Assembly: GCF_024362485.1 (NCBI RefSeq)
Contig: NZ_CP101456.1
Location: 2,356,001-2,420,000, forward strand
Reading direction: 5' to 3'
DNA from: Natronobeatus ordinarius
GTDB taxonomy: Archaea > Halobacteriota > Halobacteria > Halobacteriales > Natrialbaceae
Length of the DNA: 64,000 nucleotides
Positions 1 to 64,000 of the stretch are shown one piece after another; position 1 is the stretch's first letter; every line of letters begins with the position of its first letter. The notes under the pieces were generated by a model, which did not search any database, was not told the DNA's origin, and was given only the letters and a program-made list of their open reading frames with translations. The position numbers and the translations under genes are program-made.

Positions 1-114
1 GACCAGCCGGCCGTCGAGTGGGCGAAGAAGGCGACCCGCGGCCTGCTCGGCGGTGGGAAGTTCGAGGAGGCCGACGCGGTCGCCGAGAAGACGACGCTGC
101 GCGTCGAGCGCTGA
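1..114 (+). CDS. C-terminal fragment of an unidentified protein
   Basis: An open frame runs in from the window edge and ends at TGA (112-114). Only the last 37 residues are visible, including GLLGGGKFEEADAVAEKTTL, which is too little to place in a family. Codon use (GAG, GTC, CGC) matches the neighbouring genes, so it is probably a real gene end. The next gene starts about 110 nt downstream on the same strand. Confidence 0.5.
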   Translation, partial: DQPAVEWAKKATRGLLGGGKFEEADAVAEKTTLRVER

Positions 115-202
115 CGACTGGCTCTCATCCAGCCGTTAGGAACCGTCAGTGGGCTGTATGAGACGCCGCCCCGGCGACCGTGGTTCCGGAGCCCCTATTA
201 TC

Positions 203-214
203 GTTCGGCCGAAC
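203..214. promoter_or_regulatory. 12-bp perfect palindrome before the CPBP gene
   Basis: GTTCGGCCGAAC reads the same on both strands and lies 8 nt before the ATG at 223. This is where an operator would block a short-leader transcript. No regulator is identified, and a 12-bp palindrome could be chance in GC-rich DNA. Confidence 0.3.
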
Positions 215-222
215 AATCACCT

Positions 223-1338
223 ATGAGCGAGCACGCCCGGACGAGCGACGACTCGCTCGAGGGTGACGCCGTCGTCGCCGTCGGGTTCGTCCTCGCCGCC
301 ATTGCGGTGGCGGGAATGCTGGTTCCACTCCGCCAGGGAGTCGACGGAGCGGTCGTTCCGATCGCCGTCGCCCTCGGTGTCGTCGCCGTCGCCACGTTTC
401 TGGGCCGACGGTACGGGTTCGTCGATCGGTCCGTCGGTGCGCCGTTCACGGCAGGCAGCCTTCTCGCACTCGTCCTTCTCGCCGGCTACGCGCTGAACCA
501 GGGAATCACGGGATCCGTCTCGCTTCCCATCGGTTCGGTGACGATCGCGAGCGTGTTCGTCGCGTTCCTGGCCGCCGGTTGCGGCGTGGGGATCGCCATC
601 GCCGACTACGCAGGCATCTCGAACAGCGGACTGAAACGACGGACCGCGCTGACGTTTCAGCTGACGATCGTCGGCGTTCTCGGACTGGTCGCGGCACAGA
701 TCGCCGTCCTTCCGCTGGCGATCCCGGTATTTTTACTGGTCGACGAACCCGGAACGCTCCTGATAAGCGTCCTCGGCTACCTGAGCTTCGGGCTCGGCAT
801 CGTCGTCGTCACCGCCGGCTTTCTCTACGTCAAGAATCTCGACCGGTCGTTCATCGACCTCCGGATGCCGACGCTTCGGGACCTGGCGTGGGGGGTCGGC
901 GGCATCGTCGCGCTGTTCGGCGTCGCGATCGCCGTCTCGATCGTGATGACCGTCGTCGGCGTCGACGCCGCAGAGCACTCGAGCATCCAGGAAGGCCAGG
1001 AGAACCCCGAACTGTTGCTCTACTCGATTCCGTTCGCGCTGTTGATCATCGGCCCGTTCGAGGAGCTGCTCTACCGGAACGTGATCCAGAAGTCGATGTA
1101 CGGCGTCTTTTCCCGCGGCGGTGCGATCGTCGTCGCGAGCGTCGTCTTCGCGGCCGTCCACCTGCTCGCCTACGCGACCGCTGGCTTCGGCGCGATCCTC
1201 TCGAGTCTCGGACTCGTCTTCGTACTGTCGCTCCTGCTGGGGCTGATCTACGAGCGAACGGAGAATCTGTTGATCCCGGCGGCCGTCCACGGGGTGTACA
1301 ACGCTCTCATCTTCGGGATCAACTTCGCGACGGTGTGA
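223..1338 (+). CDS. CPBP-family intramembrane metalloprotease
   Basis: A 371-residue polytopic membrane protein. The C-terminal third has the CPBP (CAAX protease/Abi, Rce1-like) signature: paired glutamates E280-E281 followed by R285 (FEELLYRN), a histidine near residue 313 (AVHLLAY), and a last motif HGVYNALIF in the final membrane segment. These are the residues expected to bind zinc and water inside the membrane. At least eight hydrophobic segments are visible. Family members cleave substrates within or near the membrane; the substrate here is unknown. It is probably monocistronic, and the next gene is convergent with only 21 nt between them. Confidence 0.85.
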   Translation: MSEHARTSDDSLEGDAVVAVGFVLAAIAVAGMLVPLRQGVDGAVVPIAVALGVVAVATFLGRRYGFVDRSVGAPFTAGSLLALVLLAGYALNQGITGSVSLPIGSVTIASVFVAFLAAGCGVGIAIADYAGISNSGLKRRTALTFQLTIVGVLGLVAAQIAVLPLAIPVFLLVDEPGTLLISVLGYLSFGLGIVVVTAGFLYVKNLDRSFIDLRMPTLRDLAWGVGGIVALFGVAIAVSIVMTVVGVDAAEHSSIQEGQENPELLLYSIPFALLIIGPFEELLYRNVIQKSMYGVFSRGGAIVVASVVFAAVHLLAYATAGFGAILSSLGLVFVLSLLLGLIYERTENLLIPAAVHGVYNALIFGINFATV

Positions 1339-1359
1339 GCGACGCAGACGCCCCGTCGG

Positions 1360-1818
1360 TTACGTCGGGTTCTTCCGCTCGACGTCCGAGCCACAGATCG
1401 GACACCGCTCTTTCGACTCGTCGAACTCGCGGCCACAGCCCTGACACTGGAATCGCCAGTCGAACTGTTCCTCGATGCCCTCCCGGGCGATGAACTCGAC
1501 GTCGACGTTCAGCTTCTCGGCGACGTTCTGCATCGCGTAATCGTCCGTCACGAGGTGGCCGTCGAGTTCGAACGCCGTCGCGACCAGACGAACGTCGGTG
1601 TCAGAGAGTACCTCGAGGTCGCCCGACTCGCGGGCCGCGCGGCGGACCGTCTCGATCGTATCGCCGTTCGGGATGTGGATGTGCATCCCCGACCCCTCCA
1701 TCGCGTCGTACCGGTAGACGCTCTCTCCCTCGAGTTCCTCGCGGACGAGCGGGATCGTCGCAGTCTGTGCTGTCGTGTGATAGTCGTGAATAAAAGCCGA
1801 CGAATCGAGAACGTGCAT
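1360..1818 (-). CDS. nob1: rRNA maturation endonuclease Nob1
   Basis: 152 residues, matching archaeal Nob1: an N-terminal PIN nuclease domain followed by a zinc ribbon. PIN acidic positions are visible at D5, E27/E28, D73/D75 and D92/D93. The C-terminal ribbon has Cys pairs at about 125/128 and 139/142 (CQGCG, CPICG). Nob1 cleaves the 3' end of pre-16S rRNA during small-subunit maturation. It lies 4 nt downstream of the PRC-barrel gene on the same strand and is divergent from infB, a translation-related setting that supports the assignment. Confidence 0.92.
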   Translation of the reverse strand: MHVLDSSAFIHDYHTTAQTATIPLVREELEGESVYRYDAMEGSGMHIHIPNGDTIETVRRAARESGDLEVLSDTDVRLVATAFELDGHLVTDDYAMQNVAEKLNVDVEFIAREGIEEQFDWRFQCQGCGREFDESKERCPICGSDVERKNPT

Positions 1819-1822
1819 ACGG

Positions 1823-2068
1823 TTAGCGTTGGACGACGATGTAATCCTTCACGGCCTGAACGCGGCTGACGGAGACGAGCCAGCGGCCCGACTCGTCCTG
1901 TTCGAAGTCGACCGACTCGGTGGCGATTCCGTCGTCTGGCTCGACGACCAGATCGTAGAGCTTCCCGGATTTGACGTCCATCGTGATGTTGTAGAGCATC
2001 CCGAGCTCAGTCCCGTCAGATCCCATGACGGACTTCCCCGAGAGATTTTCGGCGAGTATGTTGCCCAT
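1823..2068 (-). CDS. PRC-barrel domain protein
   Basis: 81 residues forming a single PRC-barrel fold: MGSDGTELGMLYNITMDVKSG, then LYDLVVEPDD, then a C-terminal strand ending YIVVQR. Small single PRC-barrel proteins are common in archaea and are generally tied to RNA processing or protein-protein contacts; the precise role is unknown. It is the first gene of a two-gene unit with nob1 (4-nt gap). On the minus strand a TATA-like TTTAAT lies about 25 nt upstream of the start, so the message is probably leaderless or nearly so. Confidence 0.85.
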   Translation of the reverse strand: MGNILAENLSGKSVMGSDGTELGMLYNITMDVKSGKLYDLVVEPDDGIATESVDFEQDESGRWLVSVSRVQAVKDYIVVQR

Positions 2069-2260
2069 GACTTCCCGTACTTACTAATCGGTATTAAACA
2101 CCACGGGGAACGTCAGACAAATCGGAGACGATGCTCGGGTGCGATCGACGGTGACGAACCGGGGTGGAGGTTCGACGAGACCACGATCTGTGGGCCGTGA
2201 CGATGGGTTTAACTACTGCGCTACGGACGTTCCAGGTAAGACCTTCTCTGGTGGTTTACC

Positions 2261-4060
2261 ATGTCGGACACGGACACACGCGACCCAGCCTCTCTCAGAA
2301 CCCCGATCGTCGCCGTCCTCGGACACGTCGATCACGGAAAGACCAGTCTCCTCGATAAGATCCGCGGCTCGGCCGTCATCGAGGGTGAAGCAGGCGCCAT
2401 CACCCAGCACATCGGCGCCACCGCCGTCCCCTTAGACGTCGTCTCGAAGATCGCCGGCGAGCTCGTCAACCCAGACGACTTCGACCTCCCCGGGCTGTTG
2501 TTCATCGATACGCCGGGGCACCACTCGTTCACCACGCTCCGCTCGCGTGGCGGGGCGCTCGCCGACATCGCCATCCTCGTCGTCGACGTCAACGACGGCT
2601 TCCAGCCGCAGACGCTCGAGGCGCTCGACATCCTCAAACGCTCGCACACGCCCTTCATCGTCGCTGCGAACAAGGTCGACACCGTGCCGGGCTGGAACCC
2701 GACCGAGGGCGAGCCGATCATGGAGACCTACGAATCACAGTCCGACCGCGTTCGTTCCGACCTCGACACCCGTCTCTACGAGATCATCGGCAACCTGAGC
2801 GACGAGGGCTTCTCCGCGGACCTCTACTGGCGCGTCCAGAACTTCCAGCGCAACGTCGGCGTCGTCCCCGTCTCCGCGATGACCGGCGAGGGCGTTCCCG
2901 ACCTCCTCGCGGTCATGATGGGGCTCTCCCAGCGGTACATGAAAGAGGCGATGGAGATCGACGTCGCCGGCCCCGGCGTCGGGACCGTCCTCGAGGTCAA
3001 AGACGAGAAAGGATTCGGGACCACGATCGACACCGTCCTCTACGACGGGACGATCCGCACCGACGACGAGGTCGTCGTCGGCGGGACGAACGATCCGATC
3101 GTCACCGACGTCCGTGCCCTGTTACAGCCCCGCCCACTCGCCGAGATCAGGACCGAGAGCCGCTTCGAGAAGGTCGACGAGGTCGGCGCCGCAGCCGGGA
3201 TCAAGATCGCCGCCCCCGACTTAGACGACGCGATGGCCGGCGCACCCGTCCGCGTCGTCCGCGACCGCGACCTCGAGGAGGTCGTCCACGAGGTCGAAGC
3301 CGAACTCGCGGACATCGCCGTCGACACCGAGGAGCAAGGCGTCGTCGTCAAAGCCGACACCCTGGGAAGCCTCGAGGCGATGGCCGACGCGCTCGAGGAA
3401 GCCGAGGTGCCGATCGTCCGCGCCGAGGTCGGCGACGTCGCCCCGCGCGACATTTCCGTCGCCTCGACCGCCGACGACCCCAAACAGCGCGTCATCCTCG
3501 GGTTCAACGTCGACGTCCTCCCCGACGCCGAACAGCGGGCCGAGATCGACGACGTTCGGCTGTTCACCGACGAAGTCATCTACCAGCTTGTCGAGGAGTA
3601 CACCGGATTCGTCGAGGAACTCGAGCGCGCCCAGCAGGACACCATCCTCGAGAACATCACCAGACCCGCCCGGTTCCGGATTCTTCCAGATCACGTCTTC
3701 CGCCAGAACGATCCCGCAGTCGTCGGCGTCGAGGTGAATTCGGGGACGTTGCAAAACAACACCTTCGTCGTGAAGTGGGAGGGCAACGAACCCGAGCGCG
3801 TCGGTCAGGTCAAAGGCATCCAGGAGCAGGGCGAAGACGTCGACGAAGCTCGCGCCGGCGAGCGCGTTTCGGTCGCCATCGACGGCCCCACCGTCGGCCG
3901 CCAGATCAACGAAGACGACGAACTCTGGACCGAAATTCCCGAAAAACACGCGAAGATCCTCGAACAGGAACTCACGACGGAGATCCCCGGCGACGAACTC
4001 GAGGCGTTGAACATGTATCTCGAGAAACACCGAAAACGCGATCCGTTCTGGGGCAAGTAA
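2261..4060 (+). CDS. infB: Translation initiation factor IF-2 (aIF5B)
   Basis: 599 residues, the normal size for archaeal IF-2/aIF5B, a GTPase that promotes ribosomal subunit joining. The G domain is complete: G1 GHVDHGKTS (21-29), G3 DTPGH (83-87) and NKVD (137-140). The beta-barrel domains follow, and the C-terminal domain ends EALNMYLEKHRKRDPFWGK, typical of aIF5B. The ATG at 2261 is chosen because the G1 motif then lies about 20 residues in. It is divergent from the PRC-barrel/nob1 unit across a 192-bp intergenic region. No intein interrupts this copy. Confidence 0.96.
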   Translation: MSDTDTRDPASLRTPIVAVLGHVDHGKTSLLDKIRGSAVIEGEAGAITQHIGATAVPLDVVSKIAGELVNPDDFDLPGLLFIDTPGHHSFTTLRSRGGALADIAILVVDVNDGFQPQTLEALDILKRSHTPFIVAANKVDTVPGWNPTEGEPIMETYESQSDRVRSDLDTRLYEIIGNLSDEGFSADLYWRVQNFQRNVGVVPVSAMTGEGVPDLLAVMMGLSQRYMKEAMEIDVAGPGVGTVLEVKDEKGFGTTIDTVLYDGTIRTDDEVVVGGTNDPIVTDVRALLQPRPLAEIRTESRFEKVDEVGAAAGIKIAAPDLDDAMAGAPVRVVRDRDLEEVVHEVEAELADIAVDTEEQGVVVKADTLGSLEAMADALEEAEVPIVRAEVGDVAPRDISVASTADDPKQRVILGFNVDVLPDAEQRAEIDDVRLFTDEVIYQLVEEYTGFVEELERAQQDTILENITRPARFRILPDHVFRQNDPAVVGVEVNSGTLQNNTFVVKWEGNEPERVGQVKGIQEQGEDVDEARAGERVSVAIDGPTVGRQINEDDELWTEIPEKHAKILEQELTTEIPGDELEALNMYLEKHRKRDPFWGK

Positions 4061-4467
4061 CGAGCGCCGAGCCCTCCGTCCGGCTGTGAACTGCACGCCG
4101 AGCGACTCACGGCCCGTCCACCGGTTTTCGTCATCGAGATTCGGTGCGGTAGGAACGTATTTCTCCCCAACGATCACCAGATCCGTCTGAATTCCGATCT
4201 CGATCGGGGGTAGCCCCGTACTTCTGCCAGGTAGTTCCGAACTTCTGGCTGGTAGCTCCGCACTTCCGTCGAGTAGGCATCGCCACCCGTCGTCGTAGCA
4301 TCTCGCTACTATATTTCACCAGCCAGTAGCAGAATCATATCTACGTAGGTGACTGTCATCGATCGGAGTACGTTCTGCCGTCCCGCTACGGCGCCGACCG
4401 ACGGCGGGTCCGTCGATGGGCCGGCCACGAGCCGATCCGAGGACGGCAGTACGATTAGACACCAACC
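4061..4467. other. 407-bp intergenic region with a short tandem repeat
   Basis: No convincing gene lies between infB and the next gene. The notable content is a three-copy 21-bp repeat at 4210-4272. A 62-codon GTG-start frame on the minus strand (4131-4319) covers it, but its composition is not gene-like. The stretch from 4300 to 4370 is relatively AT-rich and may hold the promoter of the secreted-protein gene. Confidence 0.6.
4210..4272. repeat. Three tandem 21-bp imperfect repeats
   Basis: Three consecutive 21-bp units start at 4210, 4231 and 4252 and follow the pattern GTAGYHCCGNACTTCYGNC. A fourth decayed start (GTAGGCATCG) follows. The unit length is a multiple of three: on the minus strand it reads as a seven-residue K-[CFY]-G-[AT]-T repeat. 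Confidence 0.7.
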
Positions 4468-5544
4468 ATGTCCGCGCTACGACTCAGCTCACCGAACCGC
4501 TCGTCGATCGTTCCCATCGCCCTCGCTGTCCTCGTTGCCCTCTCGGTCGCGATGGCCGGCGTAACGGCGGCTGCGACCCACGCACCTCCGCCGGGAACTG
4601 ACGCCATTTCCGTCGCTGCCATCGATGCCGACGACCACCGCGCACACGCGAACCCGGCCGTGCTCGCGGGCGTCGATCCGACTGCGCCACCGATCGAAGC
4701 GGAGTACGTCCAGGAAGTGCCCGACGAGGACGATCCCTGGTTCGAGGCCGCCGACCGGGACGGAGCCTGGATCAGCTACATCAACCCCCGTGACGAGTAC
4801 CGCAGCCCGTACCTCGGTGACGGCTCCGGAAAGATCTGCGTCACGCTGCTCAACGAAAACGGCGAGGTCATCGTCGGCGAGAGCGTCCCGAACACGTCCG
4901 TGGCGATTCCGACCGGTGACGAACTCGAGTGGCACACCTCGGCCGATCCGTTCACCGTCGAGTACCCGCTGACCGAGCACTACGAACGACCCCTCGACGC
5001 CGACCAGTTTGGGACCAAACCCGATCTCCCACAGGGTGACGGCTACCTCGACAGCCACTGTCTCGAATGGCACGGGCTCCCCGAAGACGAGACCGTCGAG
5101 TACGGCGAGGCCGAGGTCCAGGGCGAATACGCCGACTGGATCGAGGTCGTCGGCTACATCCAGGTGGAGAACGAGGCCTGGGAATCCGACGTCGATCCGC
5201 TCGAGGACGCCGTCTCCTACGAGGAAGCCGGCGGCGGCTGGACCTACGAACCGGACGGCTCACACGGCCAGGCCGTCGTCGTCCTCCAGCTCGATCCGCC
5301 GGCGGAAGCCTACGAGGATGAGGACGAGGACGAGGACGAGAACGACACTGGAGACGAGCGCGAAGGTGAGGGCGGTGATGACGGCGACGAAGGCAACGAG
5401 ACGGTCGCCGGCGGTGACGACGATAGCGGCGACGATGGAAGCGACGACGCCGACGAACTGCCGGGCTTTGGCGCCCCCGTCGCTCTCGTCGCCCTTCTGA
5501 TCGGCGGGCTCGTGGCGGCCGCCCGCTCGAGGAGCGGACGCTGA
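4468..5544 (+). CDS. Secreted, C-terminally anchored PGF-CTERM protein
   Basis: 358 residues. The N-terminus has a hydrophobic signal segment (about residues 14-36, ending AAATHA). The central part is acidic and aromatic, without a family I recognise. About residues 280-335 form an almost pure Asp/Glu/Gly linker. The C-terminus is PGFGAPVALVALLIGGLVAA followed by a basic tail, the PGF-CTERM arrangement processed by archaeosortase A for lipid anchoring. The protein therefore probably sits on the outer cell surface. Five cysteine-poor domains of repeated EY/EW motifs suggest a beta-rich fold, but function is unknown. Confidence 0.75.
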   Translation: MSALRLSSPNRSSIVPIALAVLVALSVAMAGVTAAATHAPPPGTDAISVAAIDADDHRAHANPAVLAGVDPTAPPIEAEYVQEVPDEDDPWFEAADRDGAWISYINPRDEYRSPYLGDGSGKICVTLLNENGEVIVGESVPNTSVAIPTGDELEWHTSADPFTVEYPLTEHYERPLDADQFGTKPDLPQGDGYLDSHCLEWHGLPEDETVEYGEAEVQGEYADWIEVVGYIQVENEAWESDVDPLEDAVSYEEAGGGWTYEPDGSHGQAVVVLQLDPPAEAYEDEDEDEDENDTGDEREGEGGDDGDEGNETVAGGDDDSGDDGSDDADELPGFGAPVALVALLIGGLVAAARSRSGR

Positions 5545-5653
5545 ATCGAGGCAGTAACTACGCGGCTCGACCGTCGTCGACGACATCGGTCGTCTTCCAA
5601 TCTCACAAACATCACCGGAGAGTATATCTCCTATTGCTTATGATTTCAGAGTC

Positions 5654-6466
5654 ATGTCGATGGGGAACTACAGAACGCTGCGTAGGCAAGCGTTCGAACT
5701 CTTCGAGCCGGAGTTAGGAGGACGGGTCGGGAACTACGTCGATTGGTTCATCATGGCGCTGATCGCCGCCAACGTCGCGGCCGTAATCCTCGAAACCGTC
5801 GACGCGCTTGCTGTGTCCTACGGCTCGTTTTTCCACTACTTCGAACTCTTCTCCGTCGTCGTGTTCACGATCGAATACGTCAGCCGCGTCTGGTCGTCGG
5901 TCGACAATCCCGATTTCGAGGGCCCCATCACTGGCCGCCTCAAGTTCGCCTCACGACCACTGTTGATCGTGGACCTCCTCGCAATCTTGCCGTTTTACTT
6001 AGTCGTTGCTGGCTTCCAGGCGGATCTCCGATTCCTCCGCGCCCTTCGATTAATTCGCCTGTTCCGACTGCTCAAGCTCGCTCGGTACTCGAGGGCCATG
6101 CAGTCGTTCAGCGTCGTTATCGAGGAGAAAAAAGAGAAGCTCGTGCTGGCGTTCTCTTCGAATATCTTGCTTCTCGTGTTGGCCTCGAGCGTGATGTACT
6201 ACATCGAGAACCCATACCAGCCGGAAGCGTTCTCCTCGATTCCGCGGGCCTTCTGGTGGGGTGTCGCAACCCTCACGACCGTTGGCTACGGCGACGTCCA
6301 TCCAATCACCCCACTGGGACAGTTCGTCGGTGCCATCGTTGCGATGCTCGGAATCGGTCTGTTCGCCCTCCCCGCGTCGATCCTCGCCTCGGGATTCATC
6401 GAACAGGCGGGTGACGACGATCCCAGCGGCCAGTACTGTCCCCACTGCGGGGAGAAACTCGAGTGA
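5654..6466 (+). CDS. Voltage-gated potassium channel (KvAP-like) with zinc-ribbon tail
   Basis: 270 residues with six membrane segments. S4 is arginine-rich (RFLRALRLIRLFRLLKLARY), and the pore has the K+ filter TTVGYGD. This is the layout of one subunit of a tetrameric voltage-gated K+ channel. The C-terminus ends with the half zinc ribbon YCPHCGEKLE, an archaeal add-on that may bind metal or protect the tail. An upstream purine-rich stretch is not an evident Shine-Dalgarno. The gene stands alone, about 110 nt after the secreted protein gene. Confidence 0.9.
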   Translation: MSMGNYRTLRRQAFELFEPELGGRVGNYVDWFIMALIAANVAAVILETVDALAVSYGSFFHYFELFSVVVFTIEYVSRVWSSVDNPDFEGPITGRLKFASRPLLIVDLLAILPFYLVVAGFQADLRFLRALRLIRLFRLLKLARYSRAMQSFSVVIEEKKEKLVLAFSSNILLLVLASSVMYYIENPYQPEAFSSIPRAFWWGVATLTTVGYGDVHPITPLGQFVGAIVAMLGIGLFALPASILASGFIEQAGDDDPSGQYCPHCGEKLE

Positions 6467-6509
6467 ACGACGCCAGGACGTCCAGGGCGTAAACGACGCC
6501 AGGCCGTCC
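6466..6509 (+). repeat. Direct repeat at the end of the K+ channel gene
   Basis: AACGACGCCAGGACGTCC at 6466-6483 recurs as AACGACGCCAGGCCGTCC at 6492-6509, 17 of 18 identical with a 26-bp period. The first copy begins at the last base of the channel gene's stop codon. It may be a small tandem duplication. Confidence 0.6.
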
Positions 6510-6598
6510 CGAATCGCTCCCGTTCGGTTACCAGACCGTGACTCAACCAGTAGCTACAGCACGGAAGCCTGTTGCTCACGGGGTTGTTCACAGCAAAC

Positions 6599-6615
6599 TG
6601 CTCCGTCTGGGATTT
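6599..6615 (-). repeat. Partial copy of the tRNA-Glu 3' end (17 nt)
   Basis: TGCTCCGTCTGGGATTT is identical to the acceptor/T-arm end of the tRNA-Glu gene at 6759. It is in the same orientation and followed by unrelated sequence. It looks like an old attachment-site remnant. Confidence 0.7.
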
Positions 6616-6646
6616 CTGTGGCTCGCGGAATTGCTCACCACAGAAA

Positions 6647-6668
6647 TGCTCCGTCTGGGATTTGAACC
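6647..6668 (-). repeat. Partial copy of the tRNA-Glu 3' end (22 nt)
   Basis: The 22 bases starting TGCTCCGTCTGGGATTTGAA match the 3' end of the tRNA-Glu gene (6759-6780) exactly, then diverge. This is the second of two truncated copies in the 160 nt downstream of the tRNA, in the same orientation. A tRNA 3' end repeated in this way is the usual footprint of tRNA-targeted integration. Confidence 0.75.
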
Positions 6669-6758
6669 ACGCCCAGACGTGCTCGCTACGCTGCGCGCGA
6701 CTGGTCTGATTCAAATCCAGGGTCGCATTCTCGGCTCACGAGTTTATTCGCCGAGAAG

Positions 6759-6833
6759 TGCTCCGTCTGGGATTTGAACCCAGGTCATCGGCTCGAAAGG
6801 CCGAAATGATTGGCCGGACTACACCAACGGAGC
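6759..6833 (-). tRNA. tRNA-Glu (anticodon UUC)
   Basis: The minus strand folds as a complete 75-nt cloverleaf including the discriminator base. The acceptor stem pairs GCTCCGT with ACGGAGC, the discriminator is A, and the T-arm contains GGTTCAAATCC. The anticodon stem TCGGC/GCCGA holds the loop CTTTCGA, which places TTC at positions 34-36, hence Glu. CCA is not encoded. There is no intron. The two downstream partial copies of its 3' end indicate that it has served as an integration target. Confidence 0.95.
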
Positions 6834-6993
6834 GTTCGCGCACCTCACCCTCGTCTCGGGTGCTGATGTGCACTCGTTCGTTGCCGTGGCCTAGTAAAAA
6901 GCGTTCCGTTCCGACTCGAGGGTGTCACCAGATCGCACGACGGCCGTCACCGCCTTCTCAACGCTTTTGGGTTCGGGGCACAACTGACCGCGC

Positions 6994-7731
6994 ATGAAGT
7001 ACGTTCGATTCCGCGATCCGGCCGGCGCAGTCCGACGCGGCACGCTCGAGGACGGCTCCGTCCACTTCGCGAACGAAACCTACGACTTCGACGGCGACGA
7101 GATCGATATCCTCCCGCCGTGTGAGCCCTCGAAGCTCGTCTGCATCGGGAAGAACTACGCGGATCACGCCGCGGAAATGGACTCAGAGGTCCCCGACCGA
7201 CCGATGCTCTTTCTCAAGCCGCCGAACACGCTGGCGGCTCACGGCGACACCGTCACCGTCCCAGCCGGGAAAGAGCGCATCGACTACGAGGCCGAACTCG
7301 GCGTCGTGATCGGCGAGCAGTGTCGCCACGTCCCCGAGGCCGACGCGATGGACGTTATCGCGGGCTACACCTGCGTCAACGACGTCTCGAACCGCGACGA
7401 CCAGCGCCAGGAACAGAACTGGGTGCGCGGGAAGGCATTCGACGGCGCGGCCCCGATCGGCCCCGTGCTCGCCACCCCTGACGAGCTCCCCGAGAATCCC
7501 TTCGTTCGCTCGCGGGTCAACGGCGAGTTGAAACAGGACGGCAGCCTCGAGCAGCTCATCTTCCCGATCCCCGAACTCATCGCGGAGATCACGACGTTTC
7601 TTACCCTCGAGCCCGGCGACGTGATCGCCACCGGGACGCCCGAAGGCGTCGGCCCGCTGGCCGACGGCGACGCGGTCGAGATTGAGGTCGAGGGCGTGGG
7701 CACCCTCGAGCACTCGGTTCGCATCCCCTGA
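6994..7731 (+). CDS. Fumarylacetoacetate hydrolase (FAH) family protein
   Basis: 245 residues, the size of single-domain FAH-family enzymes. Family motifs are CIGKNYADHAAEM, the metal-binding region with YEAELGVVIG, GYTCVNDVSNRD, and the C-terminal LEPGDVIATGTPEGVGPL. These enzymes use Mg2+ or Mn2+ to hydrolyse or decarboxylate acyl-pyruvate-type compounds (acylpyruvase, oxaloacetate decarboxylase or catabolic isomerase activities). No pathway neighbour pins down the substrate. The MBL hydrolase gene follows after 83 nt on the same strand. Confidence 0.88.
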   Translation: MKYVRFRDPAGAVRRGTLEDGSVHFANETYDFDGDEIDILPPCEPSKLVCIGKNYADHAAEMDSEVPDRPMLFLKPPNTLAAHGDTVTVPAGKERIDYEAELGVVIGEQCRHVPEADAMDVIAGYTCVNDVSNRDDQRQEQNWVRGKAFDGAAPIGPVLATPDELPENPFVRSRVNGELKQDGSLEQLIFPIPELIAEITTFLTLEPGDVIATGTPEGVGPLADGDAVEIEVEGVGTLEHSVRIP

Positions 7732-7814
7732 TCGGTCGGCCGGCAGGTTCTGAAACGACGCTCGAGCACGTCCCGAGCCGAATCCTTTTCGGGGTCGTCA
7801 GCCAAGGTCCTGCC

Positions 7815-8513
7815 ATGACAGCGCGATACGGCGCGGTGACCGTCGACTGGCTCGGCTACGCGACCGTCAGAATCGAGGGGCGCACCGGCGCGGTCGTCTA
7901 CGTCGATCCCGGCCGGTACGGTGTCCTCGAGGAGTACGACGCCCGCGACGGCGACCTGATCCTGGTCAGCCACGACCACCACTACGATCCCGACGGCATT
8001 CGGCGAGTGGCCCACGAGGACGCGCTCGTCGTGGTTCACGAGGCCGTCGACGCCGATCGGATCGACCGCGACGTTGCACAGCCCGAGTCGTTGCCGTACA
8101 CCGTCGAGCGCGTCCGCGCGGACGAGACGTTCGTCGTCGGCCCGCTCGACCTCTACACGACGCCCGCGTACAACGAACCCGGGGGCCCACACACGCGAGC
8201 GAACGGCGAGCCCTACCACCCTGAAGGATCCGGTTGCGGCTACGGGGTGACGATCGACGGCGCCACCGTTTTCTGGCCGGGCGACACCGACGTACTGCCG
8301 GTCCACGAGGAGCTGGACGTCGACGTCTTCCTTCCGCCGATCGGCGGCAGTTTCACCATGGATCGCCACGAGGCAGCCGCCCTCGCAGCGGCGATGGAGC
8401 CGGGACTCGTTCTGCCGATCCACTACGACACGTTCGAAGCGCTCGAGGCGGACGACGAGGCGTTCGTCGTCGACGTCGCGAGCCGCGGTGTGCCCGTGGT
8501 CCTCGATCGGTGA
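7815..8513 (+). CDS. MBL-fold metal-dependent hydrolase (UlaG-like)
   Basis: 232 residues. The N-terminus VDWLGYATVRIEGRTGAVVY and the metal motif SHDHHYDPDG are typical of the UlaG/L-ascorbate-6-phosphate lactonase-like branch of the metallo-beta-lactamase fold. Later motifs are FWPGDTDVLP (metal Asp) and LPIHYDTFEAL (last metal His). The substrate is unknown. It probably shares a transcript with the upstream FAH-family gene. Confidence 0.87.
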   Translation: MTARYGAVTVDWLGYATVRIEGRTGAVVYVDPGRYGVLEEYDARDGDLILVSHDHHYDPDGIRRVAHEDALVVVHEAVDADRIDRDVAQPESLPYTVERVRADETFVVGPLDLYTTPAYNEPGGPHTRANGEPYHPEGSGCGYGVTIDGATVFWPGDTDVLPVHEELDVDVFLPPIGGSFTMDRHEAAALAAAMEPGLVLPIHYDTFEALEADDEAFVVDVASRGVPVVLDR

Positions 8514-8543
8514 ACGATTCGATTCCGACCGGTTTTCGGCGCG

Positions 8544-8969
8544 TCAGACGGTCTCGGAGAACAGTTCGAATCCACCGCCGCCACCGCCGATCCACAGGAC
8601 CGCGACCTCCTCACCGTCGTGGACGTCGTCGATGGTGATCGCATCACCTTCCGTGACGATCTCGCCCGCCCCGTCGTGTTCGGCCCAGGTCCCTCGGTCC
8701 TCGCCGTCGACGCGGATGAGCAGTTCGTCGGCAGGGAACTCGTCGCCACCGTCGTGGACCACGGTTGCCTCGCCGTCGATCGCACCGACCCCGAACTCGG
8801 CCGACGGTGCGTCGCCCGACGACGAACCGGCGAGGTTGCCGACGTGTCCGACGATCGTGCCGATTCCGACGAGCAGCGTCGCCACGAGGAGGAACAACAC
8901 CACGGCCACGACCAGGACGGCGCTCAGGGCGGTCAGCGCAGACTTCACACTGCTGACGAGATCCCGCAT
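8544..8969 (-). CDS. Membrane-anchored, pilin-like protein
   Basis: 141 residues with one strong hydrophobic segment (about 13-39) after a short basic N-terminus. The C-terminal half is a small beta domain: LLIRVDGEDRGTWAEH, then ITIDDVHDGEEVAVLWIGG. That tail resembles the end of haloarchaeal type IV pilin-like proteins (DUF1628 type), but the usual class III signal-peptide motif before the hydrophobic stretch is not clear. It is therefore only a pilin-like secreted or anchored protein. It is convergent with the MBL gene. Confidence 0.6.
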   Translation of the reverse strand: MRDLVSSVKSALTALSAVLVVAVVLFLLVATLLVGIGTIVGHVGNLAGSSSGDAPSAEFGVGAIDGEATVVHDGGDEFPADELLIRVDGEDRGTWAEHDGAGEIVTEGDAITIDDVHDGEEVAVLWIGGGGGGFELFSETV

Positions 8970-9010
8970 TGACTGTGCGTGCGTGAATCGCGGGGAAAAA
9001 GCTGGCGAAT

Positions 9011-9043
9011 CCTAGAGGACACCCATCTTCTCGAGTCGTTCCG
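9011..9043 (-). pseudogene. Orphan copy of the last codons of top6A
   Basis: This stretch matches 9079-9111, the true 3' end of top6A, at 31 of 33 positions. On the minus strand it reads [10 protein letters not shown]-stop against [10 protein letters not shown]-stop in the real gene. The two copies are 68 bp apart. It appears to be a relic of a second top6A 3' end. Confidence 0.7.
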
Positions 9044-9079
9044 ACAACGCTCTTCCGGAACGACGACTCGACGTGCGTC

Positions 9080-10171
9080 CTAGATGACGCCCATCTTCTC
9101 GAGTCGTTCCGGAAGATACGTCTCAGTGACGAAGTCGAGCCCGTAGGAGGCCAGCGACTGCTGTTCGGATTTCTTCTCGATCTCGAGTTGCAGTTCGATC
9201 TGTTCTTCCCAGTAGTCGGTCTGGAACCGGGGATCGGAGAGTTCGCTCTCTAAGGCGTTCTTATCGGAGTCGCTGAGGGGGTCGGTCGGCAGGTCGTACT
9301 CGACGATGTCCTCGGGCTGGATGCCGATGAACTGCGCTTCTGGGGTGGCGAGGTACTCCGAGAGGTGAGCAGACTTGATCGAGCCGTAGGCGACGGAGCC
9401 GTAGATCCGATAGGACCACGGGTCGCCGTCGGTGAAGACCGTCACCGGGATGTCGAGTTCGTCGTGCAGGCGTTTCGTGATGCGGCGGGTCGCCCGGGCG
9501 GGTTGGCCCTTCAGGTGGACGATCAGCGCGCCGTACTCCTCGTCGAAGCCGTTCTCGACCAGCCGGTCGCGCATCCCACCGGTCTCGACGGCGAGGATGA
9601 ACTCCGCGTCCGAGCCGAGAAAGTCGATCGTGTCGGGGTTGTTCGGAATCTGGTAGCCGCCCTCGCCGACGTCCTCCTGGCAGTGGATCTCGCGCTCGCC
9701 ACGGCGGGTCTGCTCGCGTAAGTGCAGCGGCCCCATGATCGTCGCGCCCGACTCCTCCGGGCGCATGTGGAAGTCTTCGCGAGTGACCCCCGAGACGATC
9801 TCTAAGTCCTCGATCAGGCCGTTGGACTCGTCCTGGTCGCCGAACTGGGCGTTCTCGTTGTCCCAGCTTTCGGAGAGGTAGTACAGTTCACGCAGGGTCG
9901 AGGATCGATCCTGCTCGAGCTGGTTCGTGAGGAATTCGATCGTGTAGACGGCCTTCAGCAGCTTGCGCGCGCCGCGGACGGAGTTCGCCGACCGGGTCGA
10001 GGTCCGGTCGCCGTACACCCACACCCCCATCTCCTCGTCGTATTCGATGTTGCTCTTGGTCCGCGTCGGGACGGCCATGTGGGGGATCTCCCCCAGTTCG
10101 AACTGGTCGTAAAACTGTGCCGCGAGGTCGATCAGGCGCTCCTGGGCCTGCTGGCTCTTGTCCGTGCTCAT
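9080..10171 (-). CDS. top6A: DNA topoisomerase VI subunit A
   Basis: 363 residues, the Spo11-like catalytic subunit of the archaeal type IIB topoisomerase. The WHD/CAP nucleophile lies in RELYYLSE (Tyr97-Tyr98; the second is expected to attack DNA). The Toprim domain shows [13 protein letters not shown] and [13 protein letters not shown], its metal-binding acids. The start MSTDKSQQ at 10171 is preferred over longer frames because it overlaps the top6B stop by four bases (ATGA), indicating translational coupling. It forms an A2B2 enzyme with Top6B and decatenates and relaxes DNA. Confidence 0.96.
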
Positions 10172-13100
10172 TGGTCCGTCACCGTCAGTTTCTCCGCCTC
10201 GACCCCCTTCACGTCGAGGTCGAACGATGCGTCCGCACTCACCTCGTACTCGAGGGCGACCTCCTCGCCGCTCGGCACGTCGGCGTCCCACTTGACGAAC
10301 CACTCGCCGTCCATCTCGACGACGGTCGCGCCGTCGGTGAGGTTCGTTGGCTCGGCCGAGACGATCTCCGTCAGTTCGAACGATTCGCTCGTACTCGAGT
10401 GGTTCTCGACGACGACCTGGACCGACCGGCCGTCGCCGTTTGCCTCGATCCGGCGCTCGACGAGGACGTTGTTCATGATCCGGGCGATGGCGTCGTCGAT
10501 GTTGGGTTCCGGCCGGCCGGTCACGTCGGCGACCTTCTGGGCCATCTCCGGGAGGATCTGTCCGAGGACGTTCTGTTTCTTGCGCCGTTTCTCCATCGAG
10601 CGGCGCTTATTGAGGTAGCTCTTGAGTTCGCGGGCCGCTTCCCGGATCGCGAGTTCGATCTCGTCTTCGATCTCGGGGACGTTCGCGACGGCGTCTTTCG
10701 ACTCGCTGGTGAAGGGGACGTTCGTCGACGCCACGTGAATCATCACGACGGCCGGACCGTTCGGCAGACCGGAGCCGCCGGGCTGGTCCAGCCCGTAGTT
10801 TCGCCAACCGATGCCCTTCACGACGTCCGTCGTCGCACACGCCCCGCGCTGGTAGACGAGCGGGACCCGGTTGGCAAAGCGCAGAACGTCGACGGTTCCC
10901 TCGGCCTCGATCTCGCCGCCGTAGGCGATACCGGCCTCGACGACGAACGGGTCGCCGCCGTGGACCCCGGCGTCGCGGGTCGCCGCGGCGTAGAAGTCAG
11001 CGTCGAACTCCTTTTTCAGGCCCGCCTCGATCAACTCGGCGGAGATGGGCGAGAGACACCGCGTCGGTGGCGCCATGATGTCGGTCGCCCGCATCGCGTC
11101 GACCAGATTGCTCGCGGCGTCCCGGTCGTCCGCCAGCTCGCGCACGAGCGGCGGGTCGTCCGGCACGGTTCCCATCACGTCCCAGACCGCGTCGGTGACG
11201 TTCTCTCGGGCGGTGTCGCCGAAGGCCACGTCGTCGTACTCCTCGGTGAGGTCGGCCGCGCGGTCGACGGACTCCCGGAGTTGTTTCCGGGTGAGTCGGT
11301 GTCGGTGGTCGTCCTCGTCCTCGAACGTCCCGGCGAGTCGAACCGCGAAGGCGTGGACGACCGCGTCGTCCTTGCGGGTACTCGTCGCCTCGTCGGCGAG
11401 CTCGTACAGGTCCGTGACGATCCGGGAGTGATCCTCCTCGAGCTCGCCGTCGGTTTCGTCGGCCTGCTCGTCGTCGCCGATCCCGACGACCGCGTTCCAG
11501 GCCGCCTCGACGGCGTTCTCCTGAACGGTGTCGCCGAACGTCGTTCCGTGCTCGGCCTCGACGGCCGCCGCGGCGTCGGCGACGACTGCGAGCAGTTCGT
11601 GGTGGGCGAACCGATCCCGACTCGAGAGGTCGTCGGCGATCGTTTCCGCGAAGGCGGTCGTCGCCTCCGCACCCTTGTTGACGGTCGCCTCTTCGACGAT
11701 GGCGACGAGGTCGACGCCGTCAGTGGCTGCGGGCGGCGTCCAGGTCATCTCGCGGCCGAAGTGGCGGTCGCGGAAGGCGTCGACGATCGAGTCGGCTGTC
11801 TTCTTGCCCACGCGGGTGAACTCCTCCTGGAGGAAGCCGGAGATCGAGTGCGAATCGGTCGCGTTCAACATCTTGATCACGGTGCCGAGTTCGACCCCGT
11901 GGGGGTGCGGGCGGATCTCCTCGGTCTCCTCGGGAAGCTGGTCGGTCGCTCGCTCGAACTTGAAGTGGGCCTTCGGCTCCCTGAGCTCGAGGCGCGCGTG
12001 GGGGTTGACGACCGCCGTGTGCTGAACGTAGTCGTGGAGCTGCTGGCGCGCGCGCATGTTCGCTTCCATCTCGAGTTCGATGCGCGTGCCGTGGGGACGA
12101 TCCCAGTTCGTGGTCCGATCGACGCTGATCTCGGGTTCGTTCTCGTCGGTATCGACGATGAGTTCGAAGTACTGGGCTTCCTCGGAACCCTGGGTTCGGC
12201 TCGTGATCTTCGCAGGTTTGCCGCTGGTGAGCTGGCTGTAGAGGACTGCCGCGGAGATACCGATACCCTGCTGGCCACGGCTGTTTTTCACGCTCACTGG
12301 TCCCTCGTTACAGACGACGAAGTTCTCGTCGGAGCCGGTCGCGCCTGGCACCGAGATGTCGTAGACGTACTCCGGCGGTTCGGTTTCTTCGACCGATTTC
12401 ACCGGGAGCAGGCACATGTCCGTGTCGGTGAACCCGTGGAGAGTCTGGATCGTCTCCCAGAGTTCCTCGAGACGGTCGGTGGGCCTGTGATCCTCGTCGA
12501 GAAGTCCCTTTTCTCTGAGGTTGTGGACGTATCGCGGTTTCTCGACGTACTCGCCCGCGAGGGCGTCCTCGATCAGCGACTGGTAGATCTCCGCGTGTTC
12601 GACGCTCGAGCCGACACCTGCACCCATCAACAGCCCCGGAATCGTGTCTGGGACGGTCATATTCCCGACGTGACCGGCGCGGACGTCCTCGAGTAAGGAC
12701 GTCGGAATCCGTTTGTACTGCTGTTGGGACGTGTCCCGTTTCGTGGTGAAGACGTCAGACACGTTGACGTCTTCACCGTAGACTTTCGTTCGATAGGCCG
12801 TCGTCGATTCCTCTGCGTAGCCGCTTGCGTTTTCGACTGTCTCCGTACTCGCCAGCACGCCGTGACGGTTCCAGAGGACGGCGAGTTGTCGTGCGAGCGT
12901 CTCGCTCGTCGTCGTATGTGAGAGTTCGTTGCTCGGGTGCGCGTCGGAGCCGTCGCCCTGATACAACGCGGCGATGAACCGCTGTTGTCGCTCTGGCGGT
13001 GCCCGGAACACGAACTCCGGAATACGCTTTTCCTCCGCGGAGCACCCACACGTAGACTCCAGGAACATCGCGAGTGGCGAGGCGAACGCCTTGACCCGAG

Positions 13101-14337
13101 TCGAGTTCCGTTCCCGCTGGACCGTCGTGCTCGAGCCGGTGATTCCCGCGACCGCCTGCTCCGTCGCCTCGATGAGTTCGATCTCGTGTGATCCGAAAGT
13201 GAATCCAACCTGTCGGTCACCGACGTGCCCTTCGGAGACGTAGTAGGCGAGCATCTCGACGAGCGCGTCGTCGATTGGGAGTGTAACCGGCATCGTCGTC
13301 TCCTTACCACCGACCTGGTAGGTCTTGAGTTCACAGTCGGCAGCCCGTTCCTCCCACCCCAGTTTCAACACGAGCTGTGCGGGGAGGTACCCCTTCTCGA
13401 TGTAGTTTTGCTCGAGACTGTCACGAAGGACGTCGACGCCCTCGTATCGGTAGTAGTACCGTTCCCGGCTGCTGTCCTCGGTGGGCTTTTTCCGGATCAG
13501 TTCGCCCGTCCTGAGTTCGGCGAGCGTCTCGGTTTCGAAGCCGTAGACGTAGAGCCGGCGTCCCTCGAGTTGTTCGGCTGCTATATGTTCCAGAACGTTG
13601 ACTTCCTCGAGGGGGTCCTCGGGACCCGGGAGCCGACGCGGCGTCAAGAGGACGTCGCCGGCCTCGAGTTCGCCGGCTTTGACTTCCGTCGTCTCACCGT
13701 CTTTTGTCAGAGAGAAAACGCTGTGGTTGCCAGTCACCTCGACGGTCCGCCCCTTCTGTGTCGTAATCTCGTAGGTACGTTCCTCGGTTTCGTGCCGGAT
13801 CGCGTGCGTGACCGGCTGCCAGGTCATCTCGAGGGTCTCGCGGTTGAACGACGGCACCTCGATCTCGTCGGGGATCGGTGCGGTTCCGTCGCCGTCCTGG
13901 GGTAGGTACGCGTCACAGAGCGTCCCGATCTCGACGAACTCGATCTCGCCGTTTCGCCGGACCAGGAGTCGCTGGCTCGGAGTCAACGACTGTTCTCTGG
14001 CGTGGAACCGCGAACCATAGAGCAGTTTCCCGAAGACCTTCGGCAGCGACTCCTTGGTGATTCCCGGTCCGTTGTCCTCGACGATCAGCCGGTAATAGTC
14101 ACCATCCTCCTGGATCTCGACGTAGATGTCGGGGAGGATGCCGGCTTCCTCTGCGGCGTCGAGGGCGTTGTCGACGGCCTCCTTGACGGCCGTGACCAGG
14201 CCTCGAGCGCCGCTGTCGAAGCCCAGCATGTGCTTGTTCTTCTCGAAGAACTCGGCGATGGAGATCGCTCGCTGGTTCTCGGCCAGCTCCTCGGCGATCC
14301 CCGGCTCGTCGCCGAGTGTCGACTGGAACGACGTCAT
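10168..14337 (-). CDS. top6B: DNA topoisomerase VI subunit B, with intein
   Basis: 1389 codons; without the intein (residues 117-685) the mature protein is about 820 residues. The GHKL ATPase begins at the N-terminus ([15 protein letters not shown], then VEDNGPGI). The H2TH region follows ([18 protein letters not shown]), and the transducer domain includes [21 protein letters not shown] 220-residue insertion between H2TH and transducer holds two related repeats (residues about 876-952 and 972-1056). Its stop overlaps the start of top6A. The gene order HTH-like gene, top6B, top6A on one strand was interrupted by the TnpB element upstream. Confidence 0.96.
11170..11712 (-). repeat. Two related repeats coding an insertion in Top6B
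   Basis: Residues 876-952 (11482-11712) and 972-1056 (11170-11424) of Top6B align without forcing. [20 protein letters not shown] pairs with [20 protein letters not shown], and [20 protein letters not shown] pairs with [19 protein letters not shown]. They are two diverged copies of one helical unit, joined by an acidic linker. Confidence 0.8.
12283..13989 (-). mobile_element. Intein in Top6B with LAGLIDADG homing endonuclease
   Basis: A 569-residue in-frame insertion lies between GSRFHAREQ and [10 protein letters not shown], which join to the conserved GSxFHxxxQSRGQQG motif of Top6B. It starts with Ser1 ([18 protein letters not shown]), has block [13 protein letters not shown], and ends YVYDISVPG...VVCNEG...SVKN followed by +1 Ser. 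The endonuclease core has both dodecapeptides: [13 protein letters not shown] and [11 protein letters not shown]. The penultimate residue is Lys instead of the usual His. The element self-splices from the protein and can copy itself into empty top6B alleles. Confidence 0.93.
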
Positions 14338-14430
14338 CGTCCTCCCATATCCGCGGCGGGGCTAAAAGGTGTGCGCTACCGGAGTGAAAGTGGACGTTGG
14401 CTGGCGTGCGATGCGAATTGTGACCAGCAC

Positions 14431-14481
14431 TCACTCGCTTTCGAGGTCTTGAAGGATGCGGTCAGCGGCCGTCGTCGTCAC
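14431..14481 (-). pseudogene. Severed C-terminal codons of the HTH-like gene
   Basis: On the minus strand this reads VTTTAADRILQDLESE followed by TGA. It sits just outside the left end of the TnpB element and is in phase with the truncated gene whose body ends at 15923 on the other side. Rejoining the two gives ...KHTYYVTTTAADRILQ.... It is therefore the original 3' end of that gene, cut off by the insertion. Confidence 0.8.
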
Positions 14482-15920
14482 AGAAATGCAAGGAGGAAGC
14501 CCACGACGTTAGTCGTGAGAGGAATCCGACAACGCTCGAATCAACCCACAAGCGATAGCAGTCCGACTCCCCAACGTCAGTCGTAGAAGTTATAAAGAAA
14601 TAGTCCAGTATGTGAAACACGGATGGGGGACGTGATTCGCACCGTTACCGTCAAACTCGACGTACCTGAGGAGCGGTGCGACGACCTCCATCAAACGAAA
14701 GACCAGTTCCTCCATTGTGCGAACACCACCGCAGAGTGGGCGTGGAGACACCCACACGACTCCTGTGTAACCTCGAAGCAGAAAGCAGAGAACGCCCTCT
14801 ACGACAGACTTCGTAGTGAGACGGAGTTGACCGCGAACCTCGTCCAGAAAGGGATTCGACGGGCTATCGAGGCCACAAAAAGCGGTGTCGCCCGCCTCAA
14901 GAACGGAGACAGGACGAGTCAACCGCACTTCGATGCGTGGAGCGTTGTCTACGACAAACGAAGCGCGACGTTCCACCGCGACCACGTCTCTCTGTCCACA
15001 GTGAACGGTCGTGTCGAGTGCGACTACGTGATTCCCACTGATCCAGATGGAACCCCGATTGGTGACTACCTGTTGAACGAGGATTACGAGTTCCGCATGT
15101 CCACGTTACAGTACGACCGTTCCACAGAGTCGTTCTATCTTCATGCACGAATGCGCCGACTCGAACGTGACGAACAGTCTACGACCCCTTCTTCCGATGC
15201 CAAGCACAGAACAGTCCTTGGCGTTGACCTGAACGTGGACGGTTCGCTCGCCGTCACTTCCACAGGCGCGTTTATCGGGAACGCTGACGAGATGAATCAT
15301 CGACGCCGAGAGTTCGAGAAGACTCGCGGGTCGCTACAACAGACGGGAACGCGGTCTGCGCACCTGTCGATTCAGTCGATGAAAGACCGCGAACACCGCT
15401 GGATGCAGGATGAACTCCACCGGGCCTCAAACCAGATTCTCGAAGAAGCCCGCGACCACGACTGTACGCATATCGCGTTCGAGAACCTGACCGATATTCG
15501 CAAGCGGATGGCTGGTGCAAAGCGATTCCACGCATGGGCGTTCCGACGCCTGTACCAGTACGTCGAATACAAAGCCGAGATGTTCGGTATCGAGGTCGAA
15601 CAGGTGAGTCCGGCGTACACAAGCCAGCGGTGTTCGTCTTGTGGGTTTACCCACGAATCGAATCGGCGGTCGAAACACCAGTTCGTGTGTCAGAAGTGTG
15701 AGTACGAACTGAACGCGGATTATAACGCGAGCAAGAACATCGCTCGTAAGCATCTCAACCGTCTCCGCTCGGGGCAGAAGTCTTCGAGTGGAGGCGCACC
15801 CTGTCAGTGTGCGCTAAAGTCAGGGATGTTGAACCTGAACGGCAAGTTCCATGCCTCCGTCAAATCGACGGCAGAAGGGGAGTCCACTGACAAGCCCACG
15901 ACTTCAGTCGTGGGTTACTG
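14482..15920 (+). mobile_element. Solo TnpB insertion element (IS200/IS605 group, IS1341-type)
   Basis: The element of about 1.44 kb contains tnpB but no tnpA. The boundaries are set by gene reconstruction: the flanks rejoin an interrupted minus-strand frame exactly, with a 2-bp AC ambiguity at the junction. Each end carries a hairpin: CACGAC-GTTA-GTCGTG at 14502-14517 and CCCACGAC-TTCA-GTCGTGGG at 15895-15914. As expected for this group, there are no terminal inverted repeats and no target duplication. It must have moved with a TnpA supplied in trans. Confidence 0.85.
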
Positions 15921-15921
15921 A
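14623..15921 (+). CDS. tnpB: RNA-guided endonuclease TnpB (IS1341-type)
   Basis: 432 residues and apparently intact. The split RuvC triad is present: D202 (VLGVDLN), E287 (IAFENL) and D366 (NADYNASKNIA). The zinc ribbon between E and the last D has C337/C340 (CSSCG) and C356/C359 (CQKCE). TnpB proteins use an omega-RNA made from the 3' end of their own element to cut DNA next to a short adjacent motif, which helps the element persist. The TGA stop lies on the element/flank junction. The ATG at 14623 is close to the left-end hairpin. Confidence 0.95.
   Translation: MGDVIRTVTVKLDVPEERCDDLHQTKDQFLHCANTTAEWAWRHPHDSCVTSKQKAENALYDRLRSETELTANLVQKGIRRAIEATKSGVARLKNGDRTSQPHFDAWSVVYDKRSATFHRDHVSLSTVNGRVECDYVIPTDPDGTPIGDYLLNEDYEFRMSTLQYDRSTESFYLHARMRRLERDEQSTTPSSDAKHRTVLGVDLNVDGSLAVTSTGAFIGNADEMNHRRREFEKTRGSLQQTGTRSAHLSIQSMKDREHRWMQDELHRASNQILEEARDHDCTHIAFENLTDIRKRMAGAKRFHAWAFRRLYQYVEYKAEMFGIEVEQVSPAYTSQRCSSCGFTHESNRRSKHQFVCQKCEYELNADYNASKNIARKHLNRLRSGQKSSSGGAPCQCALKSGMLNLNGKFHASVKSTAEGESTDKPTTSVVGY
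15760..15920 (+). ncRNA. Putative omega-RNA (sotRNA) overlapping the tnpB 3' end
   Basis: Haloarchaeal IS1341-type tnpB genes produce sense-overlapping 3' RNAs that act as TnpB guides. Here the expected position is occupied by a strong terminal hairpin (8-bp stem, TTCA loop, 15895-15914) ending at the element boundary. The guide would then be read from the flank starting near 15922. The 5' end is not visible in the sequence and is only approximate. Confidence 0.5.
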
Positions 15922-16603
15922 CGTAGTAGGTGTGCTTGCGGTGAGTCTCGGTCTTGGGCTTGAGCTTGCGCTCCGTTCCCTTGATGATCGAGCCGTCGTA
16001 GGTCTCGACGAGCCTGACCGCCTCCATCGCCCGGTAGAGCTGGCGGACGTGCCCGAGGTCCAGCCCGACCTCGACGGCCGTCAGCTGTGGGTAGTCGGGG
16101 CCTCCACGCCAGAGCCGCCGGGCGAGCGTCGCCGCGTCCTCGAGCCAGCGCAGGAAGTCGACTCTCCCTTCGCGTTTCTCGAGGTGCGCCAGCAGCTGCT
16201 CGCCGGTCTCGGAGAGCCGGTAGTCGGTTACGCCACCGTCGCCCGCCGAGTCGACGGCTACGAGCCCGCTCGAGGCCAGTTCCTCGCACGTCCCGTCGAT
16301 GGCCGTCAGCTCGGCGTCCAGTTCGCCTGCCACGGCCTCGCGTTCTTCGAGCTCCGCCTCGAGTGTTCCCGCGCGTTCGTACCGTCGCTGGGCGTTCTCG
16401 GCGGCGGAGGCCTCGAGGTCGAGGGTGACGTCGATCGACTCGCCGGCCGGTGTCTCGAGGGTGAGCGTGAGCTCGCCGCTCTCCCAGTGGTCGCCCGACT
16501 CGGTCCGGGCGCGCTCGAGCGCCGTCTCGACGGCGTCGATTCGGGTGAAGATAGTGTCGGCTTCCGTCCGAAGACGCTCGATCTCGGCCCGTGAGACCGC
16601 CAT
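15860..16603 (-). CDS. Coiled-coil plus winged-helix protein, C-terminus altered by TnpB insertion
   Basis: 247 residues from the start MAVSRAEIERLRTEAD. Residues 1-110 are helical and acidic with likely coiled coil. Residues 120-225 look like a winged-helix region (DYRLSETGEQLLAHLEKREG, then VRQLYRAMEAVRLVETYDGS). The first 227 residues are original. The last 20 (from VSNPRLKSW) are encoded by the TnpB element read backwards. The original ended with 16 other residues, now at 14431-14481. It lay between gyrB (divergent) and top6B (same strand), so a role linked to topology or its regulation is possible but unproven. Confidence 0.75.
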   Translation of the reverse strand: MAVSRAEIERLRTEADTIFTRIDAVETALERARTESGDHWESGELTLTLETPAGESIDVTLDLEASAAENAQRRYERAGTLEAELEEREAVAGELDAELTAIDGTCEELASSGLVAVDSAGDGGVTDYRLSETGEQLLAHLEKREGRVDFLRWLEDAATLARRLWRGGPDYPQLTAVEVGLDLGHVRQLYRAMEAVRLVETYDGSIIKGTERKLKPKTETHRKHTYYVSNPRLKSWACQWTPLLPSI

Positions 16604-16938
16604 GCGAGGCGGTAGACGCTCGAGGCGTATACTGCTTTCCCGTGCGCGACGCCGTGGCGGGTTCCGTTCTCGGGTCGACTCCCCGCGACTCGGACGGAGT
16701 GGACTCGAACAGCCCATCCCGGGCGAGTCGAGTGTCGATTCCTGACCTGTCACGTCGACCGGTTCGTCGCGACGACCGCCTCCCGAGACGAACGGGGTTT
16801 CCGTCTGACAGGCGTCGTCTGTCGTTCCTCGAGGACAGGTCTGCCGTTTTGATAGATAAGAGACAATTCTTCGCTTCGCGCTCGCGCGCGTACGTGAGTT
16901 TTATAAACTACCGACTATTATCCGGAGACAGGTTTCTC
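16604..16938. other. 335-bp divergent region upstream of gyrB
   Basis: This is the promoter region between the HTH-like gene and gyrB. It holds no credible gene, although an open frame runs into gyrB from 16591. The last 60 bp contain an alternating purine-pyrimidine tract and a TATA box. Confidence 0.7.
16883..16907 (+). promoter_or_regulatory. gyrB promoter: alternating RY tract and TATA box
   Basis: CGCGCGCGTACGTG (16883-16896) is strictly alternating pyrimidine-purine and is followed after 2 bp by TTTTATAAA (16899-16907), 31 nt before the gyrB ATG. The tract would cover the TFB-recognition position. Alternating RY tracts at haloarchaeal promoters such as bop are known to make transcription sensitive to supercoiling. 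Confidence 0.6.
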
Positions 16939-18870
16939 ATGTCCCAGGAACGCGAGTACGGCGCCGGACAGATCCAGGTCTTAGAAGGCCTGGAGGCCGT
17001 GCGAAAACGTCCGGCGATGTACATCGGCTCTACGGATTCTCGAGGACTCCACCACCTCGTCTACGAAGTGGTGGACAACTCGATCGACGAGGCGCTAGCC
17101 GGTCACTGTGACGACATCACCGTCGCCATCCGCGACGACGGTGGCGTCACGGTCACTGACGACGGCCGCGGGATCCCGGTCGACACCCACGAGGAGTACG
17201 ACCGGCCCGCCCTCGAGGTCATCCTCACCGTCCTCCACGCCGGCGGCAAGTTCGACAGCAAGTCCTACCAGGTCTCCGGCGGCCTCCACGGCGTCGGCGT
17301 CTCGGTGGTGAACGCTCTCTCAGAGCGACTCGAGGTGGAGGTCAAACGCGACGGCGGGGTCTTCACCCACGCGTTCGAGCGGGGCGAACCCCTGGGCGAT
17401 ATGGAACGAGTCCGCGACATGGACCCGGACGAGGAGTCGGGGACGCAGATCACGTTCTGGCCCGACGACGAGATCTTCGAAGCCGACGAATTCGCCTTCT
17501 CGACGCTCTCGAACCGGCTTCGCGAACTCGCCTTCCTCAACTCGGGCGTCCGGATCACCCTGCGCGACGAGCGCGAGACCGACGAGGTCGGCGAAGCGGT
17601 CGCCGAAACGTACGAGTACCACGGTGGCATCCGCGAGTTCGTCGAGTACTTAAACGAGACGCGCTCGGCGATGCACGACGACGTCATCTACTTCGAGGGC
17701 GAGGACCAGAACATCCACGTCGAGGTCGCCATGCAGGCGACCGAGGAGCTCCAGGGATCGATCCACGCGTTCGCGAACAACATCAACACGCGCGAGGGCG
17801 GTTCACACCTGACGGGCTTCAAGACGGCGCTCACCCGCGTCGTCAACGATTACGCAGGCGAAAACGACCTGCTTTCGGACATCGAGGAGAACCTCCGCGG
17901 CGAGGACATCCGCGAGGGGCTCACGGCGGTGATTTCGGTCAAACACCCCGACCCCCAGTTCGAGGGGCAGACGAAGACGAAACTCGGCAACTCCGAAGTC
18001 CGAGGAATCGTCGAGAGCGCGATGCACGAGGGGCTGGGCACCTACTTCGAGGAACACCCCGACACCGCCCAGGCGATCATCCTGAAGGCCGTCGAGGCCG
18101 CGAAGGCACGGAAGGCCGCGAAGAAGGCAGAAGAGCTGACCCGTCGGAAATCCGCCCTCGAGTCCACGTCCCTGCCCGGAAAACTCGCCGACTGTCAGAC
18201 GCGCGACCCGGACGAGGCCGAGTTGTTCATCGCGGAGGGTGATTCCGCCGGCGGGAGTGCCAAACAGGCCCGGAACCCCGAGTTCCAGGCCGTTCTCCCG
18301 ATCAAGGGGAAGATCTTAAACGTCGAGAAACACCGACTCGATCGCATCCTCGAGAACGACGAGATCAGAAACATCATCACGGGCATCGGCGCGGGAATCG
18401 GCGACGAGTTCGACGTCGAGGAGATCCGGTACAAGAAGATCATCATGGCGACCGACGCCGACGTCGACGGGGCGCACATCCGGACGCTCCTGTTGACGTT
18501 CTTCTACCGCCACATGCGGCCGTTGCTCGAGGGCGGCTACGTCTACGCGACCCAGCCGCCGCTGTACCGTATTCGCTACCGGGGGAAAACGTACGACGCG
18601 ATGACCGACCAAGAGCGCGACGAGATCGTCGCCGAAAAGTGCGACGGCAACCCGACCCAGGTCCAGCGCTTTAAGGGGCTGGGCGAGATGAATCCCGAAC
18701 AGCTCTGGGAGACGACGATGAACCCCGACAACCGCATCTTAAAGCAGATCACGATCGAGGACGCGGCCGCGGCGGATAAGATGTTCTCCGTCCTGATGGG
18801 CGACGCCGTCGAGCCACGCAAGCAGTTCATCAAGGATCACGCGCCGGAAGCGGAGTGGATCGACATCTGA
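16939..18870 (+). CDS. gyrB: DNA gyrase subunit B
   Basis: 643 residues from [20 protein letters not shown]; a longer in-frame extension to 16591 is rejected as promoter sequence. GHKL ATPase motifs: [25 protein letters not shown], and [16 protein letters not shown]. Toprim metal residues lie in EGDSAGG and [20 protein letters not shown]. The C-terminus [20 protein letters not shown] is canonical. With GyrA it introduces negative supercoils using ATP, and it is the target of novobiocin. GyrA follows 69 nt downstream, probably in the same transcript. Confidence 0.97.
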
Positions 18871-18939
18871 GATGACAGGTGAGTTGAACGCGCGACGCAC
18901 GCAGCGCCGACCACGATCACGACGAGACGAGGTCACCAC

Positions 18940-21486
18940 ATGAGTTCGGAAGTACCAGACCCAACGGACATCGACGCCGCATCGGTAGAGCCCGTCCGCA
19001 TCGAGGACGAGATGGAACAGAGCTACATCGACTACGCGATGAGCGTCATCGCCGGTCGCGCCCTGCCCCGGGTCGAGGACGGTCTGAAACCCGTCCACCG
19101 CCGCATCCTCTATGCGATGGGCGAGATGGGCGTCACGAGTGGCTCGAGCCACCGCAAGTCCTCCTCGATCGTCGGGGAGACGATGGGTGATTACCACCCC
19201 CACGGCGACCAGGCGATCTACGACACGCTCGTGCGGATGGCCCAGGAGTTCTCGATGCGCTACCCGCTGGTCGACGGCCAGGGGAACTTCGGTTCGATGG
19301 ACGGTGATCCGCCCGCCGCCCAGCGATACACGGAAGCGCGCATGGCCGCCATCGCCGAGGAGTTACTCGAGGACATCGAGAAGGACACGGTCGACTTCTC
19401 CTCGAACTACGACGATCGCTTACAAGAGCCCGACGTGCTCCCCGCGGCGTTCCCGAACCTGCTGGTCAACGGCTCCTCGGGGATCGCCGTCGGCATGTCG
19501 ACGAACGTTCCGCCACACAACTTAGGCGAGGTGATCGACGCCACGATCGCGCTCATCGACGACCCCGACGTGTCCGTCGAGCAGTTGATGGAGCACGTGA
19601 AGGGACCCGACTTCCCGACGGGCGCGAACATCGTCGGCCGCGACGCGATCTACTCCGCCTACGCCACCGGCCGCGGGCGCATCCGCGTCCGTGCCGAGTT
19701 CGAAGTCGAGGAGTGGAAGAACGGTCGCGAACGCATCGTCGTCACCGAACTCCCCTACCAGTCGAACAAGGCCCGACTGGTCGAGCGCATCGCCGAGGAC
19801 GTCAACGAGGGCGATCTCGAGGGGATCACGGACCTCCGGGACGAGTCCGACCGTGACGGCGTCCGCGTCGTCATCGAGCTCAAACGCGGCGCGAACACCG
19901 AGGTCGTCAAGAACAAGCTGCTCGAGAATCACTTAGAGCGCACCTTCGGCGTCATCAACCTCGCGCTGGTCGACGGCCAGCCCCGCGTCCTGACGCTCAA
20001 GGAGACCCTCGAGGAGTACGTTTCCCACCGCAGGGAGGTCGTCCGGCGGCGCAGCGAGTACGACCTCGCGGAAGCCGAAGACCGCGCGCACATCCTCGAG
20101 GGTCGGCTCAAGGCGCTCGAGAACGTCGACGAGGTCGTCGACCTGATCCAGGATTCGGCGGATCGATCCGCGGCGAAGGGGGCCCTCTGTGAGACGTTTG
20201 GCTTCTCAGAAGCTCAGGCCGAGCACATCGTCCGGATGCAGCTGGGCAGCCTCACCTCGATGGAGGCCGCCGAGATCGAAGCCGAGTACGAGGAGGTGAC
20301 GGCGGAGATCGAACGCCTCGAGACGATCCTCGAGAGCGAGACGGAGTTGCTCGAGGTCATCAAAGAGGAACTCCGCGAGATCAAAGCCGAGTACGACGAC
20401 GAGCGCCGGACCTCGATCGTCGAGGACCAGGGGGTAGTTACCCACGAGGACCTCATCCCACAGGAGGACGTCCTCGTCGTCATGACCGAGGACGACTACG
20501 TCAAGCGGATGCCGGTCGACACGTTCGACCCCCAGGGTCGCGGTGGTAAAGGGATCATCGGCGCGGACGTCAAGGAGGGCGACCGCGTGACGTCGGTGTT
20601 CCGGGCGAACACGCACGACTACCTGCTCTGTTTCACCAACCGCGGGAAAGTCTACCAGCTCAAGACCTACGAGATTCCGGAGATGGGCCGCACCGCCCGT
20701 GGGAAGTCCGCGGTCAATATCGTAGACCTCGAACCCGGTGAGAACATCACGGCCATCGTCGACACCGACGCCCTCGATGCCGACGAGTTCGTGACGATGG
20801 TCACGCGCGACGGCTACGTCAAGCGCACGGCGGGCGAGGCGTTCGAAAACATCCTCTCGACGGGGATCATCGCCGCCAGCCTCGAGGACGGGGACGAACT
20901 GGTCGACGTGGCGGTCACCGACGGCTCGAAGGACCTCGTGATCGCGACCGAGCACGGCATGACGATCCGCTTCGACGAGGGCGAGGTCCGGGCGATGGGC
21001 CGGAACGCCCGCGGCGTCAACGGGATCAAACTCGAGGCCGGCGACGCCGTCGCCGGACTGGTCGCGACCGACGAGGGTGACGACCGGGCGCTGTTGACGG
21101 TGACCCAGAACGGCTACGGCAAGCGAACGCCGCTCTCGGAGTATCGCACCCAGTCTCGCTACGGCAAGGGGCTGATCGACATCAAAACCGGCGACCGCAA
21201 CGGCTCCGTAATCGACGTGAAGGCGGTCACCGACGCCGACCACCTCGTTATCATGTCCGATCGGGGACAGATTATGCGGACGCGTGCGGCCGAGGTATCC
21301 ACCGTCGGGCGCAACACGATGGGCGTGACGGTGATGGACGTCGAATCGGGCGATTCAGTCGCCAGCGTGGACGTCCTTCCAGACGTAAACGGAGCAGGAG
21401 AAGCGTCAGACGACGACGTGGCGGAAGAGTCAGACGACGTGAGTGACGAGCGCGCATCCACGGAGCCAGCACCCGAGGACGAGTAG
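18940..21486 (+). CDS. gyrA: DNA gyrase subunit A
   Basis: 848 residues. The catalytic tyrosine is Y130 in [10 protein letters not shown]. The region equivalent to the quinolone pocket reads [18 protein letters not shown], so the usual serine after HGD is Gln91 while the aspartate is kept. The C-terminal beta-pinwheel contains the GyrA box as QGRGGKG, which marks it as gyrase rather than topoisomerase IV. The last 45 residues are a very acidic tail, common in halophiles. It pairs with gyrB upstream. Confidence 0.97.
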
Positions 21487-21689
21487 ACGCGAGTCTGCGC
21501 AATCGTAACCGTTGAAACGAGTACGATCGCCCGACGGCGTCTCGGGTCGAGGGACACCCGTCGAGCACCCAACACGGTCGTGATTGCTAGCAGAAGACGC
21601 ACGTGCTGAAGACGGGACTACGAGCGTCGGGCGGCGGCGGTTCGTTCGGCCGATTCTGTGGCCGTTCGAGCGATTCGACTGCGGACGAC

Positions 21690-22223
21690 CTAGTGTTCTG
21701 GTTCTTCTGCGGGAGCCACCATATCTTCGATCCGCAGAATGAGGATGTTGTTCGTGTCGTCTTTTCCGTCGACGGTGCCTTCGACGACGAGTTTCGACAG
21801 TGGCGTCGGTCCGACGACGACCCGGTCGTCCTCGTTGATCTCGCCGACGGCTCCCTGAATGTGGATCTCAGCCCGGCAGAGGTCGGGGTGGTGAACGCTC
21901 GAGAGGTCGATCTCCTCGACGATGACGTCCTCGACGGGCTCGCCCTCGTGCTCGAGCGGAACCGACGCGGGCTCGTCCATCTGCTGGATCTCGAGTGCCT
22001 CGTATGCGGCGGCTGTGGGTTTGTACCCACCTTTCGGCCCCGGTACGCCTTCGACGAGCTGGAGCGCCTTCAGGCTCTGCATCTGGTTACGAATCGTCCC
22101 CGGGTTACGGTCGACCTGGGCGGCGATGTCCTCGCCCTTGATGGCGTTCTCGGCGTCGTTGTGGAGGTTCGTGAGCGCGCGGAGGATCTTCTTCTGGCTC
22201 GGAGTGAGTTCGATCGATGACAT
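21690..22223 (-). CDS. HTH transcriptional regulator (Rrf2-like winged helix) with C-terminal domain
   Basis: 177 residues. The N-terminal winged helix is clear: LTPSQKKILRALTNLHNDAE, GEDIAAQVDRNPGTIRNQMQ, LVEGVPGPKGGYKPTAAAYE. The C-terminal half (about 85-170) is a beta-rich domain with HHPDLCRAEIHIQG and VVVGPTPLSKLVVEG, perhaps ligand-binding. Such proteins are often labelled Rrf2 or TrmB-like in haloarchaea. No target is evident. It is convergent with gyrA, separated by about 200 nt in which I see no gene. Confidence 0.75.
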   Translation of the reverse strand: MSSIELTPSQKKILRALTNLHNDAENAIKGEDIAAQVDRNPGTIRNQMQSLKALQLVEGVPGPKGGYKPTAAAYEALEIQQMDEPASVPLEHEGEPVEDVIVEEIDLSSVHHPDLCRAEIHIQGAVGEINEDDRVVVGPTPLSKLVVEGTVDGKDDTNNILILRIEDMVAPAEEPEH

Positions 22224-22340
22224 GGGGACTCCTTCGTAGTATATTTCCTTAAATGGGGCGGGTTGGGAGCCAGTTTCGTCTGCGATCGTTGGGGAAATCG
22301 GTGCAGTCGTGTGGCGGTGTTCGAACGGTGGAGGGATCGA

Positions 22341-23264
22341 TCAGCCCGGGAGGACCCAGCCTTCGACGATGACGTCCTCGAGCAGGAACATCAGACCCAC
22401 ACCGACGAGGAACGTCGCCGCGTTCAGCCGGGTCATGACGGCCTCGGCGTCGAACCGGATGAGCTGGGCCATCTCGATGAGCACCTGGAGAATCGCACCG
22501 ACGGCGATGGCGAAAAAGACCGCTGCGAGCAGACTCGAGTTGGCGAGGCTCCCGATCCAGCCGCCGATGATCACCGGCCCACCCGCAATGAGGCCCATCG
22601 CAGCGAAGTGATGGAGCGGTGGCGTCGCCCGGTCGCGCGCGACGGCGGCGACGACGGTGGGGCCCTCCATCACGTTGTGCATGATGTAGCCGAGCACGAG
22701 CAACGTGACGAGCGTCGCGTCTTCGAGGACGAACGCGACGCCGATTCCCATCCCCTCGCCGATACTGTGTAATCCGAGCGCGATCGCGACGAGGTAGGCG
22801 ATCTGGAGGCCGCTTTTCTCGCCGCTCGCCGCCGTTCGCTGTCGCCACTCGCTGACGGCGTACATGACGGCGAACGTTCCCAGGATGGCGAGGGCGGCGA
22901 GCCCCAACGCCAGTGTGGTGTGCTCGGCCTCGGCGCTGTGCTCGAAGACCTCCTCGGTCATCTCGAAAGCGATGAACACGAGCACCCCGGCGGCGAGTGC
23001 GAGGAACGCGTGCAGATATCGGTGATCGAGCGCCCGGATAAAGGGGAACCAGAGCATGCCGATCGCGACCGGTACGATCCCGGCGATCGCGCCGACGATC
23101 GTGAGCATCCAGAGGACCTCGAGCGTGCTCGCGTCGCTCATCGACTCCACGTTGCCGAACGGCGAGGTAACGTAGAGCACGCCGAGCACGGCGCCGAGAA
23201 TAACGAGCGGGCCGACGGCGAGCGCCCACCGGGGGAGCCGCTCGAGCGGCGAGTCGTCGCTCAT
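22341..23264 (-). CDS. ZIP-family divalent metal transporter
   Basis: 307 residues with about eight membrane segments. The ZIP signature metal-binding helices are present: ALGLHSIGEGMGIGVAF and GYIMHNVMEGPTVVAAV, each with His and Glu facing the pore. Family members import Zn2+, Fe2+ or Mn2+. It lies 146 nt downstream of the dtxR-family gene on the same strand and has its own operator-containing promoter at 23319-23332. This fits repression of metal uptake when the metal is replete. A DtxR rather than a Zur regulator suggests Mn or Fe as the substrate. Confidence 0.88.
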   Translation of the reverse strand: MSDDSPLERLPRWALAVGPLVILGAVLGVLYVTSPFGNVESMSDASTLEVLWMLTIVGAIAGIVPVAIGMLWFPFIRALDHRYLHAFLALAAGVLVFIAFEMTEEVFEHSAEAEHTTLALGLAALAILGTFAVMYAVSEWRQRTAASGEKSGLQIAYLVAIALGLHSIGEGMGIGVAFVLEDATLVTLLVLGYIMHNVMEGPTVVAAVARDRATPPLHHFAAMGLIAGGPVIIGGWIGSLANSSLLAAVFFAIAVGAILQVLIEMAQLIRFDAEAVMTRLNAATFLVGVGLMFLLEDVIVEGWVLPG

Positions 23265-23318
23265 CGACCGGCCCCACCTCGGCAGCAGTCAGTGTAGATC
23301 GTCTTCATCGAGCACAGA

Positions 23319-23332
23319 TTAGACGCGTCTAA
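23319..23332 (-). promoter_or_regulatory. Putative DtxR-family operator at the ZIP promoter
   Basis: TTAGACGCGTCTAA is a perfect 14-bp palindrome, 54 nt upstream of the ZIP start and beside a TATA-like ATATTAGTTT on the minus strand. The TTAG-N6-CTAA frame is that of known metal-repressor boxes. A related sequence lies in front of the dtxR-family gene itself. Confidence 0.65.
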
Positions 23333-23410
23333 ACTAATATGTTGTCCTTCGAAGCGACGATTGAGAGGTGTCTATCGGCACATCGACGTCGGTGAAAACT
23401 GGAGGAAAGA

Positions 23411-24091
23411 TCAGTGTTCGGCGCGTTTCGAGGCGTCGACTCGCACGTCTCGAGCGACGTCTTCCGGCAACGAGACGGGCTCCGATCGTCCGACTGCCTG
23501 GGCGGTGATCATCCCGAACGGAGCGATTTCGAGAATTTCGAGTTCGATCCCGGGTTCGACGCCGTGATCGGCGAGATACGAGAGCACCTCCGGGTCGTGG
23601 TCGGCGACCTCTTCGACGACGACGACGTCGCCTTCTTCGAAGCCGGTGATCGACTCGGCGTCGGTGGTTTCGAGTGGCTCGAGGTCCGCACTCGGGATCG
23701 GCGAACCGTGTGGATCGACCGTTGGGTCGCCCAGCGCGTCCGCGACGCGCGCTTCGAAGTCCTCGCTGATGTGGTGTTCGAGCCGGTCGGCTTCTTCGTG
23801 AACTTCGGCCCAGTCGTAATCGAGGTGTTCGGTCAGGTACGCCTCGAGCAGTCGGTGGTGTCTCACGACCTCGAGAGCGACGGTTCGGCCCTCGTCGGTG
23901 AGTTTCACACCCTGGTACTTCTCGCGGTCGACGAGCCCTCGCTCCTCGAGTTTCTCGAGCATGCTGGTGACCGTCGGCGACGTGACGTCGAGTTCCGCGG
24001 CGATCTCGGACGTTCTAATTCGGGCGTCCGACTCGCGCTGGAGCTGGTAGATGACCTTGAGGTAGTCTTCCATCACGTCGCTCAGCATCAT
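23411..24091 (-). CDS. DtxR-family metal-dependent repressor (SirR/MntR-like)
   Basis: 226 residues in the three-domain DtxR layout. The winged helix spans about residues 5-65 (VMEDYLKVIYQL, RTSEIAAELDVTSPTVTSML). The dimerisation and metal domain includes RHHRLLEAYL and EEADRLEHHIS. A C-terminal SH3-like FeoA-type domain occupies about 140-220. The position corresponding to the DtxR Cys ligand is not Cys, so a Mn-responsive type is more likely (inference). It precedes the ZIP transporter on the same strand and has a matching inverted repeat 10 nt before its start, suggesting autorepression. Confidence 0.88.
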   Translation of the reverse strand: MMLSDVMEDYLKVIYQLQRESDARIRTSEIAAELDVTSPTVTSMLEKLEERGLVDREKYQGVKLTDEGRTVALEVVRHHRLLEAYLTEHLDYDWAEVHEEADRLEHHISEDFEARVADALGDPTVDPHGSPIPSADLEPLETTDAESITGFEEGDVVVVEEVADHDPEVLSYLADHGVEPGIELEILEIAPFGMITAQAVGRSEPVSLPEDVARDVRVDASKRAEH

Positions 24092-24101
24092 CGTACGTCG
24101 A

Positions 24102-24125
24102 GTTTAGCTGCGTCTACTCCTAAAC
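24102..24125 (-). promoter_or_regulatory. Putative DtxR-family autoregulatory operator
   Basis: On the minus strand GTTTAG and CTAAAC face each other across 12 bp. The core GTAGACGCAGCTAA matches the ZIP-promoter palindrome at 11 of 14 positions. It lies 10 nt upstream of the dtxR-family start codon, where a bound repressor would cover the transcription start. Confidence 0.6.
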
Positions 24126-24210
24126 CTTGCGTCGTCTTCGAGCGGCCGCCCACATGATAGTCGACCATGGGAACCGTATCGACTAAACGAACGGTGACGA
24201 AGAGAGGCCA

Positions 24211-25131
24211 ATGAGCCGAACCGTTCGAATCATCGGCGCACCGATGGACTATGGCGCGAACCGACGCGGCGTCGACATGGGCCCGTCGGCGATCAGGTAC
24301 GCGGGGTTGAGCGACGAACTCGAGGATGCTGGCGTCGAGACCGTCGACGCGGGCGACCTGTTGATGCCGCGCGCAGAAGAACGCGATCCCGACGCGAATC
24401 CGCCACGGGCGGGGAACGCGAAATTCCTGCGCGAGGTCGAAGACGTCTGCTCGCGCCTGCGCGAACAGGTCGCCGAATCGCTCTCGGCCGGGGAGTTCCC
24501 GCTCGTCCTCGGCGGCGACCACTCGATCGCGATCGGAACCATGGGCGGCTCCTCGCGCGAGGCAGATCTCGGGGTGATCTGGTTCGACGCCCACGCCGAC
24601 CTCAACACACCACAGACGTCCCCCAGCGGAAACGTCCACGGGATGCCCCTTGCCGCCACGCTGGGACGGGGGCTCTTCGGCGAACTCGAGTGGGCACACG
24701 CACCGCGCGTCCGTGAGGAGGCAGTCGCGTACGTCGGCCTCCGGAGCATCGACGAGCGCGAACGCGACCTCATCAAGGAGAGCGACATGACGGCGTTCAC
24801 CATGGCCGACATCGACGAACGAGGGATCACGGCCGTCGTCGAGGACGCACTCGAGGTCGCGACGCGAGACACCGACGGCGTCCACGTCAGTCTCGATCTC
24901 GACTGGGTCGACCCGAAGACCGCCCCCGGTGTGGGAACGCCCGTCCGCGGCGGCGCGACCTACCGAGAGGCCCACGCCGCACTCGAGCGCGTCTCGAAGC
25001 ACGACGAGCGCGACGGAATCGTGCGGTCGATGGACGTCGTGGAGGTCAACCCGATTCTCGACGAGAAAAACGAGACGGCGAAGCTGGCGGCCGGACTCAC
25101 CGCGAGCGCGTTCGGCAAACGCATTCTCTAA
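24211..25131 (+). CDS. Arginase-type ureohydrolase
   Basis: 306 residues. All manganese ligands are in place: H104 (GGDHSIAIG), D126/H128/D130 (FDAHADLNTP), and the SLDLDWVDP aspartates. The loop DLNTPQTSPSGNVHGMP is arginase-like rather than agmatinase-like, so hydrolysis of arginine to ornithine and urea is most likely. It is a Mn2+ enzyme divergent from a DtxR/MntR-type repressor gene. The shared 119-bp intergenic region contains the operator, so metal control is plausible. Agmatinase or another guanidino substrate cannot be excluded from sequence alone. Confidence 0.85.
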   Translation: MSRTVRIIGAPMDYGANRRGVDMGPSAIRYAGLSDELEDAGVETVDAGDLLMPRAEERDPDANPPRAGNAKFLREVEDVCSRLREQVAESLSAGEFPLVLGGDHSIAIGTMGGSSREADLGVIWFDAHADLNTPQTSPSGNVHGMPLAATLGRGLFGELEWAHAPRVREEAVAYVGLRSIDERERDLIKESDMTAFTMADIDERGITAVVEDALEVATRDTDGVHVSLDLDWVDPKTAPGVGTPVRGGATYREAHAALERVSKHDERDGIVRSMDVVEVNPILDEKNETAKLAAGLTASAFGKRIL

Positions 25132-25337
25132 CTACGGCGACTCGCGCTCCGGTGACCGTCAACAGGGGCGGAATTTTAGACAAGTACGCTACAGTACCCA
25201 CGTCGTCGAAATGCAGATAGACGCTGGGATGAGGGCCCGACCTATCGGAAACCCGTATATAGCGAAAGGTTATGCGAGTGTCAGCCCTATAATACGTGAT
25301 CGAACCGCAAGCAGCGGAAGTTGATCAAGAACGAATC

Positions 25338-26036
25338 ATGTTAACAGACGCAGTCACCTATCTGAAAAACAGCGACGACGTGTGGAAGACCAGCATCATC
25401 GGTGGTGTCCTGCTACTGTTTGGCTTCCTGTTGATCCCGCTGTTCATCGTCTGGGGATACATCCTCCGGGTACTGGATCGAACCGCCCACGGTGACGACG
25501 ATGCACCGGTCTTCGAGGACTGGGGAGAGTTGACCGTCGACGGCGCCAAAGCGTTCGTGGTTCTGCTCGCGTACTCGCTGGTGCCGGTGGTGGTTGGCTC
25601 GGTACTGATCGGGAGCGTCTGGCTCGCCACCGGCGACAGTCCGGGCTCGGCCACCGCCGCCGGGACGATCTTCGGCGGGCTGGTCACGCTCGTGCTGTTC
25701 GTGGCGGTGGCATACGTCACGCCGGCAGCACTGGCACACGTCGCGTCGGAGCGGCGGATCGGTGCCGGATTCGAGTTCGAGACGCTCCGCCCGGTTCTCT
25801 CGAGTGGCACCTACGCAGCCAGGTGGCTGCTGGCGCTGGGAATCGTCCTCGTCGGGTCGTTCGTGGGCGGTCTCCTCAACGTGGTTCCGTTTCTCGGAGC
25901 CGTCCTCGGTGCGATCGTCGGATTCTACGCCCTCGTTGCGGCGTACTACGTGATCGGACACGCGTGGGGAGACCTCCACGTCGTCGCCGTCGACGACCGG
26001 GACGACGACCGCTCGAGCGAACGAGCCGCGGTCTGA
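25338..26036 (+). CDS. DUF4013-family membrane protein
   Basis: 232 residues starting MLTDAVTYLKNSDDVWKTSI, the conserved opening of DUF4013 proteins. The frame is open from 25296, but this start fits the family. Four to six membrane helices are arranged as two similar halves (GFLLIPLFIVWGYILRVLDR and later NVVPFLGAVLGAIVGFYALV). Function is unknown. The short charged tail is cytoplasmic by prediction. Confidence 0.8.
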   Translation: MLTDAVTYLKNSDDVWKTSIIGGVLLLFGFLLIPLFIVWGYILRVLDRTAHGDDDAPVFEDWGELTVDGAKAFVVLLAYSLVPVVVGSVLIGSVWLATGDSPGSATAAGTIFGGLVTLVLFVAVAYVTPAALAHVASERRIGAGFEFETLRPVLSSGTYAARWLLALGIVLVGSFVGGLLNVVPFLGAVLGAIVGFYALVAAYYVIGHAWGDLHVVAVDDRDDDRSSERAAV

Positions 26037-26297
26037 GATCCACACACGCCGCTCGAGTGATGCGTCGGTCCACGTTTCGGTGCGATGCCTCCACGTCGAC
26101 TTTCCGCTCGTGCGAACGCGTCGGCCGGTTCGTCGACCAAAACTCGAAGCGAGACGCGGTCGATAGCCCGGAGCAGGTCGGGTCACGAGGTCGAGTTCGG
26201 CCGCGCGAGCGGACCGAAGGCCGTGTTCAGTGAGAACGTATGACGAGTTCGCCACAGTTTCAACACCTTTGTATCATCCGCATCCCGACTGTCCATC

Positions 26298-27452
26298 ATG
26301 ACGGAAAACGTCGTCGTTCTCGGTGCTGGATACGCCGGTGCCGGCGCGATACAGAGCCTCCAGTCGGAACTGGACGGCAGCGCACAGCTCACGTGGGTCT
26401 CGGAGACCGATTACCACCTGGTCCTCCACGAGGTTCACCGGGTCATCCGGGACCCGGGCGTCCGCTCGGACGTCACGATTCCGGTTCGGGACATCGCGAA
26501 CCCGATGACGAAGTTCATTCAGGACCGCGTAACCGGCATCGACGTCGACGACCGCGTCGTCGAACTCGCCGAGGGAGAGGACGTCGAGTACGACTACGTC
26601 CTCGTCGCACTGGGCAGCCAGACGGCCTACTACGGTATTCCGGGCCTCGAAGAGCACTCCCTGACGCTCAAGGGCTTAGAAGACGCCCTCGAGATCCACG
26701 ACGCGGTGAAGACCGCCAGCCAGGAGGCGACCCGGGGCGAACCCGCACAGATCGTCATCGGCGGTGCCGGTCTCTCGGGCATCCAGACTGCCGGTGAGAT
26801 CGCCGAGTTCCGCGACAAGCACCGCGCCCCGCTCGAGATCCACATCGTCGAGGCGCTCGACGAGATCTTCCCGGGCAACGACCCCGAGATCCAGGGCGCG
26901 CTACGCAAGCTGCTCGAGGAAGCCGGCGTCACGATCCACACCGACGATCCGATCACCGAGGCCGAGGCGGACGTTCTCCACTTCGACGAGGGCGACCCCC
27001 TCGAGTACGACGTCCTCGTCTGGACCGGCGGTATCACCGGCCAGGACGCCCTCGAGACGGCCGACCTCGAGAAACAGCACAACCGCGTCGAGGCCGAGGC
27101 GAACTTCCAGACCTCGGACGAACGCGTGTTCGCCATCGGCGACTCGTCGATCCTCGACCAGGGTGACCAGCCCGCGCCGCCGACGGCCCAGGCGGCCTGG
27201 CAGGCCGCCGAACTTGTCGGGGAGAACATTTCGCGGGCGATCGAGAACCGCCCGCTGAAAACGTGGGAGTACGACGACAAAGGGACCGTCGTCTCGGTCG
27301 GCGAGAAGGCCGTCGCCCACGACGTCGCGTTGCTCCCGATCAACACCTTCGGCGGGCTCCCCGCGAAGAACTTAAAGAAGTTCATCGCGGCCCGCTGGAT
27401 CGCCGACCTCACCTCCTGGAACCACGCCCGGACGTGCTGGTCGTCGCTGTAA
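26298..27452 (+). CDS. Type II NADH dehydrogenase-like FAD oxidoreductase
   Basis: 384 residues with two Rossmann motifs: the FAD-binding VVVLGAGYAGAGAI at the N-terminus and the NAD(P)-binding IVIGGAGLSGIQTAGE near residue 155. The FAD-closing motif VFAIGDSS is near residue 275, and the C-terminus RWIADLTSW is typical of the NDH-2 group. Such enzymes pass electrons from NADH to quinone without pumping ions; sulfide:quinone reductase is an alternative. The 261-bp region before it holds no gene; a TATA-like TTTGTATC lies about 25 nt upstream of the start. Confidence 0.85.
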   Translation: MTENVVVLGAGYAGAGAIQSLQSELDGSAQLTWVSETDYHLVLHEVHRVIRDPGVRSDVTIPVRDIANPMTKFIQDRVTGIDVDDRVVELAEGEDVEYDYVLVALGSQTAYYGIPGLEEHSLTLKGLEDALEIHDAVKTASQEATRGEPAQIVIGGAGLSGIQTAGEIAEFRDKHRAPLEIHIVEALDEIFPGNDPEIQGALRKLLEEAGVTIHTDDPITEAEADVLHFDEGDPLEYDVLVWTGGITGQDALETADLEKQHNRVEAEANFQTSDERVFAIGDSSILDQGDQPAPPTAQAAWQAAELVGENISRAIENRPLKTWEYDDKGTVVSVGEKAVAHDVALLPINTFGGLPAKNLKKFIAARWIADLTSWNHARTCWSSL

Positions 27453-27511
27453 CTCGACCACTCGGGCCGACGATCGCACCCGAGACGCATCGGCGGCTTC
27501 TCTGACTCCTC

Positions 27512-28099
27512 GTGCCCGCAGCCTTCACCGTCGTCGACTGGCTCGTGACCGTCATCACAGCCACGCCGCCAGGGCTAGCGCTGGTCACGGAATCGGCACC
27601 CACGCTCCTCGAGTCCGGCCTCGACGCCCGCGCCCGCGAGTGGCTCGAGACGGCGAGTGGCCCCTGGCAGTACGTCCTCGTCTTCGTGCTCGCGGCGACG
27701 CCGCTGCTCGAGATTCTTGTCGTGATTCCGATCGGCGTCGCGCTCGGGCTCGATCCCGTCCTCGTCGCCGTCGTCGCCTTCGCCGGGAACGTCGTCCCGA
27801 TTTACGGACTCGTCCTCGCAGCCGACCGACTCTCGGCGTGGCTCGCCGCCCGCCGCGACGGCGAGCGCTCGCGTCGGCGCGCTCGAGCGGAACGCATCTG
27901 GAACGCCTACGGCCTTCCGGGGCTCGCACTCCTCGCGCCCATTGCGACCGGGGTCCACCTCGCTGCGCTCCTCGCGCTCGTCCTCGGCGCACGCGGCCGG
28001 TCGACGCTCGGCTGGATGACCGTGAGTATCGCGGCGTGGACCGTCGTCATCACTGCGCTCTCGGTAACCGGGGCGGTGCTCCTCGAATCGGTGTTATGA
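27512..28099 (+). CDS. Small multidrug export-family membrane protein
   Basis: 195 residues from a GTG start at 27512. Four or five hydrophobic segments are visible: YVLVFVLAATPLLEILVVIPIGVALGL..., FAGNVVPIYGLVLAAD, then LALLAPIATGVHLAALLALV. The PLLE...IPIG pattern is that of the PF06695 family, whose transport role is not well established. It begins 59 nt after the NDH-2 gene and may be cotranscribed. Confidence 0.75.
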   Translation: MPAAFTVVDWLVTVITATPPGLALVTESAPTLLESGLDARAREWLETASGPWQYVLVFVLAATPLLEILVVIPIGVALGLDPVLVAVVAFAGNVVPIYGLVLAADRLSAWLAARRDGERSRRRARAERIWNAYGLPGLALLAPIATGVHLAALLALVLGARGRSTLGWMTVSIAAWTVVITALSVTGAVLLESVL

Positions 28100-28144
28100 T
28101 CGGTGGTGTAGAACGAGTGGCTGTCAGTTCGGCTGCACCGGCGC

Positions 28145-29488
28145 TCAGCCAAAGACCGTCTCGATGGCCTCTTCGAGCACTGCGACGGCCTCGTCGAGTT
28201 CTGCTTCGGTGGTGCACAGTGGCGGGCTGACGATTACCTGTACGTTCGGTCGACCGCTGCCGAACATGACGCCCCCCTCCTGTGCGGCCATCTGAACGGC
28301 CTTGACGGGGTTGTCGTCGGCCGATTCGGCCTCGTCGACGCGGGGGTCGAAGAAGTGTTCACCCGTCTCGGGGTCGGCGAACTCGACGCCCCAGAGGAAG
28401 CCCCGGCCGTGGACCGAGTGGACGGCGTCGTAGCGATCCTCGAGCGCCTGGAGCGACTCGCCCAGGTGGGGCTCGAGCGCGCGGACGTTCTCGATCAGGT
28501 CGTCCTCGTAGACGTCCATCGCGGCGAGCCCGGCCGCACAGCCGACCGGGTGGCCCGCGAACGTCTGACCGAGTTCCGTGCCGTTCTCGCGAGCCCAGTC
28601 GCTGAGCTCTTCGCTCACGAGCACGCCCGCAAGTGGGACGTAGGCACTCGTGACGCCCTTCGCGAAGGTGATCATGTCGGGGACGACGTCCTCGGTCTGG
28701 ATGCCGAACCAGTCGCCACAGCGGCCGAAGCCGGCGATGACCTCGTCGGAGATGAGGAGAATGTCGTACTCGTCACAGAGTTCGCGGACGCGCTCGAAGT
28801 AGCCCGGCGGGCCCGGGTAGGCACCGCTCGTGCCCGCGACGGGCTCGGTGAGGATCGCCGCGATCGATTCCGGCCCCTCGTTGCGAATGACGAACTCGAG
28901 GTGGTTCGCCGCGCGCTCGGCGAGCTCCTCGCCCGTCGCGCCGTCGAACGCCCGGGGGATCGGCGGGAGGAACTTCCCCGCGCCGGTGGTGGTGGCGTGG
29001 CGCTCGAGGGTCGAACGAGTCTCCGGGTCACCCGTCAGGCTCCCCGCACCGTAGGTGCCGCCGTGGTACGAGCGCCAGCGGGTCAAGACCTTCTGTCCGT
29101 CCGTGTACTCCCGGGCGAGCTGGACGGCGGATTCGTTGGCCTCACTACCCGTTACCGAGAAGTAGACGTCCGAGAGCGAATCCGGCGCAACCTCGGCGAG
29201 CCGCGAGGCGAGTTTGGCGCGGGTGTCGTTGTCTTTGGCCGAGGAGACGTACGCCACGCGCTCGAGTTGGTCGGCGATTGCGTCGGCGATCCGCCCCTCG
29301 CCGTGGCCCGCGTTGACGCAGTACAGCTGTGAGGCGAAGTCGAGGTACTCGGTCCCATCCTCGTCGTACACGCACGCGCCGTCGCCGTCGACGATCGTGA
29401 CCGGTTCCGTTCCCGCGGCGTACCAGTGGGGGATCGATCCGGGTGACGCCTGTGAGAGGTCGCTTCGCGAATTTTGCGACATATCCAC
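28145..29488 (-). CDS. Class III (omega) aminotransferase
   Basis: 447 residues. PLP fold-type I, class III features: GSEANESAVQLARE near residue 110, the aspartate motif LLISDEVIAGFGRCG, and the PLP lysine in MITFAKGVTSAYVPLAG. The family includes beta-alanine, 4-aminobutyrate and diaminobutyrate transaminases. The donor here cannot be read from sequence. Start is at 29488 or two codons later (MSQNS). The upstream 130 bp contains an AT-rich promoter. A Bat-type regulator lies upstream on the same strand. Confidence 0.87.
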   Translation of the reverse strand: MDMSQNSRSDLSQASPGSIPHWYAAGTEPVTIVDGDGACVYDEDGTEYLDFASQLYCVNAGHGEGRIADAIADQLERVAYVSSAKDNDTRAKLASRLAEVAPDSLSDVYFSVTGSEANESAVQLAREYTDGQKVLTRWRSYHGGTYGAGSLTGDPETRSTLERHATTTGAGKFLPPIPRAFDGATGEELAERAANHLEFVIRNEGPESIAAILTEPVAGTSGAYPGPPGYFERVRELCDEYDILLISDEVIAGFGRCGDWFGIQTEDVVPDMITFAKGVTSAYVPLAGVLVSEELSDWARENGTELGQTFAGHPVGCAAGLAAMDVYEDDLIENVRALEPHLGESLQALEDRYDAVHSVHGRGFLWGVEFADPETGEHFFDPRVDEAESADDNPVKAVQMAAQEGGVMFGSGRPNVQVIVSPPLCTTEAELDEAVAVLEEAIETVFG

Positions 29489-29616
29489 TTGAGTGGGGAG
29501 AATGGTGATAAGAATTTGGGTTTTTCTTCCTCAATTGAATTTCGTTCGACACAGTGCGGTTTCACTGACGCCAAATGTCATCGACGCCTTCCCAGGGTGG
29601 CTCGACGGCCGCGCCG

Positions 29617-30282
29617 TCAGCTCGAGGCGGTGTAGGCGTCGACCAGTTTCGCTTCCACCCGCTGGAGGTGTTCGCTCACGGTCCCCGGTGCGAGGCCGAG
29701 CATGTCGGCCAGCTCGCGGTGGGTCGTCTCCCGCGGCACCTCGTAGTAGCCTTCGTCGACGGCGAGTTCGAACAGTTCCCGCTGGCGCTCGGTCAACGTC
29801 GCCGAGAGTCGGTCGTCGTCGGGTTCGTACTCGCCCAGTCGTGCGAGGTCGAGACGGACCCCGTCGGGGAGATCCGCCGCCGCCCGCTGGATCGCTCGAC
29901 TCGTCCCAAACACGGAGACCTCGACGCCGCGGCTCTCGGGTCGCTCGAGCGACCGCATCGGCCACTCGAGAACGATCTCGTGTTTCCGGAGGATCGCCAG
30001 CAGGTCGTCGACGAGTCCGGCCGTCCGACACTGGACGTAGGCGACGCCCTGGCCGTCGGCGCCGGCGACGTCGTACTCGAGTACCTCGGGTGCGTCCGCG
30101 AGCAGCGATCGGGCGCGCTCGAGGTCGCCCCGGAGTTCGAGCAGTTCCACGTACTGTCCCTCCTGCACCGGGCTCACGTACCGGATCGCTTCGATACGCA
30201 CCGCATCCTCCCCCGCGAAGACGGCGTCGATCGGATGGCCGTCTCCGTGAGTCCACGTCAGCGTGACCGTCGCGTACCTCAT
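29617..30282 (-). CDS. HTH_10 (bacterio-opsin activator-type) regulator
   Basis: 221 residues. The C-terminal HTH_10 domain is typical: QRELFELAVDEGYYEVPRET, HRELADMLGLAPGTVSEHLQ, RVEAKLVDAY. The N-terminal 150 residues form the usual haloarchaeal sensory region without a clear ligand domain. It is divergent from the cytochrome P450 gene (89 bp between starts) and upstream of the aminotransferase, so either is a candidate target. No operator is obvious. Confidence 0.85.
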   Translation of the reverse strand: MRYATVTLTWTHGDGHPIDAVFAGEDAVRIEAIRYVSPVQEGQYVELLELRGDLERARSLLADAPEVLEYDVAGADGQGVAYVQCRTAGLVDDLLAILRKHEIVLEWPMRSLERPESRGVEVSVFGTSRAIQRAAADLPDGVRLDLARLGEYEPDDDRLSATLTERQRELFELAVDEGYYEVPRETTHRELADMLGLAPGTVSEHLQRVEAKLVDAYTASS

Positions 30283-30371
30283 CGTCGTCCTCTACCTCCC
30301 ACGTCGTATAAAACCACCTAGGATGCTCGGATATAGACATAGACCCGACCGGACCGTCTGAACGGACACCG

Positions 30372-31718
30372 ATGAGCAGCGACACACCTCCATTCTCGGA
30401 CGACCGGCCGCCGGGCCCCGAGGGGCTTCCGGTACTCGGCAATCAGCTGGCGTTTCTCCGCAACCCGTACGAGTTCATGACGCGGACGGCTCGCGAGTAC
30501 GGCGATATCGCCGCCTGGGAGGACCCCGGCGGCCCCGTTTACCAGCTCAACCACCCCGACCACATCGAGCAGGTGCTCGTCCAGAACAACCAGAACTACA
30601 TCAAAGGTGAGAACTTCCAGAACGTCCTCCGGCCGATCACCGGCAACGGCATACTCAACAGCGAGGGCGCAGTCTGGCGACGCAACCGCCACCTCCTCCA
30701 GCCCGCGTTCCATCCGAACCGAATTCAGGAGTACGCGTCGATGATGACCGACTTTACGGAGGAGTCCCTCGAGACGTGGGAGGACGGCCAGACGCGTCAC
30801 TTTCACGACGACATGATGGAGGTGACCCTGAAGATCGTCGCCCGGGCGCTGTTCGGCGCGGACATCGACGACCAGGTCCACGTCGTCGGGTCGGCGCTGG
30901 ACGAGTTCATGCTCGCCTCAGAGACCCTCTCTCACTTCGTGTTACCACCGGGCGTTCCGACCCCGTCGCGCCGGCGGATCAGGCGCGCCCGCGAGCGACT
31001 CGACGCGGTCGTCTACGGCCTGATCGAGGAACGACGGCGGAACCCGACCGAGGGAGACGTCATCTCGACCTTACTCGAGGTGACCGACGACCAGGGGAAC
31101 ACGCTCTCGAACGAGCAGATCCGCGACGAAGTCGTGACGCTGTTGCTCGCCGGTCACGAGACGACCGCGCTCTCGCTGACGCTCACGGCGTACCTCCTGG
31201 CAAAACACCCCGAAGTCGAGGAGCGGCTCGTAGAAGAGTTGGACGACGTCCTCGACGGCGAAGCCCCCACGATCGAGGACCTCGAGGAGCTGACCTACAC
31301 CGAGCGGGTCGTCAAGGAGTCGATGCGACTGTACCCACCGGTGCCAGGCATCGTTCGCGAGCCAGTGAAGCCGGACATCGTCGGCGGCTACGAGATCCCC
31401 CCAGGGGCGACGGTTCGGATGCACCAGTGGGTCGTCCACCGCGATCCCCGATGGTACGACGATCCCCTCGCGTTCCGGCCGGAACGCTGGACCGACGAGA
31501 TGGAACGCTCGCTGCCGAAACTCGCGTACTTCCCGTTCGCGGCGGGGCCCCGACGCTGTATCGGCGATCGGTTCGCGATGCTCGAGGCGCGACTCATCCT
31601 CGCGACCGTCTACCAGCAGTATCACCTCGAGCTCGTCCCCGGGACCGAGCTCGACCTGATGGCGACGATCACGGCGCGGCCGAAACACGAGATTCCCATG
31701 ACCGTCCACCGCCGGTGA
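30372..31718 (+). CDS. Cytochrome P450
   Basis: 448 residues, complete. The heme-thiolate loop is FPFAAGPRRCIGDRF with C396. The I-helix oxygen motif is LLAGHETTALSLTL, the K-helix ExxR is KESMRLYPP, and the PERF-like motif is FRPERW. There is no membrane anchor, so it is soluble. Its overall shape is nearest to the CYP102/CYP4-like archaeal P450s. No ferredoxin or reductase gene is adjacent, so the redox partner is elsewhere and the substrate unknown. It may be controlled by the divergent HTH_10 gene. Confidence 0.93.
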   Translation: MSSDTPPFSDDRPPGPEGLPVLGNQLAFLRNPYEFMTRTAREYGDIAAWEDPGGPVYQLNHPDHIEQVLVQNNQNYIKGENFQNVLRPITGNGILNSEGAVWRRNRHLLQPAFHPNRIQEYASMMTDFTEESLETWEDGQTRHFHDDMMEVTLKIVARALFGADIDDQVHVVGSALDEFMLASETLSHFVLPPGVPTPSRRRIRRARERLDAVVYGLIEERRRNPTEGDVISTLLEVTDDQGNTLSNEQIRDEVVTLLLAGHETTALSLTLTAYLLAKHPEVEERLVEELDDVLDGEAPTIEDLEELTYTERVVKESMRLYPPVPGIVREPVKPDIVGGYEIPPGATVRMHQWVVHRDPRWYDDPLAFRPERWTDEMERSLPKLAYFPFAAGPRRCIGDRFAMLEARLILATVYQQYHLELVPGTELDLMATITARPKHEIPMTVHRR

Positions 31719-31776
31719 GGCCGAACGCGGCCGTCGTCGGTCGCTCGTGATCGACGTGAAAATCGTGGCCGAGCGA

Positions 31777-31974
31777 TCAGTGCGTCGCGCGATACTGGCC
31801 GTGTGCGACGCCAATAGCGAGCATGATCAGTCCGAAGATCACCATCGACGGGACGACCATCATCAGGATCGTACTGGTCGTCATCCCGGGCATCGGGAAC
31901 AACAAAGCCGTGCCGATCGCGATGACAAGCACGAACGCAACCATCGTCTTGACCGTATCTAGCTCGAGTGCCAT
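31777..31974 (-). CDS. Small two-helix membrane protein
   Basis: 65 residues with two hydrophobic helices (about 8-26 and 33-55) separated by FPMPGMTTST. It is a conserved-looking small haloarchaeal membrane protein without known function. It is convergent with the P450 gene. Confidence 0.65.
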   Translation of the reverse strand: MALELDTVKTMVAFVLVIAIGTALLFPMPGMTTSTILMMVVPSMVIFGLIMLAIGVAHGQYRATH

Positions 31975-32040
31975 ACGCGACCGTTCGGATTCAGCTCACA
32001 TTACGATACCGGGAACCGCTAATCAGTTCACCGCCGTCGG

Positions 32041-32790
32041 TCAGTTCGAGGGGCGAGCCAGGTTCGCGAGCGCGACCAGGAAGCCGAGGAACCAGCCGAG
32101 CGGGAACGAGAAGCCGACCCACATCGCCGCGTAGGCGACGCCCTCGAGTTCGTAGTTCGCCCGCAGGAACTCGTTGAGGCCGCCGACGAACAGGACGTTG
32201 TCGAGCACCCAGACCGCCAGGTCGTAGCTCGGGTCGAGGACGTACGGCTCGAGCGACGGCGTCACGAGCGCGGCGACGACCGGCGGGAGGAAGATCGCCG
32301 TCATCGCGAACGGGTACGCCAGGACGACCGTTGTCACCCGGCCGCCGACCTTCGAGAAGGTAGCCGCGAGCGCGGTCGAGACGACGGCGGCTGCGCTCGC
32401 CGCGGCGACGGCCAGGAACGCGTCGAACGGCAGTTGCAAGTGAGCGATAACGGTGAGGGCACCCCAGATTACCAGCGCGAGCCCCGTCACGCCGGCGACC
32501 CCGAGACGGGTCGTCGTCGAGTCGAGTTTACTCGCGTAAAAGCGGGTCGCGAATCCGAGGACAGTCAACGGGTAGAGGACGAGCAGCCCGAGTGCGCCGA
32601 GGATGCTCCAGGCGTGGTAGGCGATCTTCTGCGGCGTCGTCTCGGGTTTCCATTTGCCCATCACGGAGTGGCCGCGGCCACGCTGTCGGGGGAACGGGAT
32701 CTCCATCCAGGCACCGTGGAGCCGCTCGAGGTCGACCTTCACCGCGCCGACGATGCCGCCACCACCACTTCGCTGTGCGCGGGTAGCCAT
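32041..32790 (-). CDS. Polytopic membrane protein of unknown function
   Basis: 249 residues starting MATRAQRSGGGGIVGAVKVD; the open frame extends to 32913 but the extension is basic and unlike halophile protein. The first 60 residues are soluble and include IPFPRQRGRGHSVMGKWKPE. Six or so membrane helices follow, ending FSFPLGWFLGFLVALANLARP. No family is recognised. It lies about 120 nt downstream of the geranylgeranyl reductase gene on the same strand. Confidence 0.7.
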   Translation of the reverse strand: MATRAQRSGGGGIVGAVKVDLERLHGAWMEIPFPRQRGRGHSVMGKWKPETTPQKIAYHAWSILGALGLLVLYPLTVLGFATRFYASKLDSTTTRLGVAGVTGLALVIWGALTVIAHLQLPFDAFLAVAAASAAAVVSTALAATFSKVGGRVTTVVLAYPFAMTAIFLPPVVAALVTPSLEPYVLDPSYDLAVWVLDNVLFVGGLNEFLRANYELEGVAYAAMWVGFSFPLGWFLGFLVALANLARPSN

Positions 32791-32913
32791 ACGGAACGAA
32801 CGCGCGCGGTGAACCGTTAACTTTCGGGTTTTTCTCGGCCGGGAGACGGTCGTCGATGGGTGAGGGATCGGAAAAAGGCGTTTGGGGGACGGACTCGGCG
32901 AGCGGGCCGACAA

Positions 32914-34284
32914 TCAGTACTTCGGCTCGGCACCGGTGAGCTCGTAGACGCGGTCCATCACGGCGTCGCGTTCGGCCTGCCAGGCGTCGAAGTGGCGCGG
33001 GTCGTCGGGATAGGAGTCGTAGACGTCCTTGAGCGTCTTGGCCTCCTGCTGGATCTTGTAGAGTTCGTAGAGGACGTCCCAGTGGCCGACCGTCTTCAGC
33101 AGCGTCTTGAGCTTCAGCCCGAGGCCCATGGAGGCGGTCCCGCGTTTCCCGAGCGCATCGACGATCTGCTGTCCGGGCAGGGAGGTGATGACCGAGACGA
33201 GTTCTTCGATCTCGTGGGCGCCGCCGAAGATGTTGTAGAGGTCCATCGCGGCGAAGCGCTTGCCGAAGTCGGTCTGGACGCGCCGGTTGTACTCCCACAG
33301 CGCGGCCTCGCTCACGTCGCCGTCGCCGATCGCTTCGGCGGCCACCTTGGCGGCCCAGTGGCCGGCCTTCGCGGCGCCGGGGATGCCGCCGCCCGTACAC
33401 GGGTTGACGTGTCCGGCGGCGTCGCCGACGGCCACGAAGCCGGGGTGGACGGCCGAGTCGTAGGGCCGACGCGTCGGCAGCGCCGCACCGAGTTTGTTCT
33501 TCACCGTCGCCCCCTGGAACTCCGCCCGGCTCGCGAGGTCGGCTTTGAGCACCTCGACGAGCTTCATCGGCGGCTTGTTCATCTGGAAGCCCAGCCCGGC
33601 GTTGATCTCCGTCGCCGATCGCGGGAAGTACCAGAGATAGCCGAGCTCCTCGGTCGGTTTGAACACGAGCGCGTCGTGCCAGTCGACGGGCTCGGGCACC
33701 TCGAGGACCTCGCGGTAGGCCGAGCAAAACTGCGAGTAGTTGACGTTCGTATCGAACGTCGAGGTAGAGAGGTCGGCTTTGTCCTGTAAGATCGACAGCG
33801 CGCCGGCGCCGTCGATGACGACCTCGGCCTCGTAGGTGACCGGCTCACCCTCCCGGATCGCCCGCACACCCTCGACCCGACCGTTCGGCTGGACGACGTC
33901 CTGGACGACCGTCTCGTAGTGGATCTCCGCGCCAGCGCGGTCGGTCTCCTCGAGGAGAATCTGACCGTACTTGTAGCGGTCGACGACGCCACCGGACTCG
34001 GTGAACGGGATGTCGATCGTCTCGCCCGTCAGCGGGTTCTCGAAGAGTGCACGGCTGATCCCGTGGTTGGTGAACGCCTCCTCGTCGAGCCGATCGCGGT
34101 CGACGACGTCGGGAAACTTGCTCGCGCCCTTGATCCCGTCGCCGCAGGCGATGTATCCGCCCTCCTCCTCGGTCTTGCGCTCGACGAGAACGACGTCGAG
34201 GCCGTCCTGTGCGGCGGTCGTTGCGGCGAAACAGCCGGCCGTCCCACCGCCAACGACGACAACGTCGTGGGATTCCGTGGACAT
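32914..34284 (-). CDS. Geranylgeranyl reductase-family flavoprotein
   Basis: 456 residues. An N-terminal FAD Rossmann motif (VVVVGGGTAGCFAATTAAQDG) is followed by ACGDGIKG, and the family motif HPGFVAVGDAAGHVNPCTGGGIPGA lies near residue 290. These enzymes saturate isoprenoid chains; in archaea they hydrogenate membrane lipid (archaeol precursor) or quinone side chains. Haloarchaea have several paralogs, so the exact substrate is uncertain. The open frame begins after an AT-rich promoter-like segment at about 34310. Confidence 0.87.
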   Translation of the reverse strand: MSTESHDVVVVGGGTAGCFAATTAAQDGLDVVLVERKTEEEGGYIACGDGIKGASKFPDVVDRDRLDEEAFTNHGISRALFENPLTGETIDIPFTESGGVVDRYKYGQILLEETDRAGAEIHYETVVQDVVQPNGRVEGVRAIREGEPVTYEAEVVIDGAGALSILQDKADLSTSTFDTNVNYSQFCSAYREVLEVPEPVDWHDALVFKPTEELGYLWYFPRSATEINAGLGFQMNKPPMKLVEVLKADLASRAEFQGATVKNKLGAALPTRRPYDSAVHPGFVAVGDAAGHVNPCTGGGIPGAAKAGHWAAKVAAEAIGDGDVSEAALWEYNRRVQTDFGKRFAAMDLYNIFGGAHEIEELVSVITSLPGQQIVDALGKRGTASMGLGLKLKTLLKTVGHWDVLYELYKIQQEAKTLKDVYDSYPDDPRHFDAWQAERDAVMDRVYELTGAEPKY

Positions 34285-34439
34285 CTCTATCCACCTCGGA
34301 ATGTCCCCTCGATAAAAAATGGGTAGGAAGCGTTCTGACGTCCTGAATGCAACGGGAACCGGACGTTCAGTCGATCCGATTGCTCGGTGATCGCATGCGC
34401 CGGTGAGCGAGTCGACCGGCAGTCGGTGTGGTCCGGCGA

Positions 34440-35075
34440 TCAGCGCAGGTCGGGTGCAACGTCGAATTCGGGCGCTTCGGGCGTCGACAGCTCGAGTTCG
34501 ACGTACCGACCGTCGGCAGTGAGCGAGGCGGTGAAGCCACAGTCGAGGCAGGCGAACACGCCCTGCCCGTTGAGCAGGTCGCCGTCACACTCGGGACAGG
34601 CGTTCGCCCGCTCTGGCTCGGTGGGTGGGGCTCCCAGCGGCGTGGGGAGTTCACCGGTTCGAAGCGTGGCGATCGCCTCGGAGGCCGTCACGGTCTCCTC
34701 ACCGTCGGTGTGCGGGAACACCGCGTGGAGCTCGTCGTTTCGGTAGACGGCGAGACAGAGCATCGGCGTGACGAGAACGTCTTTCGACTCGCCCGTCACC
34801 GTCGACGTCACGGTGCGCTCTCTGAACGGCGGCTGCACGCTCACGCCCCGCTCGTCGGCCCACCGGTCGAATCGTTCGAACGCCTCGAGCACCTCCTGGT
34901 ACGGGCTGTTCTCCGTGCGCGCGACCTCCTTTGGCCAGCTTCGGAGCAGGACCGTGTCGACGGTTCCGTCCGCCTCACACGCCTGCAGGGTCTCGACCTG
35001 CTGGTCCACCGGCTCTAAGAGCAGCGGTGCACGCACGTAACAGACCGCGGTCAGTTCGGCTGTCTTCGACGCCAT
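34440..35075 (-). CDS. Haloarchaeal regulator-like protein with C-terminal zinc ribbon
   Basis: 211 residues from MASKTAELTAVCYVRAP; upstream in-frame Met codons are judged too early. The N-terminal 140 residues are a mixed alpha/beta domain also found in haloarchaeal HTH-annotated proteins. The C-terminus has CPECDGDLLNGQGVFACLDCG, a zinc ribbon. Role unknown. It is divergent from the RNA methyltransferase gene. Confidence 0.65.
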   Translation of the reverse strand: MASKTAELTAVCYVRAPLLLEPVDQQVETLQACEADGTVDTVLLRSWPKEVARTENSPYQEVLEAFERFDRWADERGVSVQPPFRERTVTSTVTGESKDVLVTPMLCLAVYRNDELHAVFPHTDGEETVTASEAIATLRTGELPTPLGAPPTEPERANACPECDGDLLNGQGVFACLDCGFTASLTADGRYVELELSTPEAPEFDVAPDLR

Positions 35076-35236
35076 AGCTCTCACCATCTGTTTGGTGGTG
35101 TCCACAAGGTTCCTAATAAATGTTGCCGAAATACCAGTTCGATGGGAATCCCAGTACGGCGTCGACCCGAGACACGTCAGCCCGGGTGATCGGCGCTTCG
35201 AAACCCACAAACGCGGGGCGGTCGAACCCGACGAGC

Positions 35237-36145
35237 ATGGAACCACTCGAGCGGTACCGACCCGTCGTCGACGACTTCGAGGCGTTCCTCGAGGCCTGCC
35301 GCCGCCCGCTCGGGACCGCCGTCCGGGTGAACGCGATCAAGGCGTCCGTCGATCGGGCGACCGCGACGCTCGAGGAAGAGGGCGTCGGCTACGAGCAGGC
35401 CGACTGGAACCCGCGCGTGCTGCGCCTCGAGACGGACTCGCCTGGGTCGACGTGGGCCTCGTTTCACGGCTTCACCCACGGCCAGGAGGAGGTGTCGGCG
35501 GTGCCGCCAGTCGTCCTCGATCCGCAGCCGGGCGAGCGGGTCTGGGACGCCTGTGCCGCCCCGGGCGGGAAGACGACCCAGCTCGCCGCGTTGATGGACG
35601 ACCGGGGAACGGTGGTAGGCAACGACAGCAACCTCGGGCGGCTCTCGGCGCTGCGCTTCAACGCCGAACGCCTCGGCGCGACGTCGATCGTCGTGACGAA
35701 CCAGGACGCGCGCAACTACTCGATGAACCCCCTCGCCTTCGACGAGTTCGACCGCGCACTCGTCGACGCCCCCTGCTCGTGCGAGGGGACGATCCGGAAG
35801 AACCCCGACGCCCTCGACGACTGGTCGATCGGTCACGTCCAGTCGGTCGTCGGCATCCAGAAGGGCATCCTCCGGCGAGCGATCCAGGCCACCCGCGAGG
35901 GCGGGGCGGTCGTCTACTCGACCTGTACGTTCGCCCCCGAAGAGAACGAGGCCGTCGTCGACTACGCCCTCGAGCGCGAGGACTGTCGCGTCGTCCCCTT
36001 CGACCTCGGCCTCATGCACTCGCCGGGGCTCACCGAGTGGGAAGGCGAGGAGTACGACTCGAGTCTCGAGGAGGCCGCACGGATCTATCCCCACCAGAAC
36101 GACACGGGCGGCTTCTTCGTCGCGAAACTGGAGGTGGGGGCATGA
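35237..36145 (+). CDS. RNA m5C methyltransferase (NSUN/RsmB family)
   Basis: 302 residues from MEPLERYRPVVDDFEAFLEA. SAM-binding motifs are VWDACAAPGGKTTQL and VVGNDSN. The two catalytic cysteines of the NOL1/NOP2/Sun family are C180 in DAPCSCEGT and C230 in YSTCTFAPEENE. It methylates cytosine C5 in tRNA or rRNA. The next gene overlaps its stop (ATGA at 36142), so the two proteins probably act together. Confidence 0.92.
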   Translation: MEPLERYRPVVDDFEAFLEACRRPLGTAVRVNAIKASVDRATATLEEEGVGYEQADWNPRVLRLETDSPGSTWASFHGFTHGQEEVSAVPPVVLDPQPGERVWDACAAPGGKTTQLAALMDDRGTVVGNDSNLGRLSALRFNAERLGATSIVVTNQDARNYSMNPLAFDEFDRALVDAPCSCEGTIRKNPDALDDWSIGHVQSVVGIQKGILRRAIQATREGGAVVYSTCTFAPEENEAVVDYALEREDCRVVPFDLGLMHSPGLTEWEGEEYDSSLEEAARIYPHQNDTGGFFVAKLEVGA

Positions 36146-36666
36146 GCGACGACGGAGCCGACCTCGAGCAAAACGTCGGCCAGCGGTTCGACCGCCTGCC
36201 CGAGACGAGCGACGAGCGCACCGTCGAGGGGCGGGCGAGCCGCGAGGACGTCGTCGGCTACTTCGAGGAGCGCTTTGCTATCCCACCGGAGACGTTCGAC
36301 GACCACACGTTCTGGGAAAAGGGCTCGGGGAAGATCTGGGTCTACGCGGGCGAGTCCCCGTCGACGGTCGAACTCGAGGCGCTCGGGATGACCTGCCTGC
36401 GCACCCGCCAGGAACACTGGAAGCCGACGACGGACGCGATCCAGCGCTTCGGCCGCCACGCGACGCGCAACGTGATCGAACTCTCCCGCGAGGAGGCCGA
36501 ACGGTTCGTCGACGGCGCAGACCAGGACCTCGAGTGGGATGGCGACTGGGGCTACCTGATCGCCGCCCATCAGGTGGCCGGCGAACTCGAGCCCCTCGGG
36601 GTGGGGCTGTACATCCACGGCGAGTTGCGCTCGATGGTGCCGAAGGGTCGACAGCGAGACCTGTGA
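36142..36666 (+). CDS. Partner of the m5C methyltransferase (PUA-like, hypothetical)
   Basis: 174 residues. The start overlaps the stop of the methyltransferase gene by four bases. The protein is acidic, and its C-terminal half reads VGLYIHGELRSMVPKGRQRDL, resembling the PUA or NusB-type RNA-binding parts found fused to NSUN enzymes in other organisms. It probably supplies substrate recognition, but this is inferred from coupling and position. No catalytic motif is visible. Confidence 0.7.
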   Translation: MSDDGADLEQNVGQRFDRLPETSDERTVEGRASREDVVGYFEERFAIPPETFDDHTFWEKGSGKIWVYAGESPSTVELEALGMTCLRTRQEHWKPTTDAIQRFGRHATRNVIELSREEAERFVDGADQDLEWDGDWGYLIAAHQVAGELEPLGVGLYIHGELRSMVPKGRQRDL

Positions 36667-36775
36667 CCGTCGTCCGTCGATACTACTGCCGACTTGACCC
36701 GACGCATCACTCGAGACGACTTTCAATCAACGGCTTTGCTTTGGTAGCACGTATCACACCCTGGGACGAGCGACC

Positions 36776-38041
36776 ATGACTGACAAGCCACATCAGAACC
36801 TGGCCATCATCGGCCACGTCGACCACGGGAAGAGTACGCTGGTCGGCCGACTGCTGTTCGAGACGGGAAACATCCCCGAGCACGTGATCGAACAGCACCG
36901 CGAGGAAGCCGAGGAGAAGGGCAAGGGCGGCTTCGAGTTCGCCTACGTGATGGACAACCTCGCCGAGGAGCGCGAACGTGGCCTGACGATCGACATCGCC
37001 CATCAGGAGTTCGACACCGACGAGTACTACTTCACGGTGGTGGACACGCCCGGCCACCGCGACTTCGTGAAGAACATGATCACCGGGGCCTCGCAGGCCG
37101 ACAACGCCGTGCTCGTCGTCGCGGCCAACGACGGCGTCCAGCCCCAGACGAGAGAACACGTCTTCTTAGCGCGCACGCTCGGCATCGGCGAGTTGATCGT
37201 CGGCGTGAACAAGATGGACGTCGTCGAGTACGACGAGGAGCGCTACCGCGAGGTCGTCGAGGAAGTGAAAGGACTGCTCGGACAGGTCCAGTTCGCCGTC
37301 GACGACGCCTCGTTCATCCCGATGTCGGCGTTCGAGGGCGACAACGTCGCCGACGCCTCGGAGAACACGCCCTGGTACGACGGCCCGACGGTGCTCGAGG
37401 CGCTGAACGGGCTGCCCGAACCCGAGGCGCCGACTGACGCGCCGCTGCGTCTCCCGATTCAGGACGTCTACACCATCTCGGGAATCGGCACCGTCCCCGT
37501 CGGTCGACTCGAGACCGGCGTGATGGAGACCGGCGACAGCGTCTCCTTCCAGCCCAGCGACGTGGGCGGCGAGGTGAAGACGATCGAGATGCACCACGAG
37601 GAGATCGCGCGCGCCGAGCCCGGCGACAACGTCGGCTTCAACGTCCGCGGCGTCGGCAAGGACGACATCCGCCGCGGCGACGTCTGTGGCCCCGCCGACG
37701 AGCCGCCGACCGTCGCCCGAACCTTCCAGGCCCAGATCGTCGTCATGCAACACCCGAGCGTGATCACCGCGGGCTACACGCCCGTCTTCCACGCCCACAC
37801 CGCCCAGGTCGCCTGCACGATCGAAACCCTCGACCAGAAGCTCGATCCCGCGAGCGGAGAGGTAACCGAGGAGAACCCCGACTACATCCAGGCGGGCGAC
37901 GCGGCCATCGTCACGATCCGTCCACAGAAGCCCCTCAGCCTCGAGCCCTCGAGCGAGATCCCCGAACTCGGCAGCTTCGCCGTCCGGGACATGGGTCAGA
38001 CGGTCGCCGCGGGACGCGTGCTCGAGATCGAGGAGGCCTGA
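36776..38041 (+). CDS. Translation elongation factor EF-1alpha
   Basis: 421 residues. The G domain is complete: GHVDHGKST near residue 13, DTPGHRDF, and NKMD. Domains II and III are canonical up to [20 protein letters not shown]. It delivers aminoacyl-tRNA to the ribosome. In most haloarchaea the tuf gene is followed by rpsJ (ribosomal protein S10); here an unrelated convergent hydrolase follows. The copy may therefore be a second paralog or a rearranged one. Confidence 0.93.
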
Positions 38042-38104
38042 CCCGCTACCTGATTCGAGCGCCGGTCAGCCCACCGCCGTCACAGCGAGGAGGCCCGATC
38101 GCCG

Positions 38105-38944
38105 TCACAGTGAAGCGGCCCGGGTCTCGTCGGCGAGGAACCCCTTCACCCAGTTGTCGAACCCTTCCTTTCGCTCGAGGTAGGCGCCGTGACGGGCGTT
38201 CCGGAACATCGCCAGCTGGGCGTCGGGGATGCCGGCGTGCGTTTCCCGCAGGATCTCCTCGGGGAAGAACGGATCCTCGTCGCCGCCGATGACGAGCGTT
38301 CGGGGCTCGATCTCCTCGAGTCGGTCTGTACCGTCGTACTCGAGGACTGCGTCGATCGAGACAACGACGTCGGCTGGTTCGGCGGGCGTCGGGGGCCGGA
38401 GCCGGCCGACCGTCGCCGAGAGCCGCGGGTACAGCGTCCGTCTGTAGCCCGTGTACATCTCCCGAAGGAGCTCCGTGCGGATTTTCGTCCACTCCTCCTC
38501 GAGGGCGTACCAGCGGAGCCGACGGCCGATCTGAACGCTCTCGTCGGCGAGCCGGCAGCCGGAGGCGGCGAGTACGAGCCGGTCGACCAGGTCGGGTCGG
38601 AGGTTCGCGAGCTCCTGGGCGATTAGCCCGCCCATCGAGATGCCGAGCACCGAGGCAGGTCCGATCTGGGTCTCGAGCACACGCGCGTAGTCGCGAGCCA
38701 GCTCGCGGATCGACGTCCCCTCGGCGAGGCCGCGCGGCCGGCTCACCACGCGAACCGTGTACTCGTCGAGAAACCGCCGGAAGGAGTAGCGAACGGCCCA
38801 GGCGCCGGACCGGCCGTACTCCCCGTCGAACATCGCGTCGCCGAGCCCGGGGATCACGAGGAGCGTCTTCGGGCCGTCACCGACTCGAACGTGTGGGTAC
38901 CGATCGACGAGCTGATCCGTCTTCGGTCGTGGCAGCAGTGACAT
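38105..38944 (-). CDS. Alpha/beta-fold hydrolase
   Basis: 279 residues from MSLLPRPKTDQLVDRYP; the much longer open frame upstream is antisense to the rhomboid gene and rejected. The nucleophile elbow is GISMGG, the acid is DEDPFF, and the catalytic histidine is in ARHGAYLE near the end. The oxyanion region is VIPGLGDAMF. Substrate unknown (ester, lactone or haloacid-type). It is convergent with the EF-1alpha gene. Confidence 0.85.
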   Translation of the reverse strand: MSLLPRPKTDQLVDRYPHVRVGDGPKTLLVIPGLGDAMFDGEYGRSGAWAVRYSFRRFLDEYTVRVVSRPRGLAEGTSIRELARDYARVLETQIGPASVLGISMGGLIAQELANLRPDLVDRLVLAASGCRLADESVQIGRRLRWYALEEEWTKIRTELLREMYTGYRRTLYPRLSATVGRLRPPTPAEPADVVVSIDAVLEYDGTDRLEEIEPRTLVIGGDEDPFFPEEILRETHAGIPDAQLAMFRNARHGAYLERKEGFDNWVKGFLADETRAASL

Positions 38945-39139
38945 GGGCTTCCTCTCGACGCGACGCACGTTGCCGACGACCAAAACGGTTCGCGGCCCCG
39001 TCAGCGCCGTTTTACTCGAAAGCAAGCACAGTCTCGGCCTCGAAACGGACCGGCGATGAGGACTATCACAGGCTCTCTCTATCGACCCGTCGGCTTCGGG
39101 TTCCACCCACATTGATATACGGACCGACCCCAAGAATCG

Positions 39140-40915
39140 ATGATGGTCCCGCTCGAGGTCGTGGTCGCTGTCTGCCTGGCCGTCGCGCTGGTGGCGTCGA
39201 TCCTCGCACTCCGGTCGGTCGACGCGTCGAGCCACCGGTGGAGGAGTCGGCTCCGGAGTCGGCTGTTGTTCGGCGTCCCGTGGGGAACGCTCGTCGTCGT
39301 CGCGTTCGTCCTCGCGGTCTACCTGCTCGTCCAGGACGGGATCACCGACTTCGACAATCCGGTGGTGCTCCCCTACCGGGCGTGGTCGTACTTCTACCCG
39401 CTCGGGATGGCGACGGCGTCGTTCACTCACGCCAGTTCGGGACACCTGATCGGGAACCTCGTCGGAACGCTCGTCGCCGCGCCGATCGCGGAGTACGCCT
39501 GGGGACACTATCCGCGCGACCGCGACGAGGGCTCGACTGGGTCGTGGCTGGCGACCCCGTGGATTCGGGCGTTCGTCGTCTTTCCCCTCGCCGTGATCGC
39601 GATCGGGCTGGTGGTCAGCCTGTTCGCGCTCGGCCCCGTCATCGGCTTCTCCGGCGTCGTCTACGCCTTCGCGGGCTTCGCGATCGTCCGCTACCCGATC
39701 GCGACGCTCGTCGCGACGATCGGCGTCCAGAGCGTCGTGTCGACGACCTACCGGGCACTCACCAACGCGGTCTTTACCTACCAGGCCCAGCCCAGACCCC
39801 CGTCGGCGCCGGGGTGGGCGACGACCGCAGTCCAGGGACACGCACTCGGCTTCTTCCTCGGCTTTCTCATCGCCGTGATCGTCTTCTCCCGGCGGCGGTA
39901 CCGCCCCGACCCGCTCCGGCTCTGGATCGCCCTCCTCGTCTTCGCCTTCTCGAAGGGACTGTGGGCGATCTACTGGTTCGAGGGCGGAAACACCTACGTC
40001 CTGTTTCGTGGCCCCGGCGTCGTGATCGTCACCGGGCTCGCCATCGTGGTCACGCTCGCGGTGGTCGCCTCCGACCGGCCGCTGCTCCCGGCGTCGCTTC
40101 GCGGCCGCTCGGCTGCCGATCCGCTGGCCGGCCGACTCGAGCGCATCCTCGAACTCGGCCTCGGCGGACACAGGGCGGACGCTCGAGGCCGGATTCGACG
40201 GCTCGCCAGGGGGAGCCCCTCCGAGTCGCGACTCAGAGACGTAACGCGAAAGGGGGCGGCGCTTTCGGCCGTCGTCCTCGTCGTCGCCCTCATCAGCGGT
40301 CCCGCGATCCCGGCGAACCTGTTCGCTCCCGACGCCTCGACGAATCCCGACGCCGCCATCGACGTCCGCGACTACTCGGTGAGCTACGCGGAAGGGGTCG
40401 AAAACGAGATGATCTCCATCGTCGACGTCTCGGCGTTCGGCCAGAACACGACGGTCGAGTCGAGCGGCGTCATCGTCTCGAGCGCCGACCGAAACATCTG
40501 GATCGAGGCGGTGTCGGCCCAGCGGCTGGCGTTCGACGGCGGGACGACCGTCGAGGTCGGCGGGCCCGGCTGGCGCGAGACCGTTCACGTCGAGCGCGAC
40601 GGCTGGACCGCCGCCGGCAACGACACCGCCTACCAGGTCTGGCTCTGGGCCGACGGCGACGATCGCCAGCTCGCTCACACCTCAGACCCCGTTCGGGCCG
40701 AGGTCAGAATCGAGGGGCGAAACGTGAGCGTCGTCCCGGATGACGACGGTGCGTTCACGCTCGAGGTCGAGGGGCCGGGCGGCGCAGTCTCGAGCGTCCC
40801 GATTCCGGCCGAGAACGCGACGGCCGAAGCCAACGGCCTCACGTTCGAACACGACGACGGGACGATCTTCGCGAAGACGAACGGAACGGTCGTTCCGGTC
40901 GCGAGCGAGGAGTAG
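39140..40915 (+). CDS. Rhomboid-family membrane protein with large C-terminal exported domain
   Basis: 591 residues. The rhomboid core fits: H101 and N106 in ASSGHLIGNLV, catalytic-type S171 in GFSGVVYAF, and the catalytic-type H234 in VQGHALGFF. Three more hydrophobic segments follow. After residue about 380 a final membrane helix (GAALSAVVLVVALISGPAI) leads to a soluble beta-rich domain of about 200 residues, likely outside the cell. Intramembrane proteolysis is expected. The exported domain is unusual for rhomboids and may present or bind substrates. Confidence 0.83.
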   Translation: MMVPLEVVVAVCLAVALVASILALRSVDASSHRWRSRLRSRLLFGVPWGTLVVVAFVLAVYLLVQDGITDFDNPVVLPYRAWSYFYPLGMATASFTHASSGHLIGNLVGTLVAAPIAEYAWGHYPRDRDEGSTGSWLATPWIRAFVVFPLAVIAIGLVVSLFALGPVIGFSGVVYAFAGFAIVRYPIATLVATIGVQSVVSTTYRALTNAVFTYQAQPRPPSAPGWATTAVQGHALGFFLGFLIAVIVFSRRRYRPDPLRLWIALLVFAFSKGLWAIYWFEGGNTYVLFRGPGVVIVTGLAIVVTLAVVASDRPLLPASLRGRSAADPLAGRLERILELGLGGHRADARGRIRRLARGSPSESRLRDVTRKGAALSAVVLVVALISGPAIPANLFAPDASTNPDAAIDVRDYSVSYAEGVENEMISIVDVSAFGQNTTVESSGVIVSSADRNIWIEAVSAQRLAFDGGTTVEVGGPGWRETVHVERDGWTAAGNDTAYQVWLWADGDDRQLAHTSDPVRAEVRIEGRNVSVVPDDDGAFTLEVEGPGGAVSSVPIPAENATAEANGLTFEHDDGTIFAKTNGTVVPVASEE

Positions 40916-40934
40916 CCAGCCCGAACGGCATCCG

Positions 40935-41249
40935 TCAGAACCAGTCGCGGATCGGTGGCAGCAGCTCGAGGGCAACGGCGGCGAGGAGGGCGCCGGCCAC
41001 GACGAAGGCTCCACCCGCCGCGACGAACCCCGTCGAATCGCCGTCGATCGCCATCCAGCCGCCGATCCACACGAGGCCGAGCGCGAACCCGAGCAACACG
41101 AGCGTCCCGACCACGTCGAGCATCGCGTCCTTCACGGCTGTCCGAACGACGAGGTACAGCTCTTGCTCGTCGAGGCCGACGTCGTACCCGCCGTCCGTTC
41201 GGTCGGGTTCAGCGCTTCGGTCGAGGTCGGAGTCGGGATCGGAGACCAT
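40935..41249 (-). CDS. Small membrane protein
   Basis: 104 residues: an acidic N-terminus of 35 residues, an amphipathic helix, and two membrane helices (about 47-66 and 73-95), ending LELLPPIRDWF. No recognisable family. Convergent with the rhomboid gene, 19 nt apart. Confidence 0.65.
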   Translation of the reverse strand: MVSDPDSDLDRSAEPDRTDGGYDVGLDEQELYLVVRTAVKDAMLDVVGTLVLLGFALGLVWIGGWMAIDGDSTGFVAAGGAFVVAGALLAAVALELLPPIRDWF

Positions 41250-41325
41250 GAAAACGTGATGGTTCGATTACGTGACAATCGTATCGGTCGTCGAGAGGAA
41301 GGGACACCTCGTGACTAACGCCTCG

Positions 41326-41943
41326 TCAGGCCCACTCGATCCGAAAGACCTCCGCCTCGAGTTCGCGCGACGCTTCGGCGTGAAAGGCAAAGCGGTGCTC
41401 GAGGTCGAACGTCGCACGGAAGGCGTGGGTGACCTCGCCGCCGTGGTCGGCGGCGAACGACTCGACGAACGACTGGCTTCCCTCGTTGTGGATGGTGTAG
41501 GAGACGGCTGCGAGCGCGCGTGCGCTTTCGAGGAACGGCCGATCGGCGTGGCGGCGCTGGGCGCCAAAGGGCGGGTTCGAGAGAACGATCGCCGAGTCGA
41601 CCCCGAGCGGGGGGCGGGCCGCGTCGCCACGAACCCAGTCGATCGGCGTCTCACCACCGACGCGTCGTTCGTTCGCTCGAGCGAGCGTCAGGGCCTCGGG
41701 GTCGACGTCGAGGCCGACGACGCGCGCCGGTGCGAACTGCGAGGCGCCGATGGCGAACATCCCCGTCCCGGTGCCGAGGTCGACGACGAGTCGGTTGGTC
41801 AGATCGCCCTGCAGTGACGCGAAATGAAGGACGTGTGCGGCAACGTCGGGCGGGGTGAGATACTGCTCTAAGTCGACCGACGGCTCGGCGAAGTCGGTGA
41901 CGGACTCGAGTCGGCGGGCGAGGGTGCGCCGCGAAGGCATCAC
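41326..41943 (-). CDS. METTL5-like RNA N6-adenine methyltransferase
   Basis: 205 residues. SAM-binding motif VVDLGTGTGMFAIGASQFAP and the NPPFGAQ catalytic motif near residue 125 define it. The region SLVEEQYLTPP is represented here by DLEQYLTPPDVAAHVLH, the start of the METTL5 fold. Family members modify one adenine in small-subunit rRNA. It lies directly downstream of the next gene on the same strand (7-nt gap). Confidence 0.85.
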   Translation of the reverse strand: MMPSRRTLARRLESVTDFAEPSVDLEQYLTPPDVAAHVLHFASLQGDLTNRLVVDLGTGTGMFAIGASQFAPARVVGLDVDPEALTLARANERRVGGETPIDWVRGDAARPPLGVDSAIVLSNPPFGAQRRHADRPFLESARALAAVSYTIHNEGSQSFVESFAADHGGEVTHAFRATFDLEHRFAFHAEASRELEAEVFRIEWA

Positions 41944-41950
41944 CCAACGG

Positions 41951-42352
41951 TCAGTGTTCGAGCGTAATGGGGGCGTCGAGATCGAACGTCAGTCCCTCGC
42001 GCTCGGCGCGTTCGGCGCAGGCGGCGAGCGCGGGTCGAACCTTTTCGACGTCGCAGACGGTGTCACACTCGACAGTCACGGCGCCGGCACCGAGAAAGGA
42101 GGCGGCGTGGACGTAGCCCCGGATGCGGTCGACCTCCTCTTGCGTTCGAAGCGAACAGTCCTCGTCGAACCGCGCGCTGACGATCACTCGAGCAGGAAAC
42201 AGCCCTTCGTGGTACAGTTCGCGCCTGAGGTCGCGCAGGTACTCCGGCGCGGTCGACTCCAGTGCGTCCGCCTCGAGTTGAACTGGCGTGACGTCCGCGG
42301 GTCGACACCGTTCGATCGTCCGGCCGACGTCGGGGGGCGAGGTGGTGCTCAT
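41951..42352 (-). CDS. Conserved hypothetical protein
   Basis: 133 residues from MSTTSPPDVGRT; two upstream in-frame Met codons (to 42376) are possible starts. It has an alternating beta-alpha pattern (ARVIVSARFDEDCS, FLGAGAVTVECDTV) and no catalytic motif I recognise. It is in a two-gene unit with the METTL5-like gene, so an RNA-related role is possible. An AT-rich stretch near 42380-42400 (CAAAAACCTTTGTAAATG) may be its promoter. Confidence 0.65.
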   Translation of the reverse strand: MSTTSPPDVGRTIERCRPADVTPVQLEADALESTAPEYLRDLRRELYHEGLFPARVIVSARFDEDCSLRTQEEVDRIRGYVHAASFLGAGAVTVECDTVCDVEKVRPALAACAERAEREGLTFDLDAPITLEH

Positions 42353-42512
42353 CGACAGACGATACATGGGCAGCATACAAAAACCTTTGTAAATGCTTAG
42401 TAGTAATGGTCGAGTCGAGAAGCTGGTCGCTTCGCCCCGTCGTCGAACGATCGCCGCTGCGTTCGACCGCGTGAGCGCATAGTATTAAGAACGTCTACGC
42501 ACAGGGAACGGT

Positions 42513-42701
42513 ATGGACGAGTGTCCTCGTTGTGGGTCGTCACTCGAGCGTCTGTCGCTGGGCGAGGTCACGACCATCGCGTGTGGTCGATGCGGGTTCG
42601 CGGACGTGCCGGTCGACCACGAGAGCGAGGGTGAAGACCACGAGTCGTGGCGGGACGCGTTCGAACGGTTTTACGAGCAGACGAACGAACGCACGGAGTG
42701 A
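42513..42701 (+). CDS. Small CPxCG zinc-finger protein
   Basis: 62 residues with two cysteine pairs, CPRCG near residue 4 and CGRCG near residue 24, followed by an acidic helical tail. It belongs to the class of haloarchaeal zinc-finger micro-proteins, many of which affect motility or stress responses. A TATA-like AGTATTAAG lies about 30 nt before the ATG. Confidence 0.75.
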   Translation: MDECPRCGSSLERLSLGEVTTIACGRCGFADVPVDHESEGEDHESWRDAFERFYEQTNERTE

Positions 42702-42831
42702 TCCCGAATCGACCAGGACAGCCACACCAGGACCTGACGGTATCGACCGTCGGTAACTGGCTACAACGGCCTCTCTATACTCGAGCGACGGTACTCGCGC
42801 GTCGAAGGCGGCAAAGAGGAGAGAACGGCCG

Positions 42832-43851
42832 TTATTCGGCCGGTGCTTCGGCTTCCGCTTCGCCGTGGTCGACGTCCTCGTCCGAGCGGGCCGCGACGAG
42901 GCCACCACGGGCGACGCTGTACAGCGGCTCGTCGGCGTGGCTGACGCCGCTGATCGAGAACGGGATGTTGGCGTCCTCTAAGTGATCGCGGAACAGCGCC
43001 TCGAAGCCGTTCGGACTCGAGGTACCGCCGGTGACGACGACGGGCACGTCCAGTCCCTCCTCGACGTCTTCGTCGTCGACTTCGCGAACGATGTGTTCGA
43101 TGACGTAGTCGAGTAAGTTCTCGTAGTAGATCGAGAGCGCCCCCTCGACGCCGCCGACGTCGGTGGTGAAGTCGAGTTCGAAGTCGTCCTCTTTGATCGA
43201 GGTTACTTTGTCGACCGGGGTGCCGGTGGCACGGGCGGCCGACTCGTCGACCCAGTCACCACCGCGGGCGACGGAGAACTTCATGACGGGCACCGCGTAG
43301 TAGGCCAGACAGACGTTCGTCATCCCGGCACCGAAGGAGATCCCGAGGCCAGTGAAGTTGTTGTCCGCGAGCTCGGAGTAGATGACGGACATCCCCTCGT
43401 TGATCGGCTCGGCGTCGTACCCCATCTCGTTGAGGAACGATTCGATCGTCTTCTGGTGGTACAGCGTCGAGAGGTCGGAGTCGATCGGATCGGCGGGAGT
43501 CGAGAAGTAGAGCTTCTCGTCCGGATAGGCGGGTTCGCCGACGACCTGTTCGATGATGAGTTTCATCATCGGAATCGCGCTCTTCTCGTCCGAGGAGAGA
43601 ATCCCGTGTTTCATCGGGCGGCGCGTCTCCTTGTTGAAGATGTTCGCGAAGTTCAGGGCGTCGTCACCGACGACGTACACCTTATCGTCTTTCCGAATGT
43701 GGAGCACGTCGCTTCGTGAGAGCATCTGCTCGGCCATGTCCGAGTACTCGATCTCCACGAAGGAGTTGCGCTGCTGTACAAACACCGTGTCGTTGCCATC
43801 CTGCTGGGCAGACAGGATGTTCATCGTCCCAACGTCTAGGCCTTTGGCCAT
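42832..43851 (-). CDS. Salactin-like actin-family filament protein
   Basis: 339 residues. Actin-fold features: phosphate 1 motif [13 protein letters not shown] at the N-terminus, phosphate 2 motif [18 protein letters not shown], and the adenosine region [19 protein letters not shown]. The strongly conserved N-terminus [11 protein letters not shown] and overall length fit salactin, the dynamically unstable actin of Halobacterium; an MreB-like relative is the alternative. The C-terminus is an acidic disordered tail. A TATA box (TTATAA, minus strand) lies 25-30 nt upstream. Confidence 0.8.
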
Positions 43852-43873
43852 GGTTTGCCAAGGATGCCGGTCG

Positions 43874-43883
43874 ATTATAAATC
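43874..43883 (-). promoter_or_regulatory. TATA box of the salactin-like gene
   Basis: The minus strand reads GATTTATAATCG here, 25-30 nt before the start codon at 43851. The spacing predicts a leaderless or nearly leaderless mRNA. The surrounding 100 bp are the most AT-rich part of this gene neighbourhood. Confidence 0.55.
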
Positions 43884-44028
43884 TATGTAAATTCTATACA
43901 TCATTAACAAATCCACAATAAAAATGTATATGCCAGCTACCCGAACAGTTATGTTCGAGACTCGAAAACTCTCGCTACAGTCGAAATTACCGATTGCGAT
44001 GCTCTCGAGCAAAACAGCAACTCTATTG

Positions 44029-44916
44029 TCAGAAGAAGATATTTTTGAGTCTGGCTAACAGTCCCGACGACTCCTCCGTCGCTAGCTCCTCTGCCTGCTG
44101 TTGTTCACGAAGCGCTCTCAGCTTCTCCGTCTGATCGTCGACCGTACTACTCGAGGTCGTCGTCTTCGTCTCACCGCCTTTCAGCCCCTTGAGGCCGGCG
44201 ACCTGGGAGTCGACACCGCTCGAGCGCTTCGTCTTGGTTCCGACGTCGAGGTCGACGCCCTCGAACTCGTGTTCGGTGAAGCTCAGGCGCTTGTGTTCGG
44301 TCTTCTCGACGCCGCCCCAGGAGAGTTCGACATCCTCCATCGCCGCGTCGATGTCGCTGCGGATCTCCTCGTCGGAGTAGTGTTCTTCGTCCTCGTCGTC
44401 GGAGCCCAGTTCGACGCTCTCGGCCGCTCGCGCCAGATCGAGGTAGTGCGCGATCAGTGCCGCGCCGGTCGACGCAGAAATACTCGCCAGACCGATCGCG
44501 TAGACGGCGACGACGTGGACGGTGCTGAACGCCGTTTCGCCGCTCTCGTAGAAGTTCCAGTCGGCGGGATAGAGGTGGACGAATCCGCCGACGGCGACGA
44601 GCGTGGTCGCGACACCGACGATGGAGGCGTAGCGGACCCGTCGTTCGGAAGGGAGGAGCGCGACGATCCCGAGCATCGTCGCCGGGAGCGCGACCATCCC
44701 GAGGGCGTACGCCGGCTGCACCCACGCGAAGTACGCCGACGACCGTGCCTCGAGCGTGCTACTCCAGGCGAACAGCAACAGGGCGACGATCGCGAGGCCG
44801 ATTCCGCCGAGAAACAACCCGAATCCGACGTAGACGTCGGTACGAGCCTCCGGTTCGCCGACGTACCGACGATAGAGGTCGAACAGGTACCCGTCCGTAG
44901 ACCGTTCGGCTGGCAT
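44029..44916 (-). CDS. Four-helix membrane protein with cytoplasmic coiled-coil tail
   Basis: 295 residues from MPAERSTDGYLFDLYRRYVG. Residues 25-160 contain about five hydrophobic helices. The C-terminal 130 residues are cytoplasmic, acidic, and end with a predicted coiled coil (DQTEKLRALREQQQAEELAT) and an amphipathic tip LLARLKNIFF. This is a haloarchaea-specific family of unknown function. It precedes the salactin-like gene on the same strand by 177 bp, so a membrane-anchor role for the filament is possible but only positional. Confidence 0.7.
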   Translation of the reverse strand: MPAERSTDGYLFDLYRRYVGEPEARTDVYVGFGLFLGGIGLAIVALLLFAWSSTLEARSSAYFAWVQPAYALGMVALPATMLGIVALLPSERRVRYASIVGVATTLVAVGGFVHLYPADWNFYESGETAFSTVHVVAVYAIGLASISASTGAALIAHYLDLARAAESVELGSDDEDEEHYSDEEIRSDIDAAMEDVELSWGGVEKTEHKRLSFTEHEFEGVDLDVGTKTKRSSGVDSQVAGLKGLKGGETKTTTSSSTVDDQTEKLRALREQQQAEELATEESSGLLARLKNIFF

Positions 44917-45411
44917 TGTCACCTCTTTCGACTCCAGTATCATGACTTTTTGGACGAAAAAAGAGTCAGTCCGCGAGACCATTTCTCGAGTGAAACGCCA
45001 GTGACGATATCGAAGAATCCACGGCTCTTCCGGAATTTTTTCGATTTTCTTTCGCCATTCTCGGGTAGAGACTGACTGAATCGTACGACAAGCTCTGTCA
45101 TGACACACAAAAGTTAAGAGTGCCCACGGGGTTTGAGTGGGTATGGACTCCGCCAGTCCGCGACCGACTGCATCGTTTGACGACTCCCGTAGCGAGCTCG
45201 GTGCACCCACACTGAAAATTACACTGGCGGAGAACTTTACATTCGGCGGGAATAATTCCCGCCTCCAGGCGTTCGAACGGGCCACTCACTCGACGTTCGA
45301 ATCGGCCGACCCACCGACGATGGGGGCCCATCGCCTGTATGCCACGCGTTGAGTGGACTCCGCGCCGAGGTATCGCCGTTTCCCGACCATTCTCCAGCAG
45401 TAGCACTAGCC
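44917..45411. other. 495-bp divergent intergenic region upstream of the E1 genes
   Basis: No convincing gene. It holds the minus-strand promoter of the membrane protein, an AT-containing stretch ACACAAAAGTTAAGAG (45102-45117), and a perfect 19-bp inverted repeat at 45245-45263. A 71-codon plus-strand frame (45137-45352) covers the inverted repeat but has no protein-like features. Confidence 0.55.
45245..45263. promoter_or_regulatory. 19-bp perfect inverted repeat upstream of E1alpha
   Basis: GGCGGGAAT-A-ATTCCCGCC has 9-bp arms around one base. It is 149 nt upstream of the E1alpha start. It is long enough to be a dimer operator or an RNA hairpin. Confidence 0.5.
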
Positions 45412-46548
45412 ATGAGTAGTCTCCCAGATCCACTTGCCAGCATCGACCACGACCGACCCGATTCGGACGTCTATCGCGTCCTCGACAGGGACGGCAGCGT
45501 CCTTCCCAGCGCGTCAGTGCCGGACCTCACCGACGACGAACTCCGTTCGATGTACGAGGACGTCCGGCTCGCCCGCCGGTTCGACGAACGGATGATCAGC
45601 CTCCAGCGACAGGGTCGAATCTCGACGTACGCCCCGATGACCGGCCAGGAGGGAGCCCAGGTCGCAAGCGGCTACGCCCTCGACGGCGACGACTGGGTGT
45701 TCCCGACTTACCGCGAACACGCCCTGAAGTACGTCCACGGGATGGACCTCACCGCACTGCTGTTACCCCTCCGGGGCCACCGCGACGGCTACGCCATCCC
45801 CGACGACGTGAACGTCCTGCCCGAGTACATCCCAATTGCCACCCAGCTCCCCCAGGCGATGGGCTTCGCGTGGGGCAAGGAGCTCCAGGGCGAGACCGAC
45901 ACCGTCGCGATGTGTCACTTCGGCGACGGTGCGACCAGCGAGGGCGATTTCCACGAGGGGATGAACTTCGCCGGCGTCTTCGACGCCCCCGTCGTCTTCG
46001 TCTGTAACAACAACCAGTGGGCGATCTCGGTCCCGCGGGAACGTCAGACCGCCAGCGAGACGATCGCCCAGAAGGCCGACGCCTACGGCATCGACGGCGT
46101 CCGCGTCGACGGCACCGACCCGCTCGCGGTCTACCAGGTCGCCCGCGAGGCCGTCCTGAAGGCGAAGTGTCCCTCCGCGGACGAGCTCCGTCCCTCGCTG
46201 CTCGAGGTCGTCCTCTACCGCTTCGGCGCCCACACCACGGCGGACGATCCCTCCCAGTACCGCGACGAGGAGGAAGCCGAGCGCTGGCGCCGGTGGGATC
46301 CGGTGAACCGGCTCGAGCGGTTCCTCTACGAAACCGGCCGCCTCGACTCGGAGACGCAGTCGGCGATCGAGGATCGCGTCGAGGAACAGCTCTCGGCAGC
46401 CATCGAGGAGGCCGAAGCCGCGGAGGCGGACGTCTCGGAGCTGGCTGAGCACCTGCGCGAAGAGCCGCCCGAACGGCTCGAGGCACAGCTGGCGGAGCTC
46501 GAATCGATCCGCGAACGCTACGGCGAGGAGGCGTTCAGACACTCATGA
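45412..46548 (+). CDS. 2-oxoacid dehydrogenase E1 component, alpha subunit
   Basis: 378 residues from MSSLPDPLASIDHDRPDSDV. The thiamine-diphosphate motif is GDGATSEGDFHEGMNFAGVF, ending in NNNQWAIS. The phosphorylation-loop region HTTADDPSQYR is also present. With the beta subunit it decarboxylates pyruvate or branched-chain 2-oxoacids and hands the acyl group to E2 lipoyl. The beta gene overlaps its stop (ATGA). The E1 pairing resembles the branched-chain type more than bacterial homodimeric E1. Confidence 0.93.
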   Translation: MSSLPDPLASIDHDRPDSDVYRVLDRDGSVLPSASVPDLTDDELRSMYEDVRLARRFDERMISLQRQGRISTYAPMTGQEGAQVASGYALDGDDWVFPTYREHALKYVHGMDLTALLLPLRGHRDGYAIPDDVNVLPEYIPIATQLPQAMGFAWGKELQGETDTVAMCHFGDGATSEGDFHEGMNFAGVFDAPVVFVCNNNQWAISVPRERQTASETIAQKADAYGIDGVRVDGTDPLAVYQVAREAVLKAKCPSADELRPSLLEVVLYRFGAHTTADDPSQYRDEEEAERWRRWDPVNRLERFLYETGRLDSETQSAIEDRVEEQLSAAIEEAEAAEADVSELAEHLREEPPERLEAQLAELESIRERYGEEAFRHS

Positions 46549-47537
46549 GTTCGGCGGTCACCACGCAGGAGTTGACGCTGGTCGAGGGCGTCCGCGACGC
46601 CCTCGCAGTCGAGATGGGCCGCGACGAGCGTGTGATGGTCCTCGGCGAGGACGTCGGCGAGAATGGCGGCGTCTTCCGCGCCACCGAGGGGCTCTACGAG
46701 GAGTTCGGCGAGGAACGCGTCGTAGACACGCCGCTCGCGGAGTCGGGTATCGTCGGCTCCGCCATCGGCCTGGCGATGTCGGGGATGCGCCCGGTCGCCG
46801 AGATGCAGTTCTCGGGCTTTTCCTACCCCGCGTTCGACCAGCTCGTGAGCCACGCCTCGCGGATCCGGTATCGCTCGAAGGGACAGTACACCTGCCCGCT
46901 CGTCGTCCGGATGCCCTACGGCGCTGGTATCCACGCGCCCGAACACCACTCCGAGTCGAAGGAGGCCTTTTTCGCCCACGAACCCGGCCTCGACGTGGTC
47001 ATCCCGAGCACGCCCGCCGACGCCAAGGGACTGCTCTCGAGTGCGATCCGCGACCCCGACCCCGTGATCGTCATGGAACCCAAGCGGATCTACCGGTCGT
47101 TCCGCGGGCCGGTCCCCGACGGCGAGTACACCGTTCCGATCGGTGAGGCGAACGTGCGCCGCGAGGGCGCGGACGTCTCCGTCTTCACCTGGGGCGCGAT
47201 GTGCGAACCCGCACTCGGCGCGGCCGAGGAACTCGCGGGCGACGTCGAGGTCGAGGTCGTGGATCTGCGCTCGCTCTCCCCGCTCGACGTCGAGACGGTG
47301 ACCGAGTCCGTAAAGAAGACCGGCCGGGCCGTCGTCGTCCACGAGGCCCCCATGAGCGGCGGATTCGGCGGCGAACTCGCCGCGACGATCCAGGAGGAAG
47401 CACTGTTCTACCTCGAGGCCCCCATCGAGCGCGTCACCGGCCTCGACACGCACGTCCCGCTGCACGCACTCGAGGACTTCTACCTGCCCAACGCCGCCCG
47501 GATCGTCGACGCAGTCGAGTCGACGATGCGCGTGTAA
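46545..47537 (+). CDS. 2-oxoacid dehydrogenase E1 component, beta subunit
   Basis: 330 residues. Typical E1beta features: VMVLGEDVGENGGVFRATEG, then ETPL-type region VVDTPLAESGIVGSAIGLAM, then VRMPYGAGIHAPEHHSES, and VHEAPMSGGFGGELAATIQ. It is translated in overlap with the alpha gene. No E2 (lipoyl acyltransferase) or E3 (dihydrolipoamide dehydrogenase) follows. The next gene is on the other strand. Confidence 0.94.
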   Translation: MSSAVTTQELTLVEGVRDALAVEMGRDERVMVLGEDVGENGGVFRATEGLYEEFGEERVVDTPLAESGIVGSAIGLAMSGMRPVAEMQFSGFSYPAFDQLVSHASRIRYRSKGQYTCPLVVRMPYGAGIHAPEHHSESKEAFFAHEPGLDVVIPSTPADAKGLLSSAIRDPDPVIVMEPKRIYRSFRGPVPDGEYTVPIGEANVRREGADVSVFTWGAMCEPALGAAEELAGDVEVEVVDLRSLSPLDVETVTESVKKTGRAVVVHEAPMSGGFGGELAATIQEEALFYLEAPIERVTGLDTHVPLHALEDFYLPNAARIVDAVESTMRV

Positions 47538-47579
47538 TCGACCGACTCGATCGATGTCGCGCGCTCGAGCGACAGACGC

Positions 47580-48329
47580 TCAGTTGACCTCGAGCGTCTC
47601 GAGGTCGATTCGGCCTCCCTCGTCGACGTCGAGTCGCTCGAGCGTTCCCGACTCGCCAGCGACGAGGTCGATCGATCCGGATTCGGTCCCGTCGCCGGGG
47701 AGGACGGCCGTCCCACCGACGAGGATCGGTGCGAGCAGCCCCGCCGCAACGACCCGGAGGTCCGTGAGCGAACCGACGGCGACTCGAGTCCCCTCGCCGA
47801 TTCCGTACGAGTCGACGACCTCGCGCGCGGCGTCGATCGCCGCGCCGTGGGTGAGCGTCCGGTCGCCGTCGGTCACGAGCGCCGTGTCGGGATCGATCGC
47901 GACGGGCGGGAACGACGGATTCTCGCTCCACAGCCCGGCGTCGAAGTAGTGGACGTCGGGCGAGTCGGGCTTCGTGCCGTAGCCGACGCGCTGGGCGCCG
48001 CGGGGGAGGTCGTACGCCGCGAGCTCGTCGGTCGGCGCCACGAGCGTGCGGAACGCCTCGTCGTCTCCGAGCGCCGTCGGCGGGGCAAAGCGCGTCGTCC
48101 CCTCGAGCAGCGCCGTGCCGAGGAAGGCGAGCACTGCGAACGGGCCGTCGCCGACGACGCCCACGGTAACGCCTCGGCGAACGCCGGTGTGACGCAAGAA
48201 GTTCCCGGCCTTCCAGGCGGACGTCAGGGTCCAGTGGTAGTCGAACTCGCGTCCGGTCTCGTCCTCGAGCGCCGGTCGGTCGGTCCGTCGGTCTCGCGTG
48301 AGCAGGTCGGCGACCGTTACCGCGTCCAT
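47580..48329 (-). CDS. Short AMP-dependent acyl-CoA synthetase-like protein
   Basis: 249 residues from MDAVTVADLLTRDRRTDRPA. The N-terminus resembles the first lobe of acyl-CoA synthetases (RPALEDETGREFDYHWTLTSAWKAGNFLRHTGV, GDGPFAVLAFLGTALLEGTT). The ATP-binding motif TSGTTG and the C-terminal lobe are missing, since full enzymes have over 500 residues. It is either a domain-only protein kept for another purpose or an old truncation. No frame continues it downstream. Confidence 0.7.
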   Translation of the reverse strand: MDAVTVADLLTRDRRTDRPALEDETGREFDYHWTLTSAWKAGNFLRHTGVRRGVTVGVVGDGPFAVLAFLGTALLEGTTRFAPPTALGDDEAFRTLVAPTDELAAYDLPRGAQRVGYGTKPDSPDVHYFDAGLWSENPSFPPVAIDPDTALVTDGDRTLTHGAAIDAAREVVDSYGIGEGTRVAVGSLTDLRVVAAGLLAPILVGGTAVLPGDGTESGSIDLVAGESGTLERLDVDEGGRIDLETLEVN

Positions 48330-48391
48330 AGCCGGGAGTATCGAGCGCGGGTGCAAAAGCGCGCCGACTCGAGTCAGTCGTTCCCTGGAAA

Positions 48392-48513
48392 TATAGTACT
48401 CGTTGAAACGATTTACACCCGGTCACAGCCGAGCGGCCAGCCTTAGCCTCGTCGTCAAGGCTGGCCGCCGACGTTCGTGACCGGGTGTGCAATGACTTTC
48501 AACGGGTACTATA
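48392..48513. mobile_element. 122-bp near-palindromic MITE-like element
   Basis: The two halves are inverted copies. TATAGTACTCGTTGAAA at 48392 matches the reverse complement of TTTCAACGGGTACTATA at 48497-48513. The similarity continues inward through CACCCGGTCAC and CGGCCAGCCTT to a loop of about 12 bases. Arms are about 54 bp with a few small indels. There is no coding capacity. It lies between the AMP-ligase-like gene start and the dnaJ 3' end. Confidence 0.75.
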
Positions 48514-48620
48514 ATGGTCCGATCGAGGTTACCAGCCTTTTGCGTTCAGTGTTCGATACGCACGTGGAGTGTGCCCCTCGCACGAGAACGGATCGCGTCG
48601 TCTACGAACGGGAGACGCCG

Positions 48621-49769
48621 TCAGAAACTCGACTTGAGTCGCTCGAAGAAGCCCTGTTCGACCTCGATCTCCTCACCGCCGGCCTCGGCGAATGCCTCGA
48701 GCGCCTCGCGCTGTTCGGCGTTCAGCTGCTCGGGGGTGACGACCTGCACTTTCACGTAGAGGTCGCCGTGGCCGCGCCGGCGGAGCCGGGGCATCCCCTT
48801 GCCCTCGAGTCGGAACGTCTCTCCGCTCTGGGTGCCGCCGGGGACCTCGAACTCGGCGGCGCCGTCGAGCGTCGGCACCTCGACGGTGTCGCCGAACACG
48901 GCCTGTGGGAACGAGAGCGCCAATCGGTACCGGAGGTCGTCGCCGTCGCGCTCGAACGCCTCGTGGTCGGCGACCGCGACGTCGATCAGCAGGTCGCCGT
49001 AGGGGCCGCCGTTGGGGCTCGGAGCACCCTCGCCTTCCATCCGAAGCGTCTGACCGTCCCGAATCCCCTCGGGGACCTCGACCGAGAGTTTCGCCTCCCG
49101 CCTGACGTACCCCTCGCCACGGCAGTCGTCACAGGTCTCGGAGTAGAGCGTCCCCTCCCCCTCACAACGCCGACAGGTCGTCGTCTGCTGGACGCGTCCG
49201 AGCGGCGTCTGCTGGACCTGCGTCACCTGGCCGCGGCCCTGACACTCCGGACAGGTCTGGGCCTCGGCACTGGGCGGGTGCCCCGTCCCATCGCACGTCT
49301 CACAGGTCTCGGGTCGCTCGATCGTGACCGCCTTCTCGACGCCTTCGTACGCCTCCTCGAGGTCGATTCTGAGGGTGGTCCGGAGGTCGCGGCCCTTGCG
49401 CGGTCGGTCGCGACCGCGGCCACCACCGCCAAAGACCTGCTCGAAGAGGTCGCCGAGGCCGCCGCCCATCCCACCCATGCCGCCGAACGGGTCGCCGCCC
49501 ATCCCGCCAGCGCCGCCGGCGCCCGCGTCGAAGCCGTGTTTTTCGGCCTGCTCGAACCGGTCGTGACCCAGCCGGTCGTAGGCCTGGCGGCTCTCCTCGT
49601 CGGTGAGCACCTTCTTGGCCTTCTGGATCTTCTTGAACTTCTCCTCGGCGTCGGGGTCGTCGCTCACGTCCGGGTGGTACTTCGCGGCCTTCTTCCGATA
49701 GGCTCGCTTGATGTCCTCGGCCGACGCGTCGCGACTCACGCCGAGTACGTCGTAGAAATCCTCGCTCAT
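48621..49769 (-). CDS. dnaJ: Chaperone DnaJ
   Basis: 382 residues. The J domain contains the HPD tripeptide (AKYHPDVSDD). A glycine/phenylalanine-rich linker follows (GGDPFGGMGGMGGG). Four CxxCxGxG zinc motifs are present: CETCDGTG, CPECQGRG, CRRCEGEG and CDDCRGEG. The C-terminal substrate-binding domain is complete. It delivers unfolded clients to DnaK and stimulates its ATPase. It is the last gene of the grpE-dnaK-dnaJ cluster, 70 nt after dnaK. Confidence 0.97.
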   Translation of the reverse strand: MSEDFYDVLGVSRDASAEDIKRAYRKKAAKYHPDVSDDPDAEEKFKKIQKAKKVLTDEESRQAYDRLGHDRFEQAEKHGFDAGAGGAGGMGGDPFGGMGGMGGGLGDLFEQVFGGGGRGRDRPRKGRDLRTTLRIDLEEAYEGVEKAVTIERPETCETCDGTGHPPSAEAQTCPECQGRGQVTQVQQTPLGRVQQTTTCRRCEGEGTLYSETCDDCRGEGYVRREAKLSVEVPEGIRDGQTLRMEGEGAPSPNGGPYGDLLIDVAVADHEAFERDGDDLRYRLALSFPQAVFGDTVEVPTLDGAAEFEVPGGTQSGETFRLEGKGMPRLRRRGHGDLYVKVQVVTPEQLNAEQREALEAFAEAGGEEIEVEQGFFERLKSSF

Positions 49770-49839
49770 TCGTTGTCACCCGGTAATCCGTTGAAACACT
49801 TGAAACGAACGCTCTGCGGAAACCGGGTCGAATCCCCGA

Positions 49840-51750
49840 TTACCGCTCGTCGTCTTCGTCGTCGATGTCCTCGAAGTCCGCGTCGACGAACTCCTCGCCC
49901 TCGTCGCCGGGAGCCGTCCCTTCCGGACCCGGGTTCGGGCCGTCGCCCATGCCACCGGGTCCGCCTGCGGGGCCAGCACCGGCCGCACCCGGACCGCCAC
50001 CAGCCGCCGCCTCCTGGTAGATCTGCTTGCCGATCTCCTGGAGTTCCGTGCTGAGCTCCTGGGTCGCCGCCTCGATCTCCTCGGCGTCGGCCTCGTCGTC
50101 GTCGACCGTCTCCTCTACGTCCTCGATTGCGGCCTCGATGCTCGAGCGCAGGTCGTCGCCGACCTCGTCGTTCTCCTCGAGCAGCGTTTCGGCGCGCTGG
50201 ATCGTCGCCTCGGCGGTGTTGCGGGCCTCGATGCGCTCGCGGCGCTGTTTGTCCTCCTCGGCGTGTTCTTCGGCCTCGCGCTGCATACGCTCGATCTCGG
50301 CATCCGAAAGGCCAGCACCGCCCTCGATCGTGATTTCTTCGCTGGTCCCGGTTCCTTTGTCCTCGGCTGCGACGTTGACGATGCCGTTCTCGTCGAGGCT
50401 GAACGTGACCTCGATCTGGGGCGTGCCGGCGGGCGCCGGCGGGATGCCGGTCAGGTGGAACTCGCCGAGCAGTTCGTTTTTCTCGGCGAGTTCGCGCTCG
50501 CCCTGGAAGACTCGCACCTGCACCGAGGTCTGGTTGTCAGCCGCGGTGGTGAAGATCTTCGACGCCTCGGTCGGGATCGTCGTGTTCTTCTCGATGAGCC
50601 GCTCGAAGAGGCCGCCTTTGACCTCGATACCCAGCGAGAGCGGCGTGACGTCGAGCAAGACGATGTCGTCGACCTCACCACCGAGAACGCCACCCTGGAT
50701 CGCCGCACCCAGCGCGACGGCCTCGTCGGGGTTGACGTTCTTCTGGGGCTCTTGCCCGGTGAGTTCCTCGACCTTCGCCGACACCTGGGGCATCCGGGTC
50801 GAACCGCCGACGAGCAGCACTTCGTCGATGTCGTCTTTGCTGTAGCCGGCGTCCTCGAGTGCCTGCTCAGTCGGGCCGACCGTGCGGTCGATCAGGTCCG
50901 TCGTGAGCGACTCGAACTTCGCGCGGGTGAGACTCTGCTCAAGGTGGATCGGGCCGTCGTCGGTCGCGGTGATAAAGGGCAGGTTGATCTCTGTTTCCTT
51001 GCGCGAGGAGAGCTCGATCTTGGCCTCCTCGGCGGCGTCTTTCAGCCGCTGGAGCGCCTGGCGGTCCTCGCGGAGGTCGATGCCGTGGTCGGCCTCGAAG
51101 TCGTCGGCGAGCCAATCGATGATCGCCTCGTCCCAGTCGTCGCCACCGAGGTCGTTGTCACCGTTCGTGGCGACAACCTCGTAGACGCCGCCGCCGAGGT
51201 CGAGGATGGAGACGTCGAACGTCCCACCGCCGAGGTCGTAGACGAGCACGGTCTGGTCCGAATCGTCGTCGAGGCCGTAGGCCATCGACGCGGCGGTGGG
51301 CTCGTTGACGATCCGTTCGACCTCGAAGCCGGCGATCTCGCCGGCGTCTTTGGTCGCCTGGCGCTGGCGGTCGGAGAAGTACGCCGGGACCGTGATGACG
51401 GCCTTCTCGACCTCGTCGCCAAGGTAGTCCTCGGCGTCGCGCTTGATCTTCTGGAGGATCATCGCCGAGATCTGATGAGGCGTGTACTCCTCGTCCTCGA
51501 TCTCGACGGTGTAGTCGTCCTCGCCGATGTGGCGCTTGATCGAGGCGATCGTCTTCTCCGGGTTCTGGATCGCCTGGTTCTTCGCCGGCTTGCCGACGAG
51601 CCGTTCGTCGTCGTCGGTGAACGCGACGACCGAGGGCGTCGTCCGATCGCCTTCGGCGTTGACGATGATCTCCGGATCGCCACCTTCCATTACGGCGAAC
51701 GCGCTGTTCGTCGTCCCAAGGTCGATACCGAGAATCTTGTTGCTCGCCAT
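49840..51750 (-). CDS. dnaK: Chaperone DnaK (Hsp70)
   Basis: 636 residues from [20 protein letters not shown]. ATPase motifs: phosphate 1 at the N-terminus, [19 protein letters not shown] near residue 170, and [13 protein letters not shown] near residue 310. The substrate-binding domain starts at [14 protein letters not shown]. The lid is followed by a glycine/proline-rich and acidic tail. Haloarchaea acquired this system from bacteria. It is the middle gene of the chaperone cluster. Confidence 0.97.
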
Positions 51751-51957
51751 TACGGGGGTAGTTGTGTGCACTTTGTTTTAAAGGTTGCTACACGAGTCGC
51801 GGGTGCGAATTAAATTCACATCCCCGAGCCAGGGAGCGTCCGCTCAGCCAGATCGGTCGTCGAAAATCGTCGAATCAGTCATCGGGACTGTTGGAACGAT
51901 CTACCGCCGATCTCCAGCGGCGAGCCCGACGATCGGTGGTAACTCCAATTGTCCCTA

Positions 51958-53028
51958 TCAGTCGTCTCGAGCGGCGTTCTCGGCCTGGTTCGACTCGTCG
52001 TCCGAATCTTCCGCTTTCGAATCGACGTCCCCGTCGGCTACGATCTCGCCATCGAGTTCGATCGCTTCGTCGTCGCCATCGGCCTCCTCGTCGGGATCGT
52101 CGGCGTCGGCGTCAGACTCGTGGCCGGACTCTCCTACCGCCGCGTCGGCCGCGGGCTCGTCGTCCGTCGCGTCGTCACGGTCGTCCGCGAGTTCGCCGTT
52201 GCTCACCGTCACCTGGGCGCTCCGGATGACTTTCCCGCCCATCTCGTAGCCGGGGGCGAACACGTCGTCGATCGACCCCTCCGGCAGCGCGCTGTCGACG
52301 GTCACCATCACTTCGTGGCGCTGGGGATCGACTTCGGTCCCCGGTTCGGGAGCGATCTCTTCGACGTTCTCGTCGTCGAGGACGCGATCGAACTCGCGGA
52401 GCGTCATCTCGACGCCCTCACGAAGCGCCGCCACGTCGTCACTCTCCTCTTCGAGCGCCCGATTCAGGTTGTCGCGGACGCCGACGAGGCGCACGACGAG
52501 ATCCTCCGTCGCACGCGCTTTGAGCTGCTCCTGGCGCTTTTTCGCCCGCTTCTTGTAGTTCTGGAAGTCAGCCTGCGTCCGCGCGTACGCTCCCTCGAGT
52601 TCGTCGATTCGCTCGTCGCGTCGCTCGAGTTCGGCCTCCCGTTGCTCGAGTTCGGCCTCGAGTTCCGAGTATCGTTCCTGGAGGCGGTCGATCGTCTCTG
52701 ACTGTTCGTCGAGTCGCTCCGTGAGGTCCTCGAGTTCCGCGCGCTGTTCCTCGACCGTCTGGTTGCGCTCGCGGGCGGTCTCGACGATCGCGTTGACCTC
52801 GTGGGCGAGTTCGTCGTCGAGTTCGGTGAGTCGATCCAGGAGTCGCCTGACGTCGTCGCTCGTCTGGGGCACCTGGTCGGCGGGTTCGTGCTCGGACGTG
52901 CTCGTTTCGTCGGTCGACTCACGTCCGGTGTCGGCTGTCGAAGGGTCGTCCTCGGCGTCGTCGCCGCTGGACTGCTCCCCGGACGGAACATCCTGGGTAG
53001 CCGGGTTCGTACCCTCGTCTTCGCTCAT
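51958..53028 (-). CDS. grpE: Nucleotide exchange factor GrpE
   Basis: 356 residues, much longer than a typical GrpE (about 200). A disordered acidic N-terminus (about 60 residues) is followed by a long coiled coil (75-160), and then the GrpE core ARTQADFQNYKKRAKKRQEQ with the beta domain VDPQRHEVMVTVDSALPEGS. A second disordered acidic tail occupies about 280-356. It releases ADP from DnaK. As first gene of the cluster it sits 207 bp before dnaK, which probably has its own promoter. Confidence 0.93.
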   Translation of the reverse strand: MSEDEGTNPATQDVPSGEQSSGDDAEDDPSTADTGRESTDETSTSEHEPADQVPQTSDDVRRLLDRLTELDDELAHEVNAIVETARERNQTVEEQRAELEDLTERLDEQSETIDRLQERYSELEAELEQREAELERRDERIDELEGAYARTQADFQNYKKRAKKRQEQLKARATEDLVVRLVGVRDNLNRALEEESDDVAALREGVEMTLREFDRVLDDENVEEIAPEPGTEVDPQRHEVMVTVDSALPEGSIDDVFAPGYEMGGKVIRSAQVTVSNGELADDRDDATDDEPAADAAVGESGHESDADADDPDEEADGDDEAIELDGEIVADGDVDSKAEDSDDESNQAENAARDD

Positions 53029-53144
53029 GTCTCAGTCAAAGAACAGCGGTACTAAAAGGATTGAGGTCCGCCTTCGCAGGTCTCCCCCCGCCCGATCCGA
53101 CTCTCCCGGAGCGCCTATGTACGTCCCACCTCGAAGCACCCGTC

Positions 53145-54554
53145 GTGGACCCCATCGAGCTCGCCTCCGAGGACGGGACGATCCGCGTCGACGGCGACGA
53201 GGTTCCCCAATCGATCGCCACCGACGCGCCGTGGCTCGAGTACGATAGCCGAACCGACGTCGTTCGAGCGCCGGCCTTTCGCTACGCCGAGCTTCGACAG
53301 CTCCTCGAGGCGACCGGCCGGCCGCTCGACGACGCCGTCCTCGACCTCGAGGCTCTCCCCGCGCTGCACTCGGCGTACGAGCTTCGCACCTACCAGCGCG
53401 ACGCCCTCGAAGACTGGCTCGAGACCGACCGCTGGGGCGGGCTCGACGATCACACACCGCCGCTGCCGGTGGCGTGCGCCCCCGCGGGCGTGCTCGAACT
53501 CCCCACCGGCAGCGGAAAGACCGTCGTCGCGCTGAAGGCCATCGAACGCCTCTCAGTCCCGACGCTCGTCGTCGTCCCCACCATCGACCTGCTCGAGCAA
53601 TGGCAACGAGAACTCGAGCGTGAGTTTTCGATCCCAGTCGGCCGGTTCGGTGGCGGTGAACAGCGCCTCGAGGCGCTCACGGTCTCGACGTACGACTCGG
53701 CGTACCTCAAGGCTGATTCGGTGGGCGACCGGTTCGGCTTCGTCGTCTTCGACGAGGCCCACCACCTCGGCGGCGAGGGCTACCGCGAGATTGCCCGCCT
53801 GCTCGCCGCACCCGCACGGATGGGGCTCACTGCCACGTTCGAACGGCCCGACGGTGCCCACGAAGTGATCGAGGCGCTCGTCGGCCCCTGCTGTCACCGG
53901 GTCGACGTCGACGAACTCGCCGGCGACCACCTCGCCGACTACGACCTCAAGCGACTCGAGGTGGCGCTGACGCCGGCCGAGCGCGACGAGTACGACCGCC
54001 ACCAGAAGGTCTTCACCGACTACCTCGCCCGGTCGAACGTCCAGCTTCGAAGCGGTTCTGACTACCAGAAGCTCGTCATGCGGTCGGGCTCGGATCCGCG
54101 CGCTCGAGAGGCCCTGCTCGCCAAACAGCGCGCTCGTGAGATCGTCTTCGGCAGCGAGGCCAAACTCGACGCCCTCGAGGACATCCTCGAAGACCACCGC
54201 GAAGATCGGGTCATCGTCTTCACGGCGTACAACGACCTCGCCTACGGCGTCGCCGAGCGCTTCCTGCTCCCCGCGCTGACCCACCAGACGGGCGCGAGTG
54301 AACGTCGAGAGATTCTCGAGCGGTTTCGCGAGGGGACGTACTCGCGCGTCGTCACCTCGAACGTCCTCGACGAGGGAGTGGACGTCCCCGACGCGAACGT
54401 CGCGGTCGTCCTCTCGGGCAGCGGCAGCGAACGGGAGTTCACCCAGCGCCTCGGGCGGATCCTCCGGCCCAAGGACGACGGCGGGCGCGCCCTGCTGTAC
54501 GAGGTCGTCAGCGGCGACACCGCCGAGGAGCGCGTCGCCGACCGTCGGCGCTAA
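53145..54554 (+). CDS. XPB/Rad25-type DNA helicase
   Basis: 469 residues with a GTG start at 53145 (MDPIELASEDGTIRVDGDEV); the open frame extends to 53061, but those residues overlap the grpE promoter. Motif I is ELPTGSGKT, motif II is DEAHH, motif III is GLTATFER, and motif VI is QRLGRILRP. Archaeal XPB is a 3'-5' SF2 translocase implicated in repair. It partners the Bax1 nuclease encoded two genes downstream on the same strand. Confidence 0.9.
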   Translation: MDPIELASEDGTIRVDGDEVPQSIATDAPWLEYDSRTDVVRAPAFRYAELRQLLEATGRPLDDAVLDLEALPALHSAYELRTYQRDALEDWLETDRWGGLDDHTPPLPVACAPAGVLELPTGSGKTVVALKAIERLSVPTLVVVPTIDLLEQWQRELEREFSIPVGRFGGGEQRLEALTVSTYDSAYLKADSVGDRFGFVVFDEAHHLGGEGYREIARLLAAPARMGLTATFERPDGAHEVIEALVGPCCHRVDVDELAGDHLADYDLKRLEVALTPAERDEYDRHQKVFTDYLARSNVQLRSGSDYQKLVMRSGSDPRAREALLAKQRAREIVFGSEAKLDALEDILEDHREDRVIVFTAYNDLAYGVAERFLLPALTHQTGASERREILERFREGTYSRVVTSNVLDEGVDVPDANVAVVLSGSGSEREFTQRLGRILRPKDDGGRALLYEVVSGDTAEERVADRRR

Positions 54555-54672
54555 CACTGACGCGACGCTGGCGGTCTAGGCGGTGTATGTGTCGCCCGAC
54601 TCGAACATCGCCTCGAGGTTCGTCACCGCCTCGAAGACGGTCGAACGATTCGGGATGACAGAGCGTGCCGCC

Positions 54673-55560
54673 TCAGGCGACGCGCACGTCGGCCTGCTCG
54701 GTGACGGCGAGTTCGCCCGTGAGTTCGGAGTGGGGGTAGGGCATGTCGATCCCTTCGGCGTCGAAGCGGTTCTTGACGGCCTCGATGAACGTCGCCTGAA
54801 CACCGGCCGGACTCTGCGCTTCGGGATCGATCCAGAGGCGCCCGGAGAGGACGACCGCGGAGTCGCCGAGGTCGGCCACCGCGACCTCCGGCGCGGGGTC
54901 GGGAAGCGCGCCCACGACCCGCTTCGCCTCGTCGGTGATTACGTCCCTGGCGTGGGCGATGTCGACGTCGTAGCCGATACCGAAGTCGTAGCTCACTCTG
55001 AGCTGTTCGTTTCCGTTCGGGTTGACGAGCGCCGAGTTGGCCAGTTCGGCGTTCGGCACGGTCACGAGTTCGTTGTCGACCGTGTCGAGTTTCGTGACGC
55101 GGAGCTGAATCTCGCGGACGACGCCGGCGTTGCCGTCCCACTCGACCGTGTCGCCCACCCTGAACGGCTCGTCTTTGACGATGAAGACGCCGGCGACGAA
55201 GTTCGCGATCAGGTCCTGAGACGCGAACCCCACGGCGAGCACGAGAGCGCCCGCGAGGGCCGAAAACGCGACGAGGATCGTCCCGAATCCGGCGATGGTC
55301 GCGGCGAGGGCGAGCGCGCCGACCAGCACGACGATGCCGACGACGCTCTTCGTGAGACCCACGAGTCCCTCGGCGAACCCGCGCGACTCGAGTGAGCGCC
55401 CGGTGAGACTCACGAGGACGCGTTTGCCGAGCCAGTAGATGATCGCGAACGAGACGAGAAAGAGCGCCACCGTAGTGGCGGCTTCAAGGAGTGCCGGCCC
55501 GTAGCCGCCGAGCGTCTGAGCGAGCCAGTTCCCGTCGGGCGTTATTTGTAATTTGTGCAT
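54673..55560 (-). CDS. MscS-type mechanosensitive channel
   Basis: 295 residues from MHKLQITPDGNWLAQTLGG. Three or four membrane segments, with the pore helix and the conserved GFASQDLIANFVAGVFIVKDE near residue 115. The beta domain follows (FRVGDTVEWDG), and the C-terminus is an alpha/beta domain. It releases ions on osmotic downshock. It is on the opposite strand between the XPB and Bax1 genes, which usually lie next to each other. Confidence 0.9.
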   Translation of the reverse strand: MHKLQITPDGNWLAQTLGGYGPALLEAATTVALFLVSFAIIYWLGKRVLVSLTGRSLESRGFAEGLVGLTKSVVGIVVLVGALALAATIAGFGTILVAFSALAGALVLAVGFASQDLIANFVAGVFIVKDEPFRVGDTVEWDGNAGVVREIQLRVTKLDTVDNELVTVPNAELANSALVNPNGNEQLRVSYDFGIGYDVDIAHARDVITDEAKRVVGALPDPAPEVAVADLGDSAVVLSGRLWIDPEAQSPAGVQATFIEAVKNRFDAEGIDMPYPHSELTGELAVTEQADVRVA

Positions 55561-55750
55561 CACGTAACTACTGGCCCCCCTCCTAAAAGTCCTTTTTCGC
55601 GCCCCGAACTGACTGTACGCGGCTCGGATCTGTCCACGATCGATCCTGTCCTGTGGTGATAGGTTCGGGGACGATCCGGCCGGCGGACGCGTCGCGGTGA
55701 ACGCCGACGTCCGGGTGACTTTTGAACTCGTCACCCTCACCAGGGAGTAG

Positions 55751-57253
55751 ATGCTGACGAAAGACCTGCTTCGCGTCTCCCGTGCCGGCGGCGGCTTCCA
55801 CCCGCAGTTCGCCGAGCGAAGCCACCGGCCGCTCGCTGCGCGCGTCATCGGGACGTTCCAGGGTCACGTCGGCGAACGGCGCGAGGTCCTCGAGGCCGCG
55901 CTCGCCGACCTCGAGCGCGAGGCCGACCACTTCAAGCTCGTCCGCGGCTTCGCGGCGCTGCTCGAGCGCGACGCGACGTTCGAGACGAAAGCTTCGCTCG
56001 AGCCCGCCGTTGCCAGAAGGGCGGCGTTCGAGGCGGCCGAGGCCGTGGGCGTCGTGACCGAGGACGAGCGGGCGATGGCGCTCGTGCGCGCCGGGGAGTC
56101 CCTCGGTGTTTCGGCCGACGACGTCGCCGACTCGCTGTACGCCGACCTCGAGGAGCGCCAGGTGCTGACCGCGATCGATTCCCGGTGGGACCCCGACGAC
56201 CTGCTCGCCCAGTACAACCTCTCGCTCGCCCAGACGGCGCTGTTCGACGCCACCGAAGTTCGGGTCCGCTCGAGCGATCCGAAGGCGCTCGTCTCCGCGA
56301 TCAAGCGACTGCGGCTGCTGTACGAGATCGAGAAGACGCCTGACGGGCGCGAGGTGATCGTCACCGGGCCCACCCAGATCTTTCGGGCAACCCGGCGGTA
56401 CGGCACCCGGTTTGCCCGTCTCCTGCGGACAGTCGCAAAAGCCGACGAGTGGCGACTCGAGGCGACGATCGACGATCGGGGAACCGAGCGACCGCTCACC
56501 CTCACCCACGAGGATCCGGTGTCCGTCCCGGACGCCGACCCCGTCGCCGAGGTCTCCTTTGACAGCGGGGTCGAGGCCGACTTCGCTGGCCGGTTTACGA
56601 GCCTCGATCTCGAGTGGGACCTGATCCGGGAGCCCGAACCCCTCGCGACGGGGACGCGAGTGATGATCCCGGATTTCGCGTTCGATTACGAGCACGCCGC
56701 CTTCCGCATCTACTTCGAAATCATGGGCTTCTGGACGCCCGAGTACGTCGAGAAGAAGCTCGGCCAGCTCGAGGGCCTCGAGGACGTCGACATGCTCGTG
56801 GCCGTCGACGAGTCCCTCGGGGTGGGCGAGCAGATTTCAGCGCTCGACCACCGGGCGATCCCCTACACCGGCTCGGTCCGGGTGAAAGACGTCGCCGACG
56901 TCCTTCGCGAGTACGAGCGGGAGCTGGTCGCCGAGAGTGTGGTCGCCCTGCCCGACGAACTCCGACCCGAGGCGGACGTTCTCACGCTCGCCGACCTTGC
57001 GACCCGCCACGGCGTGAGCGAGGACGCCCTCGCCGAGACGTCCTTCCCCGACCACGAGCGCGTGGGCCGGACGCTGATCCGCCCGTCGACGCTCGAGACG
57101 CTGGCCGACGACCTCGAGGCCGGAATGGCGCTGTCGGAGGCCGAAGCCGTCCTCGAGGACGTGGGGGTAACGGACTCGAGCGCCGCCCTCTCCGCGCTCG
57201 GCTACCGCGTCGAGTGGGAGGGGCTAGGCGGCGGGACGCTTCGGGAGCGATGA
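55751..57253 (+). CDS. Bax1-type nuclease (DUF790), XPB partner
   Basis: 500 residues. Starts MLTKDLLRVSRAGGGFHPQF, the hallmark of DUF790. The C-terminal PD-(D/E)xK-like core holds MIPDFAFDYEHAAFRIYFEIMGFWTPEYVEKKL, which contains the D/E and K residues of the nuclease fold. Bax1 binds XPB and cleaves bubble or fork DNA next to it, as an archaeal analogue of nucleotide-excision-repair incision. It is followed at 95 nt by the NYN gene on the same strand. Confidence 0.9.
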   Translation: MLTKDLLRVSRAGGGFHPQFAERSHRPLAARVIGTFQGHVGERREVLEAALADLEREADHFKLVRGFAALLERDATFETKASLEPAVARRAAFEAAEAVGVVTEDERAMALVRAGESLGVSADDVADSLYADLEERQVLTAIDSRWDPDDLLAQYNLSLAQTALFDATEVRVRSSDPKALVSAIKRLRLLYEIEKTPDGREVIVTGPTQIFRATRRYGTRFARLLRTVAKADEWRLEATIDDRGTERPLTLTHEDPVSVPDADPVAEVSFDSGVEADFAGRFTSLDLEWDLIREPEPLATGTRVMIPDFAFDYEHAAFRIYFEIMGFWTPEYVEKKLGQLEGLEDVDMLVAVDESLGVGEQISALDHRAIPYTGSVRVKDVADVLREYERELVAESVVALPDELRPEADVLTLADLATRHGVSEDALAETSFPDHERVGRTLIRPSTLETLADDLEAGMALSEAEAVLEDVGVTDSSAALSALGYRVEWEGLGGGTLRER

Positions 57254-57348
57254 TCGCGACGATCCACCGAACTGGTGACTGCGAGTGAGCGTCGCCGACG
57301 AACGCGTCTTTCGTCACACCTATTTCCGGCCCCTGACTACGACCCCTC

Positions 57349-57813
57349 ATGTTCGATAGCGTTCGCGCCCGTCTCGACTCTGACTCCGAATCCGACGCCG
57401 AGCCGACGGTCGGGCTCTTCGTCGACGGGCCGAACGTCCTCCGCGACGAGTTCGACGTCGACCTCGACGACGTGCGCGAAGCGGCGACGGCCCTCGGACG
57501 CACGGGCGTGATCCGCCTCTATCTCGACGAACACGCCACGCCCGGCCTGATCCAGGCCGCCGAGGCCCGCGGCTTCGAGGTCGTCATCACGAGCGGCGAC
57601 GTCGACGTCAAACTGGCCGTCGACGCCACCGCCCTGATCGCCGAGGGGATCCTCGACACCCTCGCGGTCGCCTCGCGGGACACCGACTTCAAACCCGTCC
57701 TCGAGTACGCGGGCAAAAACGGCATCGAGACGGTCGCCATCGCTCCGGGCGAGCACGGGCGCTCGGACGCCCTCCGGAACGCGGCCGACGAGTCGATCAC
57801 ACTCGAGTCTTGA
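57349..57813 (+). CDS. NYN-domain protein (LabA/TIGR00288-like)
   Basis: 154 residues. The NYN/PIN-like fold is visible in VGLFVDGPNVLRDEFDVDLD, SGDVDVKLAVDATALIAEGI, and LAVASRDTDFKPVLEYAGKN, which carry the acidic metal-binding residues. Such proteins are putative metal-dependent RNases. It follows the Bax1 gene closely and could belong to the same transcript. Its end abuts an insertion-sequence scar at 57814. Confidence 0.83.
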   Translation: MFDSVRARLDSDSESDAEPTVGLFVDGPNVLRDEFDVDLDDVREAATALGRTGVIRLYLDEHATPGLIQAAEARGFEVVITSGDVDVKLAVDATALIAEGILDTLAVASRDTDFKPVLEYAGKNGIETVAIAPGEHGRSDALRNAADESITLES

Positions 57814-58140
57814 CATCCTCCCTGCGCTGAAGCGCGAGGATTCTTTCGTGGGACAGCGAGTCGTTCTCGCATCCCCGAAGGCACCCTGACCAGACTACAA
57901 GGGGTCTGGCTGTGGTTTGTGGGCTTGTGCGTCGGGCCTCGAAAGAGGCGTGGTTTCCTTCGGTGTATCCGCTTGCACCCCACGGGCCGTGCCATCGACC
58001 CAACTCAGATTGCGCCGAGTGAGCAAGCCGTTCCGACGCAGGGTTGCTTTTTGATAGTGGAGACCCCAAGCCAACTCCAATTTTCGTCGGAATACGGCTT
58101 GACAATCCTTACTCTTCTGGGTTATTTAATTAACATGGCT
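57814..58140 (-). mobile_element. Right-end remnant of a TnpB-type insertion element
   Basis: On the minus strand the region ends with GAATCCTCGCGCTTCAGCGC followed by AGGGAGGATGTCAAG, a hairpin with loop TTCA. This is the same layout as the right end of the intact TnpB element, with a different stem sequence. Upstream of it several short overlapping frames are broken and none reads as a transposase. The AT-rich stretch at 58118-58136 is unlike its neighbours. It is most likely the omega-RNA end of an IS1341-type element whose tnpB has been lost. Confidence 0.45.
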
Positions 58141-58344
58141 CGCGTCATCTTTTGACGGCGCGTATCCCCACCGTGAACGGCGAGGCTCTGCGCCTGCTCT
58201 GCACGTAACCCGGCGCCGGTCGAGGCTGAGGCGCCGCTCGATTTCTGACCCACGCCCTCGCTACCCTCGTGGGGTTCCCCACTCGTGGCATCGGATCCAC
58301 GATCGTGTGCAACCACTATGTGGGTGCGTGACAATGTACGCAGT
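58141..58344. other. Intergenic sequence upstream of the HTH regulator
   Basis: GC-rich, without a supportable gene. It contains a short hairpin (CGTCA-TCTTT-TGACG, 58142-58156) and CCACTATGTGGG just before the regulator. It may be partly derived from the adjacent insertion-sequence scar. Confidence 0.4.
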
Positions 58345-59142
58345 ATGATGAAGTCGCCGATCGACGACGTCGCGTACCTCGTTCGGTCTGAACACCGAAT
58401 CACGGCGCTCGTCGCACTCTCGGCTCGTCCCCGGAGTCGGTCCGAGCTCGGGGAGCTAACTGGCGTCTCCTCGTCGACGATTCGGCGGACGCTGCGCGAG
58501 TTCGAGAGCCGAAACTGGGTTCGCAGGGAGGGCTATCAGTACGGTGCGACGCAGCTGGGAACCTTCGTCGCGTCCGCGATGGAGGACGTGATCGACCGGA
58601 TGGAGACCGAGCGAACGCTTCGTGACGTCTGGCACTGGCTTCCTGAGGACGAACGTGAGTTCACGATCGAGATGTGTACCGATGCGACTCTGACGGTCGC
58701 CGAACCCGACGACCCGTATCGTCCCGTGAACCGATTCGCGACGCTCCTTCGAGAAACGAGCGAGTTCCGGTTCGTCGGATCCGACGTCGCCCTGCTCGAG
58801 CCGTGCAAGGACGTGCTTCGCCAGCAGATCGTCGATGGGATGCGGACGGTGATCATCGATCCACCGACCGTCGCCAGATACATCCTCGAGACGTACCCGG
58901 AGCACTGTTCCGAACCGCTCGAGAGTGGTAACCTCACGGTGGTAACCCACGACGAGCTTCCGCCATACGGTGTCAGCCTCTTCGATGACCGAGTCGCTAT
59001 CAGCTGTTACGATCAGGACAGCGGTACGGTACGAGTCTTGATCGAAACCACCGCACCGGCGGCTCGAGCGTGGGCAGAATCGACGTACAGCACCTACCAC
59101 GACGAGGCACAGCCGCTCGCAACCGAACGCACAGCGAGGTGA
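58345..59142 (+). CDS. Winged-helix regulator (FilR1/DUF1724-like)
   Basis: 265 residues from MMKSPIDDVAYLVRSEHRIT. The DNA-binding region reads LVALSARPRSRSELGELTGVSSSTIRRTLREFESRNWVRR. The C-terminal 170 residues match the pattern of the effector domain shared by methanogen FilR1 and haloarchaeal homologs (LLEPCKDVLRQQIVDGMRTV; LPPYGVSLFDDRVAISCYD). Convergent with the next regulator, 11 nt apart. Target unknown. Confidence 0.8.
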   Translation: MMKSPIDDVAYLVRSEHRITALVALSARPRSRSELGELTGVSSSTIRRTLREFESRNWVRREGYQYGATQLGTFVASAMEDVIDRMETERTLRDVWHWLPEDEREFTIEMCTDATLTVAEPDDPYRPVNRFATLLRETSEFRFVGSDVALLEPCKDVLRQQIVDGMRTVIIDPPTVARYILETYPEHCSEPLESGNLTVVTHDELPPYGVSLFDDRVAISCYDQDSGTVRVLIETTAPAARAWAESTYSTYHDEAQPLATERTAR

Positions 59143-59153
59143 TCGGGGTACGG

Positions 59154-59834
59154 TCAGTGATCGTCCGTCTCGAACTCCTCCTGTGGCCCGATCGAGACGG
59201 CCTCCTCGACGAGCGCACGGTGGGCGCGACGAAGCCGTTCTGAGAGCGCCTGGTGAGAGATCCCGAGGTCGTCCGACAGCGACTCCATGTCGACTTCGCG
59301 CGGGATGGCGTAGTAACCGCCCTCGAGTGCCTTCACGAGCGTCTCGTGCTGGGTATCGGTCAGTCCGTACCGCCCGCCTCGCTGCTCGTCCAGTTCGTGA
59401 ATTTTTTGGATCGAGAGCGAGAGCCCCTGGTCGGTCGCGAACTCGTACGTGCGTGAGAGCGCCTCACGCTCGGGAAAGAGGATCCGAAGCCGCCACTGTC
59501 GTCTTTCACCGGAGGCGTCGAGGATCGTCGCCATCTCTTCGGTGAGGACGTGGACGATCACGGAGACGTCCGCGACCCACTGCATCCGGTAGAGTCGCTC
59601 GTCATCGAGGTCGGTGAGCAACTCGGCGTTCTCGACGCTCTGATCCTCCGCGAGCGCGTCGTCGAGGGCAGTCAACGCCGACTCCGATCCCGAAAACCAG
59701 ACGTAAGGCATCACCTGATCCGGTTCGTAGGCAACGACGCGTTCGACCTCGACCTCGACGTCGGGGGCCGCCTCGAGCGTCCGTCGAAGGGCGAACCCCT
59801 CGGCCGGAAGTGTGAGTTCGGCGATGGTACTCAT
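59154..59834 (-). CDS. HTH_10 (bacterio-opsin activator-type) regulator
   Basis: 226 residues from MSTIAELTLPAEGFALRRTL. The C-terminal HTH_10 is clear: GLTDTQHETLVKALEGGYYA, ESLSDDLGISHQALSERLRR. The N-terminal half is a beta-rich sensory region that appears in many haloarchaeal Bat paralogs. It lies between the FilR1-like regulator (convergent) and moaA (divergent, 277 bp). No target is evident. Confidence 0.85.
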   Translation of the reverse strand: MSTIAELTLPAEGFALRRTLEAAPDVEVEVERVVAYEPDQVMPYVWFSGSESALTALDDALAEDQSVENAELLTDLDDERLYRMQWVADVSVIVHVLTEEMATILDASGERRQWRLRILFPEREALSRTYEFATDQGLSLSIQKIHELDEQRGGRYGLTDTQHETLVKALEGGYYAIPREVDMESLSDDLGISHQALSERLRRAHRALVEEAVSIGPQEEFETDDH

Positions 59835-60111
59835 GGGTACGCTCACTACGTCCGCCCACAAAGAACGTGGGCCGCCGTATTCCGCCGTGGTTTCGCGACT
59901 GGACGAGACTGTCAGTCGAACCGGCAGTCGTCCCGGTGTGACGTGACAGCCGTCGTGTCTTCGACCACCGCTCTCGGTTTATCACCGTCGCCGGCGGCCG
60001 CTCGATTCGACCGTTGTGCTGGCCAGCATATCTGTCGACAGTAACTGAATTCGGTTATCGAGGTCCGGATTTTCCCACGTGCTTAATTAGTTTCGGCTTC
60101 AACGTTCTCCC

Positions 60112-61071
60112 ATGCTCACGGACGACTTCGGACGTGAGGTGACCGGGGTTCGGGTCTCGCTCACTGATCGCTGTAATTTCGATTGCGTCTACTGTCACAA
60201 CGAGGGGCTCGGGGACACGAGGGGACCGATGGATCCTCAGGACGACGAGATGAGGACCGACGACGTCGTTCGCTTTCTCGAGGTCGCCGAAGAGTTCGAC
60301 GTCGAGGCGGTGAAGTTCACCGGCGGCGAGCCGATGCTTCGCCAGGACCTGGAGGAGATCATCGAACGGACGCCGAACTCGATGGAGGTCTCACTGACCA
60401 CGAACGGGACCTTTCTCCCCGGCCGTGCGGAGGCGCTCGTCGAGGCCGGCTTAGAGCGGGTGAACGTCTCCCAGGACGCCCTCGGCGCGGAGGCGTTCGC
60501 CGAGATCACGAAAAGCGGCGCGTACGACCGGGTGCTCGAGGGCGTCGACGCGGCGCTCGAGGCGGGGCTCGACCCGGTCAAACTCAACATGGTGGTCTTC
60601 GAGCACACGGCGGGGTACGTCCCCGAGATGGTTGAGCACGTCGCGGAGAACGATGGCCTCCAGCTGCAGCTTATCGAGTACATGCCCGAGCTGACGGGCA
60701 AGCCGGAGTGGGCGATCGACATCCAGCGCGTCCACGACTGGCTCGCCGAGCAGGCCGACGAGATCGAACACCGAGAGATGCACGACCGCAAGCGCTACTG
60801 GGTCGACGGGGGGATGGTCGAGATCGTCGATCCCGTCGAGAATCCGACATTCTGTGCGAACTGCCACCGCGTCCGGGTGACCCACCAGGGCTACCTCAAA
60901 GGCTGTCTGAACCGAAACGACGACCTCCGCCCGATGGGCGAGATGACCAGACCCGAGATCCGCGAGGCGTTCCGCGAGGTCGTCGCGAACCGCGTCCCCT
61001 ACTACGGCGAGTACATGATCAGAAACGGCGACGGCGAGTGGGAGTTCAACGAGGAGTACATCGGCGTCTAG
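60112..61071 (+). CDS. moaA: GTP 3',8-cyclase MoaA
   Basis: 319 residues. The radical SAM cluster is C21/C25/C28 in [15 protein letters not shown]. The second cluster has CANC followed by C in HQGYLKGCL near residues 250-265. [13 protein letters not shown] is the SAM-binding GGE motif. It converts GTP to the cyclic intermediate in the first step of molybdenum cofactor synthesis. The C-terminal GG dipeptide common in bacterial MoaA is absent, as the protein ends EEYIGV. Other moa genes are not adjacent. Confidence 0.93.
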
Positions 61072-61130
61072 GGTTGTCGTCCAACGAGCGGCTGCTGCTG
61101 ACTGCTGGGTGCTACAGCGACTATCGCATA

Positions 61131-61370
61131 TCAGTGATCCATTCGTCTTTAGCTAAGACTGCTGGTTATACTCCGTGGCAGAATTATGCTTAATGGTATT
61201 AGTCGAACGAATCTAGCGGCTGAACCGCTGATGCGGCTGAGAGTCAACAGTACAGATAATGCAGAGACTGCTTTTTCGCCCCGCAGCGGTCGTATACTGA
61301 CGAAACCCACCTCCAAAACGGTGTTATTCGGTATTACTCTGAGTATTAGCTAAAGACGGATGATCAGTGA
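61131..61370. mobile_element. 240-bp element bounded by inverted repeats
   Basis: TTCGTCTTTAGCTAA (61142-61156) recurs inverted as TTAGCTAAAGACGGA at 61346-61360, within inverted repeats of about 25 bp at each outer edge (22 matches, one gap). Weaker similarity extends 15-20 bp inward (ACT...GT.ATAC). The inside is AT-richer than the surrounding genes and has no credible frame. The right edge touches the stop codon of the 51-residue gene. A MITE or a decayed IS is likely. Confidence 0.6.
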
Positions 61371-61526
61371 TCACAGCAAAACGGTGGTTACGATCTCGAA
61401 GAAGACGAGCAGCCCGACCCAGGTGGTGAACGTAACGAGCACGAGAGAGAGGAGGATACGGCCGATGTCCCGTGCGTTGTCCAGCGTCGGTGAGTCCGCT
61501 CTACCGGGGAACGTCAGTTTCGACAT
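61371..61526 (-). CDS. 51-residue single-pass membrane protein
   Basis: The minus strand encodes a 51-residue protein starting MSKLTFPGRADSPTLDNA and ending with the helix VLVTFTTWVGLLVFFEIV. The soluble 22-residue head and single membrane segment are clear. The stop TGA is at 61371-61373, on the edge of the inverted-repeat element. The overall composition fits haloarchaeal micro-proteins. Function is unknown. It is on the same strand as, and downstream of, the membrane-anchored HTH gene. Confidence 0.6.
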   Translation of the reverse strand: MSKLTFPGRADSPTLDNARDIGRILLSLVLVTFTTWVGLLVFFEIVTTVLL

Positions 61527-61635
61527 CACAACACCGACGCCAACACGCTCGCCCTTGAACTTCAGTCAGACGCCCGGATGACGTCGACCCCGTCTCTCGA
61601 GGGAAAGGGGTAGTCGTCGGCGCGAAACCCGCTCG

Positions 61636-62208
61636 TTACGATACCACTGATCGAAGAACGACGACGTTGCCCACACCGCGCCGCCTTCGCTCGAGTACTC
61701 CTTTCATCTCCAACCGATCGAGCGTCCGACTCACGGTTGCTTTCGACAGATCAGTTTGATCGACGATTTTTCGCTGCTCGAGTTGTCCATCGTGCTCGAG
61801 AACGAGTTGATATATTGTTCGCTCGTTTTCGGAGAACGAATCGGGAGCTATCCGTGGTGTACTGGTGCCAGACTCATCAGCTGAACGATCCGTGGGCGCA
61901 GCAGCTACAGCACTGGAGACGTGGTCCTCTCGCGTTTCGGAACCGTCGATAGCTTTGGAGGGGGACGTCTCGGAGAGATACAGATACATTCCGCTCGCGC
62001 CGATGCTAATTGCAGCCGAGATAATAATCGCCATGTTCGCGTACGAATGCACCACGACGGAGTCGATAGAGTTGACCTGTAACGTCGTCCCCTCTACTGA
62101 AACGATAACCGGTACTGGATTGAGTAGTTGATACGTGAGCAACATGGCAGAAGTCAGCAAGAGTACTGCTGCCAGCAAGTCGCCGGAGCGAAAGTTCAGC
62201 ACGGACAT
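61636..62208 (-). CDS. Membrane-anchored winged-helix regulator
   Basis: 190 residues from MSVLNFRSGDLLAAVLLLTS. Two membrane segments (about 8-28 and 52-72) enclose a short external loop (VIVSVEGTTLQVNSIDSVVV). After a disordered linker, residues 118-185 form a MarR/IclR-like winged helix: FSENERTIYQLVLEHDGQLE, DQTDLSKATVSRTLDRLEMKG, LERRRRGVGNVV. The long open frame further upstream (to 63054) is an artefact of the repeat gene on the other strand. It is divergent from the repeat-protein gene. Confidence 0.8.
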   Translation of the reverse strand: MSVLNFRSGDLLAAVLLLTSAMLLTYQLLNPVPVIVSVEGTTLQVNSIDSVVVHSYANMAIIISAAISIGASGMYLYLSETSPSKAIDGSETREDHVSSAVAAAPTDRSADESGTSTPRIAPDSFSENERTIYQLVLEHDGQLEQRKIVDQTDLSKATVSRTLDRLEMKGVLERRRRGVGNVVVLRSVVS

Positions 62209-62252
62209 ATATTCGGATGGGAAGTGGCAGCACATATAGTTATATTTTCGTC

Positions 62253-62294
62253 GTTCGAAACTCGTTTCCAACCGTTTCGAAACAGCGAAACGCG
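62253..62294. promoter_or_regulatory. Cluster of CGAAAC/GTTTCG half-sites
   Basis: Between the divergent regulator and repeat-protein genes there are at least four half-sites: GTTCGAAAC (62253), CGTTTC (62263), the perfect palindrome GTTTCGAAAC (62274-62283), and CGAAACG (62286). This is the pattern of an operator for a dimeric winged-helix protein, plausibly the adjacent membrane-anchored regulator. Confidence 0.55.
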
Positions 62295-62347
62295 GTTCTG
62301 TAACTATTGACAATAAAGTAATAAAATCTGTTTCACAGAACGATTCG

Positions 62348-62387
62348 CTGCGGTCGTCGAGATCTGTCTGAAGATCATCGACCGCAG
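62348..62387 (+). promoter_or_regulatory. Stem-loop just before the repeat-protein start codon
   Basis: CTGCGGTCG (62348-62356) pairs with CGACCGCAG (62379-62387), with AGATCT/AGATC able to pair inside. The stem ends 8 nt before the ATG at 62396. No Shine-Dalgarno sequence is visible between. It could govern translation, or be the DNA target of a regulator. Confidence 0.5.
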
Positions 62388-62395
62388 AGATAGCT

Positions 62396-62782
62396 ATGAA
62401 TGGTAAACCAGTGGCCCTTGCGCTCGTCGTGTTACTCGCGTTAACCGGCGTCGCAATGGCAGCATACGAAAGTCCAGAGATGGATACGACGATCGAATCG
62501 GCAGACGCGGACGAGTATGACGTGAGCCTCACGACTGCAAACGAGCAGGACGTCGACACCGAGACGCCCGCATCGGCTGCAGAGTACGACGTGAGCGTCA
62601 CTGCTGTGAACGAATATGACGTCGACACCGAGACGCCCGCATCGGCTGCAGAGTACGACGTGAGCGTCACGGCTGCAAACGAGCAGGACGTCGATACCGA
62701 GACGCCCGAATCGGCTGCAGAGTACGACATGTCGCTTGATATCGACGATGATGCGACTGTCGCTGCGACCAGGACAGTTTGA
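62396..62782 (+). CDS. Secreted protein of three 23-residue tandem repeats
   Basis: 128 residues. A signal peptide (MNGKPVALALVVLLALTGVAMAA, cleavage about 22-23) leads to a short acidic segment, then three tandem units EYDVS(L/V)T..NE(Q/Y)DVDTETPASAA and a partial fourth (EYDMSLDIDDD). The units are 69 bp long and 90% or more identical between copies 2 and 3, so the expansion is recent. There are no cysteines and no membrane anchor after the signal. It is very acidic and probably disordered. It may be a surface filler, adhesin fragment, or peptide precursor. Confidence 0.75.
   Translation: MNGKPVALALVVLLALTGVAMAAYESPEMDTTIESADADEYDVSLTTANEQDVDTETPASAAEYDVSVTAVNEYDVDTETPASAAEYDVSVTAANEQDVDTETPESAAEYDMSLDIDDDATVAATRTV
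62513..62719 (+). repeat. Three tandem 69-bp repeats
   Basis: Units start at 62513, 62582 and 62651, each beginning GAGTAYGACGTGAGC. Unit 3 differs from unit 2 at few positions. A partial unit starts at 62720. They encode the 23-residue repeats of the secreted protein. Confidence 0.85.
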
Positions 62783-62861
62783 GGCCGAGTAACGGACTCA
62801 ACCAATCCACGTCGGTTCACCACAACCGAACTCTTTTTAATGCAACTACACTCAGATTTGA

Positions 62862-63146
62862 ATGAGTGTGGGAGAATCATCGAATCGACTGGCCGAATCG
62901 AAGCTGTTGCTGATACTGATACTGATCGGGATCGGTGTGTCGATAGCCGTACTGTTGAACGCGCCCACCGATCCACAGATCGCTGAGGCGTCAAACCAGA
63001 CAGCAACCGATTACAACGTTTCTCTCGTCGAGACCGAAACCCAGGTCGAAGCAAACCGATCTGAAAGGGGGGTTGCTAGTGCCGTGACGCATCGAGTACA
63101 GAGTCGAATCGACCAGATCGACCGAATTCGACCCGGTTCAGCTTGA
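62862..63146 (+). CDS. Small exported or membrane-anchored protein
   Basis: 94 residues with one hydrophobic segment (about 13-33: LLLILILIGIGVSIAVLLNA). The outside part contains ATDYNVSLVETETQVEANRS, which shares the YDVSL-type motif with the repeat protein upstream. A TATA-like CTTTTTAA lies about 25 nt before the ATG, so it is probably transcribed separately. The stop at 63146 may reflect a frameshift, since a +1 frame continues with protein-like sequence to about 63280. Confidence 0.6.
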   Translation: MSVGESSNRLAESKLLLILILIGIGVSIAVLLNAPTDPQIAEASNQTATDYNVSLVETETQVEANRSERGVASAVTHRVQSRIDQIDRIRPGSA

Positions 63147-63285
63147 CACAGGACCAGGAGACGCCGGCCACCTGCTCGTCGAGTCAGCCGACCGCGAGAT
63201 TCTCGCTGACCCGGTCGTGAGCGACGCGAGCCGCGGCGATTCTCTCGCCGCCGCAGCGGAACCCGACGGCGAAGTCGACGTTATC
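63124..63285 (+). pseudogene. Possible shifted continuation or gene remnant
   Basis: In the frame +1 to the preceding gene the translation runs EFDPVQLDTGPGDAGHLLVE and on through ESADREILADPVVSDASRGD before running into the dps 3' end. It has halophile-like composition and no start codon of its own. It could be the lost C-terminus of the 62862 gene or a fragment of another protein. Confidence 0.35.
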
Positions 63286-63832
63286 GGTTGTGCGTCGCCT
63301 CCTCGAGCACCAGCGTGTCGTCCTCGAGGTAGTGTTCGAAGTGGTGGGCGTCCTCCTCGAGGTCGACGAGGATCTCGCGCAGGATCTGGGAGGTGGCGTG
63401 ATCGCCGAGGTTCGTGGCGAGTTCGATGCTGTCGCGCATCGACTCGATCATTTCGCCGTACATTTCGAGGTCGTTCTCGAGCATCGTGCGGACGTCGTAG
63501 ACGTCTTCACCTTCGAACTCGACGGTCGCCCGCCGTTCGAGGTTCGTCGGTCCCGAGACGGGGACGCCGCCGATCGCCTGGGCGCGTTCGGCGATGAGGT
63601 CCGCACCCTCCTCGACGTGCTCGTAGGCCTCCTCGGTGAAGAGGTGCAGATCGCGAAACTCCGCACCTTCGACGACCCAGTGGTGCTTTTTCAGCTGGTG
63701 GTACAGGACGTACGCGTTCGCGAGCTCTGTGTTCAGCGCGTCGACGATCTGCTCGGCCTTTTCTCGCTCGAGTCGGAGGCTGTTCTCCTCGACGGTGCCT
63801 GCCTGCTGGCGGACGGTCTTCTGGGTACTCAT
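63281..63832 (-). CDS. dpsA: DpsA-type ferritin (DNA protection during starvation)
   Basis: 183 residues from MSTQKTVRQQAGTVEENSLR. The Dps ferroxidase residues are in ANAYVLYHQLKKHHWVVEGAEFRDLHLF and EEAYEHVEEGADLIAERAQAIGG (His, Asp and Glu). The C-terminal helix LEEDAHHFEHYLEDD is acidic. Twelve subunits form an iron-storing cage that guards DNA from oxidative damage, as in Halobacterium DpsA. A TATA-like GTTTAAG lies about 30 nt upstream. Confidence 0.93.
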   Translation of the reverse strand: MSTQKTVRQQAGTVEENSLRLEREKAEQIVDALNTELANAYVLYHQLKKHHWVVEGAEFRDLHLFTEEAYEHVEEGADLIAERAQAIGGVPVSGPTNLERRATVEFEGEDVYDVRTMLENDLEMYGEMIESMRDSIELATNLGDHATSQILREILVDLEEDAHHFEHYLEDDTLVLEEATHNR

Positions 63833-64000
63833 CACGTCTGTCCGTACACGATCTACTCCCTTAAACGTTACCCGGCATAGAACATTTTTTGCCGAACCAA
63901 AAATTGTTTTTTCAGTATTAAGAAGTACTTCCGCTGGGTGACGTATTCGCTCGGTAACTCGTCGGCTCGGCGAACACTGACTTAGCTGGAACTGTTACTT
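63833..64000. other. Promoter region of dpsA, to the window edge
   Basis: AT-rich around 63880-63925, with CGGCA...TGCCG facing each other (63873-63894) around the upstream side of the dpsA TATA region. This could be an iron-regulator or oxidative-stress site. No further gene is visible before the edge. Confidence 0.4.

Follow-up and report, generated by a model that had tools for sequence, protein, structure and literature searches.

Hairpin units behind tRNA genes of Natronobeatus ordinarius and other haloarchaea: a candidate family of non-autonomous mobile elements

Downstream of an intact tRNA-Glu(ttc) gene, the genome of Natronobeatus ordinarius carries two partial copies of the tRNA 3' end, and the question is whether these mark integrated elements that were later deleted, as the original prediction had it, or belong to a structure of another kind. 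We examined the locus in a window of 64,000 nucleotides (NZ_CP101456.1, positions 2,356,001 to 2,420,000), from whose first letter the window coordinates below are counted. Read on the minus strand, the 3' end of the tRNA gene is GGTTCAAATCCCAGACGGAGCA; a 22-nt repeat of it lies at 6647-6668, and the last 17 nt of GGTTCAAATCCCAGACGGAGCA are found again at 6599-6615. Both copies had been described as exact and oriented as the tRNA gene, with which their coordinates and minus-strand sequence agree, and the inverted T-arm piece reported near 6710 was likewise found, as CCTGGATTTGAA on the minus strand at 6710-6721. The features assigned to the locus, with the basis of each in brackets where one applies, are the following.

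6759..6833 (ARAGORN 6758-6833), minus strand: intact tRNA-Glu(ttc) (ARAGORN; Rfam RF00005, 59.4 bits; coordinates checked)
6759-6778, minus strand: T3, the last 20 nt of tRNA-Glu(ttc)
6728..6757, minus strand: h1 hairpin with an 8-bp stem, tandem GA/GA, 2 bp and a 6-nt loop (sequence, fold, family covariation)
6710..6721, minus strand: anti-T arm, the inverted partner of the T-loop and T-stem (sequence; family host-match test)
6667..6709, minus strand: core hairpin of 43 nt, of the TCAGACCAG...CTGGGCGTGG type (fold; core likeness elsewhere)
6647..6668, minus strand: 22-nt exact direct copy of the tRNA 3' end, within which 6647-6666 is the 20-nt T3 copy (sequence)
6613..6646, minus strand: second h1-type hairpin (fold z -5.5)
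6599..6615, minus strand: 17-nt exact copy of the tRNA 3' end, overlapping the second h1 by 3 nt and without h2 (sequence)
6567..6598, minus strand: possible decayed third h1-type hairpin at the end of the array (sequence likeness; fold z -0.4, which is the shuffle level)

For the first unit of the window, the fold of the tRNA-sense strand has -48.1 kcal/mol (z -4.2) and that of the opposite strand -43.2 kcal/mol (z -2.7). Over positions 6450-6950 the gathering score of Rfam 15 was reached by the tRNA alone, so that no known structured RNA family was matched behind tRNA-Glu(ttc). In other genomes, cores that agree with the core of this locus at 42 of 43 nt stand behind tRNA-Ser(tga) and tRNA-Glu(ctc), and at 30 tRNA-Glu(ttc) loci of relatives we observed a unit with another core, a unit with the same core, or no unit. 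At slightly less than even confidence, we regard the window feature as a non-autonomous mobile unit of a haloarchaeal family, present in one and a half copies, the 17-nt copy with its h1 and without h2 being in that case a truncated unit.

A layout repeated behind tRNA genes

The same layout was observed behind most tRNAs of the genome, at loci outside the window; neither this recurrence nor the hairpins at 6728-6757, 6613-6646 and 6567-6598 formed part of the original prediction. A unit measures about 100-160 nt and consists of h1, an inverted partner of the T-loop and T-stem, a variable core hairpin and then the T3 (last 20 nt) of the host tRNA; arrays take the form T3-(h1-h2-T3)n, often with a further h1 at the end. 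A DNA search of the own genome with positions 6500-6900 as query gave 17 places. Using a criterion of 13 nt with at most one mismatch in flanks of up to 450 nt, a copy of a tRNA's own T3 was found downstream of 29 of 45 tRNAs, a census that left out tRNA-Asn, which also has a downstream copy, and upstream of one (in a tandem tRNA-Asp pair). When the T3 sequences of other tRNAs were sought in the downstream flanks, the mean was 0.1 of 45 and the maximum 2 (200 draws), so that the copies lie well beyond chance. Complete units, anti-T arm included, stand behind 28 of the 45 own tRNAs and, in two genomes of one genus (G083 and G208), behind 13 of 38 and 7 of 40, the latter counts resting on 80 of the 90 tRNA matches in these two genomes. 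At tRNA-Val(tac) the repeat is a perfect 118-nt tandem.

Some loci depart from this layout. A member of the hairpin family at about position 3924689 of the own genome has no recognised tRNA beside it (L012), a different repeat of 198 nt behind the own tRNA-Leu(gag) ends in the tRNA 3' end without h1 or h2 (L062), and contig C53 of G189 (20674-21332) carries tandem tRNA-Asp matches 3-4 nt apart, one of them partial.

The pattern GGATTTGAA-N20-50-TTCAAATCC is present in 62 of 81 genomes of the order, the own one included. Among 311 genomes from the rest of the phylum none has it, and the reversed pattern, run as a control, gave no match. With a stricter pattern over GTDB species genomes at least 120 stretches were obtained, and by title 99 of the matches listed are haloarchaeal, 18 belong to other organisms and 3 could not be placed. 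These 99 haloarchaeal loci hold 102 hairpins among the matches listed, and for 93 of them a tRNA of the same strand lies no more than 450 nt upstream; 86 of the 102 end in the T3 of that tRNA with at most 4 mismatches in 20, and the 9 with no recognised tRNA in reach include some at contig ends or at tRNAs misread by ARAGORN. Haloferax is among the genera with units (L132, L167, L191, L197). Outside the haloarchaea the full layout was seen in 4 of 18 hairpins among the matches listed, from Actinarchaeum halophilum, which we take to lie outside the order, two Woesearchaeota and one Rhodospirillaceae. The Rhodospirillaceae locus (L206) may instead be an inverted tRNA remnant. One Woesearchaeota core (L175) has the haloarchaeal CTAGACC...GGGCGT inner arms, and in the phylum of this organism (DPANN) the pattern occurs in 1 of 279 genomes.

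Viral carriage was sought in IMG/VR, where the pattern was found in 109 stretches; none of the 10 with a tRNA in reach or a G+C content above 0.58 resembles the unit behind a haloarchaeal tRNA, and most of these 10 are Bifidobacterium-type hairpins. Loci of this last type (L376, L112, L113, L339, L352, L372, L403 and L413) carry a near-perfect anti-T/T3 hairpin; about 56 nt away from the one in L376 (13876-13933) begins a putative tyrosine integrase gene, whose family was read from the sequence. A folded attP may be used there.

Integrated elements and the deletion-scar reading

The original prediction saw the locus as an integration hotspot whose elements had been deleted. Its first half is supported: the copies mark DNA gained at the tRNA 3' end, and tRNAs serve as integration sites in this genome. 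Real elements are present at three tRNAs and behind the unit of a fourth, as follows.

tRNA-Arg(ccg), 18.7 kb: two ORFs matching Phage_integrase, one of them below the curated cut-off; splits the tRNA from T3-h1-h2-T3-h1-T3
tRNA-Met, 17.9 kb: integrase match inside; splits the tRNA from T3-h1-h2
tRNA-Tyr, 5.0 kb, genome positions 3802716-3807680 (L417/L418): two integrase matches, one of them below the cut-off; lies behind the T3 of the unit
tRNA-Arg(tct), 20.3 kb: integrase matches at both ends; two further units beyond

Displaced T3 copies were searched for in ten 20-kb stretches behind tRNAs with no adjoining unit, namely tRNA-Ser(gct), Arg(ccg), Arg(tct), Arg(tcg), Glu(ctc), Met, Leu(caa), Pro(ggg), Thr(ggt) and an intron-bearing Arg. 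They were found in 2 of the 10, Arg(tct) became the third when more DNA was taken, and in the other 7 stretches no displaced T3 was found. At Arg(ccg), Met and Arg(tct) the units had been displaced to the far side of the element. The tRNA-Tyr element adjoins the T3 copy of the unit and not the tRNA itself, so that its target was apparently this copy, and spare T3 copies may act as attachment sites.

The second half of the prediction, that the locus is the scar of such elements, fared less well. Units of the same build stand behind 28 of 45 tRNAs and recur across the order. No integrase was found at or near the repeats of the window copy, the nearest match lying about 41 kb away, and a tblastn search with seven own integrase ORFs over loci of up to 8 kb, in which distant integrases would be missed, found relatives in 2 of 120 loci among the matches listed (L113, a Bifidobacterium locus, and L182). 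In addition, for three of the four real elements, Arg(ccg), Met and Tyr, the repeat covers 13 nt of the tRNA end, and the element ends are without h1 or h2. It had been proposed that conservation of the copies and their spacing in distant haloarchaea with no integrases at the site would speak against a scar; the outcome agrees with this in kind only, since the architecture does recur but spacing and core sequence vary.

After the search for displaced copies, integrases and element ends, we rejected island scars as the general explanation. A clean refutation is hindered by tRNA-Arg(tct), where a core-like hairpin with a decayed anti arm lies between the integrase gene and a 20-nt T3; this hairpin could be an arm of attP or else a unit that was trapped, and because of it the scar reading was kept as a rival. 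In this form the units would be attachment-site relics of tRNA 3'-end islands that lost their cargo, with h1 and h2 as leftover attP arms, a proposal in line both with the Arg(tct) hairpin and with the anti-T/T3 hairpin of Bifidobacterium-type prophages, in L376 beside a putative tyrosine integrase gene. The rarity of integrase relatives in loci of up to 8 kb and the ends of the Arg(ccg), Met and Tyr elements tell against it, as does the fact that each of the 190 distinct units sampled would need a deletion that left h1 and h2 adjacent, and we hold it to be improbable.

Folding, host match and turnover

The best reading in our view, although still a tentative one, is a non-autonomous mobile unit that folds strand-specifically and targets tRNA 3' ends. 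A body made of h1, the anti-T arm and the core hairpin would enter the tRNA gene at its 3' end, and the last 20 nt of the gene would be duplicated in the process, T3 being then the target duplication; the tRNA would thus stay intact and the unit would end in a host-specific T3 copy. The body would move as a folded single strand, either ssDNA or RNA copied back, and pairing of the anti-T arm with the T-loop, that is of GGATTTGAA with TTCAAATCC, a stretch common to most tRNAs seen, would aim it at tRNA genes. A trans-acting tyrosine recombinase or another transposase is assumed; it counts against this reading that no such enzyme could be tied to the units. The architecture has a strong tie to tRNA 3' flanks, and its orientation is a single one wherever it can be judged.

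In its strict form h1 comprises a stem of 8 bp whose sequence is free, a tandem GA/GA, two covarying pairs (AC/GT or GC/GC) and a 6-nt loop. A K-loop for L7Ae was considered as a possible reading of the tandem GA/GA. Of 196 tRNA flanks, 39 have the strict h1 within their first 70 nt; it occurs upstream in 0 of 196 and further downstream in 2 of 185, and in these 39 the 8-bp stem begins at most 7 nt from T3; the strict loop is seen in only 55 of 190 units, elsewhere the hairpins being longer or variant. Among 37 distinct sequences 96.2% of the cells are paired, 98 cells changed on both sides as compared to 29.7 in shuffles, and the covariation score was 0.738, as opposed to no more than 0.175 after sliding. 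A double change was seen in 8 pairs, a number that 67 of 500 shuffles reached as well.

Folding is favoured on the tRNA-sense strand. When stems were measured without folding, G.T exceeded A.C in h1 (18 to 3 in the 39 strict h1; 22 to 8 in a larger set of 49 distinct ones), and in 170 units the h2 counts were 24 and 4 for the T-loop helix and 48 and 2 for inner pairs 1-2. Inner pair 3 is opposite (G.T 3, A.C 14), being Watson-Crick in 61 of 170, and A.C exceeds G.T at outer positions 2-8, where few cells are paired in that ungapped register. The sense fold was more stable than the antisense fold in ratios of 123:44 for h1, 152:36 for h2 and 133:52 for the core, as compared to 100:85 for a far-flank control, strand and pair cells alike counting sequences and not events. 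Among 23 core representatives less than 70% identical the ratio was 17:6 (p 0.025), with G.T 6 and A.C 1 at the inner pairs; since dissimilar cores give only 17:6, part of the sense-strand excess comes from shared ancestry. As far as sequences can tell, the bias suggests that selection has acted on one strand, the one of tRNA sense, which could be RNA or ssDNA alike.

The occupancy of tRNA loci differs between related genomes. At tRNA-Leu(taa), G083 and G208 carry different units (h1 and core) with the further flank in common, a replacement within the genus, and at tRNA-Ile the cores differ and the flank is not in common. A unit is present at Glu(ttc) in G083 only and at Val(gac) in G208 only; because the further flanks are unlike or weakly alike, displacement is possible at both. 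For tRNA-Leu(cag), the own locus reads T3-[126-nt unit]-TCACTTCTG... (L054) and two others read T3-TCACTTCTC... with the same next gene (L302, L303), which we read as a filled and an empty site, compatible with gain or loss. In Haloferax larsenii (L159), identical 57-bp unit segments were noticed at 41-97 and 3647-3703. The distance between them is 3.6 kb, and the second follows a tRNA-Glu-like 3' part that was read by eye and in which ARAGORN called no tRNA. Such a duplicate segment is a possible route of transfer.

Strong h1 covariation, the excess of G.U over A.C on the sense strand, the closeness of the stem to T3 in the 39 strict h1 and the lack of any reversed core among those that can be judged would also be explained by a functional pre-tRNA trailer RNA, whose transcript would need h1 and h2 for tRNA 3' processing, for sequestering stray T3 or for tRNA regulation, core changes being then due to gene conversion among trailers and fast stem drift. 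A folded ssDNA strand would, however, yield the same bias, many tRNAs have no unit (G083 has one at only 13 of 38 tRNAs, G208 at 7 of 40), Leu(cag) lacks it in two genomes, and presence at Glu(ttc) and Val(gac) differs between G083 and G208, albeit with displacement possible. We consider a trailer RNA unlikely, although well worth keeping in mind.

Of 190 units, 132 carry an exact T3 copy; in the others the definition of a unit limits the copy to at most 4 mismatches. The anti-T arm also matches its host: beyond the T-loop octamer the match to the T3 of the own host was 4.35 as compared to 2.92 for permuted hosts, a value reached in 0 of 2000 permutations (n=189), and the match is only partial. 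A trace of a donor tRNA in the anti-arms was found in 26 of 189 units and in 51 of 189 shuffles, below the control. Near-identical cores are found behind different tRNAs and in different genera. At 90% identity or more there are 78 pairs of cores behind different tRNA species, two of which are fully identical, over 28 and 43 nt and in different genomes, and core identity between different tRNAs (0.594, n=867) is little lower than that between genomes at one and the same tRNA (0.656, n=35). The units of Halorubrum tRNA-Asp (L106) and tRNA-Ser(gga) (L121) have bodies that are 88% identical, with T3 sequences that differ at only 2 of 20 positions. Gene conversion among units, without transposition, could account for the sharing of cores.

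Host-matched arms and the perfect 118-nt tandem at tRNA-Val(tac) would be expected if replication slippage or template switching at the T-arm palindrome had produced T3, inverted T3 and T3 at each tRNA independently, but this accounts neither for cores that are nearly the same at different tRNAs nor for an h1 loop that recurs, and we find such an origin very improbable. An orientation motif of the core is forward in 63 units and reverse in none, 127 of 190 having neither; recombinase flipping via inverted cores was rejected on this count, within the units that could be judged.

Comparison with known systems

The attL/attR pairs that flank elements at archaeal tRNA genes (SNJ2, HF2 and others of tyrosine recombinases) resemble the units in having a direct repeat of the tRNA 3' end and an intact tRNA. 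The units, in contrast, have neither cargo nor integrase, their repeat is of 20 nt from the T-loop and comes with h1 and h2, and they recur behind most tRNAs of the own genome; the 13-nt repeat and the ends without h1 or h2 that characterise the Arg(ccg), Met and Tyr elements are not those of the window unit, Arg(tct) being the exception. Casposons carry genes for Cas1-solo and PolB and make a target duplication of 14-15 nt; the repeat of the unit is 20 nt, and a unit of this length would have no room for either gene.

Integron attC sites and other folded-ssDNA recombination sites show strand-specific folding, a conserved box helix, an unpaired spacer and a variable terminal structure. In all of these respects the unit is alike, and its folding bias and variable cores would suit a strand-specific folded site with a variable terminal structure. 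It differs in having no ORF cassettes and no demonstrated integron integrase, and in a T-loop box that takes the place of the attC boxes: the attC box is GTTRRRY, which the T-loop sequence GTTCAAA does not fit.

Short, non-coding and transposase-free repeats have been described in Haloquadratum as MITEs, PATEs and small mobile repeats (SMRs), together with integrations at tRNA-Glu, and the PATEs bear palindromes as the units do (PMC3119063, available part). The units differ from what is given there in being tied to tRNA 3' ends and in having a host-specific 20-nt duplication and a host-matched arm. PATEs and SMRs have no target duplication according to the same part of that source (PMC3119063); the unit, when compared with the IS200/IS605-related PATEs, has palindromes but also the 20-nt T3 repeat. 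When it is compared with MITEs, a host-specific T3 stands on both sides of the unit and would have been duplicated on insertion, and the one inverted pair noted in the unit is that of the T-loop. In Haloferax gibbonsii LR2-5 partial tRNAs beside full copies were reported as remnants only, the available part giving no hairpins, unit or family (PMC7921747). The unit is not described in the available parts of these two papers or of a review of archaeal tyrosine recombinases (PMC8371274), and a literature search, with subscription papers outside its scope, gave no recognisable description.

No described class that was tested here or is known to us combines the four traits of the unit, which are its tRNA 3'-end location, host-specific 20-nt duplication, host-matched arm and single-strand folding, and within the literature covered we consider it a new kind for this reason. 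It would be an apparently undescribed structured element found behind most own tRNAs and behind at least one tRNA in most sampled genomes of the order, at a position shared by tRNA 3' processing and site-specific integration, and it offers an alternative to taking every tRNA 3' fragment for the scar of an island. A mobile unit would be a tiny element targeted via a sequence common to most tRNAs; a unit that acts as RNA would be a new pre-tRNA trailer structure.

A bolder and rather improbable extension of the mobile reading is that haloarchaeal tRNA genes are integron-like platforms that capture cargo-free hairpin cassettes, with a recombinase that would read the T-loop box and move folded single strands. 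The near-universal box would be TTCRAATCC paired with GGATTYGAA, each insertion would duplicate T3 so that the tRNA survives, and the spare T3 copies would take the hit of real elements, as with the 5-kb element at tRNA-Tyr. As a minor observation, the tips of the cores (for example in L016 and L018) are often GAGCGAAGCGAG, a tandem GA/GA around a GCGAAGC mini-hairpin that follows the same motif logic as h1; the GCGAAGC mini-hairpin is stable in DNA.
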